Shown here one piece after another: positions 1 through 46,012 of a stretch of 46,012 bases of DNA. The position numbers and the translations under genes are program-made. The stretch spans positions 1 to 46,012 of the forward strand of contig JAAYAH010000174.1 of NCBI GenBank assembly GCA_012719445.1, in the 5' to 3' direction. Position 1 is the first letter of the stretch. Each line of letters opens with the position of its first letter. This stretch comes from Actinomycetales bacterium (GTDB lineage: Bacteria; Actinomycetota; Actinomycetes; Actinomycetales; Kineosporiaceae). A model generated the notes under the pieces. That model saw nothing but the letters and a program-made list of their open reading frames with translations. It was not told the origin of the DNA and did not search any database.

Positions 1-169
1 CCGCGCTCGCGGCGAAGCCGTGCAGGAAGGGCTTCTGGTTGGGCTCGATCCAGTACTCCCAGTCATCGGGAACGGGCTCCCACGACGGGTCAGGCCGCCA
101 GTCCGGTGGTGGGCTCCAACCCGTGGGCGGCGGCGGCCACTGCGGTGGTGGGTTGAAGACACGACCCAC
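1..169 (-). CDS. Pro/Trp-rich protein, N-terminal part only
   Basis: The gene runs off the left edge and only its first 56 codons are present. It starts at a GTG with a strong ribosome binding site (GGAGGT, 175-180, 5 nt upstream). The residues are dominated by Pro and Trp repeats such as [10 protein letters not shown] and [13 protein letters not shown], then [11 protein letters not shown]. Such P/W-rich N-termini commonly precede membrane segments in actinobacterial proteins of unknown function; that is family knowledge, and no helix is visible here. It is divergent from the AAA+ operon that begins at 398. Function unknown. Confidence 0.7.
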
Positions 170-397
170 GACGTACCTCCTGACGAACGAGTCCGGGTGA
201 GCGTGTGACGTTCCGGGGCCTGCGACACCGCGGTGCCCGCCACACGGCCGCCGTACGGTACCGGAGGATCACGCCGACCCGTGCCGGTTCTCCCGATCCC
301 AGAGCGCCGACCAGGGACGCCCGTCCGCGCCGGCTCTCCCGATCTCGGCCCCGATCCGGCCCTAGACTCCGCAGCGACGAGCGATCGGGGGTTCGCG

Positions 398-1966
398 GTG
401 ACCGACGTGTTCCGGGAGACTCTCGGCAACCTGCTCAAGGCCCGCTTCCCGCTGCTGTGCGTCGAGTCCTTCGAGGAACACCGCGTCCTCGCCGAGATCG
501 CCGCTGTGGCGACGGACCCCGTCCGGGTCAGGACCTCGCGGAACCTGGTGACCTGGTCGCTGACGGAGGGACTGGTCCGCCCGGACGGGACGCGGCTCGA
601 GGAGAGCAACCGGCCGGAGCACGCGCTGCGCCAGGCGCTGCACACGGAAGAGGCCACGGTCTTCGTCTTCCGCGACCTCCACCCGTTCCTCGGGGACGGC
701 CAGCGACCGGGAGACCCCGCGGTGGTCCGCCTGCTCCGGGACGTCTGCGCGGCGTTCAAGTCCGGCCCGGTCGCCCGGTCGCTCGTGCTCGTCTCCCCGA
801 CGCTGCAACTTCCCGTCGAACTGGAGAAGGACGTCGCCGTCGTGGACTTCCCGTTGCCACGCGTCGGGGAGATCCGGGCGCTCCTGGACGACATGATCCG
901 CTCGAACATCGGGTCGGGACGGCTCACCGTCACCCTGGACGACGCGGGTCGGGACCGGCTGGCCACCACGGCACGAGGGCTCACCCTGCAGGAGGCCGAG
1001 AACGCCTTCGCCAGGGCCATGGTCACCGGGGTCACCCTCAGCGAGGCGGACGTCGACGCGGTGCTGGAGGAGAAGCGCCGGGCCGTGCGGACCGCCGGGT
1101 TGCTGGAGTGCGTCCGCGTCGACATCGGGCTCGACGACGTCGGCGGCCTGGAGAACCTCAAGCAGTGGCTGGTCAAGCGCCAGGACTCCTGGCTCGCCGA
1201 GGCCGCCAGGTACGGTCTCCCCAACCCCCGGGGCATCCTCATCACCGGCGTGCCCGGGTGCGGCAAGTCGTTGACCGCCAAGGCGACGTCGGCGGCATGG
1301 GGCCTTCCCCTGCTGCAACTGGAGATGGGCAGGGTGTTCGCCGGCCTGGTGGGGTCCAGCGAGCAGAACATGCGGCGTGCGCTGCGGACCGCCGAGGCCG
1401 TCGCCCCCTGCGTGCTGTGGCTGGACGAGGTCGAGAAGGGGTTCTCCGGAGCCGGTCCCGGCTCGGGTGACTCCGGGACGGCGTCGCGGGTGTTCGGCTC
1501 GTTCCTCACCTGGATGCAGGAGAAGGACGTCCCGGTGTTCGTCATCGCGACCGCGAACGACATCGAACGCCTTCCGGCCGAGTTCCTCCGCAAGGGCCGG
1601 TTCGACGAGGTGTTCTACGTCGACCTGCCCACGGCCGCCGAGCGCGGCCAGATCTGGTCGGTCCACCTGGACCGCAGGCTGCGGAACGCGCCCGCAGCCG
1701 GCGGGCTGGTGGTGGACGACGCCGTGACGCGACGGCTCGTCGAGGCCAGCGAGGGGTACTCGGGTGCCGAGATCGAGCACGCCGTCATCGCGGGGCTGTT
1801 CGAGGCCTACGCGGAACGTCGTCCGTTGACGGTGGAGGACATGCTCCTCGCCCTGGCCGCGACCGTCCCGCTCAGCGTCACCCAGGCCGAGCAGGTGGAA
1901 CGGATCCGCACCTGGGCGAATCTGAGAGCTGTGGCAGCGACCGCCGCCTACGACAGGTTCGCGTGA
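398..1966 (+). CDS. Ycf46-like AAA+ ATPase
   Basis: Predicted 522-aa AAA+ ATPase, first gene of a five-gene operon. The N-terminal 200 residues ([20 protein letters not shown], then a [11 protein letters not shown] segment) resemble the N-domain of the Ycf46 group of plastid and bacterial AAA proteins. Residues 284-291 are the Walker A loop [14 protein letters not shown] at 339-344 is Walker B, and the LRKGRFDE segment near residue 400 carries the expected arginine finger. The start was placed at GTG 398 because family similarity begins there; the frame is open further upstream, but that stretch is low-complexity Arg/Pro. It probably acts as a cytosolic ATP-driven remodeller for the membrane proteins encoded just downstream. 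The substrate is unknown. Confidence 0.85.
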
Positions 1967-2002
1967 GAGACCGCCGGGTCCAGCGGGACGAGGAGCGTGA
2001 GG

Positions 2003-2470
2003 ATGAGCATCTCCGTGGTACTGGTGCCGTTCGTGGTCGCCGCGGTCGCCGCCTGGGAGGTCCGCAAGGGGGGCCGGCCCCAACCGGACGAGGCCGGGCA
2101 GACGAGGACGGTCTGCGCGGTGAGGACCCGGATGCGGGACACCGGTCTGCTCGGCGCGGCGCTGAGGGAGCTGGGCGCGGTGGTGACGGAGACGGACGGG
2201 GAGCTCGTCGCCGTCTGGCAGGAGGTCCGGGCCCGGTTCGTCCGCGACGAGGACGGGATCTGGACGGCGCACTTCACCGGGACCGTCGACGAGACCCGGG
2301 CCGTCGAGGCCGTGCAGGCGATCGACGCCGCGTACGGACGCCATGTGCAGCGGGCGGTCGTCCAGCGGCTCCGGGACCGCGCCCCCGAGGCCGGGATGCT
2401 GCTGGAGTCGGAGTCGGTGGGCGAGGACTCCGCCGTCACCCTGGTCTTCGCGGTTCGAGGGGAGGGGTGA
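2003..2470 (+). CDS. DUF1257 (Ycf35-like) protein with an N-terminal membrane anchor
   Basis: About 155 aa. Residues 1-20 (MSISVVLVPFVVAAVAAWEV) form one hydrophobic helix. The rest (CAVRTRMRDTGLLGAALREL, then strands and a VQAIDAAYGRHVQRAVVQRL helix) matches the DUF1257/Ycf35 pattern as I know it. Typical members lack the anchor, so the membrane segment is notable. ATG 2003 is preferred over GTG 1997 because GAGGAG at 1990-1995 is 7 nt from the ATG and only 1 nt from the GTG. The gene follows the AAA+ gene after 36 nt and nearly touches the DUF2997 gene. Ycf46, Ycf35/DUF1257 and DUF2997 genes are also neighbours in cyanobacteria (family knowledge). Biochemical role not known. Confidence 0.75.
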   Translation: MSISVVLVPFVVAAVAAWEVRKGGRPQPDEAGQTRTVCAVRTRMRDTGLLGAALRELGAVVTETDGELVAVWQEVRARFVRDEDGIWTAHFTGTVDETRAVEAVQAIDAAYGRHVQRAVVQRLRDRAPEAGMLLESESVGEDSAVTLVFAVRGEG

Positions 2471-2472
2471 CC

Positions 2473-2742
2473 GTGTCCGATGACCAGGGCCGGGCGTCCG
2501 GCACGGAGAGCGCGCGCAGGATCGTGATCCGGGTGGCCGTCGACGGCTCGGTGACCGCCGAGACCAGCGGCATCCTCGGGGAGAGGTGCCTCGACTACCT
2601 CCCCGTCCTGGAGGACCTGCTGGAGGCGAGGACCGTCTCCAGCGTGTACACGGCGGACCGCGACCGGGTCGCGGAGACGGACCCGGTGCCACGGCAGGAG
2701 GTACTCCCCCGGGAGGTGCGCCATGAGCTGGACCAACCCTGA
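2473..2742 (+). CDS. DUF2997 family small protein
   Basis: 89 aa. The core (RIVIRVAVDGSVTAETSG, then a conserved-looking Cys in GERCLDYL and a helix ending in VSSVYTADRD) fits DUF2997, a small family of two strands, a Cys and a helix found beside Ycf46/Ycf35 genes. GTG 2473 lies 5 nt after GGAGGGG and 3 nt after the previous stop, which suggests translational coupling. An upstream in-frame GTG at 2467 is possible. The last 20 nt overlap the next gene. No catalytic motif is visible; it may be an adaptor or substrate of the AAA+ protein (inference). Confidence 0.7.
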   Translation: MSDDQGRASGTESARRIVIRVAVDGSVTAETSGILGERCLDYLPVLEDLLEARTVSSVYTADRDRVAETDPVPRQEVLPREVRHELDQP

Positions 2743-3532
2743 CCCCGTCGAGCAGGAGGCCTGGCGGCGGCTGACCAGCACCGGCTGGCGGGTCCTGCAC
2801 AGCCTCTGGCTGCTCGTACCGATCTTCAGCTGCGGGCTGTTGACCTGGGCCGGCTTCGTCTACATCGGGGTGCGGACCCGCCGCGCCACCTGGTGGGTGC
2901 CGGGGATCCTCTACGGCGCCGCCATGGTCACCGTCTTCGTCCTCCTGGAGGTGGGTGACGACGCGAGGGCGGAGGAGTTCACGGCGCTGGAGGACGCCGG
3001 GATGACCGTCTGGGTCAGCCTCTGGCTCGCCGGCATCGTGCACGGCCTCATCGCCAACCACCGGTGGCTCAACTGGCAGGCGCGGTACCCCTGGAACGTC
3101 TACGGCACGGCGGTTCCCCCGCCGCTGCCTCCCGGGGCGCGGCCAGGACCGCTGCCCGGCGTCGGGTACGCCGTGCCCGGCCAGCCGACGGCGCCGCAGC
3201 CGGACCGGCAGCCGGCCGGCACCTGGACGCCGAGCACCGGCCCGAGCACCGGCCCGAGCAGCGGCGAAGACGTGCTGAGCGCCGAGGTGCAGGTCGACGT
3301 GAACACCGCGGACGCCACGGAGCTGGCGGTCCTGCCCGGGTTCGACGGTCACCGGATCGACCGGGTGCTGTCCACCAGGACGTCACGGGGCGGTTTCGCC
3401 AGCGTCGAGGAGTTCGGCCGGGCGGCGGAGCTCCCGCCGCACGAGTTCCTCCGGCTGCGCCCCCACCTCAGCTGCTCACCAGGGCGGGGTGCCGCGCCGC
3501 CGTCCGGCTCGGGTCGCGTCCTGGACATCTAG
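2723..3532 (+). CDS. Three-helix membrane protein with ComEA-like helix-hairpin-helix domain
   Basis: 269 aa. Hydrophobic helices lie at about residues 28-50, 58-75 and 94-111. A Pro/Gly/Thr linker (130-180) follows, then a helix-hairpin-helix unit at 190-250 (VDVNTADATELAVLPGF, then a FASVEEF segment) of the ComEA type. The loop between helices 1 and 2 is basic (RTRR) and that between 2 and 3 is acidic. The positive-inside rule therefore puts the HhH domain in the cytoplasm, unlike ComEA itself. ATG 2723 has a GGGAGGT site and overlaps the DUF2997 gene by 20 nt. In this operon it could tether a DNA- or protein-binding module near the AAA+ protein (inference). Confidence 0.75.
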   Translation: MSWTNPDPVEQEAWRRLTSTGWRVLHSLWLLVPIFSCGLLTWAGFVYIGVRTRRATWWVPGILYGAAMVTVFVLLEVGDDARAEEFTALEDAGMTVWVSLWLAGIVHGLIANHRWLNWQARYPWNVYGTAVPPPLPPGARPGPLPGVGYAVPGQPTAPQPDRQPAGTWTPSTGPSTGPSSGEDVLSAEVQVDVNTADATELAVLPGFDGHRIDRVLSTRTSRGGFASVEEFGRAAELPPHEFLRLRPHLSCSPGRGAAPPSGSGRVLDI

Positions 3533-3535
3533 CCG

Positions 3536-4291
3536 GTGTCCCCGGTGGACGCGAGCCCCGAGGGGACCTGGCCCGACCGGACCGGGCCCGACCGGACCGA
3601 CGTTGTCCGGGTCGCCCGGATCCTCGCGGAGACCCTGGCCGAGGGGCCGGGCAGGCGGACCGCGTGCTGGGTCCAGGGGTGCTCCATCCGCTGCCCGGGG
3701 TGCTTCAACCCCGGCTACCTCCCGGCCGACGGCGGGGAACTGCTGACCGTCGACGCCCTCACCGAACGGGTGCTCGCCCCGCACACCGACGGGCTCACCC
3801 TGCTCGGCGGGGAGCCGATGGACCAGGCCGGGCCGCTCGCCGTGGTCGCGGCCCGGGTACGCGCCGCCGGTCGTTCGGTGATGACGTTCACCGGGTTCAC
3901 GCTGGAGCGGCTGCACCGACTCGTCGCCGCCGGTCGGGACGACGTCGCGGCCCTCCTCGCCGCCACCGACGTGCTCGTGGACGGCCCCTACCTGGCCGAC
4001 CGACCGGACCGGCGGCGTCCCTGGATCGGCTCGACCAACCAGCGGTTCCACGTGCTCGGGCCTCGGCTCGGTGACCTGTCGGGACTCCTGGCGACGCCCG
4101 AACGGGTGGAGGTCAGGGTGAGCACCCGAGGGGAGGTCAGCGTCAACGGGTGGGCGGACGTCTCCGCCCTGGAGCTCCTGCTGGACCAGACCCTCCCGAT
4201 GCCGGACCAGGACCCCTCGGACCAGGACCCCTCGGGCCAGGACCCGCCGACCCCTCACCCGGAGACGAGCTGGAAGCCGCTCGCCCGGTAG
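3536..4291 (+). CDS. Small radical-SAM activase-like [4Fe-4S] protein
   Basis: 251 aa. The CX3CX2C cluster motif (CSIRCPGC, C49/C53/C56) is followed by a GGEPM motif near residue 93. This is the arrangement of short radical-SAM proteins related to NrdG/pyruvate formate-lyase activases (4Fe-4S single cluster family). Such enzymes reductively cleave S-adenosylmethionine, often to make a glycyl radical on a partner protein, but no glycyl-radical enzyme is in this window. GTG 3536 begins 3 nt after the previous stop. The C-terminus has a DQDPS-type repeat, probably non-essential. The last 37 nt overlap the convergent GGDEF-EAL gene. The radical-SAM call is firm; the substrate is unknown. Confidence 0.8.
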   Translation: MSPVDASPEGTWPDRTGPDRTDVVRVARILAETLAEGPGRRTACWVQGCSIRCPGCFNPGYLPADGGELLTVDALTERVLAPHTDGLTLLGGEPMDQAGPLAVVAARVRAAGRSVMTFTGFTLERLHRLVAAGRDDVAALLAATDVLVDGPYLADRPDRRRPWIGSTNQRFHVLGPRLGDLSGLLATPERVEVRVSTRGEVSVNGWADVSALELLLDQTLPMPDQDPSDQDPSGQDPPTPHPETSWKPLAR

Positions 4292-6474
4292 CCGATCAGT
4301 TCGGCGGCCGGCGCGGGAGCTGCGAAGAGGTACCCCTGCCCCCACCGGCAGCCCAGCTCGCGCAGCGTGCTGAGCTGGTCCTCCCGCTCGATCCCCTCGG
4401 CGATGACGGTGAGCCCGAACTCCTCGCCGAGCGTGAGGATCCCCTTGGTGAGGGCGTTGTACTCGTTGCCGGTGCCGAGACCCGCCACGAAGCTCCGGTC
4501 GATCTTGACGAGGTCGATGGGCAGGCGGCCGAGGTAGGCCAGGGAGGAGTACCCGGTCCCGAAGTCGTCGATGGCCAGGTGGACGCCCATCCGGCGGAGC
4601 TCCGTCAGCTCGGTCAGCCCGTCGTGGGTGTCGTCGATGAGCATGCTCTCGGTGAGCTCCAGCACCAGCCGGTCCGGAGCGAGCCCGACGTTCTCGAGCA
4701 CCTCGGCGACCTTCGCGGCGAGCCCGGTCCGCAACTGGCGGACCGAGAGGTTCACCGCGATGTTCACCGAGGTTCCCTCGGCGTCCCAGGCGACGGCCTG
4801 ACGGACCGCCTCGCCGAGCACCCATCCCCCCAGGTCCGCGATGAGCCCGCTCTCCTCGGCGACCGGGATGAACTCCGCGGGCGGGAGCAGGCCGCGGGTC
4901 GGGTGGTTCCAGCGGACGAGGGCCTCGGCGCTGCCCATGGTGCCGGTGTCGAGGTCGACGACCGGCTGGTAGTGCAGCACCAGATCGCCGCGGGTGATCG
5001 CCTCGCCGAGTTCCAGCCGGAGGTCGTGTCTGGTGGCTCCGGACCGCATCCCCGGCTCGAAGGACACGACACAACCCCCGCCACGTGCCTTGGCCGCGCG
5101 CATGGCCAGGTCGGCGTCCCGGAGCAGATCGCTCCTGGTCGTCCCGGAGGTGCCCACGGTCACGCCGATGCTCGCGCTCACGCTGACCGTCCTCCCGCCG
5201 ACCAGGACCGGTCGGGACACCTCCTCCAGGATGCGCTCGGCGATCCGGACGCTCCGGTCGGGCCCGTCGATGCTTTCCAGCAGGAGCACGAACTCGTCAC
5301 CGCCGAGCCGCGCCAGGGTGTCCCCGACCCGCACCAGGCGGGTGAGCCTCTCGGCGATCTCCACGAGCAGGGTGTCCCCGTCGTCGGGGCCGAGGCTGTC
5401 GTTGACCGCCTTGAACCCGTCCAGGTCGACCAGCAGGACGCCGATCCGGGCATCCCCGGCGGGAGCGCCCTCCATCAGCCGGGCCAGCGCCTGGTGCATC
5501 CGGTCCCGCAGCAGGGCCCGGTTGGGCAGCCCGGTCAGGTCGTCGTGGAAGGCCCGGTGACTGAGCTGAGCCTGCAGCGACAGGTGCTCGGTGATCTCCC
5601 GGGTGTGCAGGACCAGCGCCCTGACGTCCGGGTCGTCGAGTCGGTCGCTGATCATCGTCTCCATGTACCGGCGGCCCCGGCCCGTGTCCCGCAGTTGCCA
5701 GACGACCGGCTCCCGGGCGTGCTCGTCCACCGCGCGGGCGGCGACCAGGGCGGAGAGCAGGCGGTGCCCGTCCTCGGGGTGGGCGAGGTCGCTGACCCGC
5801 CTGCCGACGACGCCGTCGGTGGTCAGGCCGAAGACGGTCGTCGCCGCCGCGCTCTGGTAGCGGACCAGCCCGGTCGAGTCGCAGAGAGTGATCACGTCCG
5901 AGGAGCCGGCCACCAGGGCCCGCATGTGCCGCTCCCTTGCCGCGAGGCCCTCGACCAGCCGGGCCTCCCGCTCCCGGGACCGGATGAGCAGCAGCCCGAT
6001 CACGATCATCGTCATGGTCATGGTGCCGATGTTCGCCATCACGTGCGAGGGCGGCACCAGCGCCACCTGGATGATCACGATCGCGACGACGACTTCGCCC
6101 AGGACGACGAGAGCGGGCACGACGCGGAGCTCGTAGGCGGCGTACAGCACCGGCAGGCACAGGAAGATCTGCCCGGACACCGAGGCGTCCTTGGTCAGCA
6201 GGTCGAGAGCCACGATGATCGTCACGGTGAGGGTCGGGACGAGAGTCCAGAACAGCGAGGGCATCCGGTGCGGCACGCGCAGGACCATCGCGCCCAGGAC
6301 GGCGAGAGGTCCCACCATGAGCAGAGTGATCAGTTGCCCGACCGGTCCGCCGGCGTAGGCCGGGACCGCCACGCCGAGCACCATCATGATCAATGCCGAG
6401 CCGAGGAGGAACACCCCACTGGTCCGAGCGGCCGCGCCCCGATCGCGCGGCTCCAGCAGTCTCGTGAACCTCAC
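4255..6474 (-). CDS. Membrane PAS-GGDEF-EAL cyclic-di-GMP protein
   Basis: 739 aa from GTG 6474. Residues about 15-175 hold several hydrophobic helices, then a PAS-like sensor (about 185-300). The GGDEF domain has an intact GGDEF at 391-395, with an RVGD inhibitory-site motif five residues upstream. The EAL domain has its EAL signature near 517, followed by NLSVRQL, LELTES, DDFGTGYSS and AEGIE. All key residues look intact, so it could both make and hydrolyse cyclic-di-GMP. The frame is open upstream of 6474 but codes Arg/Pro-rich sequence, so the start at VRFTRLLEP is preferred. It is convergent with, and overlaps, the radical-SAM gene. Confidence 0.9.
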   Translation of the reverse strand: MRFTRLLEPRDRGAAARTSGVFLLGSALIMMVLGVAVPAYAGGPVGQLITLLMVGPLAVLGAMVLRVPHRMPSLFWTLVPTLTVTIIVALDLLTKDASVSGQIFLCLPVLYAAYELRVVPALVVLGEVVVAIVIIQVALVPPSHVMANIGTMTMTMIVIGLLLIRSREREARLVEGLAARERHMRALVAGSSDVITLCDSTGLVRYQSAAATTVFGLTTDGVVGRRVSDLAHPEDGHRLLSALVAARAVDEHAREPVVWQLRDTGRGRRYMETMISDRLDDPDVRALVLHTREITEHLSLQAQLSHRAFHDDLTGLPNRALLRDRMHQALARLMEGAPAGDARIGVLLVDLDGFKAVNDSLGPDDGDTLLVEIAERLTRLVRVGDTLARLGGDEFVLLLESIDGPDRSVRIAERILEEVSRPVLVGGRTVSVSASIGVTVGTSGTTRSDLLRDADLAMRAAKARGGGCVVSFEPGMRSGATRHDLRLELGEAITRGDLVLHYQPVVDLDTGTMGSAEALVRWNHPTRGLLPPAEFIPVAEESGLIADLGGWVLGEAVRQAVAWDAEGTSVNIAVNLSVRQLRTGLAAKVAEVLENVGLAPDRLVLELTESMLIDDTHDGLTELTELRRMGVHLAIDDFGTGYSSLAYLGRLPIDLVKIDRSFVAGLGTGNEYNALTKGILTLGEEFGLTVIAEGIEREDQLSTLRELGCRWGQGYLFAAPAPAAELIGYRASGFQLVSG

Positions 6475-6646
6475 CGGAACGGTATCGACAGATCCCCGGG
6501 CGGTCTGTACCGACGACGGATCCGCGGGAGAACACCGGCAGAGCACGCGCCGTCGGGCGAAACGGACGAACGGGGGCCCGTCACCGGATCGGGCGCGTGG
6601 GCGGAGATGATGGGACCGGCCCGACGACATCCACCGGAGGGACACC

Positions 6647-6868
6647 ATGAGCGGCGAGCAGCCGGCCGGGGGCGAGATCCCCTGGATCGCGGCCGGGGGC
6701 GGGGACTCCCCGGATGCCCAGCAGGTCGAGATGCGGCGGAACGGCGACGTCATCGAGGTACGGGACAGTCTCGACCCCGGGGGTCCGGTGCTGCGGTTCA
6801 CCCCGGCCGAGTGGGACGCCTGGCTGGACGGCGTGCGGAAGGGCGAGTTCGACCACCTCTGCGACTGA
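6647..6868 (+). CDS. DUF397-like small protein
   Basis: 73 aa. The segment EVRDSLDPGGPVLRFTPAEW and the C-terminal GVRKGEFDHL match the second half of DUF397 proteins, which are common in actinomycetes beside a helix-turn-helix regulator. The usual N-terminal W..SS..NG.CVEV half is replaced by an unrelated sequence (MSGEQPAGGEIPW). ATG 6647 has a GGAGGG site 5 nt upstream. No helix-turn-helix partner is adjacent. Function unknown. Confidence 0.75.
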   Translation: MSGEQPAGGEIPWIAAGGGDSPDAQQVEMRRNGDVIEVRDSLDPGGPVLRFTPAEWDAWLDGVRKGEFDHLCD

Positions 6869-6983
6869 TTCCCCCTCGGGGATCGGATGTCACGAGGCTG
6901 TGCGGCCGGGGCTTCTGACGGTCGTGGGGGACGCCGGTCGGGCAGGTCACCGCGCCGAACGGGTCACCGATCCGGACACCGGC

Positions 6984-7205
6984 CTACGAGCGCCCCTCGG
7001 CTGCCTTGCGTCTCCTCCTGGCCTCACGCACCCGGAAGAGCCAGCCCTGGGTGGCGATGGCCCCCGCCGTCCCGCCACCGGTGATCACTCCCGCCGCCGC
7101 GGCGGCGAGCCCGTCGGCGCAGGTCGGGCACAGGGACCGTCCGGTGAGGGACACCCTGGGCGAACCGGACGTACGCCGGGAACACCCGTCGCAGGTGAAG
7201 GCCAT
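6984..7205 (-). CDS. Small zinc-ribbon protein
   Basis: 73 aa starting MAFTCDGC. Two CxxC pairs (C5/C8 and C26/C29, CPTC) form a likely zinc ribbon, followed by an Ala/Gly-rich hydrophobic stretch (about 31-55) and a basic tail. The start is not backed by a clear ribosome binding site. It was chosen because the upstream open frame is Arg-rich and unlike protein. Function unknown; it could be a membrane-associated zinc ribbon. Confidence 0.55.
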   Translation of the reverse strand: MAFTCDGCSRRTSGSPRVSLTGRSLCPTCADGLAAAAAGVITGGGTAGAIATQGWLFRVREARRRRKAAEGRS

Positions 7206-7379
7206 ACCGGCACCGTAGCCCCGCGCGGAGCACCCGTACCAGCTCCGCGTCGACCTCTCCCTCCCACCGCACGTGGTCCGTCGTCGCCGGCCGGGGGTTG
7301 CCGCCCGTCGGGGGATGGTGCTCACCACCCACCCCCCGACGGGGATCCGCGCCGGAACCCGGTGTGATCGGGAGCCCGG

Positions 7380-7676
7380 TCAGCGGTTCAGCGACTTTGC
7401 GAGCTGCTCGTCGGTGTCGGAGAGGGCCTGCGCCGCCTGCTCGAGGTACTGGGCCATGCCGTCCAGCCCTTCGACGGTCTTGCGCATCCCGTCGTTGAAC
7501 TCGGTGTACGAGGTGTCGAACGCCTTGGACGAGCTGTCGGTGACGTACCCGCCGTTGACCAGGCTGTCCACGAGGGCCTTCAGTTCGCCGAGCCGGCCCT
7601 CGATGTCACCCTGGCCGTTCCGAAGGTTCTTCGCCGCGTCGCGCATGTCGTCGTAGGTGACGTTCAGGTTGGCCAT
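7380..7676 (-). CDS. WXG100 family protein without the Trp of WXG
   Basis: 98 aa, the usual WXG100 length, with two amphipathic helices separated by a turn. In place of W-x-G the turn reads LVNGGYVTDSS. The second helix (KAFDTSYTEFNDGM onward) fits ESX/type VII substrates. ATG 7676 has GGAGGT 6 nt upstream. WXG100 proteins are normally helical dimers exported by ESX machinery, but no EccC, EccB or partner WXG100 gene is in this window. It lies 178 nt downstream of the LysM-BTAD gene on the same strand and may be co-transcribed with it (inference). Confidence 0.8.
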   Translation of the reverse strand: MANLNVTYDDMRDAAKNLRNGQGDIEGRLGELKALVDSLVNGGYVTDSSSKAFDTSYTEFNDGMRKTVEGLDGMAQYLEQAAQALSDTDEQLAKSLNR

Positions 7677-7854
7677 CGATGTACCTCCAGGTGTCGGTCC
7701 CCCCGGTATCCGGGGCATCCCCTCCCGATGACCGGGGCGGTCACCGGGTCGTACTGAGCTGCCGGGTCGTGCCCCGAACTCCGGCAACGGTCGGTGTGCG
7801 GGCCGGTCGGCGTGGCCACCGTCCTGACGCGACGGGTCGAGCGCCGGGACCCGG

Positions 7855-10800
7855 TCATGCGGTGCGGTTCCGGAACCCGGGGGCCAGCGCCTCGAGGAGG
7901 GCGTCGGTCTCGGGCTCGGTGGCGACACCCCGGCGGCGGAGCGTCTCGTCCATCCGCCGGGCCGTCTCCTCCACCGCCGCCGGTCCCTCGCGGGACGCCA
8001 GGCGGAGCCGGTCGCGCCACAACGCCTCACCGGTCGGCACCAGTCGCAGGCCGAAGTCGAGAGCCTGGACGGCGTCCTGCGGCCGCCCCAGCGCCTCCGC
8101 GAGGGCCGCGGCCCTGCGCGCGGCGGCGGTCACCACCACCCGGGCGTCCCTCGCGGCGGAGTGGAAGGCCAGCCAGCCGTAGTGCCCCGCCGGGACGGCG
8201 CTGAAGACCTCACCCCGGGCCAGGGCGAGGGCCGACCGCAGGCCGGAGGCCTCGCCGGTCCCCTGACCACCGGCGACCAACGCCCGGAAGACGTCCCAGT
8301 CGCAGACGACGTCGTCGGCCAGCCGCCACCGGCCGTCCCGGCCCACCCGGAGGCGGGGTCCGCCGAACGCGTCGTAGCCGAGCCAGTCCTGCACCTCGCG
8401 GACGGTCCTCGCGACCACGTCGTCGTCGACCCCACGCGGCCAGATCACCGAGCGGAGGACGGCGTCGTGCAGCCCGTCCCGGTGCAGGGCCGCGGCCACC
8501 ACCACCTCGGTGAGCAGTGCCAGCCGGGCGGCTTCGACGGGGCGCGTCCCCCGGGCGACGCTCGGGTGCACGTCCACCCGGACCGGCCCGAGCAGGCGCA
8601 CGGCGACCGGAGCCCCGTCCATGCCGAACAGCGGAACCTGGATGGCGGCGAGGGCCTGGGCGGAGGCGGGACCGTCCGGATCCGGGTCGTCACCGGCACC
8701 CAGCGCCGCGAGCGCAGCCCCCTGCGGGGTGAGCCCGGCGACGACCTGCGCGCTGCGGGAGCGTTCCCGCTCCGCCGCCCGGAAGAGATCGGCGAGGGCG
8801 CGGTAGGCGACAGGTGGCAGCCGCCGGGCCGTTCCCCGGACACCGAGCAGGGCGATCTCCAGGCTGCCGTCCTGGCCGACCACGAACCGCCAGCGGGCCG
8901 CGGGGGTCTCACCGACGCACACGACGGCGAGCGGCGAGCGTCCCCTGCCGACGAGGGCGTGCAGCCGGGTGGCCTCCTCCGGCGTGGGCGGCCCGGAGAG
9001 GACGAGGACGTGCGGGCGCCACCGCTGGCTGCCCCGCACCACCCGACCGGAGAGCACCCCGTGCATCCCGAGGGTCGCCAGCAGTTCGGTCTGCCGCGCG
9101 TCGTCGGTCTCGACGTCGTCGAGCAGGTCCGCGAGCCGGTCGACGTGGGTGATCAGGCGGGGAGCCACGGCGGAGAGGTCGTCGCCGAAGCCGACGAGGG
9201 TGACCCGGACGCCGTCGGACCAGCCGTTGGTCGCGAGTTCCACCGCCATCGAGGCGGCGACCTCCCGTGCCCGGTCCGGCTGTCCGCAGACGGCGACGAG
9301 ACCCGGGGACGCCTCCAGGTCGACGAGGATCTCGTGCCCGTCGGCGCTCGCCACATTGACCAGCGCGGGGTACGGCGCCGCGACGAGGGCCGGATCGGTC
9401 GTCCCTCCGGAGGCGGAGCCGCCGCCCACCGCGTCGACACCTGCCGGAGAGGCGACGCCCGCGGCAGAGCTGACGCCCGTCGCGGAGCCGCCGCCTGCCG
9501 TGTCGACACCTGCGGCGTCGAGGTCGTCCGCCGTCACGGACCAGGACCTGCCGTCCTGCTCGGCCCGCCACGGCGCCGGGGGGCGTCCGGGCTCGGCCGA
9601 ACCCGGTGCCAGGTGCAGGACGACGTCGTCGACCCCCACCTGCGCGACGAGCACGTCCGGCAACGGGAGGCCGTCGGCCGACCTGCCCGCGGCGAGGTGA
9701 CGCAGTGCCCGGTCCAGGAGCGCCGACCGCTCGGGGTCGGCCGCCAGCCGGAGCGGATCCGACCCGTCGTCACGGGGGTCGCCGTAGGGGCCGCGCCGGG
9801 CGGACAGCGCGGTGAGCACGCCCGCGAGGAGCAGGCCGCCACCGAGCAGGCCACGCGCGGGTCCGGGGGCCCCGGTGTCGTCGGCGACCACCTGCCCGGC
9901 GGTCGCCTCGTCCGCCGGGAGCGCGCCCTGCCCGCCATCGAGGCCGACACCGGCTCCGGTTCCACCGTCAGCGCCGACACCGAGATCGCCGCCGGCTCCG
10001 GGACCACCGTCAGCGCCGGCTCCGGGATCGCCGCCGGATCCGGCTCCGAGATCGCTGTCGGCCCCGCTGTCTAGCCCGCCTCCCGGACCGCCGTCGGGGG
10101 ATCCGGGACCACCGGAGGACGGGTCGAGGGGATCGGTCGCGCCGGACCCGGCACCGGGTCCCCGGTCGTCCTCCCGGGCGGAGGCATCGGTCCCGCCGGC
10201 GGACCCGGCGTCGGTGGGATCGGTGATCCCGCTGCCTGTTGCGACCCCCGCGGCGGGATCCGCTGCCTGCCCCGCCCCGGAGCGGGACCGCGAGACCGGT
10301 GTCCGGACCGGGTCGACGACGGTGATGCCGGGTCCCTTGGCGTCGGACGGCATGACGAGCATCCAGCCCGGCTGGATCAGGTCGGCGTCGACGAGCCGCC
10401 GCCCGTCGGCCTGCACCCGGTTCCGGTTCAGCGCGAAGATCTCCTTGTAGCGGAAGGGGTCACCCAGGGTCCTTTCCGCGATGTCCCAGAGGCAGTCGTG
10501 CCGTCGGCCGTGCGGCGGCCTCACCTCGTACCAGAGCACCGGAGCGGCCTCGGGGGACGACTTCACCGCCGAGGAGGGGTCCTGCCCGTCGACGGCGCCC
10601 ACCCGGCTCGACGCCTCGGCGGATGCGGAGGGGGCGCTGGTGGGGGTGCTCGCCGTCGCCGGGTCGGTCGGCCCCGGGGTCTGCTGCGCGGCGCTCGGAG
10701 TCGTCGGCAGCACCGACACGGCAGCCGGCCGGGGAGCCGGGGCCGTCGCAGGCGGTGGCACGAGGGTGACCGCCCCGCCGAGCAGCAGCACGGCGGCGAC

Positions 10801-11208
10801 CAGTCGGCGGGCCAGCAGTTGGCTGCCCCCGCCCAGCGGGACCCGGGACGGCAGCCGTCCGCGCCGCGCGGACCGCCACTCCGAGATCACGCAGACGGTG
10901 AAGTGGAACCAGGCCAGCCAGACGACCACGGCGAAGATGTTGATGATCGCGGTGAAGGAGATCTCCGCCGCGAGCCAGTCCCTGGTGGGCATCCTCGTCG
11001 GGAACGGGTTCCCGACGAGGAGGACCAACGCCGCCGGGACCCCGAGGACGACGGCGGCGAGGGCCAGAGCCGCGGTGATGGCACCGACGACGTCGCGGGG
11101 CGCGCGTCGCGGCGGGGGCACCGGCAGCCGGGTGACCGGCTGGTACCCCTCCCGGAACGACTGGGCGACGTGCCGTGCGTCGGCGCGTGCGTCCCTCTGC
11201 ACGACCAT
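7855..11208 (-). CDS. Membrane-spanning LysM protein with cytoplasmic SARP/BTAD regulator module
   Basis: 1117 aa. Hydrophobic helices lie at about 41-66, 84-107, 134-150 and 453-470. A LysM-like domain (about 225-287, WYEVRPP through LIQPGWMLVMP) and a Gly/Asp-rich linker (310-445) sit between helices 3 and 4. An even helix count puts LysM outside and the C-terminus inside. Residues about 560-780 look like a degenerate P-loop ATPase fold (VAVCGQPDRAREVAASMAVE) without a clear Walker A. VRLLGPVRVDV onward resembles the winged-helix part of SARP regulators, then a BTAD/TPR domain to about 1090. ATG 11208 follows GAGGT, 19 nt after the upstream gene. Its job could be sensing cell wall state and controlling the pilus locus (inference). 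Confidence 0.75.
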   Translation of the reverse strand: MVVQRDARADARHVAQSFREGYQPVTRLPVPPPRRAPRDVVGAITAALALAAVVLGVPAALVLLVGNPFPTRMPTRDWLAAEISFTAIINIFAVVVWLAWFHFTVCVISEWRSARRGRLPSRVPLGGGSQLLARRLVAAVLLLGGAVTLVPPPATAPAPRPAAVSVLPTTPSAAQQTPGPTDPATASTPTSAPSASAEASSRVGAVDGQDPSSAVKSSPEAAPVLWYEVRPPHGRRHDCLWDIAERTLGDPFRYKEIFALNRNRVQADGRRLVDADLIQPGWMLVMPSDAKGPGITVVDPVRTPVSRSRSGAGQAADPAAGVATGSGITDPTDAGSAGGTDASAREDDRGPGAGSGATDPLDPSSGGPGSPDGGPGGGLDSGADSDLGAGSGGDPGAGADGGPGAGGDLGVGADGGTGAGVGLDGGQGALPADEATAGQVVADDTGAPGPARGLLGGGLLLAGVLTALSARRGPYGDPRDDGSDPLRLAADPERSALLDRALRHLAAGRSADGLPLPDVLVAQVGVDDVVLHLAPGSAEPGRPPAPWRAEQDGRSWSVTADDLDAAGVDTAGGGSATGVSSAAGVASPAGVDAVGGGSASGGTTDPALVAAPYPALVNVASADGHEILVDLEASPGLVAVCGQPDRAREVAASMAVELATNGWSDGVRVTLVGFGDDLSAVAPRLITHVDRLADLLDDVETDDARQTELLATLGMHGVLSGRVVRGSQRWRPHVLVLSGPPTPEEATRLHALVGRGRSPLAVVCVGETPAARWRFVVGQDGSLEIALLGVRGTARRLPPVAYRALADLFRAAERERSRSAQVVAGLTPQGAALAALGAGDDPDPDGPASAQALAAIQVPLFGMDGAPVAVRLLGPVRVDVHPSVARGTRPVEAARLALLTEVVVAAALHRDGLHDAVLRSVIWPRGVDDDVVARTVREVQDWLGYDAFGGPRLRVGRDGRWRLADDVVCDWDVFRALVAGGQGTGEASGLRSALALARGEVFSAVPAGHYGWLAFHSAARDARVVVTAAARRAAALAEALGRPQDAVQALDFGLRLVPTGEALWRDRLRLASREGPAAVEETARRMDETLRRRGVATEPETDALLEALAPGFRNRTA

Positions 11209-11227
11209 CAGACCTCATCTCCCCCGG

Positions 11228-12226
11228 TCACGGCACGACCAGCGTCTGGATCTCGCTCACCGGGACCTGGGTCGTGGTGTCCCGGCCGATGATGTGCGCG
11301 GCGAGCGGCAGCCAGGCCGCGCCGCCCTCGTACTCGACCCGCCAGGTCGCCAGGGCCCGCACCGGGTAGCGGCGGCCGGGCTGGGCGGCCGAGGACCGGG
11401 CGAAGGTCCACCAGCAGGCGTCCGGTCGGGTCAGCCGGGTGTCTCCCGGCGCGACCTCCAGCCCGGCACCCTCGCAGGCCACGTACCGCCCCGGCTCTGG
11501 TTCGACCTGGAGACGGATCACCCCGGCCCGCATCCGCAGCGCGCCACCGGGCTCGCCGATGGGCCCGACGACGGTGGGCGCCGCCAGGCGGGCGTCGACG
11601 GGACGGACGGTGAAGGCGACGTCCTGGCCGACCCTCGGCTGGACGGGCCGGGTGACCACGACGCTGGCCAGGCTCCCGTCCCCACCCTGGTAGACGACGA
11701 GCAGCCGCTGGCGCTCGGTGAGCCGGACCGGGGGCTCGGCCGACGCCAGCCAGACGACGGACCGGGTGAACCGGGCAGTGCCGGTGAGGGTCTCCGAGTC
11801 GATCCCTTCGAGGCAGATCCTCAGCCAGAAGGCGCCGTCCTCGCCCTTGGCGGCCGCCGCGTCGGCGTAGGACTCCGCGAGGGTGGCCGGGAGCCGCTCG
11901 TGCCAGCAGGTGGGCAGCGGGTCCCCGCCGAGCACCTCCCGGATGGACAGTGCCTGGGAACTGCCGGCGACGCAGTCGAAACCGAAGCTGGACCGGTTGG
12001 CGTACATGCTGCAGCCGCCAGACGACTCCGTGATCGGGATCGTGCTGCCGGAGCCGCCGCTCCCGCCGCCGTCCCCCGCACCCCCCGCCGCCGCCGGGGT
12101 CGCCGTCACGATCACGGTCACCAGACCGGCTCCGAGCACCGTCACGAGTGCGGTCGCCGCTGTCGCCACCACGGTGGCGAGCCCGGTCGCGAGGGTCCGG
12201 GGGGCGTTCCTGCTGAGGTCGATCAC
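11228..12226 (-). CDS. Exported or membrane-anchored protein of unknown function
   Basis: 332 aa. A long hydrophobic N-terminus (about 12-42, rich in Ala/Val/Thr, ending ATPAAAGG) looks like an uncleaved or cleavable signal. A Gly/Ser linker and a several-hundred-residue extracytoplasmic part follow, with scattered Cys (SSGGCSMYAN, PTCWHE, ICLEG, YVACEG, ACWWTF) that could form disulfides. GTG 12226 shares GTGA with the stop of the lipoprotein gene, a typical coupled start; a GTG at 12229 is the alternative. I do not recognise the family. Its place between a lipoprotein and the LysM-BTAD protein suggests an envelope role. Confidence 0.75.
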   Translation of the reverse strand: MIDLSRNAPRTLATGLATVVATAATALVTVLGAGLVTVIVTATPAAAGGAGDGGGSGGSGSTIPITESSGGCSMYANRSSFGFDCVAGSSQALSIREVLGGDPLPTCWHERLPATLAESYADAAAAKGEDGAFWLRICLEGIDSETLTGTARFTRSVVWLASAEPPVRLTERQRLLVVYQGGDGSLASVVVTRPVQPRVGQDVAFTVRPVDARLAAPTVVGPIGEPGGALRMRAGVIRLQVEPEPGRYVACEGAGLEVAPGDTRLTRPDACWWTFARSSAAQPGRRYPVRALATWRVEYEGGAAWLPLAAHIIGRDTTTQVPVSEIQTLVVP

Positions 12227-12882
12227 CACATCACCTCGTAGATCCTCACTGACGCGCAGGAGCCGGGGGTCCTGACGATCCGGTCGACGAGCCAGCGGCC
12301 GTCGACGCGGACGACGGTCGCGACCAGGCGCACCACCGACCACGGACGCGCCGGCCTGCCGGTCGCCGGGTCGCGGCCCCAGCCCTCGTCGACGGCGCAC
12401 ATCAGGACCTCGCGGGTCCTGGAGTCCACGACCCGCACGGCGTAGGGGGTGAACGGGACGGGCCCGGGGTAGTGCAGCCCGAGTTCGGTGCGCATGACGG
12501 AGGGGTTGACCGCGGCGCGCGCCGTCGTGGACGTGCGCACCAGTTCGGGGACGTCGGCGGTCCTGAGGTTCACGCTCTTGGCGAGCCCCACGTAGTGGGT
12601 CCGGAGCACCCTCACCGCGGGGTTCCGCTCGAACCGGGAGCGGGGCCGGGCGGCGACGGTCGGCGACCGCCGGGTTCCCCGGTCGGCTGCCCCGGTCGTC
12701 GAGGTCGGCGAGACCTGGGGCGAGGCGACGGGAGGGGCCATGGTCGAGGCCTCCTCCGCGCAGCCGGCCAGCAGGGACCCCACGACCACCAGGCAGACCA
12801 CTGCCGGTGCCCGGAGCCCCGACCGTCCGGATCCCGCGACCCTCAACCCCGTCGTCCCCTCGTCTCCCCCACGGTCTGCCAC
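12223..12882 (-). CDS. Lipoprotein of unknown function at the Tad locus
   Basis: 219 aa. A basic N-region, hydrophobic VVCLVVVGSLLAG and Cys41 form a lipobox (LAGC), followed by a Ser/Thr/Pro-rich spacer. The C-terminal half (from about 75: NPAVRVLRTHYVGLAKSVN to RIYEVMW) has a compact alpha/beta pattern reminiscent of small secreted domains near Tad loci; no name is claimed. The GTG start directly follows a GGGAGG run, so the exact start is uncertain. A promoter (12928-12956) lies upstream. The last 4 nt overlap the next gene. Confidence 0.75.
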   Translation of the reverse strand: MADRGGDEGTTGLRVAGSGRSGLRAPAVVCLVVVGSLLAGCAEEASTMAPPVASPQVSPTSTTGAADRGTRRSPTVAARPRSRFERNPAVRVLRTHYVGLAKSVNLRTADVPELVRTSTTARAAVNPSVMRTELGLHYPGPVPFTPYAVRVVDSRTREVLMCAVDEGWGRDPATGRPARPWSVVRLVATVVRVDGRWLVDRIVRTPGSCASVRIYEVMW

Positions 12883-12927
12883 CCTCCCGGTCCGGCGACC
12901 ACCCCTTCACCGTTGCAGACCGGGGCC

Positions 12928-12956
12928 AACGTAACGAACCGGTGTTGGAGCCTCAA
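12928..12956 (-). promoter_or_regulatory. Predicted promoter of the lipoprotein-LysM/BTAD unit
   Basis: On the minus strand TTGAGG (12951-12956) and TACGTT (12928-12933) are separated by exactly 17 nt. This matches the housekeeping -35/TANNNT -10 pattern. The start of transcription would fall near 12921, about 40 nt before the lipoprotein start codon. Confidence 0.55.
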
Positions 12957-13231
12957 AGGGAAACCCCGGAATCGGGGCATACCCTTCCTCTCCGCAGCCA
13001 CGCAAGCACTCCCTGCGACCCTTCTTGACAGGTCGTGTCGCTTTGCCGACCACCGGTCACCAGGGTCGCCCCCCAGCGGGTCGGGGCGCAATCCCTTCGC
13101 TACGGGTATGGCCCATTCGTTCCCTGACCGTGCCCTTCGCCGGGAAACACCCGGCCTGATCGCACCTGGGCCAGGGGTACCGGCGGAGTGACCAGGACCC
13201 GGGTGACCGGGGGCGGGTGTCCGGGGTGGGG

Positions 13232-13256
13232 GTGCCCGGCGGGGTGACCGGGGCAC
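13232..13256 (-). terminator. Possible terminator after the Tad operon
   Basis: GTGCCCGG and CCGGGGCAC form an 8-bp stem with one bulged base, 16 nt past the TadG-like stop. There is no T tract, as is common in very GC-rich actinomycetes, so termination is only suggested. Confidence 0.4.
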
Positions 13257-13271
13257 GGGGGATGCGTCCGG

Positions 13272-13877
13272 CTACGGCTGGTGGAACGGGTCGTCCGGGT
13301 CCGCGGGGTCGATGCCCTCGACCGGTCGCGCCCTGCCGTCCCCTGACGCCGTCAACTCCCGGACCCCGACGATGCCGAGCAGCCCCGCCGGGACGGCGAT
13401 CCGGACCGTGACGTGGACCGCGATCTGCCGGCGGTCGGTCTCGCTCACCTCCTCCAGACCGACCCAGGAGCAGGTCATCCGGGTGCCACCGGCACCAGCG
13501 GCCGACGACGCGTCCGCGCAGTACCCCTCGACCCGGGCCCGCGCGTCCTCCTCGACGACGGCGAGTCCCTCGGCGTCGAGGTCGACGGCCCCCGCCCCCG
13601 CCCGCGCGGCCTCCTCGGCATAGGCGACGGCCCTGCCCCTGGCGTTGAGCAGCCGGGACGCGTCGATCACCAGGCCGCCCAGCACGAGCAGGGCCATCGC
13701 CAGGACGGGGACCGCAGGGGCCACCGACCCGCCGTCCCGACCCCACCGCGGGAACCCGCGACGACGGCGCCTCCGCGTCGGCCCCGAACCGCGTGTCGGC
13801 TCCCGCGTCCGCCTCGGCTCCGGACCGAGCCCGCGGTCCCGGCGAGGCTCACCGAGCCGGAGGCTGCGGGGCGTCAC
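13272..13877 (-). CDS. TadG/Flp pseudopilin-associated protein
   Basis: 201 aa, last gene of the Tad operon. A basic N-terminal stretch (RRRRRRGFPRWGRDGG) precedes one hydrophobic helix (SVAPAVPVLAMALLVLGGLVIDASR), then ARGRAVAYAEEAARAGA. This is the pattern of TadE/TadG-like proteins (Rv3654c-type in actinobacteria). The rest is extracytoplasmic with two Cys (YCADAS, MTCSWV). GTG 13877 overlaps the upstream stop in a GTGA. It is probably a minor pseudopilin or periplasmic assembly protein. Confidence 0.75.
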   Translation of the reverse strand: MTPRSLRLGEPRRDRGLGPEPRRTREPTRGSGPTRRRRRRGFPRWGRDGGSVAPAVPVLAMALLVLGGLVIDASRLLNARGRAVAYAEEAARAGAGAVDLDAEGLAVVEEDARARVEGYCADASSAAGAGGTRMTCSWVGLEEVSETDRRQIAVHVTVRIAVPAGLLGIVGVRELTASGDGRARPVEGIDPADPDDPFHQP

Positions 13878-14383
13878 CGGACCCCCCGGTTCGGGTCCAA
13901 CTGGCTGGAGAACGTCGAGGACGTGGTGACGTCGCCACCGAGTCCCGGCAGCCCCAGGTCGGTGAGCGAGTACCGGCACGAGGCGGTGACCGTGACCGTG
14001 TAGCCGGGTTCGAAGACGTCGATGGGCTCGACGACGAGGGTGTCCAGACACGACGTCGCCCCCGGGCCGAGAGACTCCCTGATCACCCGTACCGCGACGT
14101 CCTGCGCCGCGTCGACGTCCCTCGCCTGGGTCGCAGCCCTCGCCGCGTCCCGGACCCCGGCCTCCAGGGTGCCGTTGACCTGGGCCACCCGGCCGTAGGC
14201 GTAGACCAGCGCGAGCAGCACCAGCAGGGCCGGGGTGACGATGACGAGCTCGAGAGCGAGCGTGCCCCGGTCCCGCACCGGCGCACCGTGGCGACGACGG
14301 GCCGGCGCACCGTGGCGGCTGCGGGCCGGCGTGCCGGCCGGTGCCGGGGCACCCACCGAGGTCGGGGTCGGACTCCGCTCCAC
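13874..14383 (-). CDS. TadE-like pseudopilin
   Basis: 169 aa. After a basic, Ala/Arg/His-rich N-terminus come DRGTLALELVIVTPALLVLL and VYAYGRVAQVNGTLEAGVRD, the TadE signature of a Glu at position +5 of the hydrophobic helix and a following helix. It has a paired Cys in the C-terminal domain (SCLDTL, SCRYSL). GTG 14383 lies 9 nt after GGGAGG and 18 nt after the previous stop. Minor pilins of this kind are processed by prepilin peptidase; no peptidase gene is in the window. Confidence 0.8.
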   Translation of the reverse strand: MERSPTPTSVGAPAPAGTPARSRHGAPARRRHGAPVRDRGTLALELVIVTPALLVLLALVYAYGRVAQVNGTLEAGVRDAARAATQARDVDAAQDVAVRVIRESLGPGATSCLDTLVVEPIDVFEPGYTVTVTASCRYSLTDLGLPGLGGDVTTSSTFSSQLDPNRGVR

Positions 14384-14401
14384 CGCCTGCCACCTCCCGC
14401 G

Positions 14402-14944
14402 CTAGAGATCCGCCTCGAACCGCTCGACCTCTCCGTGGACGACCTGCGTCACGGTGAGGTCGAGCCCCGGCACCAGGCTGATCACTCGCCCGGTCACCGT
14501 CATCGAAACCCGACCGGCCTCGTCGTAGCTGGAGGTCGCCCGCGGGTCCAGCAGGGTCTCCCTGCCGACCGCGACGGCGAACCGCTCGGTCGACTCGCTC
14601 ACCGGGTCGGCGACGGCGTCGTAGGCGGCCCGGTCGGGTGCCATCCGGAGCTGGCTCACCCCCTCCCTCGCGGCCTGGATCGCGACCGTCCGCCCGTACC
14701 ACCACAGCCCGGCCTGGACGGCGAAGAAGATGAACGCCAGCAACGCCGGGGCGAGGAACGCCAGCTCGACGGCGCTGGCCCCGGTGTCCCGACGCGACCG
14801 GCTCGGCCGATACGACCGGCTCGGCCGATACGACCGGCTCGGCCGACGCGGCGGGCACCACCGGAGCGCCCCGCGCAGCGGGCACCGCCGACGCGCCCGG
14901 TGCGGCGGGCACGACCGGTGCGACCCCGGAGCGCTCGTCGTCAC
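14402..14944 (-). CDS. TadE-like pseudopilin with repeat-containing N-terminus
   Basis: 180 aa. The N-terminus carries Arg/Pro/Ser repeats (RSYRPS units encoded by 18-bp DNA repeats). Next is GASAVELAFLAPALLAFIFF, a TadE-type helix with the key Glu, then the conserved YGRTVAIQAAREGVSQLR helix. The remainder is a beta-rich extracytoplasmic domain. GTG 14944 shares a GTGA with the stop of flp, so translation is coupled. The long basic N-region is much longer than needed for a prepilin leader and may vary between strains. Confidence 0.8.
   Translation of the reverse strand: MTTSAPGSHRSCPPHRARRRCPLRGALRWCPPRRPSRSYRPSRSYRPSRSRRDTGASAVELAFLAPALLAFIFFAVQAGLWWYGRTVAIQAAREGVSQLRMAPDRAAYDAVADPVSESTERFAVAVGRETLLDPRATSSYDEAGRVSMTVTGRVISLVPGLDLTVTQVVHGEVERFEADL
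14795..14848 (+). repeat. Three 18-bp coding tandem repeats
   Basis: Units at 14795-14812, 14813-14830 and 14831-14848 (CGACCGGCTCGGCCGATA, the last differing in its last two bases). They encode RSYRPS repeats in the TadE-like protein on the minus strand. They keep frame, so copy number could change without breaking the gene. Confidence 0.85.
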
Positions 14945-15186
14945 CCGGTGCCGCACTCGCTGCCGACCGGCTGGTTGGCGCAGTCCTCGAGGTTGGCGGC
15001 CTTCTCCCGCACCAGGTTGATCACGACAGCACCGATGATGCTGGCCGCGACCACGACCACGGCCGCGATGATGGCCCACTCCAGGGCCGACGCCCCGGCG
15101 TCGCTCCCGCCGGCCGACCGCGCGAGCCGAGCCCGCACCCCCGCGTACCGCAGGAGCGCGACACCGTACCCGAGCATCCCGATCAC
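14941..15186 (-). CDS. flp: Flp-type (type IVb) pilin
   Basis: 81 aa, the pilus subunit candidate. A basic N-region ends in DAG at residue 31, followed by ASALEWAIIAAVVVVAASII. Cleavage after G31 gives Glu at +5, the class III prepilin signature. The C-terminal 30 residues contain two Cys (DCANQ, SECGTG). GTG 15186 sits very close to GGAAGGG; ATG 15177 would have 11-nt spacing. Neither changes the mature pilin. It lies within the operon after tadC rather than first. Confidence 0.85.
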   Translation of the reverse strand: MIGMLGYGVALLRYAGVRARLARSAGGSDAGASALEWAIIAAVVVVAASIIGAVVINLVREKAANLEDCANQPVGSECGTG

Positions 15187-15247
15187 ATCCCTTCCGTACC
15201 GCGCCGTCCGGCGGTGGTCCGCATCCCCCTGCGCGCGTTCGCGCCCG

Positions 15248-16174
15248 TCACGACATCCCCATCAGCCGGGCCACCGCCGGGTAGCCGAGGAAGACGAGGA
15301 ACGCCGTACAGATGAGCAGTTGCGCGACGAGCATCGACTGGGACTTCTCCCCCGCCTCGCCCTCGGCGTCGGACAGTTGCTTGCGGCGGATCGTCGCCGC
15401 CCTGGCCGCCAGCGAGACCCGGATCTTCGCGCCGTCGTCCGCGGCGAGGGCGAGCGCCCCGGAGAGGTCCCGCAGTTCCTCGACGTCGACCTCCTCGCCG
15501 AGGACGCCGAGGGCCTGCCACGGCGTCGTCCCGAACAGCCGGGCGTTGGCCAGCGCCTGCCGGATCCGCACCACGCTCCAGTGGTCGCTGATCGTGGACG
15601 CCGCGAGCAGCGCCTCTGGCAGTCCCCGCCCGCCCGCGAGGTTCATCGCCACCAGGTCGAGGAAGATGCCGACCGACCGTCGGAAGCCGGCCCGCCGCCG
15701 CGCCGCCTCCCCGCGCAACGCGAGGTCGGGCAGGAAGAACCCGAGCAGCCCGAGGGCCAGCGCGATCACCAGCGGGACCGAGGTCGGCAGGGTGACCCCG
15801 AGGGACCGCATCGCCGCCCAGCTCACGGGCGCGATGAGGAACATCACCACACCGGTGGCGACCTTCGCCGCGAGCAGTGAGCCCACCGTGCGGTTCACGA
15901 TCGCGAGATCGGCGCGTACCCGGTTCAGCTGCCAGCCGTGCTCGGCCGCCAGCACCTCCAGCCGGTCGGCCAACCGGTCCAGGGCGGTCCGCCGTCCTCC
16001 CGCCTGCCCGCGCTCGACCTCGAGGGGGGTCGCCGTGTAGCCGGTCATCGACCTCCGGCCGGCGTCGATCCGGGCGACCAGGGTCGCAACCCCCGGGCGG
16101 GGCCTGGCCAGGACCCGGACCAGGAGGAACAGCCCTGCGCCGACGACGGCGCCCGCGAGCAGCGAGGAGGTCAC
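15248..16174 (-). CDS. tadC: Tad secretion membrane protein TadC (type II secretion F family)
   Basis: 308 aa. Hydrophobic helices near both ends flank a cytoplasmic T2SSF domain (about 130-280) with FRRSVGIFLDLVAMNLAGGR and LRDLSGALALAADDGAKIRV. It ends in a helix pair LLICTAFLVFLGYPAV. GTG 16174 overlaps the tadB stop in a GTGA. TadB and TadC form the inner-membrane platform on which the TadA ATPase works. Confidence 0.9.
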   Translation of the reverse strand: MTSSLLAGAVVGAGLFLLVRVLARPRPGVATLVARIDAGRRSMTGYTATPLEVERGQAGGRRTALDRLADRLEVLAAEHGWQLNRVRADLAIVNRTVGSLLAAKVATGVVMFLIAPVSWAAMRSLGVTLPTSVPLVIALALGLLGFFLPDLALRGEAARRRAGFRRSVGIFLDLVAMNLAGGRGLPEALLAASTISDHWSVVRIRQALANARLFGTTPWQALGVLGEEVDVEELRDLSGALALAADDGAKIRVSLAARAATIRRKQLSDAEGEAGEKSQSMLVAQLLICTAFLVFLGYPAVARLMGMS

Positions 16175-17142
16175 GGCACGCCTCCCCGCCCCCGGCCCGG
16201 TCTCGGCGAGGTCGTGGCCGGCAGGGTCGTGGCGGGCGCGGACCGGGCGGGTGCCGCCTCGACAGTGGCAAGGGCCGTCGAGGTCACCGCGCCCGTGACC
16301 GGGACGAGGAACCGGTCGACCCGGGCCGGGAGGGCGAGGCGGCGCAGCCACAGCAGCCCGCCGAGGAACATCGCGGCCACCACGACGAGCACCAGCTGAC
16401 CGACGAGCCCCTGGTACGGCTCGACGTAGGAGCGGTTGAACACGGCGAGCATGCACATGACGCCGAGCACGATGACGACGACGATCCGGACACTGCGCCG
16501 GATGGACCGCCTGCTGGCCTCGATCCGCCTGCGCATGTCCAGTTCCTCGCGGATGGACGTGGCCAGGGCGGTGAGGACGTCGCGCAGCCCCGGGCCGCGC
16601 AGCCGGGCGTTGAGCACGAGCGCCGAGCACACGACGTCCGCGCCCGTGTCCTCCATGTCCGCGGCGAAGGCCAGCAGCGCGTCGGGGAGGGGCTCGCGGA
16701 TCCGGAGCCGGTCGACGAGGAGGTTCAGCGACGGCCGGATCACGGGTGGGGCGGTGACGGCGGTGGCCGGGATGGCCTGTTCGAGGCCGATCGCCCCGGC
16801 GATCGTGTCGCGCAACGACTCGGTCCAGGTGGCGAGGGCCTCCAGCCGGGCGATGCCGACCCGCTCCCTTGCGCCGCTGCCGGCGATGCGGTCCCAGTAG
16901 GCGGCCAGCAGGCCCAGGCCGAGGGCCGCGACCACCCAGCGGGTGGCCACGAGACCCACCAGACCGACGACGAGCCCCACCGGCAACCGGCGGTTGGCGC
17001 TCACCCCGCCTGTCCGATACCCGAACAGCGGGGGCCTGGCCGGGTCGCGGGCCGGGACGCCGACCACGGCCAGCACCAGGACGAAGAGCCCCAGTCCCGC
17101 CAGCGCGCCGGCGCCGATGCCGAGCGCCGTCCACGGGTTCAC
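16171..17142 (-). CDS. tadB: Tad secretion membrane protein TadB (type II secretion F family)
   Basis: 323 aa. N-terminal helices (LGIGAGALAGLGLFVLVLAV and VGLVVGLVGLVATRWVVAAL) precede a T2SSF-type domain (WTESLRDTIAGAIGLEQAIP through RGPGLRDVLTALATSIREEL). C-terminal helices follow, then a Pro/Thr/Arg tail with no clear function. GTG 17142 shares GTGA with the tadA stop. Partner of TadC in the pilus platform. Confidence 0.9.
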   Translation of the reverse strand: MNPWTALGIGAGALAGLGLFVLVLAVVGVPARDPARPPLFGYRTGGVSANRRLPVGLVVGLVGLVATRWVVAALGLGLLAAYWDRIAGSGARERVGIARLEALATWTESLRDTIAGAIGLEQAIPATAVTAPPVIRPSLNLLVDRLRIREPLPDALLAFAADMEDTGADVVCSALVLNARLRGPGLRDVLTALATSIREELDMRRRIEASRRSIRRSVRIVVVIVLGVMCMLAVFNRSYVEPYQGLVGQLVLVVVAAMFLGGLLWLRRLALPARVDRFLVPVTGAVTSTALATVEAAPARSAPATTLPATTSPRPGRGRGGVP

Positions 17143-18455
17143 GGCGTCCACCGGCCGACGACCTCGGGGGCGTACCCGGCGCGGGCGAGATCCTCGACGC
17201 AGGAGATCGGGGCGTGGGCGACGGCCCGGCCGTCCGGTCCGGGCGCGAAGACCTCGCTGGACAGCACCCGGTGGTCGATGCCGGTGACCTCGCGGACGCT
17301 CTCCACCACCCGTTCCAGGGTGCCGCCGGCCTCGTACTCGTTCCGCTTGCGCAGGAAGACCACGAAGTTGATCGACCCGGCGATGAGCATGTGGGTGGCC
17401 TCGACCGGGAGGTTCTCCTCGGCCTGGAGGGCGTAGGTGGAGATCCGGTTGAAGACCTCCATGGACGAGTTGGCGTGGATGGTGGACAGGGAGCCGTCGT
17501 TGCCCTGGCTCATCGCGTTGAGCATGGTGACGATCTCGTCGCCCAGCACCTCGCCGACCACGACCCGGCTGGGGTTCATCCGCAGCGATCGGCGGACCAG
17601 CTCCGCCATGGTCACCGCGCCGAGACCCTCGCTGTTGGGCAGCCGCTCCTCCATGGCGACGACGTTGGGGTGCAGGTCGGGGAAGGCGTCGAGGCCGAGC
17701 TCCAGGGCGCGTTCGACGGTGACCAGCCGCTCGTGCGGGGGGATCTCGTTGGCCAGCGCCCGGAGCAGGGTGGTCTTCCCGGAGTTCGTCGCTCCCGCGA
17801 TCATGATGTTCTTCCGGGCCCGGACGGCGGCACGCAGGAACGAGCCGACGGTCGGGCTCATGGTGCCGTTGCCGACCAGGTCGGCCAGGCTGACCTTGCC
17901 CAGCCGGGCCCGGCGCACGCTGACCGCCGGCCGCGCGCACACCCCCATCACCGCGGACAGCCGGGAGCCGTCCGGCAGCCGCAGGTCGAGCTGGGGGTTC
18001 GCGGAGTCGAACGGCCGGGAGGACAGGCCGACGTTGGCCGCGAGCACCTGGATCAGCTCGACCAGCTCCTCGTCGGAGTCGGCGACCGGCTCGTGCAGCT
18101 CCTCCCGCCCGTCGCCGTAACCGACGAAGACCCGGTCGCAGCCGTTGATGTCGATGTTCTCGACCTGGGGGTCCTCGAGCAGCGGCTGCAACCGGCCGAC
18201 GCCGAACAGGGCGGCGTGGACGGCGGCGGCCAGCGCCTCCTCCTGCTCGCTGCTCGGCGGGGTGCGCCCCTCACTGATCTCCGCCCTGGCATTGTCCTCC
18301 AGCACCTGGACGATCAGGGAGCGGGCGAACTGGCGCTCGTCCTCACTGGTCATCGGAGCGCGACCGGCGAGCTCGTCCGCCCGGCGCTGCCGGTTGAGCC
18401 GTTCGGCGACCTGCCCGCGCAGCCTGCGGACCAGGAGGTGGTCGACCTGTCTCAT
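17139..18455 (-). CDS. tadA: Tad pilus assembly ATPase TadA (CpaF family)
   Basis: 438 aa, a normal CpaF/TadA length. Walker A is GATNSGKTT (221-229), Walker B VVVGEVLGDE (298-307) and the His box STIHAN (324-329); the N-domain reads ENIDINGCDRVFVG. Secretion ATPases of this type are hexamers at the cytoplasmic face that power Flp pilin assembly. ATG 18455 overlaps the upstream stop in an ATGA. All motifs look intact, so the protein should be active. Confidence 0.93.
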   Translation of the reverse strand: MRQVDHLLVRRLRGQVAERLNRQRRADELAGRAPMTSEDERQFARSLIVQVLEDNARAEISEGRTPPSSEQEEALAAAVHAALFGVGRLQPLLEDPQVENIDINGCDRVFVGYGDGREELHEPVADSDEELVELIQVLAANVGLSSRPFDSANPQLDLRLPDGSRLSAVMGVCARPAVSVRRARLGKVSLADLVGNGTMSPTVGSFLRAAVRARKNIMIAGATNSGKTTLLRALANEIPPHERLVTVERALELGLDAFPDLHPNVVAMEERLPNSEGLGAVTMAELVRRSLRMNPSRVVVGEVLGDEIVTMLNAMSQGNDGSLSTIHANSSMEVFNRISTYALQAEENLPVEATHMLIAGSINFVVFLRKRNEYEAGGTLERVVESVREVTGIDHRVLSSEVFAPGPDGRAVAHAPISCVEDLARAGYAPEVVGRWTP

Positions 18456-19399
18456 CCGGTCGCCTCCAGGCGCGGGACCGGACCCGGCGGAGCCGCACCG
18501 GGGGGCACGGGACCCGGGGCGGCTGCCTCCGGCGGAACGGGACCCGGGGCGACTGCCTCCGGCGGAACGGGACCCGCGGCGGCTGCCTCCGGCAGGACCG
18601 GACCCGGCGGAGCCGCACCGGGCCGGGTGTCGTCGAGGGGCTCGGGCATGATCGAGACCAGGGTCGAGGCCAGCTCGCCCCCGGACCGCACCAGCATGGT
18701 CCGCTGGGGACGCGGCACGGACAGGCCCTCGAAGATCCCGGCCCCGCGCTCGTCCAGGGCCACCTGCCCGAACAGCTCGACGAACGGCAGCTCGGCGTGA
18801 ATGGCGTGCCCGACCTCGTCCACCTCGTCCCGGGCGTCGACCGGCGCGACGACGACCAGCCCGATCCGGGGGAAGGTGCCGTCGATCCGGCGCAGGGCCG
18901 GGCCGACGAGACGCAGCCGCTCCCGCGCGTGCACCACCCCGGCCACGGTCGGCCGCAGCACCCATGCCACGACGTCCGCCTGCCGCAGCAACGACAGGTG
19001 CACGGCGTGCGAGTGCACCCGCCCCGCATCCACGATCACGTCGGCACCGGGCAGGGCGGCGAAGGCCCTTGCCAGCTCGGTCCACAGCTCGCCGACGGCG
19101 CCGGCCTGCTCGGGACCGGCCAGCCCGGCCAGCACCGGGACACCGCCGGAGAGCTCCTGGGCGTGCTGGTACAGGGCGAACGGGTCGAGGGCGCGCCGGG
19201 CCATCGGGAGCAGGGTGAGCATGCCGCGCCGGGTGTCCAGGGCCAGGCCGTCGGTCCCGGGCAGCCGCAGCGCGACGTCCCCGCCCGCCGGGTCGGCGTC
19301 CACGAGCAGCACCCGGCGCGGCCACAGCGCGGCGACCAGGAGCGCGCTCGTGGTGACCCCGGGCGACCCCTTCGCGGAGCAGAAGGCGACGACTCCCAC
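18452..19399 (-). CDS. CpaE/MinD-like ATPase with altered P-loop
   Basis: 315 aa. The N-terminus has the MinD/ParA-like pattern (VVAFCSAKGSPGVTTSA, then VLLVDADPAGGD). The second lysine of the deviant Walker A (KGGxGKT) is replaced: residues 10-17 are KGSPGVTT. CpaE-type proteins localise Tad machinery at the cell pole. The altered P-loop may weaken ATP hydrolysis while still allowing binding (inference). The last 50 residues are PGPVPPEA-type repeats. GTG 19399 starts 2 nt after the cpaB-like stop. Confidence 0.8.
   Translation of the reverse strand: MGVVAFCSAKGSPGVTTSALLVAALWPRRVLLVDADPAGGDVALRLPGTDGLALDTRRGMLTLLPMARRALDPFALYQHAQELSGGVPVLAGLAGPEQAGAVGELWTELARAFAALPGADVIVDAGRVHSHAVHLSLLRQADVVAWVLRPTVAGVVHARERLRLVGPALRRIDGTFPRIGLVVVAPVDARDEVDEVGHAIHAELPFVELFGQVALDERGAGIFEGLSVPRPQRTMLVRSGGELASTLVSIMPEPLDDTRPGAAPPGPVLPEAAAAGPVPPEAVAPGPVPPEAAAPGPVPPGAAPPGPVPRLEATG
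18481..18625 (+). repeat. 30-bp coding tandem repeats in the cpaE-like gene
   Basis: Three near-identical 30-bp units (18511-18540, 18541-18570, 18571-18600) are flanked by a second repeated stretch (18481 onward and 18601 onward). They encode the Pro/Ala-rich C-terminal tail on the minus strand. Unit length is a multiple of three, so variation in copy number keeps the frame. Confidence 0.85.
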
Positions 19400-19401
19400 G
19401 G

Positions 19402-20106
19402 CTACCCCGTCCGGAAGTCGACGGCCGGGACCGTGTCGTCGGCCAGGCGGGCCAACGCGAGCTGCCCCGCGGCGGCGGCGGGGACGACGCGCCGCGCCGC
19501 GCCCGCCGGGACGAGCAGGGAGACCGCGACCGAGCCGCGCGACGTCCCCGCCTCGACCTCGACCACGCGCACCGCCGGGAGCAGGACCTCACCCGGGGTC
19601 CCGGCCGCCGCGGCACCGGAGACCTCGTTCCGGCCCACCAGGTACACCCGGACCACGTTGCCGGGCTGGAGGGCACGGGCCGGGCGCTGGGCCGTGGTGA
19701 GGACGGCGCCCACCACGACGGCGTCCCCCGGGATGGCGCTGCCCTTGAGGAACATGGTGCGGTTGACCAGGGTTCCGGCGGGGATCCGGGCGGTGGCGAC
19801 GGTGCCGACGAAGTTCTGTCGTGCGCTCGCGAGGACGACGCCACCGGAGTCGGTGGCCACCCGCTCCACGCCGAGGTCGCTGTCGGAGATGCGCTGGCCG
19901 GGCTTGATGTCGACCCGGGCGACGAGCACGTCAACGCGGTGACCGCTCCGGTAGGCCACCAGGGCGCTGCCGAGGGCGCCGGCGACGATGAGGAGCAGGG
20001 CGAGGGCGGCGAGCGCCGGTCTGCGGTCGCGCGGGGGGGCCGGCAGTCTCGCCCCACCGAGCGGGACGTGCTGCTCCCGTGCCGCGGCGGGCGTCGTCGT
20101 CGTCAT
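19402..20106 (-). CDS. CpaB/RcpC-like SAF-domain pilus assembly protein
   Basis: 234 aa, first gene of the Tad operon. One N-terminal helix (LAALALLLIVAGALGSALVA) anchors an extracytoplasmic SAF domain (VLVARVDIKPGQRISDSDLG to VNRTMFLKGSAIPG) typical of CpaB/RcpC. These proteins may interact with cell-wall sugars and help the pilus cross the envelope. ATG 20106 is preceded by a GGGGGTG site. Actinobacteria lack the outer-membrane secretin that CpaB serves elsewhere, so the exact role here is open. Confidence 0.85.
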   Translation of the reverse strand: MTTTTPAAAREQHVPLGGARLPAPPRDRRPALAALALLLIVAGALGSALVAYRSGHRVDVLVARVDIKPGQRISDSDLGVERVATDSGGVVLASARQNFVGTVATARIPAGTLVNRTMFLKGSAIPGDAVVVGAVLTTAQRPARALQPGNVVRVYLVGRNEVSGAAAAGTPGEVLLPAVRVVEVEAGTSRGSVAVSLLVPAGAARRVVPAAAAGQLALARLADDTVPAVDFRTG

Positions 20107-20283
20107 CGGTCACCCCCGAGGGCTGTGGCGACCTGTGCAGCCGAAGGCTGCGGCTCTGCGTCGCCGGAACAGCGTCAGGCTAACCGAATGCAACGGGTGA
20201 TCGGCCCTGTCCGACCGTTATCACACCTCTCGTCTCCCTCATGCCGTGACGAAGGGTGCGCGCCATCGGCCAGATCCTCACCC

Positions 20284-20296
20284 TGAGTGACACTCA
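20284..20296. promoter_or_regulatory. Perfect 13-bp palindrome upstream of the Tad operon
   Basis: TGAGTG-A-CACTCA lies about 180 nt upstream of the cpaB-like start and also downstream of the zinc-ribbon gene. It may be an operator for the Tad operon; no regulator is assigned. Confidence 0.35.
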
Positions 20297-20395
20297 AGGC
20301 TTCCATCACCCCCGGAGGTATTCATCGCCCCCCGCTGCCCCGGGCTACCTGTTGCCCCGGGCGGGACGGCGGCAGGGCCGGGCGGGCACCACCCG

Positions 20396-20728
20396 TCAGG
20401 CGAGCATGTAACCGATCACCATGGCGACGAGGACGATCACCACGACGGCGACGAACAGGGCCACCGCGGGACCCCGGTAGGACGAGATCCGGGAGTCGTC
20501 CTCCACGGGCGCCAGGTCCAGGTCCATGTCGGCGACCAGCTCGTCGGTGTCGGACAGCATGGAGGCGAGGCCCTGCCACTCGGTCGGCCCGCCGTCCGTC
20601 CACCGCTCGCGGCGGGACACCGGGGTGGCGTCTGACGGCGGGGACGCGGAGAAGGCCTCCGCTCCGCAGCGCGGGCAGTCGCTCTGCCGGGATCCCACCG
20701 CCGAGCCGCACATCACGCAGTACTTCAC
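20396..20728 (-). CDS. Zinc-ribbon, tail-anchored membrane protein
   Basis: 110 aa. A zinc ribbon at the N-terminus (CVMC at 4-7, CPRC at 19-22) is followed by an acidic middle and one C-terminal hydrophobic helix (about 87-108, VALFVAVVVIVLVAMVIGYM), so it is probably tail-anchored with the ribbon in the cytoplasm. GTG 20728 has GGGAGG 6 nt upstream, which decides the start. Function unknown. It precedes the Tad operon on the same strand, about 290 nt away. Confidence 0.8.
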   Translation of the reverse strand: MKYCVMCGSAVGSRQSDCPRCGAEAFSASPPSDATPVSRRERWTDGGPTEWQGLASMLSDTDELVADMDLDLAPVEDDSRISSYRGPAVALFVAVVVIVLVAMVIGYMLA

Positions 20729-20869
20729 CGCATGCCTCCCGACCATGCCGACCTACCCGGGCACCTCACACCACCCGGACGCGATGAGCTGCGGGTCGGG
20801 AGGGCGGAGCGAGGGGACGATCCGGTGACGAGGACCACCCGGAGGACCGCGTGCGGGTCCGCCACGCCG

Positions 20870-21010
20870 TCATGCCCGACGTGAGCCCTCGGTGCGGCTG
20901 CGATCGCGCAGCCAGCGCAGTCCACGGACGAGCTCCTCTCGCGACCCGGTCGGACAGTACTCGACGGTGAGCCCGTCCGTCCGGGCCGTGACAGATCGTA
21001 TATGAATCAC
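20870..21010 (-). CDS. Possible small protein, unknown
   Basis: 46 codons from GTG 21010. The residues (IHIRSVTARTDGLTVEYCPT, then EELVRGLRWLRDRSR) have a protein-like pattern of two strands and an amphipathic helix, unlike the Arg/Pro noise of shadow frames here. There is no clear ribosome binding site. No family recognised. Confidence 0.35.
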   Translation of the reverse strand: MIHIRSVTARTDGLTVEYCPTGSREELVRGLRWLRDRSRTEGSRRA

Positions 21011-21085
21011 TACTGGATGACCGCCTCGTCCACGCCGACGGGGGGCCTGCGGCATCGCCGGGGCGCCCTCGACGACCGGCTACTT

Positions 21086-21112
21086 CCCGTGTACGGGAGA
21101 CACTCTCCGTAC
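21086..21112. promoter_or_regulatory. Overlapping palindromes upstream of pgm
   Basis: CCCGT-GT-ACGGG (21086-21097) overlaps a longer inverted repeat with GTACGG/CCGTAC arms (21091-21096 and 21107-21112). It lies about 240 nt before the pgm start and could be a regulator site. Regulator unknown. Confidence 0.35.
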
Positions 21113-21351
21113 TGCCCGGCGGCTCGGCCGCTCGTCGGACGAACCTCCGGGGAAAGGACGAGTTGCCGCCGCGCCGTGGGTGTCGTCCCTGCATCCGGAC
21201 GTGATCGCGGCATGGTGGAGCCGCACAGGGATCGCCGGCAGCGCCTGGTGCTGGTGCGAACACCTCGCGGCGCCGACTACCCTCCGCATCGACGCCGCGT
21301 TCACGTCCGGCCGACCACCGTGGCAGACCGGGCCAGACGAAGGGATGCACC

Positions 21352-23004
<1,653 letters not shown>

Positions 23005-23043
23005 GACGACGGTCCCCTGCGAACCGGTCCCGGCAGCGGTGAC

Positions 23044-23061
23044 ACCGGCCCCCACGCCGGT
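23044..23061 (+). terminator. Possible terminator after pgm
   Basis: ACCGGC and GCCGGT form a perfect 6-bp stem with a 6-nt loop, 40 nt past the pgm stop. No T tract follows. Confidence 0.35.
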
Positions 23062-23154
23062 CCACCGGCTGCGCCCGGCTCGCGAGCGACCGGAACCCGG
23101 GCCGCGAGAGACCCGGTGCGGGACCACGGCCAGGGCATGGGAGGCTTCTGCGAC

Positions 23155-24462
23155 GTGGCCGTGATCCGACCCTTCCGTGCTCTCCGCCCTCCGCGTCACC
23201 TCGTCGAGAGGGTTGCCGCCCCGCCCTACGACGTGGTCGACGTGGACGAGGCGCGTGCCCTCGCCGCCGGGAACCCCGACAGCTTCCTCCACGTCTCCCG
23301 CCCCGAGATCGACCTGCCGCCCGGCGTCGACCCGCACTCCCGCGCGGTGCACGAGCGTGGCCGGGCCACCCTCACCGAGCTCAGGTCGCGCGGCGTGCTG
23401 GTCCCGGACGCCGGGCGGGGGCTGCTCGTGTACCGGCAGCAGATGGGCGACGCCGTACAGACGGGAGTCGTCTGCTGCACCAGCGTCGCGGCCTACGAGA
23501 GCGGTGCCATCGCGACCCACGAGCACACCCGGCCCGACAAGGAGCTGGACCGGGCCCGTCACATCGACGCCCTCGACGCCCACGACGAGCCCGTGTTCCT
23601 CATGTACCGGGAGGACACCGCCGGAGCGTCCGACGTCGCAGCTCTCATCGCCACGATGACCGCAGGACCGGCCGAGTACGAACTCACCGGCGACGACGGG
23701 ATCCGGCACACGCTGTGGACGGTGACCGACCCCGAGGTCGTCGCCGGCCTGGTCGCGGCGTTCGGGCGGATCCCGACCCTGTACGTCGCGGACGGGCACC
23801 ACCGCACGGCCGCTGCGGCCCGGGTGCACGCCCACCGCACCGACCCGGCCCGGTCCATCCCGGATGCGCTGACCCCCGCGGCGTCCGGCGAGCCCGCCCA
23901 CCCCACGCCCACGGGTGAACCCGAGGTGCCCTCGGCGGGCATTCTCAGCGTCGTCTTCCCCGCGGACCAGCTCACCATCCTCGCCTACAACCGGGTGGTG
24001 ACCGATCTCGGCGGGCACACCCCGGAGACCCTCCTCGCCGCTCTCGGCGAGGTCTTCGACGTCGCCCCCGTCCCGACCGCCGTCCCCGACGCACCGCACC
24101 GGGTCGGGATGTACCTGGCCGGTCGCTGGTACCTCCTCACCGCGCGGGACGGGACGGTCGACGAGGCGAACCCCATCGCGCGGCTCGACGTCTCGCTGCT
24201 GCAGGACCGGGTGCTGAGTCCCCTGCTGGGCATCGCCGACCCGAGGACCGACCCGAGGATCTCGTTCGTCGGCGGCATCCGCGGAGCCGACGAGTTGGCC
24301 CGCCTCGTCGACTCGGGACGTGCCGCGGTGGCCTTCACCCTGCACCCGACGTCGCCGTCGGAGGTCATGGACGTCGCGGACCGCGGGGAGGTCATGCCGC
24401 CGAAGTCCACCTGGTTCGAGCCCAAGCTCCGCAGCGGCCTGTTCCTCCACCCGCTGTCCTGA
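23155..24462 (+). CDS. DUF1015 family protein
   Basis: 435 aa. The start region (VIRPFRALRPP), ATHEHTRPDKELDRARHIDA and the YVADGHHRTAAAARV motif are hallmarks of DUF1015. Family knowledge: the relative SbnI of staphylococci is a free-serine kinase with a ParB/sulfiredoxin-like fold, and some DUF1015 genes sit near serine biosynthesis; no such gene is adjacent here. GTG 23155 was chosen because similarity begins there and GGGAGG lies 10 nt upstream. An upstream ATG (23137) and GTG (23116) are in frame. It ends in a shared hairpin with the convergent kinase gene. Confidence 0.85.
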   Translation: MAVIRPFRALRPPRHLVERVAAPPYDVVDVDEARALAAGNPDSFLHVSRPEIDLPPGVDPHSRAVHERGRATLTELRSRGVLVPDAGRGLLVYRQQMGDAVQTGVVCCTSVAAYESGAIATHEHTRPDKELDRARHIDALDAHDEPVFLMYREDTAGASDVAALIATMTAGPAEYELTGDDGIRHTLWTVTDPEVVAGLVAAFGRIPTLYVADGHHRTAAAARVHAHRTDPARSIPDALTPAASGEPAHPTPTGEPEVPSAGILSVVFPADQLTILAYNRVVTDLGGHTPETLLAALGEVFDVAPVPTAVPDAPHRVGMYLAGRWYLLTARDGTVDEANPIARLDVSLLQDRVLSPLLGIADPRTDPRISFVGGIRGADELARLVDSGRAAVAFTLHPTSPSEVMDVADRGEVMPPKSTWFEPKLRSGLFLHPLS

Positions 24463-24495
24463 CGACCGTCCCCGCCCGAGCCCGGATCCGTCAGG
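24458..24495. terminator. Bidirectional hairpin between convergent genes
   Basis: CCTGACG (24458-24464) and CGTCAGG (24489-24495) form a perfect 7-bp stem that contains the stop codons of both the DUF1015 and the fructosamine-kinase-like genes. It can serve transcripts from either side. Confidence 0.5.
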
Positions 24496-25387
24496 CCGTC
24501 GGCCCGGCGGTGGTCCGGAACGGGGAGAGGATCTCCCGGACGGCGTCTCCCGTTCCGTCGACGTCACCGGCGTGAGCGAGGGTGCACAGGAGCTCGCGGA
24601 GGTACAGGATCCGCATGCGGTGCCGCCATCCGTCCTCCAGCGGCGAGATCTCCTGGTAGGCGGCGAAACAGCCCTCCATGCCCTCGGGCCGACCGGCGCA
24701 CCACAGCATGCTCAGGTCCATCTCCGCGACGCCGTAGCAGACGGCCGGGTCGACGAGGGCCGGGACTCCGTCCGCGGTGGCCAACACGTTGCCCGTCCAG
24801 AGATCTCCGTGGGTGAGCACGGGCGGCGACACCGGCAGGATCTCGGGCAGGCGGGAGCACAGCCGTCGGAGGGCTCGCCGATCCGAAGGGCCCAGCGCGT
24901 CGCGGAGCCGGGGCTCCGGCAGGTAGCGCAGCAGACGCTGCCTGGCGACGAAGTCGTGCCCGTCGTCGTTCCAGGTGTTGTCCTGCCGCTTGCGACCCAA
25001 CCAGCCGTCACGGTGCCAGCCGAAGCGTTCCCCGACGGTGGTGGTGTGCAGCACCGCCAACCTCCGGCCGAGCTCGGCCCGGAAGTCACCGTCGGTCGGG
25101 GACTCGTGCAGCGGCTCCAGGACGAGGACCCGGGGACTGACGTACAGGACCCGCGGCGTCCGCACGGCGCCCGTCGCCGACAGCGCGGCCAGCCCCTCCG
25201 CCTCGATCTCCAGGGTGTCCGCCGGGTCGCCGAACCCGTCATCGGAGATCGTCTTGACAACGCATCGCGAGCCGTCGTCCCAGCGGACCAGCCGCACCCG
25301 CCCCACGACGCCGCCACCGAGGGGTGTGACCTCCACCGGTGCCGCCCGCCACCCCGCCTCCGCCAGCTCCGCCAGCTCGTCCACCAC
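24491..25387 (-). CDS. Fructosamine kinase family protein
   Basis: 298 aa from GTG 25387, close to the family length of about 290. It has the protein-kinase-like fold of fructosamine-3-kinases: VTPLGGG near the start, SRCVVKTISD with the ATP-binding Lys, NTWNDDGHDFVARQRLL, the catalytic loop LTHGDLWTGN (near residue 190) and ALVDPAVCYGVAEMDLSML in place of the DFG-type Asp segment. Family enzymes phosphorylate sugar adducts on amines, allowing protein deglycation. The start is tentative: no strong ribosome binding site, but upstream codons look non-coding. Divergent from the BfaA-like gene. Confidence 0.82.
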   Translation of the reverse strand: MVDELAELAEAGWRAAPVEVTPLGGGVVGRVRLVRWDDGSRCVVKTISDDGFGDPADTLEIEAEGLAALSATGAVRTPRVLYVSPRVLVLEPLHESPTDGDFRAELGRRLAVLHTTTVGERFGWHRDGWLGRKRQDNTWNDDGHDFVARQRLLRYLPEPRLRDALGPSDRRALRRLCSRLPEILPVSPPVLTHGDLWTGNVLATADGVPALVDPAVCYGVAEMDLSMLWCAGRPEGMEGCFAAYQEISPLEDGWRHRMRILYLRELLCTLAHAGDVDGTGDAVREILSPFRTTAGPTA

Positions 25388-25480
25388 GCCACCCAACCAT
25401 GTCCGCGCATCGGACCGCGAGACCCGCCACGACCGGTGGCAGCCTGGACGCCGGGTGGTCCGACGAACCAGAGTTGAGCC

Positions 25481-27025
25481 GTGAGCGACACCGAGGGTCA
25501 GCCAGACGCACAGCCCGCCGTCGGCGTTCGGCCCGACACCGAACCGTCCTGGTTCGCGGACCGCCACGGGAGGGTCCCGCCACCGATCACGACCTCGGCG
25601 ACACCGCCGCTGGTCGCGTCGACACGAGGGGCCGGCGCGCACGAGGCGGCGGTGCGACGACTGATCGGCTCCTACCGGTCGATCCCGCCCGGCAGCCCGG
25701 TGCGGCTGGCGAAGCGGACGTCGAACCTATTCCGCCCCCGGTCGGCCACCGGAGCCCCCGGCCTCGACGTGCGCGGGCTGGCCGGCGTCGTCTCCGTCGA
25801 CGTCGGCAACCGCACCGCCGACGTCCAGGGCATGTGCACCTACGAGCAGCTCGTCGCGGTGACCCTGCGGAAGGGCCTCATGCCGACGGTCGTCCCGCAG
25901 CTCAAGACGATCACCCTCGGCGGCGCCGTCACCGGTCTCGGCATCGAGTCGACCTCGTTCCGGCTGGGGCTCCCGCACGAGTCGGTGCTGGAGCTGGACG
26001 TGCTCACCGGGTCGGGTGAGCTGGTGACCGCGCGACCGGACGGCGAGCACACCGACCTGTTCCGGGGCTTCCCCAACTCCTACGGGACCCTCGGCTACGC
26101 CGTCCGGCTGCGCGTGCTGCTGGAACCGGTGAGTCCCTACGTCGCCCTGCGGAACATCCGGTTCCACGACCTCGACGACCTCAACGCCGCCGTGGTGACG
26201 ATCGTCGACGAGGGCGGCTGGGACGGCGAGCGCGTCGACTTCCTCGACGGCATGGTGGTCTCGGCCGACGAGTCCTACCTGATGCTCGGTGCCTGGGCCA
26301 CCGAGCTCCCGGCCGTCGGTCCGGGGCCCAGCGACTACACCGGCCAGGCGGTCTACCACCGCTCGATCCGGGAGCGGCGGCGTGACCTGCTCACGGTGCA
26401 CGACTACCTGTGGCGCTGGGACACCGACTGGTTCTGGTGCTCGAAGGCCTTCGGCGCCCAGCACCCGCGGCTGCGCCGGGTGTGGCCGACCTCGTTGCGG
26501 CGCAGCGACGTGTACCACCGGCTGGTCGGCCTGGAGAACCGGTACCGGGTGGCGGCGCGCCTCGACACCCTGCGCGGCAGGCCGTCGCGGGAGCGGGTGG
26601 TCCAGGACGTCGAGATCCCGGTGGGGGCGACGGCCGACTTCCTCCGCTGGTTCCTCGCCGACGTGCCGCTGTCGCCGGTGTGGTTGTGCCCGCTCCGGCT
26701 GCGTGGGTTCGGCGAGGGCGACGGCGCCGAGGAGACCCGGCCGTGGCCGCTCTACCCGCTGCGGACCGGGGAGACCTACGTCAACCTGGGCTTCTGGGGG
26801 ACCGTCCCGGTTGCGCCCGGAGCAGCGGACGGCGACGTCAACCGGCGCGTGGAACAGGCCGTCGCCGAGGTCGGCGGACACAAGTCGCTGTACTCGGACG
26901 CCTTCTACGACGAGGAGACCTTCTGGGCCGCCTACGGCGGTGACGCCTACCGGGAGCTCAAGCGGCGCTACGACCCGGACGGTCGGCTGCTGGACCTGTA
27001 CGCCAAGGCCGTCGGACGCGGGTGA
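25481..27025 (+). CDS. bfaA: BfaA/TmsA-like FAD-binding oxidoreductase (10-methyl fatty acid formation)
   Basis: 514 aa. The FAD-binding fold (about 95-230) contains GLAGVVSVDVGNRTADVQGM, then VVPQLKTITLGGAVTGLGIE and FPNSYGTLGYAVRLRV. The C-terminal half has DYLWRWDTDWFWCSKAFGAQ and ends YDPDGRLLDLYAKAV. These are strongly reminiscent of mycobacterial BfaA, which uses reductant to saturate the 10-methylene fatty acyl group made by BfaB. The first 45 residues are Pro-rich and extend beyond the homologous region; GTG 25481 is the only good start seen. A BfaB-like gene lies 5.8 kb downstream on the same strand instead of next door. Confidence 0.78.
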   Translation: MSDTEGQPDAQPAVGVRPDTEPSWFADRHGRVPPPITTSATPPLVASTRGAGAHEAAVRRLIGSYRSIPPGSPVRLAKRTSNLFRPRSATGAPGLDVRGLAGVVSVDVGNRTADVQGMCTYEQLVAVTLRKGLMPTVVPQLKTITLGGAVTGLGIESTSFRLGLPHESVLELDVLTGSGELVTARPDGEHTDLFRGFPNSYGTLGYAVRLRVLLEPVSPYVALRNIRFHDLDDLNAAVVTIVDEGGWDGERVDFLDGMVVSADESYLMLGAWATELPAVGPGPSDYTGQAVYHRSIRERRRDLLTVHDYLWRWDTDWFWCSKAFGAQHPRLRRVWPTSLRRSDVYHRLVGLENRYRVAARLDTLRGRPSRERVVQDVEIPVGATADFLRWFLADVPLSPVWLCPLRLRGFGEGDGAEETRPWPLYPLRTGETYVNLGFWGTVPVAPGAADGDVNRRVEQAVAEVGGHKSLYSDAFYDEETFWAAYGGDAYRELKRRYDPDGRLLDLYAKAVGRG

Positions 27026-27034
27026 CCACCTCGG

Positions 27035-28366
27035 TCAGGGCCGGTCGAGGGCGTCCAGGAGGGTCCGGGCGGCCGAGGTCAGCAGGGCGGCACCGCGCTC
27101 GGGCTCTCCCGGCTCGTCGAAGGCGGTGTAGACGAGCTGCAGCCGGCCCGCGCAGGTGCACACCCCGATCGTCCGCTCGCCGGGCACGACGTTGACCATG
27201 GGCCCGTACATCGCCTCGACGAGGAAGGGCGCCCCCGGCGGCTGGAGCGGGAACCTGCCGAGGTTCGTCACCGAGAGGTCGTAGTCCGCGGGACGCAGGG
27301 GAGGCGGGCCGTCACCGGGCTCACCCGCTGCCGCGGCCCGGTGCGCCTCCCCGAAGATCGTGGACATGCGGAGGACCCGCCGCAGCAGCCTCTCCCCCGT
27401 GGTGTCCCGGCTCAGCCGGTGCCGGATCTCCCGGGCGAGGTCCCACGGATCGCTGTCCGCCGCGAGCCGGACCGAGGTGACCACCGGGGTGATGAGCAGC
27501 CCCGCGGCCTCGGCTGCCTCGGCGTCCGGCCCCGTGAGCAGGTGCCGGAGGTTGACCGGGCTGGAGACGGCACGCCGTTGCCGACCGGTGGAACCCTCGA
27601 CGAGCGCCAGCAGCAGCGCGGCGCAGACGGCGCCGTGGACGGTGGTCCCCTCGCGCCGACACCGTCCCACGAGGGCCGCCGTGTGCTCGCCGGACAGCCC
27701 TCGGGACACGATCCGGAAGCCACGGGACGTCGCGTCGGCGTTCCCGCCGCCACCAGCCCCCGTCCTCCCGTCGGCGCCGGCTCCGGCCCCGGCGCCCGCC
27801 CCGCCACCCGGCTCCGGAGCGGCCCCGCGGCGGTGGGCCTCGTACCAGGAGGACCACCGAATGCCGGCCCGGACCGCCGCGACCCGGAGCCGTGACGCCG
27901 GACTCTCCCGGAACCCGGCGGGCAGGACCTCCGGGATACCCGGAGGCCGCGGCAGCGGGGGCAGCACGGTTCCCGGAGCGGCCAGGACGGCGAGCAGGTC
28001 ACGCAGCAGGTACCCACCGGACATCCCGTCGCTCACCATGTGGTCGCAGGTCAGGACCAGGTCGGTGCGCTCGTCCGAGGGAAGCATGGTGAACCGGGCC
28101 CTTGGCGCCTCCTCCGGCCCGAACGGTCGGGCCAGCTCCTCCTCCGCGACGGCCTGCCACCCCGGGGCGCCGGAGCCGTCCAGCACCCGGAGCGGGAAGC
28201 GTGGGGCGTCCGGTGGGGCGTCCGGTGGGGCGTCCGGTGGGGCGGTCGCCGATCCCGGAGGGGAGGAGAAGGCGACGTGCCGTCCCCTGACCCCGTCCAG
28301 GCCCCGCTCGACGTCCGCAGGGGACAACCGCTGGCCGACCCTCACCGCGAGGACGAAGTTGAACAC
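27035..28366 (-). CDS. Stand-alone condensation-domain-like acyltransferase
   Basis: 443 aa. It resembles condensation/PapA/WS-DGAT-type acyltransferases: the N-lobe FNFVLAVRVGQRLSPADVER ends in GRHVAF, the active-site motif is DHMVSDG (His109, Asp113), and the C-lobe has SVTNLGRFPL and a GPMVNVVPGE segment. No adenylation or carrier domain is attached, so it probably esterifies or amidates a diffusible or carrier-bound acyl group; the substrate is unknown. GTG 28366 has AGGAGG (28376-28381) 9 nt upstream and is preferred over GTG 28390. Two low-complexity insertions (PPDA repeat, Gly/Ala run) look like strain-variable loops. Confidence 0.75.
   Translation of the reverse strand: MFNFVLAVRVGQRLSPADVERGLDGVRGRHVAFSSPPGSATAPPDAPPDAPPDAPRFPLRVLDGSGAPGWQAVAEEELARPFGPEEAPRARFTMLPSDERTDLVLTCDHMVSDGMSGGYLLRDLLAVLAAPGTVLPPLPRPPGIPEVLPAGFRESPASRLRVAAVRAGIRWSSWYEAHRRGAAPEPGGGAGAGAGAGADGRTGAGGGGNADATSRGFRIVSRGLSGEHTAALVGRCRREGTTVHGAVCAALLLALVEGSTGRQRRAVSSPVNLRHLLTGPDAEAAEAAGLLITPVVTSVRLAADSDPWDLAREIRHRLSRDTTGERLLRRVLRMSTIFGEAHRAAAAGEPGDGPPPLRPADYDLSVTNLGRFPLQPPGAPFLVEAMYGPMVNVVPGERTIGVCTCAGRLQLVYTAFDEPGEPERGAALLTSAARTLLDALDRP
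28203..28244 (+). repeat. 12-bp coding repeats
   Basis: Three exact copies of GGGGCGTCCGGT (28203-28238) plus a partial one encode a PPDA repeat in the condensation-domain protein. They keep frame. Confidence 0.85.
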
Positions 28367-28538
28367 CGCCGGGACCCTCCTCTCGTGCACCCGTCCGGAC
28401 GGGGGCCGCCCTCACCCCGGGCCCCGGTCCCGTACCCGGCCAAGATCTCACCGGACACGGTGACGTATCCGGGTCCCACGCCGGGCAGGCCCCGGCCGGG
28501 GAGCACCCAGGCCCTGCGACTCCGACGCCCCGCGACGC

Positions 28539-30725
28539 TCAGCCTCTGGCGGTACGGGTCGCCGACGGGGTCCGCACCGCCGCGCCCGGCCCGCCGCAGT
28601 GGTCCGTCAACCAGGTGTCGACCTCCGTCGCGGGCATCGGCCGGGCCAGGTGGTACCCCTGCCCCACCTGGTAGCCGATGAGGGTGAGCGCCTCGACCTG
28701 CTCCGCGCTCTCCAGGCCCTCGGCGACCGTCAACAGGCCGAGACCCTCACCGATGACGACGGCCGCCCTGGCGAGGGCACCCCGACGGCCGGAGGTGGAG
28801 ACGTCGTGCCCGAGGGTGTCCGCGGCGGCGGCGAGGGTGAACGCCCGGTCCACCTTGATGACGGCGACCGGAAGCCGCTGCAGGTTGGCGAGCGAGGCGT
28901 GGCCGTTGCCGAAGTCGTCCACGGCCAGTCGTACGCCCATCGACGCCAACCGCTCCAGCCGGCCGGCCGCCCTGTCGTTGTCGCTCAGCGAGGTCTCCCT
29001 GATCTCCAGGACCAGCGCCGCGGGGGGCAGGCCGTGGCGACGCAGCGCCTCGACGACCCGGCTGTCGAACTGGTCCTCGGAGAGCTGCCTGCCGGAGACG
29101 TTCACCGAGACCCACAGCCCGGACCCGGGATGCCGGCCGCGCCAGTCGGCGAGGGCGGCCAGGGCCGAGCGCAGCGCCCAGTCGCCGATCTCGACGATGG
29201 ACCCGTCCCGCTCGGCCATGGGGATGAACTCGCTCGGCGGGACCAGGCCGAGGTCGGGGTGGTGCCACCGGGCCAGCGCCTCGAACCCGATCGGGGTGAG
29301 GGTGGTCAGGTCGAGGATCGGCTGGTAGTGCAGGGACAGCTCGCCACGGGCGAGGGCGCTGGGGAACTCCGTCGCCAACCGGTACCGGAGCCGACCGGCG
29401 CTGTCCTCCTGCTCGGAGAACATCTCGACCCGGGCCTTCCCCCGGGACTTGGCCCGGTACATCGCGACGTCCACCCGGCGCAGCAGGTCCTCGACCTCGT
29501 CCTCCCCGCTCGGGGTGACCAGTCCGATGCTGGCCGTGACCCGCACCGTGTCCGTCCCCAGCCGCACCGGCTCGCCGAGCACGCCGAGGAGGCGGACGGC
29601 GATCTCCCTGGCCTGCTGCTCCGAGTCGACGCCGTCGAGGAGGACGGCGAACTCGTCCCCGCCGAACCGGGCCGCGACGTCCTGGACCCGGAGCGCCCCG
29701 CGCAGCCGGTCCGCGATGGCGACGAGGAGTTCGTCGCCGGCGGCGTGGCCGAGGCTGTCGTTGACCGCCTTGAAGTCGTCCAGGTCGAGGTAGAGCAGGC
29801 CGAGGCCTGCGCCCTCTCTCCGGCTGACCATCCGGCGCACCAGCTCGGTGAAGGTCCGCCGGTTGGCGAGCTCGGTGAGGGGATCGTGGCGCACCAGCCT
29901 GCTGCTGGTCATGGCGAGGGCGACGTGACCCGCCAGCGCCGTCACCCCGGCGCACGCCTCGGCGAGCCGGTCCCTGCGCCCTCGCACCAGCAGGCAGCCG
30001 AAGAGCCGGTCGCCACGGATCGGCCAGCACCGCCACGGCCGGGTGCCGTACCCCGACCGGACCAGCGCGGTGGCGAGGTCGGCCGGGGTCGAGCCGCCCG
30101 GCGGCTGGTCCTTCCCGTCGAGGAGGCCCTGCACCGGGAGGACGGGGGCCCGACGCCTGCCGGTCGGCTCGGCGAGGACGCCGCCGGACGAGGGGTTCCG
30201 GACAGGGGTGCCGCCGCCGGACGAGGGGTCCCGGACAGGCGTGCCGCCGGTCGACCAGAAGGCACCGGACTCCTGGACCGGGTCGGTCCCCCTGACCCCG
30301 CCGACCCTGCCGATCACCTCCAGCGCCGACTCGTGCCGGACCAGCACGAGAGCCTCCGCCGACGTGCCGGTGAGGACCCGGTCGAGGGCATCCCTTGCGG
30401 TCTCGAAGACCCTGGACGGTCCGCCCGGGGTGGACAACTCGGGCCCGAGGGCGGCCAACGCGGCCCCCCGGGCGCCTGCCCGCCGTACCCGGTTGTGCAG
30501 GGTGTGCAGGGTCATGGCGAAGAGACCGGTGAGCGATCCGCAGACGGCGCCCCCGCCGACCGCGGCGGCACCCGGGTCGACGAGCAGCCCGACGGAGGCA
30601 CCGATGAGGGCTCCGGTCGGCAGGCCGAGGACCGCCAGGGCGTGCGGCGTCACCCGGTCCTGGTCCACCGGGGAGTTGTCGGCACGAGAAGGCCGCACGT
30701 GAACCGGTCGGGCGGGAATGGACAC
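28539..30725 (-). CDS. GGDEF-EAL cyclic-di-GMP protein with GAF-like sensor
   Basis: 728 aa. Two hydrophobic helices lie near 30-75, followed by a GAF-like region (about 100-280) carrying an inserted 11-residue GTPVR.PSSGG repeat. The GGDEF domain has an intact GGDEF at 355-359, with an RVQD inhibitory-site motif five residues upstream. The EAL domain (EAL at about 482) has some substitutions: DDFGNGHAS instead of DDFGTGYSS, and LEIRETS instead of LE.TES. Synthesis of cyclic-di-GMP looks possible; hydrolysis is less sure. GTG 30725 is tentative. Confidence 0.88.
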   Translation of the reverse strand: MSIPARPVHVRPSRADNSPVDQDRVTPHALAVLGLPTGALIGASVGLLVDPGAAAVGGGAVCGSLTGLFAMTLHTLHNRVRRAGARGAALAALGPELSTPGGPSRVFETARDALDRVLTGTSAEALVLVRHESALEVIGRVGGVRGTDPVQESGAFWSTGGTPVRDPSSGGGTPVRNPSSGGVLAEPTGRRRAPVLPVQGLLDGKDQPPGGSTPADLATALVRSGYGTRPWRCWPIRGDRLFGCLLVRGRRDRLAEACAGVTALAGHVALAMTSSRLVRHDPLTELANRRTFTELVRRMVSRREGAGLGLLYLDLDDFKAVNDSLGHAAGDELLVAIADRLRGALRVQDVAARFGGDEFAVLLDGVDSEQQAREIAVRLLGVLGEPVRLGTDTVRVTASIGLVTPSGEDEVEDLLRRVDVAMYRAKSRGKARVEMFSEQEDSAGRLRYRLATEFPSALARGELSLHYQPILDLTTLTPIGFEALARWHHPDLGLVPPSEFIPMAERDGSIVEIGDWALRSALAALADWRGRHPGSGLWVSVNVSGRQLSEDQFDSRVVEALRRHGLPPAALVLEIRETSLSDNDRAAGRLERLASMGVRLAVDDFGNGHASLANLQRLPVAVIKVDRAFTLAAAADTLGHDVSTSGRRGALARAAVVIGEGLGLLTVAEGLESAEQVEALTLIGYQVGQGYHLARPMPATEVDTWLTDHCGGPGAAVRTPSATRTARG
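30182..30248 (+). repeat. Two 33-bp coding repeats
   Basis: Two imperfect direct repeats of about 33 bp encode the duplicated GTPVR.PSSGG unit inside the sensor region of the GGDEF-EAL protein on the minus strand. Confidence 0.6.
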
Positions 30726-30871
30726 CCTGAGCGGATCGGGATCACCTGGGGTCGACAGCCCTCACCCGGGCGTCGAACCGCGGCGGCCGCGGACCGAGGG
30801 CGGGATCACCCACCGTCGACTCCGGGCAGGGCCGCCGCCCCCGTCCGGGTGAAGGAGCCGGCGGCCCGGGG

Positions 30872-31339
30872 TCAGCCGCGCCGACCGACCCCGGTGAACC
30901 GTCCCAGGAGGGCGGCGAACCGACCGGGCCGGCGGTGGACGGCGTCCAGCGGGACAGGCTTGTCCGGGAAGTCGGGCTCGCCGGGCCGACGCTGGGGGCC
31001 GACGTCGTCCCACTCGGCTGCGGCCGCGTCGTAGGCGGTCTCCGCCCGGGAGATCAGTTCCAGGGCCTCACCGAAGGCCACCATGTCCGCCGCGGCCAGG
31101 GCGTCCTCCGCCGCTCGGTTCCCGGCGAGCAGTTCCCGGACGGCGTCCTCGGCCGTCCGGCACACCTGGGCGGGGGACCTCCGGTGCGGTTCCCGTCGTG
31201 CCTGGGGGACGCCGACCCGCGGGTTGCCGTGGGCGGGGGTGAGCAGGCCTCCCGCCGCCACCCGCAGCACGGCGAGGCCCTCGGCGGACCCGGTGGGGTC
31301 GCCGGCGCCGGAGGGCTCGGACTGCCGTCTCCTGGCCAT
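30872..31339 (-). CDS. Small helical protein of unknown function
   Basis: 155 aa from ATG 31339. The first 70 residues are Arg/Gly/Pro-rich. The middle (VCRTAEDAVRELLAGNRAAE through ELISRAETAYDAAAAEWDDV) is a strong amphipathic helical stretch. GAGAGG lies 11 nt upstream of the start; an upstream ATG (MATVC) is possible. It is divergent from the EAL-HDOD gene and shares its control region. No family recognised. Confidence 0.6.
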   Translation of the reverse strand: MARRRQSEPSGAGDPTGSAEGLAVLRVAAGGLLTPAHGNPRVGVPQARREPHRRSPAQVCRTAEDAVRELLAGNRAAEDALAAADMVAFGEALELISRAETAYDAAAAEWDDVGPQRRPGEPDFPDKPVPLDAVHRRPGRFAALLGRFTGVGRRG

Positions 31340-31385
31340 CAGATCGGTGAGCCTCTCTCGAATTCCCCCATGGACGCAACAACGA

Positions 31386-31413
31386 CATACAGTAGCCATC
31401 TGACTACCGTATG
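31386..31413. promoter_or_regulatory. Inverted repeat in a divergent promoter region
   Basis: CATACAGTAG (31386-31395) and CTACCGTATG (31404-31413) form 10-bp arms with one mismatch and an 8-nt spacer, in the AT-richest part of the gap between the helical protein gene and the EAL-HDOD gene. It is a likely dimer-binding operator; the regulator is not identified. Confidence 0.5.
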
Positions 31414-31484
31414 CAACCCACTTGGGCAGGTTCCCTCCCCGGCCACCGCTCAAGTCCCACCTGGCGTGCGTCGATTCCTACCAG

Positions 31485-32729
31485 GTGGCACCGACGGCGG
31501 CTGCGCATCCGGCTCCCCTGGCGACCATCCACATCGGTCGCCAGCCCGTCCACGACGCGAGCGGGGCGCTCTACGGTTACGAGCTCCTGTTCCGCCCGGC
31601 CGCTGACGCGACGACCTCGGAGATCCCCGGCTGGGACGGTGACGCCGCGACCACCACCACGATCCTCGCCGCCTTCTCCGAGTTCGACCTCGACGATCTC
31701 CTGGGCGGCCGGTTCGGCTTCATCAATCTCACCAAAGCCTTCCTCATCGGGCAGATTCCGGTGCCGTTCGGCCCGGAGCGCGCGGTGCTCGAGGTCCTGG
31801 AGTCCATCCAGCTCGACGACGCGGTCCTCACCGGCGCCCGCCACCTCGTGCACCAGGGGTACCGCCTGGCCCTCGACGACTTCGTCTGGACCGACGGCGC
31901 CGAGCCCTTCCTCGACCTCGCCCAGATCGTCAAGATCGACGTGCTGGACCGCGACTGGGACCGGATCGAGGCGACCGTCGAGGCCTGCCGCCCGCACGAC
32001 GTCCGGCTGCTCGCCGAGCGGGTCGAGGACGCCGAGATGTACGGGTGGTGCTGGGAGCACGGCTTCGAGCTGTTCCAGGGCTACCACCTGGGACGCCCGC
32101 AGACGCTCAGCACCGAGAGTCTCACCCCGGCCCAGGCGCTGGCGCTGCAGCTCGTCACCCGGCTGGGCGAGCCGGAGACCACGGCGGAGGACGTCGAGTC
32201 GCTGCTGCGCACCGACCCCGCCCTGAGCTACCGGCTGCTCCGGATCGCCAACTCCGCGGCGTCCGGTCAGAACCGGAAGCTGTCCTCGATCCGCGACGCG
32301 GTCATCCTCGTCGGCCTGGCCCGACTGCGCGCCTGGCTGGTCCTGGTGCAGCTGTCCGGGGTCACCGGGTCGACCGACCTGCTCGCCGACGCTCTCGTCC
32401 TGGCCCGCACCTGCGAGCTGATCGCCAGGGCGGACCGCGAGGTGCCGCCCGAGGTCGCGTTCACCCTCGGCCTGCTCCAGGGGATCATCGACGCCCTCGG
32501 GACCACCCCGGAGGTGCTGACCCGCGGGCTCCCCCTCGACGAGGGCCTGGCCCACGCCCTGCACGGCGGGTCGGGGCCGTTGCGCAGGGTCCTCGACGCC
32601 GTCCTCGCCTACCAGCGCTGCCACTTCACCCTGGAACAGCTCGGCGAGGAGGGGATCCCGGACGTCGCCGGGGCCTACCTCTCCGCCCTGGCCTGGGCCG
32701 GCACCACCTACCGCGACGCCACCCGGTGA
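31485..32729 (+). CDS. EAL-HDOD domain signalling protein
   Basis: 414 aa. The N-terminal EAL-like domain has YGYELLFRP (ELL near residue 33), FINLTKAFLIG, LEVLES, LALDDFVW and LLAERVED. This is the degenerate EAL pattern of YuxH/EAL-HDOD proteins, which usually do not hydrolyse cyclic-di-GMP. The HDOD domain follows (about 195-390: LLRTDPALSYRLLRIANSAA and RKLSSIRDAVILVGLARLR). The start is uncertain: no ribosome binding site stands out, and TTG 31422 is an in-frame alternative. It probably works as a protein-protein signalling module for motility or second-messenger control (family knowledge). Confidence 0.85.
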   Translation: MAPTAAAHPAPLATIHIGRQPVHDASGALYGYELLFRPAADATTSEIPGWDGDAATTTTILAAFSEFDLDDLLGGRFGFINLTKAFLIGQIPVPFGPERAVLEVLESIQLDDAVLTGARHLVHQGYRLALDDFVWTDGAEPFLDLAQIVKIDVLDRDWDRIEATVEACRPHDVRLLAERVEDAEMYGWCWEHGFELFQGYHLGRPQTLSTESLTPAQALALQLVTRLGEPETTAEDVESLLRTDPALSYRLLRIANSAASGQNRKLSSIRDAVILVGLARLRAWLVLVQLSGVTGSTDLLADALVLARTCELIARADREVPPEVAFTLGLLQGIIDALGTTPEVLTRGLPLDEGLAHALHGGSGPLRRVLDAVLAYQRCHFTLEQLGEEGIPDVAGAYLSALAWAGTTYRDATR

Positions 32730-32784
32730 CCCGGACAGAACCCGCCTGGTGCGTCACCCGGTGACCGGATTCTGCCTTCGTGCG

Positions 32785-32790
32785 TAGAGT
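32785..32790 (+). promoter_or_regulatory. Possible -10 element before the bfaB-like gene
   Basis: TAGAGT fits the TANNNT -10 pattern, with TGACCG 17 nt upstream (32762-32767) as a weak -35. The start codon is 29 nt downstream. A 13-bp palindrome, GTCACC-C-GGTGAC (32753-32765), overlaps the -35 and may be an operator. Confidence 0.4.
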
Positions 32791-32818
32791 TACGCCCGAG
32801 CCGAGAGGCAGGATCACG

Positions 32819-34222
32819 ATGACGACGTCCTTCGACAGCAACCCGAAGGGAAGGGACCACACGGATCCCCTTCCCGGTGACCTCCCCGTGACCGATACCG
32901 CGCCCGACGGCGCGACCGGCACCGAAGGCCCGGCTCCGACGCGCCGGGCAACGCTCGCCGAGCTCCTCGACACCCTGAACGAGCGACCGGTCCCGTTCCG
33001 GTTCAGCGCCTACGACGGCAGCCGCACCGGGCCGGACGACGCCCCGATCGGCCTCCACCTCGCCACCACCCGCGGGCTGTCCTACCTGCTGACGGCCCCC
33101 GGCTCGCTGGGGCTGTCCCGGGCCTACGTCGCCGGGGACCTCGAGGTCACCGGGGTGCATCCCGGTGACCCCTACGACCTGCTCGTGACCCTCGCCGACG
33201 GCCTGTCCCTGCGCCGTCCCGACCCCTCGACCCTGGCGCGGCTGGCGCGGTCCGTCGGCGTCACCCGGTTCCTGCCGCCGGAGCCGCCGGCGCAGGAAGC
33301 CGTCCCCGACTGGCGCAGGGCCCTGCACGGGCTGCGCCACTCACGGTCGCGGGACGCCTCGGCCATCCAGCACCACTACGACGTCTCGAACCGGTTCTAC
33401 GAGCTGGTGCTCGGGGAGTCGATGGCCTACACCTGCGCCTGCTACCCGGACCAGGGCGCGACCCTCGAGGAGGCCCAGGAGCACAAGCACGACCTCGTCG
33501 CCCGGAAGCTCGGGCTGCGGCCCGGGCTCCGGCTGCTCGACATCGGCTGCGGCTGGGGCGGGATGGTGCGGCACGCGGCGCGCGAGTACGGCGTCAGGGC
33601 GCTGGGGGTGACCCTGTCCCGGCAGCAGGCGGAGTGGGCACAGCAGGCGATCGACCGCGAGGGGCTCGCCGACCGGGCCGAGGTCCGGCACCTCGACTAC
33701 CGCGCGGTGCCCGAGGGCGACTTCGACGTCATCAGCTCGATCGGGTTGACCGAGCACATCGGCGTCCGGAACTACCCCGCCTACTTCGGCTTCCTCCGGG
33801 ACAAGCTGCGACCCGGCGGGCGGTTGCTCAACCACTGCATCACCCGCCCGGACAACCGGCACCCCGCCCGGGTGCGGCGGGGCTTCATCGACCGGTACGT
33901 GTTCCCGGACGGCGAGATCACCGGCTCGGGCCGGATCATCTCGGCGATGCAGAATGCCGGCTTCGAGGTGCGGCACACGGAGAACCTGCGCGAGCACTAC
34001 GCCAGGACCCTCATGGAGTGGTGCGCGAACCTCGTCGCCGCCTGGGACGACTGCGTGACCGAGGTCGGGGAGGGCACCGCCCGGGTGTGGGGTCTGTACA
34101 TGGCCGGGTCCCGGCTGGGATTCGAGCGCAACCAGGTCCAGCTGCACCAGGTGCTGGCGGTCCGCCCGCACCCGGACGGCAGGGCCGACTTCCCGCCCCG
34201 CCCCGACTGGGGCTCGGTCTGA
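32819..34222 (+). CDS. bfaB: BfaB/TmsB-like SAM-dependent fatty acyl methyltransferase (CFA synthase family)
   Basis: 467 aa. A CFA-synthase-type methyltransferase with HHYDVSNRFYELVLGESMAY, the SAM loop LLDIGCGWGG (about 239-248), GVTLSRQQAEWAQ, and the active-site region SSIGLTEHIGVRNYPAYF through RYVFPDGEITG. Cyclopropane synthases have an active-site QSITMPDQ-like motif; here the equivalent reads NHCITRPDN, with Cys kept. The N-domain (LPFRF-type PVPFRFSAYDGSRTGPDDAP) resembles BfaB/TmsB, which add a methylene at C10 of phospholipid oleoyl chains; BfaA then reduces it. ATG 32819 has AGAGGCAGG upstream. A plain cyclopropane synthase is the alternative. Confidence 0.8.
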   Translation: MTTSFDSNPKGRDHTDPLPGDLPVTDTAPDGATGTEGPAPTRRATLAELLDTLNERPVPFRFSAYDGSRTGPDDAPIGLHLATTRGLSYLLTAPGSLGLSRAYVAGDLEVTGVHPGDPYDLLVTLADGLSLRRPDPSTLARLARSVGVTRFLPPEPPAQEAVPDWRRALHGLRHSRSRDASAIQHHYDVSNRFYELVLGESMAYTCACYPDQGATLEEAQEHKHDLVARKLGLRPGLRLLDIGCGWGGMVRHAAREYGVRALGVTLSRQQAEWAQQAIDREGLADRAEVRHLDYRAVPEGDFDVISSIGLTEHIGVRNYPAYFGFLRDKLRPGGRLLNHCITRPDNRHPARVRRGFIDRYVFPDGEITGSGRIISAMQNAGFEVRHTENLREHYARTLMEWCANLVAAWDDCVTEVGEGTARVWGLYMAGSRLGFERNQVQLHQVLAVRPHPDGRADFPPRPDWGSV

Positions 34223-34236
34223 CGATCGGCGGTCGC

Positions 34237-34533
34237 TCAGGAACCGGTGCGCGGGCTGCCGGTGACCGGCTGCTTCGTGACCGGCTGCCTCCCGATCGGC
34301 GGCTTCCCGGCGCGGGTGGTCGCGCACCCGGTCGCCGCGGCGGAGCAGGAGCCGCACTCACCGAACGGGCACCGGGTGGTGAGCGGGACCGAACCGACGA
34401 GACCGGCCCGCAGCAGCTGGTCGGCCGCCCCGCGGACGACGTCGATCGGCAGGCCGGTCCGGCGGGCCACGTCGGCGGTCGTCACGGCTCCGGCCGAGAG
34501 CTCGCGGAGCACGACGCGCAGCGGGGAGGTCAC
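34237..34533 (-). CDS. FeoC-like winged-helix protein
   Basis: 98 aa, third gene of the feo operon. The first 50 residues (SPLRVVLRELSAGAVTTADV to AADQLLRAGLVG) form a winged-helix-like fold. A Cys cluster (CPFGECGSCSAAATGC) follows that could bind an iron-sulfur cluster, as proposed for FeoC proteins. The C-terminal 25 residues are Pro/Thr/Arg tail. GTG 34533 overlaps the feoB stop in a GTGA. It may sense iron or oxygen for FeoB. Confidence 0.75.
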   Translation of the reverse strand: MTSPLRVVLRELSAGAVTTADVARRTGLPIDVVRGAADQLLRAGLVGSVPLTTRCPFGECGSCSAAATGCATTRAGKPPIGRQPVTKQPVTGSPRTGS

Positions 34534-36692
34534 GCCACCAGCCTCCCCACCTGGAAGACGACCACGGCCAGCAGCCACGCCACGCCCAACTGCACCCCCA
34601 CCCCGACCGCCGTCCACCGACCCCCGATCTCGCGGCGCTGGGCCGCCAGGGTCGCGGCACACGGCGTGTAGGCGAGGAAGAAGGCGAGGAACGCGAGCGC
34701 CGCCGGTACCGGATGCCCGCCGGAGCTGCGGTCGAGGTCGGCGCGCAGCCGCTCGCCGAGGGCACCGCCCGCCGCTCCCTGCCCGGCGGCCTCCTCCTGC
34801 ACCGAGTAGGTCTGCGCCCACGACGAGACCACCGCCTCCTTGGCGACGAACCCGACGAGGAGGGTCCCGGTGAGGTGCCAGTCACCGAACCCCGCCGGCT
34901 CGAAGACCGGCGCCGACGCGGAGGCGAGGGCGTGGTAGGCACTGCCCTCCACCCCCGTTGACCCCGAACCCGGGGAACCGGTGCTCGTCGCGGCGGCGCC
35001 GCCCGCCGTCACCGTCCGGTCCTCACCGGACGATCCCGGAGCCGGGACGGCGCTGAGCAGCCAGACCGCGGTCACCGCCAGCACGATGACGCCGCCCGCG
35101 GTGCGGAGGAAGTCGGCGAGCCGGCCCCAGGTCACCGAGAGCAGGATCCGTGGTGCCGGTGCCTGGAACCGGGGCAGGTCGATGACCAGGGGCTCGTCGC
35201 CGACGACCCGGAGCAGGGTCGACCGCAGCAGCAGACCGACCCCGACGACGAGCAGCACCGACAGCACGTACAGCCCGAACACGACGTTGCCCGCGGCGTC
35301 CCCGAACACCGCCGTCGCCACCAGCACGTACACGGTGAGCCGGGCGCTGCACGAGGTCAGCGGCACGAGCAGGGTGGTCAGCAGCCGGTGCCGGGCGTCC
35401 GGCAGCACCCGGGTGGCGCTCACCGCGGGGACGTTGCAGCCGAATCCGACGACCAGGGGCAGGAAGGCCCGGCCGGGGAGGCCGACGGAGCGCATCAGCC
35501 GGTCGGTGACGACGGCGGCCCTGGCCAGGTACCCGGAGTCCTCCAGCACGGCGAGGGTCAGGAACATGACGGCCATCACCGGCACGAAGGTGAGCACGGT
35601 GCCGACCCCGGCGACGAGGCCGTCGACCAGCAGGCCCTCCACCAGCGACCCGCGGAGCCCGAACGCGCCGACGGCCGCCCTGGCGCCGTCGTCCACCGGC
35701 CCGGCGAGGGCGGTGGACAGCCACTCCTGGACCGGGGCGGCCAGCCGGGTCGTCACCTGGAACACGCCCCACATGACCGCGAGGAAGACCAGCGGGCCGA
35801 TCACCGGCGAGGTGAGCAGGCGGTCGATGCGGTCCGCCCGGCCGCGACCGGCCTCGCCGCACTGCCGGGTGCTCGCCGCGACGACGTCGGCCACCCAGGC
35901 GAACCGGGCCTCGGCGACGCCCAGTTCGTCGATCTGCTCCGCGACGGCGACCGGCTCGTCGACGGGCTCCCCTGCGGGGCCGCCCGTCCCCGGGAGCGGC
36001 TGCGGCGGCGGGAGCGGGACGGGCGCGGCGGAGTCGAGGGCGTCGGTCACCGCCTCGCCGAGCCGGGCGAGACCGTCACGGCGGCGTGGGTCGACGGGGA
36101 CGACGGGCACGCCCACCGCGGCGGACAGCGCGGCGACGTCCACCGCACGCCCGCGACGACGGGCGACGTCCATCATGCTGAGCGCCAGGACGACGCGCTG
36201 GGGCAACTCCCGGACCTGGCGCACGAGGTAGAGTCCGCGGCCGAGGTCCGCGGCGTCGACGACCAGCACGACAGCGCCCGGCACCCGGCCACGCACACCG
36301 TCGGACGGGGCCGGGCGGTCGACCGCCGGGGCGACGAGGTCGCGGGTCAGCTCCTCGTCGGGGGAGACGGGATCGAGGCTCACCGCGCCCGGCAGGTCGA
36401 GCACGGTCACCCGCTCGCCGTCCGGCAGTCTCCAGGAGCCCCTGCCGACCTCGACGGTGGTGCCCGGCCAGTTGCCGACACTGCGCCGGGCTCCGGTCAG
36501 GGCGTTGAACAGGGTCGACTTGCCGACGTTGGGGGCACCGACGAGGGCGACGGTCCGGCCGTCCCCGGGACCCCGGGAGGCGCCGGTGCGCGATCCCTCC
36601 GCGCGGACCGCGCCGGTCGACGCGTCCCGGCAGCAGCCCCGGGTCACGACGGTCCGGGTCCTGGTCCGGCGGCCGGGCAGCACGGCCGCCAC
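34530..36692 (-). CDS. feoB: Ferrous iron transporter FeoB
   Basis: 720 aa. The N-terminal G domain has G1 GAPNVGKST (52-60), a WPGTTVEVG switch and G3 DLPG (99-102). The expected NxxD G4 motif reads SMMD. The membrane part carries the GATE-type segments with Cys: VGFGCNVPA and PLTSCSARL, and TPCAATLAA near the end. FeoB imports Fe2+ driven or gated by its nucleotide domain. The first 48 residues, with a Cys pair, are an unusual extension. GTG 36692 lies 2 nt after the feoA stop, so the genes are co-translated. Confidence 0.93.
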   Translation of the reverse strand: MAAVLPGRRTRTRTVVTRGCCRDASTGAVRAEGSRTGASRGPGDGRTVALVGAPNVGKSTLFNALTGARRSVGNWPGTTVEVGRGSWRLPDGERVTVLDLPGAVSLDPVSPDEELTRDLVAPAVDRPAPSDGVRGRVPGAVVLVVDAADLGRGLYLVRQVRELPQRVVLALSMMDVARRRGRAVDVAALSAAVGVPVVPVDPRRRDGLARLGEAVTDALDSAAPVPLPPPQPLPGTGGPAGEPVDEPVAVAEQIDELGVAEARFAWVADVVAASTRQCGEAGRGRADRIDRLLTSPVIGPLVFLAVMWGVFQVTTRLAAPVQEWLSTALAGPVDDGARAAVGAFGLRGSLVEGLLVDGLVAGVGTVLTFVPVMAVMFLTLAVLEDSGYLARAAVVTDRLMRSVGLPGRAFLPLVVGFGCNVPAVSATRVLPDARHRLLTTLLVPLTSCSARLTVYVLVATAVFGDAAGNVVFGLYVLSVLLVVGVGLLLRSTLLRVVGDEPLVIDLPRFQAPAPRILLSVTWGRLADFLRTAGGVIVLAVTAVWLLSAVPAPGSSGEDRTVTAGGAAATSTGSPGSGSTGVEGSAYHALASASAPVFEPAGFGDWHLTGTLLVGFVAKEAVVSSWAQTYSVQEEAAGQGAAGGALGERLRADLDRSSGGHPVPAALAFLAFFLAYTPCAATLAAQRREIGGRWTAVGVGVQLGVAWLLAVVVFQVGRLVA

Positions 36693-36694
36693 CG

Positions 36695-36928
36695 TCAGCG
36701 CTCGTCCGTCGGCGGCGACGCCGGGATACTGCCAAGGGTCACCCGCGCGACGGCGACCCGGGCATCGCCGACGGCGACGACCCGCCCGCCGCCCGCCGTT
36801 CGGTGCAACGGGACGACCGTGGCCCCCGGTCGCAGCCCGAGCTGCGCCAGCCGGAGGGCCCGGTCGGCCGGCACCTCGGGGCGACCGAGCACGACGGGGG
36901 TTCCTGTCGGGACCGAGTCCAGCGTCAC
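36695..36928 (-). CDS. feoA: FeoA-type SH3-like protein
   Basis: 77 aa, SH3-fold FeoA. ALRLAQLGLRPGATVVPLHR and the C-terminal strand VAVGDARVAVARVTLGSI fit the family. It supports FeoB in ferrous iron uptake. GTG 36928 has only a weak ribosome binding site. The transcript probably begins at or near the iron box at 36955-36973, leaving a short leader. Confidence 0.85.
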   Translation of the reverse strand: MTLDSVPTGTPVVLGRPEVPADRALRLAQLGLRPGATVVPLHRTAGGGRVVAVGDARVAVARVTLGSIPASPPTDER

Positions 36929-36954
36929 GAGTCCGACAGTAGCCAGCCTCGCGG

Positions 36955-36973
36955 ATTGGTTAGGCAGACCTAA
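36955..36973 (-). promoter_or_regulatory. IdeR/DtxR-type iron box upstream of feoA
   Basis: The 19-bp site matches the classical iron-box consensus (TTAGGTTAGGCTAACCTAA) at 15 of 19 positions. It contains intact GGTTAGGC and ACCTAA blocks. It lies 26 nt upstream of the feoA start codon, where a bound repressor would block transcription. Repression by iron-loaded IdeR/DtxR is inferred. Confidence 0.7.
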
Positions 36974-36995
36974 GTCCCGCCCCTCGGGCCCTCCT

Positions 36996-37037
36996 CCGGG
37001 GGACCCCCGGCGGGCGGTCGCCCCCGACTGAGGGGGC
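36996..37037 (-). terminator. Hairpins between the AGE enzyme gene and feoA
   Basis: A perfect stem GCCCCC-GACTGA-GGGGGC (37020-37037) lies 12 nt past the stop of the AGE-family gene. Next to it is a 7-1-7 palindrome (CCGGGGG-A-CCCCCGG, 36996-37010). There is no T tract. The stem probably ends the AGE transcript and insulates feoA. Confidence 0.5.
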
Positions 37038-37048
37038 GGCCACCCACG

Positions 37049-38362
37049 TCACGCTCCGAGCAGGCCGTCCCGCAGGGCGGTGGCCAGGGTCGGCGCCAGC
37101 GGGAGCCGGGGAATGAGCGTGGCCTGGACGGCGTGGTACCAGTCCGGGCGCCCCTCCCAGGTCCTGCAGGCGACCCGGCCGTCGGCGTCCACCTCGTGCA
37201 GCCAGCCGAGTCCCGCCGGCTCCACGAGCACCCTCCTGGCGTAGTCCCAGAAGACGGCGTACCAGCGGGCGAACCGGTCCTCCCCGGTGACCCGGGCCAG
37301 TGCCGCCGCGGTGTCGACGGCCTCCGCGACGACCCAGTGGAACCGCTCGGTGACGACCGGCGTCCCGTCCCAGTCCGTGGTGTAGACGAAGCCGCCGCGG
37401 TCCGCGTCCCACCCCTCGGCGACCGCCCGGTCGAAGAGCTCGACCGCGGCCGGGACCAGCCAGGACGGCGGCTCGCTCCGGCCACGACCGACGGGCTCCC
37501 CCGACACCGGGGAGGCGGGGGTCGCCGTGGCCCGGCGGACCGCGGCGTCCAGGTGGAGGAGCAGGCGGGCCCACTCCAGGCCGTGCCCGGGGGTGGCCCC
37601 GTACGGGCGGAACGGGTGGTCGGGGCGGTCGCGGTTGTAGTCGGGCAGCATCCGCCAGGCGCTGTCGAAGTGCTCGGGGACCCGCCATCCGCTGTGCCGC
37701 GCCCCCTCGTGGACGAGCCCGGTGACGATGCTCTCGGCCCGGTCCCGCCACCGCCGATCCCCGGTGGCGTCGGCGACCGCGAGAAAGGCCTCCACCGCGT
37801 GCATGTTGGCGTTGGCGCCGCGGTAACCGTCGAGCACGGTCCAGTCCTGGTTCCACTCCTCGACCACCCGCCCGGCCTCCGGGTCCCAGAACCGCGCGTC
37901 GACGACCGCGCAGGCGTCGTCGAGCAGCTCGGCAGCCCCCGGGCGCCCGGCCACGGTGGCGCTGGACGCCGCGAGCAGGACGAACATGTGCTCGTACGCA
38001 GCCTTGGTCGTGCTCGCGGGGGAGCCGCCGTCGAGCCGGGAGAACCAGCCGTCGTGGACGGGGTCGCGGAACGGTCCCGCGAGGGCCGCGACGCCGTGGT
38101 CGACGAGCGCGGCGTCCCCCTCCCTGCCCAGCAGGACCCCAAGGGAGAAGACGTGGGTCATCCTGGCGTTGACCCACAGCTGGAGGCCCCGGCTCGGATC
38201 GGGCCTCCCGTCACCGTCCAGCCAGGCGAAGCCCCCCGCGGGGACGGCGGAGCGCGCGGCCCCGTCGAGCAGGCGCCGGGTCTCGGCGGCCAGCCAGGCG
38301 TCGTCCGGGGGAACGGGTCGGACATCGTCCGCGGGGACGGGTCGGGCAGGGGGTGCCGTCAT
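37049..38362 (-). CDS. AGE family epimerase/isomerase (mannose isomerase-like)
   Basis: 437 aa, near the family length of about 400. The (alpha/alpha)6-barrel shows the expected His-bearing segments: NARMTHVFSLGVLLG, NANMHAVEAFLAVADATG, PGHGLEWARLLLHLD and PDWYHAVQATLIPRL. The family includes N-acylglucosamine 2-epimerases, mannose isomerases and sulfoquinovose isomerases. Its pairing with a divergent beta-mannosidase makes mannose-fructose isomerisation the best guess (inference). ATG 38362 has GGAGG 5 nt upstream. The LacI-type operators in the shared upstream region may also control it. Confidence 0.8.
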   Translation of the reverse strand: MTAPPARPVPADDVRPVPPDDAWLAAETRRLLDGAARSAVPAGGFAWLDGDGRPDPSRGLQLWVNARMTHVFSLGVLLGREGDAALVDHGVAALAGPFRDPVHDGWFSRLDGGSPASTTKAAYEHMFVLLAASSATVAGRPGAAELLDDACAVVDARFWDPEAGRVVEEWNQDWTVLDGYRGANANMHAVEAFLAVADATGDRRWRDRAESIVTGLVHEGARHSGWRVPEHFDSAWRMLPDYNRDRPDHPFRPYGATPGHGLEWARLLLHLDAAVRRATATPASPVSGEPVGRGRSEPPSWLVPAAVELFDRAVAEGWDADRGGFVYTTDWDGTPVVTERFHWVVAEAVDTAAALARVTGEDRFARWYAVFWDYARRVLVEPAGLGWLHEVDADGRVACRTWEGRPDWYHAVQATLIPRLPLAPTLATALRDGLLGA

Positions 38363-38674
38363 CGGAGCCTCCGGGTCGCGATCCGGCCACGGGCCGGGAC
38401 GGTGTTGTCGGGGCGGCAGTGCGTGATCCGCCCGAGGGTATGCCGTGCGTCCCGGCCGCCGCCGGGCACACAGCCCTGGTCACCGTGCACACAGCCCTGG
38501 TCACCGGGTCGACCAGTGCCGTCGGGCGTCGAGCCCGGGCGAGGACCCGCACCGGAGCACAGGGAGTCCACACAGCGATCCCGCGGTGACGACGCGTATC
38601 TCGATCACCCTTTCGCCGGATCGGTACTCACCGTCCGCTAGGGACGAGAGACGGAGTGTGCACACCGGGACTAC

Positions 38675-38686
38675 TTAAGCGGTTCA
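38675..38686. promoter_or_regulatory. LacI-type operator, copy 1
   Basis: TTAAGCGGTTCA is a pseudo-palindrome with a central CG, the usual form of LacI-family sites. With one flanking base its 13 bp are the exact reverse complement of copy 2 (38805-38818 region). TATAAT follows at 38688-38693. Confidence 0.5.
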
Positions 38687-38714
38687 GTATAATCCTCCAT
38701 GTGCATACTGTTGT

Positions 38715-38728
38715 TGAGAGCGCTCCCG
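38715..38728. promoter_or_regulatory. Second type of LacI-like palindrome
   Basis: TGAGAGCGCTCCCG contains a perfect 8-bp palindrome (GAGCGCTC, 38718-38725). It resembles the TGGGAGCGCTCCCA operators bound by CebR-type sugar repressors in streptomycetes (family knowledge). Confidence 0.45.
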
Positions 38729-38791
38729 CGTCACTCCGCGTACGGGATCAGTGGCGGAGAGAAGAGTCGGGGGTGATTTCCCGTGAGACTG

Positions 38792-38820
38792 TTGACGGGT
38801 TTCGATGAACCGCTTAAGGT
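38792..38820 (+). promoter_or_regulatory. Promoter toward the beta-mannosidase gene
   Basis: TTGACG (38792-38797) and TAAGGT (38815-38820) are separated by 17 nt. Operator copy 2 lies in the spacer and overlaps the -10, a classic repressor position. The leader to the start codon would be about 550 nt. Confidence 0.5.
38806..38817. promoter_or_regulatory. LacI-type operator, copy 2
   Basis: TGAACCGCTTAA is the exact inverted copy of the 38675-38686 site, 119 nt away. Two sites at this distance could support looping by a tetrameric repressor (inference). No LacI-family gene is in the window. Confidence 0.5.
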
Positions 38821-39189
38821 CTTGCACACATCGCAGAGCGGTCAGCGGAGAACCGCATCCGGTCCGCACCGGAGACGCCGGAGCCCCGGCCGCTCGCGAT
38901 CCTCCGGCTCCCCCGGGGGTGGTGACGAGCGCCGCGCCGCCGCCCCCGGGGGATTCCACTGTCGGCAGCGGTTCCCCCTCCCGAAGCCCACCGTCACCCC
39001 GACCCGGCCCGGCTGATCATGCGTGTCGCGACCGACGGTTCCCGGCGGAGCCGGTCCGGCGTGGGAACCTCGAAGCACCGCAGGGACATCTGTACGTCGT
39101 CCTTCGAGCACCGTGAGTGATCTCACTGGGGCTCGTGCCGTCCCTCCGCAGGACGGCGTACCGCACCCCAACCCGCACCACGAGCCAGG

Positions 39190-39268
39190 CACCACGCACA
39201 GCTCTGCACCCCCGCATCACGCACCCCCGCACCGCTGCACTGCTGCACCCGTGCACCACGCACCCCGC
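39190..39268 (+). repeat. GCACC-rich low-complexity leader
   Basis: Irregular repeats of GCACC, GCACCCCC and CTGCAC occur in the untranslated leader of the beta-mannosidase gene. An open frame through it codes only His/Pro/Thr repeats and is not believed to be a gene. Confidence 0.5.
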
Positions 39269-39376
39269 TCCGCGGACCCCGTTCCACGCAGCACGCAGCA
39301 CGAACAACGCACCGACGCGCCTCACGACGAGACGGGAATGACCACCATGTACGGACCCGGTGCCGCCGAGGGAACC

Positions 39377-41872
39377 ATGGCGCACGACAGGACCACGCAA
39401 GAGATCACCGACTGGGCGTTGACTCTCAGTGAGACGCCTCTGGGGTCCGAGATCCCCCCCGAGGTGGTCGCGGGGCTGCGGGTCCGTACCCCGTCCTCGG
39501 TCCACGGGTCCCTCGTCGAGGCCGGGATCCTCCGCGACCTGGCCGTCGACGGCGACGAGGCCGAGAGCGCCTGGGTCGCCCGGTCGCGCTGGCGGTACAC
39601 GACCCTGGTCGAGCGCCCCGCCGAGCCGTACACGCGGGCCGTTCTCGAGTTCCAGGGCATCGACACCGTCGCCGCCGTCCGTGTCAACGGCTCGGTCAGG
39701 CTCACGACCAGGGACATGCACCGCAGGTACGAACTCGACCTGACCGACGATCTCGCCGACGGACCGGTCGAGGTCGTCGTCGACCTCGAGTCCGCCCTCC
39801 TGGTCGCGGAGACCGCCGCCGTCGCCGACCCGCTGCCGCACCCCTATCCGCTCCCGTACAACCAGGTCCGCAAGATGGCCTGCTCCTTCGGCTGGGACTG
39901 GGGCCCGACCACGATCACCGCAGGGCTGTGGCGGCCGGTGCTGCTGCACATCTGGACCGCGGCGCGGCTCGCGGACGTCCGGGTCGCCGCCTCGTTCGCC
40001 GGGACGCCCGGGGTCGCCGTCGACACCGTGGTCGAGGGTGACGCCGACACCGTCTCGGTCGAGGTCCTGCCCTCGGGCGAGGTCGGTCCGCCGGCTCCCG
40101 GCCCGACGACCGCGACGGCGCCGGTGACCGCGACGGCACCGGTGACCGACGGGACCGCCCGGGTCCGCCTCTCCGTCCCCGGGGCACTGCCCTGGAACCC
40201 GGCCGGCCTCGGCGAGCAGCCCCTCTACGACGTGCGGATCGAGCTCCGGGACAGCGCCGGATCGGTCCTCGACCGGGTCGTCCGCAGGGTCGGCTTCCGT
40301 GATGTCGCCCTGGTGCAGGTGCCGGACGACGCGGGCATCTCCTGCGAGCTGCACGTCAACGGCACCCGGGTCTGGGTGCGCGGCCTGAACTGGATCCCCG
40401 ACGACCACCTGCCGGAGCGGGTGGACGCCGAGCGGGTGCGCGGCAGGGTGCGGCAGGCCGTCGAGGCCGGGGCGAACCTGCTGCGGGTCTGGGGCGGCGG
40501 CGTCTACGAGTCCGACGCGTTCTACGACGCCTGCGACGCCCTCGGCGTCCTGGTGTGGCAGGACTTCGCCTTCGCCTGCGCCGGCTACCCCGAGGACGAG
40601 GCCACGGTCGCCGAGGTGCGGGCCGAGGTCACCGACAACGTCCGCAGGCTCCGGCACCGGCCGAGCCTCGCCGTGTGGTGCGGCGGCAACGAGACCCTGT
40701 GGGGATACGAGGACTGGGGGTGGCAGGAGCTGCTCGCCGGCCGGCCGTGGGGCGAGCTGTACTACCGCCGGGTTCTCCCGGAGCTCGTCGCCGCGCTCGA
40801 CGGGACCCGCCCGTACGTGCCCGGCTCGCCGTTCTCACCCGACGGCCGCCCCACCAACGACCCGGGCTCCGGCGCCCAGCACCTCTGGGACGCCTGGAAC
40901 AGCACGGACTACACCGACTACGAGACCCGCACCCCGCGGTTCGTCTCGGAGTTCGGCTGGCAGGCCCTCCCCTCCTGGCCGACCCTGGCCAGGGCGACCG
41001 GCATGACCGATCCGGCCGAGCTCTCGATCGACGACCCACGCCTCGCCGTCCACCAGAAGGCCGAGGACGGCATGGCCAAGCTCCGCGCCGGCCTGGAGTG
41101 GCACCTGCCCTCCCCGCCGACCGCGGGCGCGGCGTTCCACTACGCCAGCCAGCTGATCCAGGCCCGCGCGGTGCTGACGGGCGTCCAGCACTTCCGCAGC
41201 CTGCACGAGCACTGCAGCGGGGTCGTCTGGTGGCAGCTCAACGACTGCTGGCCCGCGATCTCGTGGGCGATCGTGGACGTCGCCGGGCGGACGAAGCTGT
41301 CCTGGTTCGCCGTCCGGCAGGCCTTCGCGCCGAGGCTCGCGATCCTCGGCGGGACACGGGCCGACGCCCGGCTGACCCTCGTCAACGACACCGACGGGCC
41401 GTGGTCGGCCAAGGTGCTGCTGGTCGCCGCGACGGTGGACGGCCGGATCGTCGACGAGGTCGAGGTCGAGCTGCACGTCCCGGCGCACCGGGCGGTGACG
41501 TCGGCGGTCGCCGACGACCTCGGCCCACTGCCCGAGGACGTGGACCTGCTCGCCGTGGACGTCGAGGGCCAGCGCAGCACCCGCTGGCTGCGCGGGGACC
41601 TGGAGCTGCCCGTCGGCCCCTCCTGGTTCGAGGTCGAGACCCTCACCTCCCCCGCGGCCGACGAGGTCCTGGTCCAGGTGCGGGCCCTCGGGCTGGTCCG
41701 CGACCTCTGCCTGCTCGCGGAGCTGGAGATCCCCGGCGCGAGGGTCGACACCCAGCTGCACACCCTGCTCCCGGGTGAGTCGGTGACGTTCCGGGTGACC
41801 GGGCCAGGCGTCCGGGAGATCACCACCGAGGGGTGGCGTGAGCTGCTGTGGTCCGAGGGCCGGATCCGCTGA
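39377..41872 (+). CDS. Glycoside hydrolase family 2, beta-mannosidase-like
   Basis: 831 aa. The sugar-binding N-domain (to about 170) includes VRKMACSFGWDWGPTTITAG. An immunoglobulin-like domain follows, then a TIM barrel with GVYESDAFYDACDALGVLVW, acid/base Glu439 in CGGNETLWG and nucleophile Glu525 in FVSEFGWQA, and a C-terminal sandwich. FGWDWGP and the WWQLNDCWP segment favour beta-mannosidase over beta-galactosidase. No signal peptide is seen, so it should cleave imported beta-mannosides in the cytoplasm. ATG 39377 has GAGGG 4 nt upstream and fits the family start; ATG 39338 and 39347 are alternatives. A TATAPVTATAPVT repeat sits between domains. Confidence 0.88.
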   Translation: MAHDRTTQEITDWALTLSETPLGSEIPPEVVAGLRVRTPSSVHGSLVEAGILRDLAVDGDEAESAWVARSRWRYTTLVERPAEPYTRAVLEFQGIDTVAAVRVNGSVRLTTRDMHRRYELDLTDDLADGPVEVVVDLESALLVAETAAVADPLPHPYPLPYNQVRKMACSFGWDWGPTTITAGLWRPVLLHIWTAARLADVRVAASFAGTPGVAVDTVVEGDADTVSVEVLPSGEVGPPAPGPTTATAPVTATAPVTDGTARVRLSVPGALPWNPAGLGEQPLYDVRIELRDSAGSVLDRVVRRVGFRDVALVQVPDDAGISCELHVNGTRVWVRGLNWIPDDHLPERVDAERVRGRVRQAVEAGANLLRVWGGGVYESDAFYDACDALGVLVWQDFAFACAGYPEDEATVAEVRAEVTDNVRRLRHRPSLAVWCGGNETLWGYEDWGWQELLAGRPWGELYYRRVLPELVAALDGTRPYVPGSPFSPDGRPTNDPGSGAQHLWDAWNSTDYTDYETRTPRFVSEFGWQALPSWPTLARATGMTDPAELSIDDPRLAVHQKAEDGMAKLRAGLEWHLPSPPTAGAAFHYASQLIQARAVLTGVQHFRSLHEHCSGVVWWQLNDCWPAISWAIVDVAGRTKLSWFAVRQAFAPRLAILGGTRADARLTLVNDTDGPWSAKVLLVAATVDGRIVDEVEVELHVPAHRAVTSAVADDLGPLPEDVDLLAVDVEGQRSTRWLRGDLELPVGPSWFEVETLTSPAADEVLVQVRALGLVRDLCLLAELEIPGARVDTQLHTLLPGESVTFRVTGPGVREITTEGWRELLWSEGRIR

Positions 41873-41879
41873 GCGGCCC

Positions 41880-41885
41880 TACCCT
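41880..41885 (+). promoter_or_regulatory. -10 element of a likely leaderless gene
   Basis: TACCCT lies 6 nt before ATG 41892 and no ribosome binding site is present. A transcript starting at the A of the ATG is expected. The wider context CCTACCCTC..GACGG recurs before ATG 42974. Confidence 0.5.
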
Positions 41886-41891
41886 CGACGG

Positions 41892-42758
41892 ATGAGCCTC
41901 CCGACCATGCCGACACCCGGTGCAGCGGCCACGACGCCCCGGGTGGTCCGGCGCGGCGGGCTGGACGTCCTCACCTGGCCGTCGCTGACAGGCCTCGGGG
42001 TCGACGCCGTGGTCACCACCCGGAACGGCGGGGTGTCCCGCGGACCGTACGCATCGCTCAACCTCGGGCTGCACGTCGGCGACGATCCCGAGGCCGTGGT
42101 GGAGAACCGGACCCGGGCGCTGGCCGCCGTCGACGCCCGGCCCGAGGACGCCGTGTTCTGCGTGCAGAGTCACGGCCGCGCCGTCCACGTCGCCACCGAC
42201 GCCGACCGAGGGCGGGGGGCACGGGACCAGGCCGACGCCGTACCGGAGACCGACGCCCTGGTCACCGCCACCCCCGGCCTGGTGCTGGTGGTGATGGTCG
42301 CCGACTGCGTCCCGATCGTGCTGCTCGACCCCGAGGCCGGGGTGCTGGCCGCGGTGCACGCGGGCTGGCGCGGGACCCTCGCCCGGGTCACCGCGGCGGC
42401 GGTCGAGACGATGACCGGGCTCGGTGCCCGGCCGGACCGGATCGTCGCCGGAGTCGGGCCTGCCGTCGCGCCGTCCCGGTACGAGGTCGGACCCGAGGTC
42501 GCCGAGGCCGCGCGGACCTGCTTCGGGGCGGACCAGGCGGCAGCGACGGACGGGTGGGCACCGGTGCTCCGCCCCTCGCCCTCGGGCCGCTGGCTGTTCG
42601 ACCTGTGGGCCGCGAACACCCGGGTGCTCGTGGAGAGCGGCGTCCCGGCGGACTCGATCGTCGTCGCCAGGACGCCCACCGGAGAGGGCGGCCCGTTCTT
42701 CAGCGATCGCGACGCGCGTCCCTGCGGCAGGTTCGCCCTGCTCGCCCGGCTGACCTGA
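41892..42758 (+). CDS. YfiH family protein (polyphenol oxidase/laccase-domain, purine nucleoside phosphorylase-like)
   Basis: 288 aa. The catalytic triad of the YfiH/PgeF group is visible: His94 in VQSHGRAV, Cys139 in VADCVPIVLLD and His156 in AVHAGWRG. TTRNGGVSRGPYASLNLGLH is the conserved start region. Family members bind zinc or copper and act on adenosine/inosine nucleosides; some edit peptidoglycan precursors (PgeF). ATG 41892 is chosen because the conserved region follows and the leaderless promoter points there. It begins 19 nt after the beta-mannosidase stop but probably has its own promoter. Confidence 0.88.
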   Translation: MSLPTMPTPGAAATTPRVVRRGGLDVLTWPSLTGLGVDAVVTTRNGGVSRGPYASLNLGLHVGDDPEAVVENRTRALAAVDARPEDAVFCVQSHGRAVHVATDADRGRGARDQADAVPETDALVTATPGLVLVVMVADCVPIVLLDPEAGVLAAVHAGWRGTLARVTAAAVETMTGLGARPDRIVAGVGPAVAPSRYEVGPEVAEAARTCFGADQAAATDGWAPVLRPSPSGRWLFDLWAANTRVLVESGVPADSIVVARTPTGEGGPFFSDRDARPCGRFALLARLT

Positions 42759-42777
42759 CCGCGGACCTCGACCGCGG
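42759..42777 (+). terminator. Possible terminator after the YfiH gene
   Basis: CCGCGG-7 nt-CCGCGG forms a 6-bp stem right after the stop codon. There is no T tract. Confidence 0.35.
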
Positions 42778-42959
42778 GGACCGGCTCACCGAGGCCATCA
42801 CCCGGGACACCCGGAGTTGAGCACCCTCCCGGCCCGGCGCCCGGTCCACCACCGGCCGACGTTCTCCTCGACGTCCTGGGCCACATCCGGCCCCCCGCGC
42901 GGCGCGACACAGCCCTCCGGCGTGCCGGAAAGCGGTCGCGCGAGCCGGCTCCCGGCGCC

Positions 42960-42965
42960 TACCCT
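42960..42965 (+). promoter_or_regulatory. -10 element of a second likely leaderless gene
   Basis: TACCCT is 8 nt before ATG 42974, in the same CCTACCCTC context as at 41880. No ribosome binding site precedes the ATG. Confidence 0.5.
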
Positions 42966-42973
42966 CCGACGGC

Positions 42974-43192
42974 ATGGGGGAGGCCACCGGCTTCGCGTAC
43001 ACCGAGCGCCGCGACGGATCGATCGTGATCACCCATCACGGGAGACCGGCGACCGTCGTCCGCGGTGGCCGCGCCGAGGAGTTCCTGGCCGAGGTGGACG
43101 ACGACCCGCAGCAGGTGATGGCCCGCTGGACGGGCAACTACCGGCGAGGCAACGAACGGGAAGCCCGCCGGCACCCCCGTAATCGCGGCTGA
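42974..43192 (+). CDS. Small conserved actinobacterial protein
   Basis: 72 aa. FAYTERRDGSIVITHHGRPA, then VVRGGRAEEFLAEV and RWTGNYRRGNERE, with a basic tail. The pattern (three strands, a helix and a basic tail) and the absence of Arg/Pro noise make it a convincing protein. I believe similar small proteins exist in other actinomycetes but give no family name. Function unknown. Confidence 0.7.
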   Translation: MGEATGFAYTERRDGSIVITHHGRPATVVRGGRAEEFLAEVDDDPQQVMARWTGNYRRGNEREARRHPRNRG

Positions 43193-43195
43193 TCC

Positions 43196-43237
43196 GACGG
43201 CGGGGCGCCTCGCCCGGCCCCGCACGCCTGCGCCGTC
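43196..43237. terminator. Nested hairpin between convergent genes
   Basis: Outer arms GACGG/CCGTC (43196-43200 with 43233-43237) enclose inner arms CGGGGC/GCCCCG (43201-43206 with 43217-43222). It lies between the stops of the small protein and the DUF6939-like gene and can serve both directions. Confidence 0.45.
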
Positions 43238-43275
43238 AGGTCCGGCCTCGCTGCTCGCGACCACGGGAGCGTCGG

Positions 43276-43653
43276 CTACCCGGGCCACTGCCCCAGCAGG
43301 AAGTGCCTGACCAGGGCGGCGTGCGACAGGGGGGTGCGGAGGTCGGCGATGTCACCGTTGGTGGTGTAGTCCAGCAGGACGACCCCGGGCCCCTCGGCGA
43401 GCCGGCGGAGCTCGTCGACGACCTCGCGGGCGCGGTTCTCCAGCATCCACCGGTAGGCCGGCAGATAGATCCGGCGCCGGGCGGTCTCGTAGTCGAGGAG
43501 CTCCGCCCCGTGGAGCCCGGCTCGGTGACCCCCGACCGGACCGTACCGACGGACCGTGCGCTTCAGCCCGGTCATGTCGATCACCGCAAGGCCGGGGAAG
43601 GCCGCTGCGATCGAGCCCGGACGCCGCCGCCGGCTCGCCACCATGACGATCAC
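43276..43653 (-). CDS. DUF6939-like protein, apparently shortened
   Basis: 125 aa. IVMVASRRRRPGSIAAAFPG, GLKRTVRRYGPVGGHRAGLH, RRIYLPAYRWMLENR and VVLLDYTTNGDIADLRTPLS match what I remember of DUF6939. In those proteins some 50-60 residues separate the VIDMT and GLKRT segments; here they are fused (AVIDMTGLKRTV), suggesting an in-frame internal deletion. GTG 43653 has AGGAGG 7 nt upstream, so it is probably still expressed. Function of the family is unknown. Confidence 0.65.
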   Translation of the reverse strand: MIVMVASRRRRPGSIAAAFPGLAVIDMTGLKRTVRRYGPVGGHRAGLHGAELLDYETARRRIYLPAYRWMLENRAREVVDELRRLAEGPGVVLLDYTTNGDIADLRTPLSHAALVRHFLLGQWPG

Positions 43654-43790
43654 AGAGAGACCTCCTGTCGGGCGACGTCCTCACGCCGCACCCTGCTGTC
43701 GACCACTGGCAGGTCCCTCACCCGGAGAGGAGCCGAGCCGGACCGTCCCGCCGACGCGGTGCGGCCCTCGGGTGCCGGACCGGGCTCCCC

Positions 43791-44708
43791 TCATGCCACC
43801 AGGGCGAGCCGACGCCGGGCGAGGCCGATCCGGACCTCCTGGCCCCATCCGGTGACCAGCCGGTCGGCCTCGATCCCGTCCCCGAAGACGACCAGGGGGT
43901 CGGACTCCACCACCACCCGCAGCCGCTCGTCCCCGGCGAGCACCCCCGCGGTGAGCTCGGTCCCGGTGACGGGGGACGGCCAGGCCTCGCGCACGAACCA
44001 GGCCAGCCGGTCCTCCTCGGGGCCGGGCAGAACGGGTGGCCGGGCCCGCTCCCTCGCCAGCGACGCGCACCAGCCGGTCGCACCGGTGCCGGTACCCACC
44101 AGCACTCCGGACGACGACTGCCGCTCACCGACCGGTCCCGGGCCGCCGTCCCCACCCCTCCCGGGGACGCTGATCCGGTACCGGGCCGACTGGTGGCCGG
44201 GGTGCCCCAGGAACACCTCGTTGAGTGCGACCAGCGACTGCCCGTCGTCCGTCGCCGCCTCGACCATGGACCGGCGCTGCAGCCGCACGGCGCCGCCCGC
44301 AAGGCCCGGCAGCAGCGAGACCGCCTCGCCGGGCGCGTGCCGGACCAGCACCCCCGGATTGCGGCCCGGCTCCGGGTCGACGCCGAGCACCGGCTGGCCG
44401 TCGAGGTACTTGGCGACGTTGGCCACCAGCCCGTCCTGGCCGACCACGACGACGAGGTCCTCCGGGTCGAACCGGAACCGGGACAGGTCCGTGCGCTCGA
44501 CGGCACCGCGTCGCCACGGGGCGGGGACGGCCCGCGCCACCTCGGCGAGCGCCTCGGCGAGGGCGTCGTGCCGGCGCTGCACGTCGTCCAGGTCGCGACC
44601 ACGGGTACGGAGGAAGAACTCCGCCTGGCCCCGGGTGCCGTGCCGGTCGAGCAGCTCGTCCAGCTCGCTGCGGCGATGGGCGACGACCACCCGGGGGGCG
44701 AGGCTCAC
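43791..44708 (-). CDS. NAD-kinase-like protein
   Basis: 305 aa. The fold markers of NAD kinases are present in modified form: VVVVGQDGLVANVAKYL where GGDGT is expected, PVLGVDPEPGRNPGVLV, ALNEVFLG (NE motif) and SGVLVGTGTGATGW for the TPTGSTAY loop. The GGDG change may alter catalysis, so the enzyme could be an authentic but divergent NAD kinase or a binding-only paralogue. GTG 44708 overlaps the SPFH stop in a GTGA, so the two proteins are made together. Confidence 0.8.
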   Translation of the reverse strand: MSLAPRVVVAHRRSELDELLDRHGTRGQAEFFLRTRGRDLDDVQRRHDALAEALAEVARAVPAPWRRGAVERTDLSRFRFDPEDLVVVVGQDGLVANVAKYLDGQPVLGVDPEPGRNPGVLVRHAPGEAVSLLPGLAGGAVRLQRRSMVEAATDDGQSLVALNEVFLGHPGHQSARYRISVPGRGGDGGPGPVGERQSSSGVLVGTGTGATGWCASLARERARPPVLPGPEEDRLAWFVREAWPSPVTGTELTAGVLAGDERLRVVVESDPLVVFGDGIEADRLVTGWGQEVRIGLARRRLALVA

Positions 44709-45808
44709 CGGTCCCCGATCCCGGCCAGTCTGCCGATGGCGCTGGTCACGACGTCCGGGGTGATGGTGAGGCTGCCGATCTCGGGGAGCTGGCCGGCGAG
44801 CTCGCGCAGCGCGAGGGCGAGCAGCACGTCGCGGTCGAGCTGCGCGTAGGCGGCCAGCTTCGCCGCCTCGGCCTCTCCCTCGGCCAGGCCGACCAGGCGG
44901 GTGCTCTCGGCCTCGGCCGCAGCCGTGACCCGGGTGTTCTCGGCGTCCGCGTCCGCGGTGACCCGGCTGCTCTCGGCGTTCGTGATCGCGGCGAGCCGGG
45001 TGTTCCCCGCCGCGGCCTCGGCCCGGAGCCGGTCCCGCTCGGCCTCTCCCTCGACCTGGATCCTGGCCGCCGCGGCCTCCTCCTCCGCCCGGCGCCGCTC
45101 GTTGGCACCGCGCTGCGCGACGAGCTGCTCCTCCCGGGTGGCCAGCTCGATCTGCGACTGCAGCTCGTTCTCGCTGATCGCCCGCTCCCGCTCGACGGCG
45201 AGCGCCCGCCGCTCGAACATCGCCCGGTCCGCCTCGGCCTGCACCAGCTCCCGGGCCGGGGTCTGCAGCGCCCGCTCCACCTCGGCCTCCGGCCGGACGG
45301 CGACGACGTTCACGGCGACAACGCCGATCCCGGTCTCCTGCAACCGTTCCTCTGCCGCCAGCCCTGCGGCGATCCGGTCCCGGACGGCGACGAGGCCCTC
45401 GGCGAGGGCTCGCTCCAGGGGGAGGCCCGCGATCAGGTCGAGAGCGTGCCGCTGGGCGAGGTCGGTGAGCACCTGGGCCATCTGGTCGAGCGGTGTGCGC
45501 CGCCAGGTGCCCCGCTCGGGGTCGATCGAGAAGTCGATCCGGGCTGAGGCGACGTCCGGGTCGACGACCCGGAACGCGACCGTCGCCTGCACGGTGACGT
45601 CCTGGAAGTCCGCGGTCCGGGCGTGGAACACCAGGGGGAGCTCCCGGTCGTCGACAGGGACCTCGCTCAGGGCCGCGCTCAACGGGCGGTACCAGAACGA
45701 CAGTCCCGTCCCCGACCGCACCCGCCGTCCCGCCCGGAGGTGGACGACGTGCTGGGTCGGGCCGGTGCGCAGGTGCCGGACGAAGGGATAGCGGCGGATG
45801 TCGGCCAT
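44705..45808 (-). CDS. SPFH/Band-7 domain protein
   Basis: 367 aa. An SPFH domain (about 10-180: VVHLRAGRRVRSGTGLSFWY, VQATVAFRVVDPDVAS) is followed by a long Glu/Ala/Arg coiled coil (about 185-310) and a C-terminal domain. No N-terminal membrane helix is seen, so membrane contact would be peripheral or through partners. SPFH proteins build ring- or cage-like membrane scaffolds. ATG 45808 has GGGAGG 7 nt upstream, which decides the start. Coupled to the NAD-kinase-like gene. Confidence 0.88.
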   Translation of the reverse strand: MADIRRYPFVRHLRTGPTQHVVHLRAGRRVRSGTGLSFWYRPLSAALSEVPVDDRELPLVFHARTADFQDVTVQATVAFRVVDPDVASARIDFSIDPERGTWRRTPLDQMAQVLTDLAQRHALDLIAGLPLERALAEGLVAVRDRIAAGLAAEERLQETGIGVVAVNVVAVRPEAEVERALQTPARELVQAEADRAMFERRALAVERERAISENELQSQIELATREEQLVAQRGANERRRAEEEAAAARIQVEGEAERDRLRAEAAAGNTRLAAITNAESSRVTADADAENTRVTAAAEAESTRLVGLAEGEAEAAKLAAYAQLDRDVLLALALRELAGQLPEIGSLTITPDVVTSAIGRLAGIGDR

Positions 45809-45879
45809 GGCGGGTCCTCCCGGTGTGAACGGACGTGAGCGGTCGGTCGACGACCACGGTGCACGTCTTAGCGTCACCA

Positions 45880-45910
45880 TGACGATATCCACTGCGGCTG
45901 GTTATCGTCA
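45880..45910. promoter_or_regulatory. Inverted repeat between SPFH and NUDIX genes
   Basis: TGACGATA (45880-45887) and TATCGTCA (45903-45910) are perfect 8-bp inverted arms with a 15-nt spacer. Related half-sites lie on either side (CGTCA at 45872, CGACGAGATA after 45914). It sits in a divergent promoter and is probably an operator; an NrtR-like NUDIX regulator is a candidate (inference). Confidence 0.5.
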
Positions 45911-45921
45911 ATACGACGAGA

Positions 45922-45927
45922 TACGGT
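45922..45927 (+). promoter_or_regulatory. -10 element of the NUDIX gene
   Basis: TACGGT lies 6 nt before GTG 45934, with no ribosome binding site. This is the third leaderless-type start in this window. Confidence 0.45.
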
Positions 45928-45933
45928 GTCCCG

Positions 45934-46012
45934 GTGTACGACCCGTCGGCCTACCCGCCCGTCGCCGTCACCGTTGATCTCGTCGTGCTGACCGTTCGCG
46001 ACGGCACGCTGC
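45934..46012 (+). CDS. NUDIX family protein, N-terminal fragment
   Basis: Only 26 codons before the window ends: VYDPSAYPPVAVTVDLVVLT, then VRDGTL. This is the characteristic opening of actinobacterial NUDIX proteins of the NrtR/ADP-ribose pyrophosphatase type, where the strand VTVDLVVLTV starts the NUDIX fold. The NUDIX box and any C-terminal DNA-binding domain lie outside, so enzyme and regulator cannot be told apart. Confidence 0.65.
   Translation, partial: MYDPSAYPPVAVTVDLVVLTVRDGTL

Follow-up and report, generated by a model that had tools for sequence, protein, structure and literature searches.

The window analysed here, a stretch of 46,012 nucleotides from an Actinomycetales bacterium, carries near its start five tightly packed open reading frames, g1 to g5. 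The locus raises the question of whether their products belong to a single system and, if so, what that system does. The earlier note had described a packed, same-strand operon with Walker motifs in the first gene and a CX3CX2C cluster in the last, and had proposed that the five proteins work as one system. The operon, which spans positions 398–4291 with all five genes on the forward strand, and both motifs are as described there (Table 1).

Table 1. Genes and sequence features of the five-gene cassette, in positions of the window.
Feature	Position	Strand	Description	Evidence
g1	398..1966	+	Ycf46-type AAA+ ATPase, 522 aa	PF00004 (AAA) 94.5 bits
Walker A of g1	1247..1270	+	GVPGCGKS	G284, P286, G287, G289, K290, S291 invariant in 6 alignment rows
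Walker B of g1	1415..1438	+	LWLDEVEK	L340, D343, E344, E346, K347 invariant in 6 alignment rows
g2	2003 (or 1997)..2470	+	putative distant DUF1257/Ycf35-like protein, hydrophobic N-terminus (residues 1–17)	iterated profile, hydropathy, AlphaFold2
g3	2473..2742	+	DUF2997 protein, 89 aa	PF11211 46.6 bits, cut-off 24.1
G-x-x-C motif of g3	2578..2589	+	Gly36, Cys39	Cys near N-terminus of predicted helix (36–50)
g4	2723..3532	+	multi-TM, C-terminal HHH_3 domain and tail	PF12836 40.6 bits, cut-off 27
HHH_3 domain of g4	3281..3469	+	residues 187–249	PF12836
C-terminal tail of g4	3512..3532	+	G-R-V-L-D-I-stop	sequence
g5	3536..4291	+	NrdG/Fer4_12-type radical-SAM protein, 251 aa from 3536	PF13353 100.4 bits, cut-off 22
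CX3CX2C motif of g5	3680..3703	+	[4Fe-4S]/SAM motif	three Cys invariant in 37 rows

The five-gene module and its distribution

The reading frames of g3 and g4 overlap by 20 nt, and such packing is not peculiar to the window. Across 38 loci with the full set, 127 of 143 gaps between adjacent genes lie within −60 to +50 nt, with a median of 9, and this compact spacing indicates that the arrangement is more than chance. In a genome-wide scan with g1, the complete set of families was present in 34 of 80 loci (the best 80 of 556). The 38 full sets come from 93 loci, made up of the window, these 80 scan loci, eleven hand-picked plasmid or phage records and L002, which was found in a DUF2997 search; L001 was left out because it duplicates the window, and L003 because it lacks g1. 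The full-set loci are related rather than independent, and some cassettes are truncated by contig ends; they show 14 gene orders in five phyla, plasmids included. The pairwise distances of the families correlate at 0.67–0.86, each value being matched in none of 500 permutations, and g5 (r = 0.86 with g1) stays with the cassette despite the shuffling. The co-occurrence in shuffled order strongly supports the idea of one system and is the opposite of the rare joint occurrence that the earlier note had listed as part of a refutation, and the conclusion that the five genes form a recurring module is well supported. The 437 neighbouring ORFs of the first set of loci gave six clusters present in at least four loci, none of which was convincing as a sixth conserved gene.

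The module is found on mobile elements and in chromosomes. The same five genes in the same order are located on plasmids of Rhodococcus (MOBF, conjugative), Arthrobacter (MOBP, conjugative) and Paenarthrobacter, whose g1 proteins are 53–55% identical to that of the window. Integrase and resolvase genes are among the cassette neighbours, and at least one complete chromosome (L015) carries the cassette. A conserved gene that looks by eye like aroA is found close to the cassette in five Gastranaerophilales-type loci, which suggests long residence. The comparison across actinomycetes proposed in the earlier note showed that the families recur together, but not throughout that group: a close g1 is present in 9 of 394 Actinomycetia genomes, seven of which (L256–L262) lack g4 in the stretches read, the other two being the window's own genome and G689, which is probably the Mumia genome of L024. 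The cassette is rare in the window's class (2 of 394 genomes). A g5 beside g1, but with no g4, was seen in five first-set loci (L006, L012, L054, L078 and L089) and in ten of the second set.

No Pfam or NCBIfam model matches g2, and the DUF1257 profile PF06868 has no match in the whole genome, so that the DUF1257 assignment of the earlier note failed by Pfam; it was recovered through an iterated g2 profile, whose matches include proteins annotated as DUF1257 in L012 (a seed) and L013. On this link, g2 is regarded as a distant DUF1257/Ycf35-like protein. The putative membrane anchor of g2 is a hydrophobic N-terminus, which recurs in 34 of 41 g2 proteins from loci that also hold g4 (17-residue hydropathy of at least 1.6, with script-chosen start codons), but the AlphaFold2 model (pLDDT 85.1), which has a possibly KA1-like alpha/beta fold, places a weak strand in the first residues. 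The best structural match of the model is 5wi2_A (Z 9.8, rmsd 2.3, 76 residues aligned); the best E value in Foldseek was 0.015, with no match at E ≤ 0.001. The g3 protein was correctly assigned to DUF2997 and contains the expected GxxC motif. Its AlphaFold2 model (pLDDT 73.8) is beta-beta-alpha and had no match with Z of 2 or more in Foldseek and VIA-align; sequence searches of g2 and g3 against solved structures returned nothing convincing. In the DUF2997 alignment, C39 is invariant in 45 of 45 rows and G36 is conserved in 90% or more. The possibility that DUF2997 serves as a glycyl-radical spare part was rejected, since Gly33 and Gly36 vary and the family also occurs in phages and plasmids without g5 found nearby.

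The helix-hairpin-helix (HhH) domain noted earlier in g4 was confirmed by its Pfam score. Up to seven g4-type ORFs are present within one locus. A transmembrane-like stretch occurs in 47 of 51 g4-type proteins, and a crude profile detects the HhH domain in 36 of the 38 full loci, the exceptions being L028 and L051. HHH_3 domains also exist without DNA binding, as in PsbU. The hydrophobic segments of g4, together with the hydrophobic start of g2, make a membrane link of the cassette plausible.

A C-terminal tail on the ATPase and its putative clients

The proteins g1 and g4, which are otherwise unrelated, usually share a C-terminal tail with the consensus (G/E)-R-x-(L/I/V/M)-(D/E)-hydrophobic-COOH, a new observation of this study. 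The earlier note had missed the tail, the Mrr variants described below and the distribution on plasmids and phages. In the first set of loci, whose scan part is the best 80 of 556, the strict tail ends 35 of 43 g1 proteins (counted in loci holding both g1 and g4) and 47 of 56 g4 proteins, the latter collected with full-length seeds that included the tail and may favour tail-bearing matches. It ends none of 121 partner proteins (g2 0/41, g3 0/39, g5 0/41). A second count covered 37 of 40 loci (L216–L252), two of which repeat the first set. The 35 further loci gave 34/35 for g1, 37/40 for g4, 0/37 for g2, 0/35 for g3 and 0/34 for g5; only four of 437 other ORFs, the two repeats included, bear the tail, and all four are cassette Mrr_cat proteins. 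The three loci left out of this count (L253–L255) have no g4 by profile, and one of their three g1 proteins has the tail. In the 5.4-Mb genome of the window, a degenerate tail pattern has five matches (four for a reversed-pattern control), of which only that in g4 ends at a real stop codon. The window g1 itself ends in AAYDRFA and lacks a tail of the (L/I/V/M)-(D/E)-hydrophobic type; therefore, docking through two tails is impossible in the window's copy.

A related ending is found outside the module. Of 28 cyanobacterial Ycf46 proteins, 26 end in [QK]R[LM]EF, and g3, g4 and g5 were not found near these 28 loci in stretches of up to 7 kb on each side. The tail therefore does not need g4 or g5, and the idea that the radical-SAM protein acts on the tail was rejected because cyanobacterial Ycf46 has it without a nearby g5.

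The slot of g4, for putative clients of the ATPase, is occupied in related loci by several g4 copies, tetratricopeptide repeat (TPR) proteins or an Mrr endonuclease. Eight related loci encode an Mrr_cat endonuclease with the tail; these proteins have a hydrophobic N-terminus and a D...QxK site that looks intact by eye. Two of the eight (L253 and L254) contain g1 without g2, g3 or g5 by profile, and the g1 of L253 has no tail. The notion that HhH and Mrr clients are mutually exclusive was dropped, as both a crude profile for the HhH domain and a Pfam match below threshold in L236 spoke against a clean split.

The radical-SAM protein and rival explanations

The cysteine cluster reported in g5 is conserved in relatives; it is invariant, together with a GGEP-type motif, in the alignment of 37 rows, which also contains a GSxNQ motif. 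One reading of g5 is that of an ordinary NrdG, the activase of anaerobic ribonucleotide reductase, standing by chance beside an unrelated AAA operon. The NrdG model TIGR02491 scores 87.8 bits on g5, which also matches PHROG 626 ('anaerobic ribonucleotide reductase small subunit'); however, the equivalog cut-off of TIGR02491 is 126.1. The window's own genome, rated 99.3% complete, has no match to NrdD (PF13597; a control search was positive in 6 of 14 genomes) and none to Gly_radical, and because of this g5 can hardly be a normal NrdG. NrdD is also absent from 12 of 29 other full-set hosts, some of which are incomplete bins. A search for a glycyl-radical motif in the large ORFs of all loci gave scattered matches that recur only among closely similar loci. 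Since g5 has moreover been kept with the cassette through the shuffling of gene order and follows the distances of g1, we regard a chance neighbour as very improbable.

An anti-phage or anti-plasmid immune system, in which g4 or Mrr proteins sense DNA or act as nuclease effectors, with the AAA protein as the switch and g5 arming the complex, would account for the tailed Mrr endonucleases with their apparently intact sites, the plasmid location, the integrase and resolvase neighbours, the patchy distribution and the variable, multi-copy clients. PADLOC 2023, however, gives only partial similarity in the AAA domain (IetA, TRIP13 and a short mad8) and no match for g2–g5. The cassette neighbourhoods are not enriched in defence families: 120 neighbour ORFs match 64 PADLOC families and 119 ORFs from around cyanobacterial Ycf46 loci match 173, although such counts are a weak measure owing to redundant models (both sets were drawn at random, from 242 and 264 ORFs, and one control ORF was dropped for length). 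The aroA-like neighbour with its hint of long residence also speaks against this role, which we consider possible but on balance unlikely. A machine that adjusts membrane proteins or exported proteins in times of stress, as cyanobacterial Ycf46 may do, with the DNA-like domains of the clients being incidental, is doubtful. It fits the putatively membrane-linked g2 and g4 and the rise of ycf46 by over 11-fold in threonine-treated Microcystis, as given in PMC12172450. Against it stand the plasmid location, the HhH, TPR and Mrr domains, which were not found near the cyanobacterial genes, and a tree in which g1 of the five-gene loci is separate from cyanobacterial Ycf46, though on a weak fork (44 rows, 80/58) that includes L054, a locus without g4. 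DNA uptake or plasmid transfer, with g4 as a ComEA-like receptor and the AAA protein powering or gating passage, is improbable. The order of membrane segment and HHH_3 domain resembles that of ComEA and the plasmid location would suit transfer, but the ComEA model TIGR01259 scores 21.9 bits against a cut-off of 152.35, and the cassette is also carried by the complete chromosome L015. No pilus or channel family is present in the recurrent neighbour clusters or among the 25 of 89 neighbour Pfam families listed. In addition, g4 has its tail in common with an ATPase of the cytoplasm, which points to an HhH domain on that side of the membrane.

A proposed membrane machine and its known relatives

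The balance tips slightly towards an AAA+ machine that spreads horizontally, is probably associated with the membrane and has a Ycf46/DUF1257/DUF2997 core. Its tail-tagged, DNA-handling clients would dock on a shared receptor, and one of its parts would be matured by the radical-SAM protein. The ATPase would be g1, and g2, with its possibly KA1-like fold and hydrophobic N-terminus, may be the scaffold or membrane tether. The small partner would be g3, with its invariant cysteine near the helix start, and g4 a membrane client whose HhH domain is for DNA. In most relatives the AAA protein ends, as the clients do, in one peptide that follows a linker of variable sequence or length, and the same peptide points to the same receptor site; sharing a docking site, the ATPase could assemble, hold or remodel the clients. 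A client slot filled by g4 copies, TPR proteins or the Mrr endonuclease makes it most likely that the machine acts on DNA at the membrane. The g5 protein may be a radical-SAM enzyme that is no longer tied to ribonucleotide reductase and instead alters or activates one component, most likely g3 or a client.

The common end-tag of motor and partner proteins suggests a membrane machine for handling DNA that has yet to be described, and no description of the cassette was found in the literature searched. We speculate, tentatively, that it represents a class of its own: a Ycf46-type AAA+ ring, bound to the membrane, that recruits exchangeable clients (HhH membrane proteins, TPR proteins, the Mrr endonuclease and possibly parts of contractile injection systems) by an address code, the six-residue C-terminal peptide. 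A repurposed glycyl-radical-type activase would modify the small cysteine protein by radical chemistry, and the whole would be used against, or by, mobile DNA. Ycf46, Ycf35 and DUF2997 are conserved proteins of cyanobacteria and plastids that have long lacked an assigned function; a bacterial cassette that joins this core to recognizable clients, to a radical-SAM enzyme and to a shared peptide provides a concrete handle on what the Ycf46 AAA+ family holds, and how. The tail is a sequence rule for finding more clients, and Microbacterium is among the cultured carriers that are open to a test of the proposal. If true, an NrdG-type activase working without any glycyl-radical enzyme would show this type of enzyme in a new role.

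Among known systems, the IetA model of the anti-phage system IetAS matches g1 with 76.8 bits over residues 270–493, whereas g2–g5 have no counterpart in PADLOC and no protease family is among the Pfam matches of the five proteins. The g4 protein combines a membrane segment with an HHH_3 domain as ComEA does, but is far below the ComEA cut-off and has a C-terminal tail. NrdG shares with g5 the Fer4_12 family, the CX3CX2C cluster and the GSxNQ motif; g5 differs in its sub-threshold NrdG score and in a genome without an NrdD match. Different proteasome regulators use one C-terminal docking peptide in their HbYX or GQYL tails, which is a parallel to the tail described here. The motif is nonetheless different, for which reason a proteasome-docking function was rejected, and proteasome genes are no part of the cassette. 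A close relative is the module of Ycf46, Ycf35 and DUF2997 in cyanobacteria and plastids. Its DUF1257-like protein begins with MSHFS and has no hydrophobic N-terminus, but the AAA proteins are homologous over nearly their full length (43–46% identity for cyanobacterial matches, for example over residues 4–521 of 522), a DUF1257-like gene is adjacent, and the C-terminal peptide QR(L/M)EF is similar. In Synechocystis, duf2997, ycf35 and fed7 form a cluster according to PMC4284462, so that a ferredoxin is also a neighbour there.

Composition and conservation of the cassette

The window positions 398-4291 are occupied by five genes, all on the + strand, with an overlap of 20 nt between g3 and g4. 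The cassette is located at the edge of contig C137. Families were assigned to nine of ten further window ORFs, and the majority are chromosomal types (phosphoglucomutase, FeoB, cyclopropane synthase).

Cassette genes and additional large or secretion-like ORFs of the window
Feature	Position	Strand	Assignment
g1	398-1966	+	AAA protein, Walker motifs intact
g2	2003-2470	+	No Pfam match
g3	2473-2742	+	DUF2997, 46.6 bits
g4	2723-3532	+	Hydrophobic segments and HHH_3 domain
g5	3536-4291	+	Fer4_12/NrdG-like radical-SAM protein, CX3CX2C
Large ORF	4255-6801		GGDEF/EAL kind, judged from sequence only
Large ORF	28539-30725	-	GGDEF/EAL kind, Pfam-confirmed
ORF end	7380-8030	-	Resembles small WXG100-type secretion protein (by eye)

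The earlier note's proposal that the five families belong together was borne out by a g1-alignment scan using one genome per species. Among the best 80 of 556 relatives, 34 loci contain the full set, that is, all five families at one locus, with g2-g5 identified by iterated profiles. Together with the window and three plasmids, the full set is present in 38 of 93 examined g1 loci. The remaining 55, several of which end at contig ends, include 28 cyanobacterial loci with only g1-g2 and ten with g1 only. Searching plasmids with g1 by tblastn identified the window's order, g1-g2-g3-g4-g5, on plasmids of Rhodococcus (MOBF, conjugative), Arthrobacter (MOBP, conjugative) and Paenarthrobacter (typed non-mobilizable); a Paenibacillus plasmid carries g1-g2-g3-g5. 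Of the 14 gene orders displayed by the 38 full-set loci, 12345 is the commonest (13 loci), followed by 45123 (11); 34512 and 13524 occur twice each, and the other ten once each. Neighbouring cassette genes are separated by a median of 9 nt, and 127 of 143 gaps are within -60 to +50 nt. Correlations between the distance matrices of any two of the five proteins are 0.67-0.86, values that include a contribution from the hosts' common descent and were reached in none of 500 permutations.

C-terminal tails of g1, g4 and other proteins

The unrelated g1 and g4 proteins mostly have like ends, such as RGGRTLDF, GRVLDI and ERTIDL. The strict tail pattern, [GE]R.[LIVM][DE][FLIVWYM]-end, is present in 35 of 43 g1 and 47 of 56 g4 from loci containing both (window included), where tail rates of g4 may be inflated because its profile was trained on full-length seeds, and g1 was detected without the tail. 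Only one of 50 g1 from loci without g4 has it. The first set of loci contains no strict tail in g2 (0/41), g3 (0/39) or g5 (0/41), and a looser pattern matched one of 437 neighbouring ORFs, in the Gastranaerophilales locus L028; all seven g4-type ORFs of locus L045 bear the tail. A second set was formed by 37 of 40 loci from the class of L028, the three omitted ones being without g4. Two of the 37 repeat the first set, and the other 35 gave tails in 34/35 g1, 37/40 g4, 0/37 g2, 0/35 g3 and 0/34 g5. The window g1 has no tail at its C-terminus, which is the principal finding that speaks against a simple two-tail model for the window copy. A degenerate tail pattern yielded five hits in the window genome and four in the reversed control, and a real stop follows the g4 hit only.

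Four of 437 other ORFs in all 37 second-set loci have the tail (L216, L218, L220, L236), and these, together with the L028 neighbour, all encode Mrr_cat restriction-endonuclease proteins. Three further Mrr proteins bear tails in L217 (end GKKLDI), L253 and L254; the latter two loci, outside the 37-locus count, contain g1, and g2, g3 and g5 were not found in them. Seven Mrr proteins inspected by eye have hydrophobic start stretches and GSGDGGVDI...QCK, and adjoining TPR proteins are also tail-bearing in several loci. The cyanobacterial Ycf46 proteins end in [QK]R[LM]EF in 26 of 28 cases. The tail of a second protein has drifted in parallel with that of the AAA protein in L089 (GKLEMD with RKIEMK) and L085 (IKLELD with RQMEIN), and one protein of L078 ends in FSNLEL.

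The spirochaete gene sets L006 and L095, as well as L078 and L089, contain a Ycf46-like AAA gene and an NrdG-like gene. L006 is a contractile injection system by annotation; L078 and L089 resemble one by eye, and each has a small neighbouring protein with a tail-like end. Viral contig L195 (g1 and DUF2997) has three stop-to-stop frames (2270-2956, 2929-3633, 8161-10152) ending in KRIVE(L/V), one of which encodes a YpsA/DprA-like SLOG protein, and its AAA protein ends in TRVVES; these ends are possibly another tail code.

Properties of g2, g3, g4 and g5

The predicted g2 structure (pLDDT 85.1) is an alpha/beta fold with a long helix. Kinase KA1 domains rank first in VIA-align (5wi2_A, Z 9.8, rmsd 2.3, 76 aligned), and at E <= 0.001 Foldseek found nothing. 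Since membranes and peptides are ligands of KA1 domains, a scaffold role would fit the g2 model. A hydrophobic N-terminus is present in g2 of 34 of 41 loci with g4 versus two of 25 others at the same cut-off, one of the two (L057) only because its start was set too far upstream. Compared with the usual ~150 residues, g2 has ~250 in two Bacilli and ~420 in five Gastranaerophilales-type loci (long-g2 loci L022, L026, L033, L035, L038, L039, L042); by eye, the long forms look like tandem DUF1257-like repeats. All 45 aligned g3 rows share one cysteine, which the model (mean pLDDT 73.8) places close to the beginning of a helix, and neither Foldseek nor VIA-align found a fold match for g3. Among g4-type proteins, one (L049:2473-4170) has six HHH_3 stretches, and a second copy in L022 (9660-10655) has a GYF_2 domain N-terminal to HHH_3.

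The g5 protein is under the NrdG equivalog cut-off, and neither NrdD nor Gly_radical has a match in the window genome; the respective controls were positive in 6 of 14 and 3 of 14 genomes. Therefore, g5 probably acts on something other than NrdD. NrdD is also absent from 13 of 30 other hosts tested, among them that of L032, whose short contig lacks g5; counting only full-set hosts other than the window, 12 of 29 are without it. Among solved structures, pyruvate formate-lyase activating enzyme is the closest to g5 in profile comparison. Fifteen loci in the two sets have g5 near g1 without g4. We can only guess that the substrate of g5 is g3 or a client, that is, a tail-bearing protein.

Distribution and possible function

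By record title or tree label, full sets occur in Actinomycetota, Bacillota, Candidatus Melainabacteria (Gastranaerophilales), Fusobacteriota and Bacteroidota, and a Methanosphaera bin contains g1 and g4. The g1 of these loci are separate in the tree from cyanobacterial Ycf46 and from injection-system and phage types; the fork uniting them is weak (44 rows, support 80/58) and includes L054, which is without g4. Actinomycetota g1 and their plasmids form one group (99/99). Methanosphaera groups with Bacteroidota (94/69), Sebaldella with Bacilli (97/80) and L028 with Clostridium (97/80). These placements suggest horizontal transfer, with the caveat that bins can contain foreign contigs. This DUF2997 occurs in one of 13 genomes of the window's family, its own, and DUF2997 matches occur in three of 396 sampled genomes of its phylum, two above the cut-off. 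A close g1 is present in nine of 394 sampled genomes of its class, and g4 is absent from the stretches read for seven of the nine (L256-L262); the class of L028 has g1 in 51 of 240 genomes. Plasmid records matching g1 by tblastn number 1584, including 467 from Klebsiella, all <60% identity.

One of 80 viral contigs (L136) contains the full set. Eight others (L137, L139, L140, L142, L143, L148, L155, L178) have g1, DUF2997 and an NrdG-like gene without g4, and a glycyl-radical motif scan of pieces of these eight contigs showed no NrdD. In one Rhizobium phage and one Pseudomonas phage (L007, L010), g1, DUF1257-like and DUF2997 genes are followed, some genes downstream, by those for DnaB helicase and DNA polymerase I.

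The HhH domains and Mrr clients point to DNA as the object of the cassette, the membrane segments to the membrane as its site, and the plasmids, integrases and resolvases to mobile DNA. It is attractive to regard the cassette as a defence system. However, PADLOC knows no such system, and defence families are not enriched nearby (64 for 120 five-gene neighbours versus 173 for 119 cyanobacterial control neighbours). Alternatively, the cassette may have a physiological role. In the literature searched, no paper covered AAA and helix-hairpin-helix together with either radical SAM and anti-phage or NrdG and Mrr; descriptions in subscription journals or under other names would escape such a search. 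Among known gene sets, a Synechocystis study lists duf2997, ycf35 and fed7 as cluster g (PMC4284462), and retention or loss of ycf46 and ycf35 in red-algal plastids follows habitat (PMC5940233).
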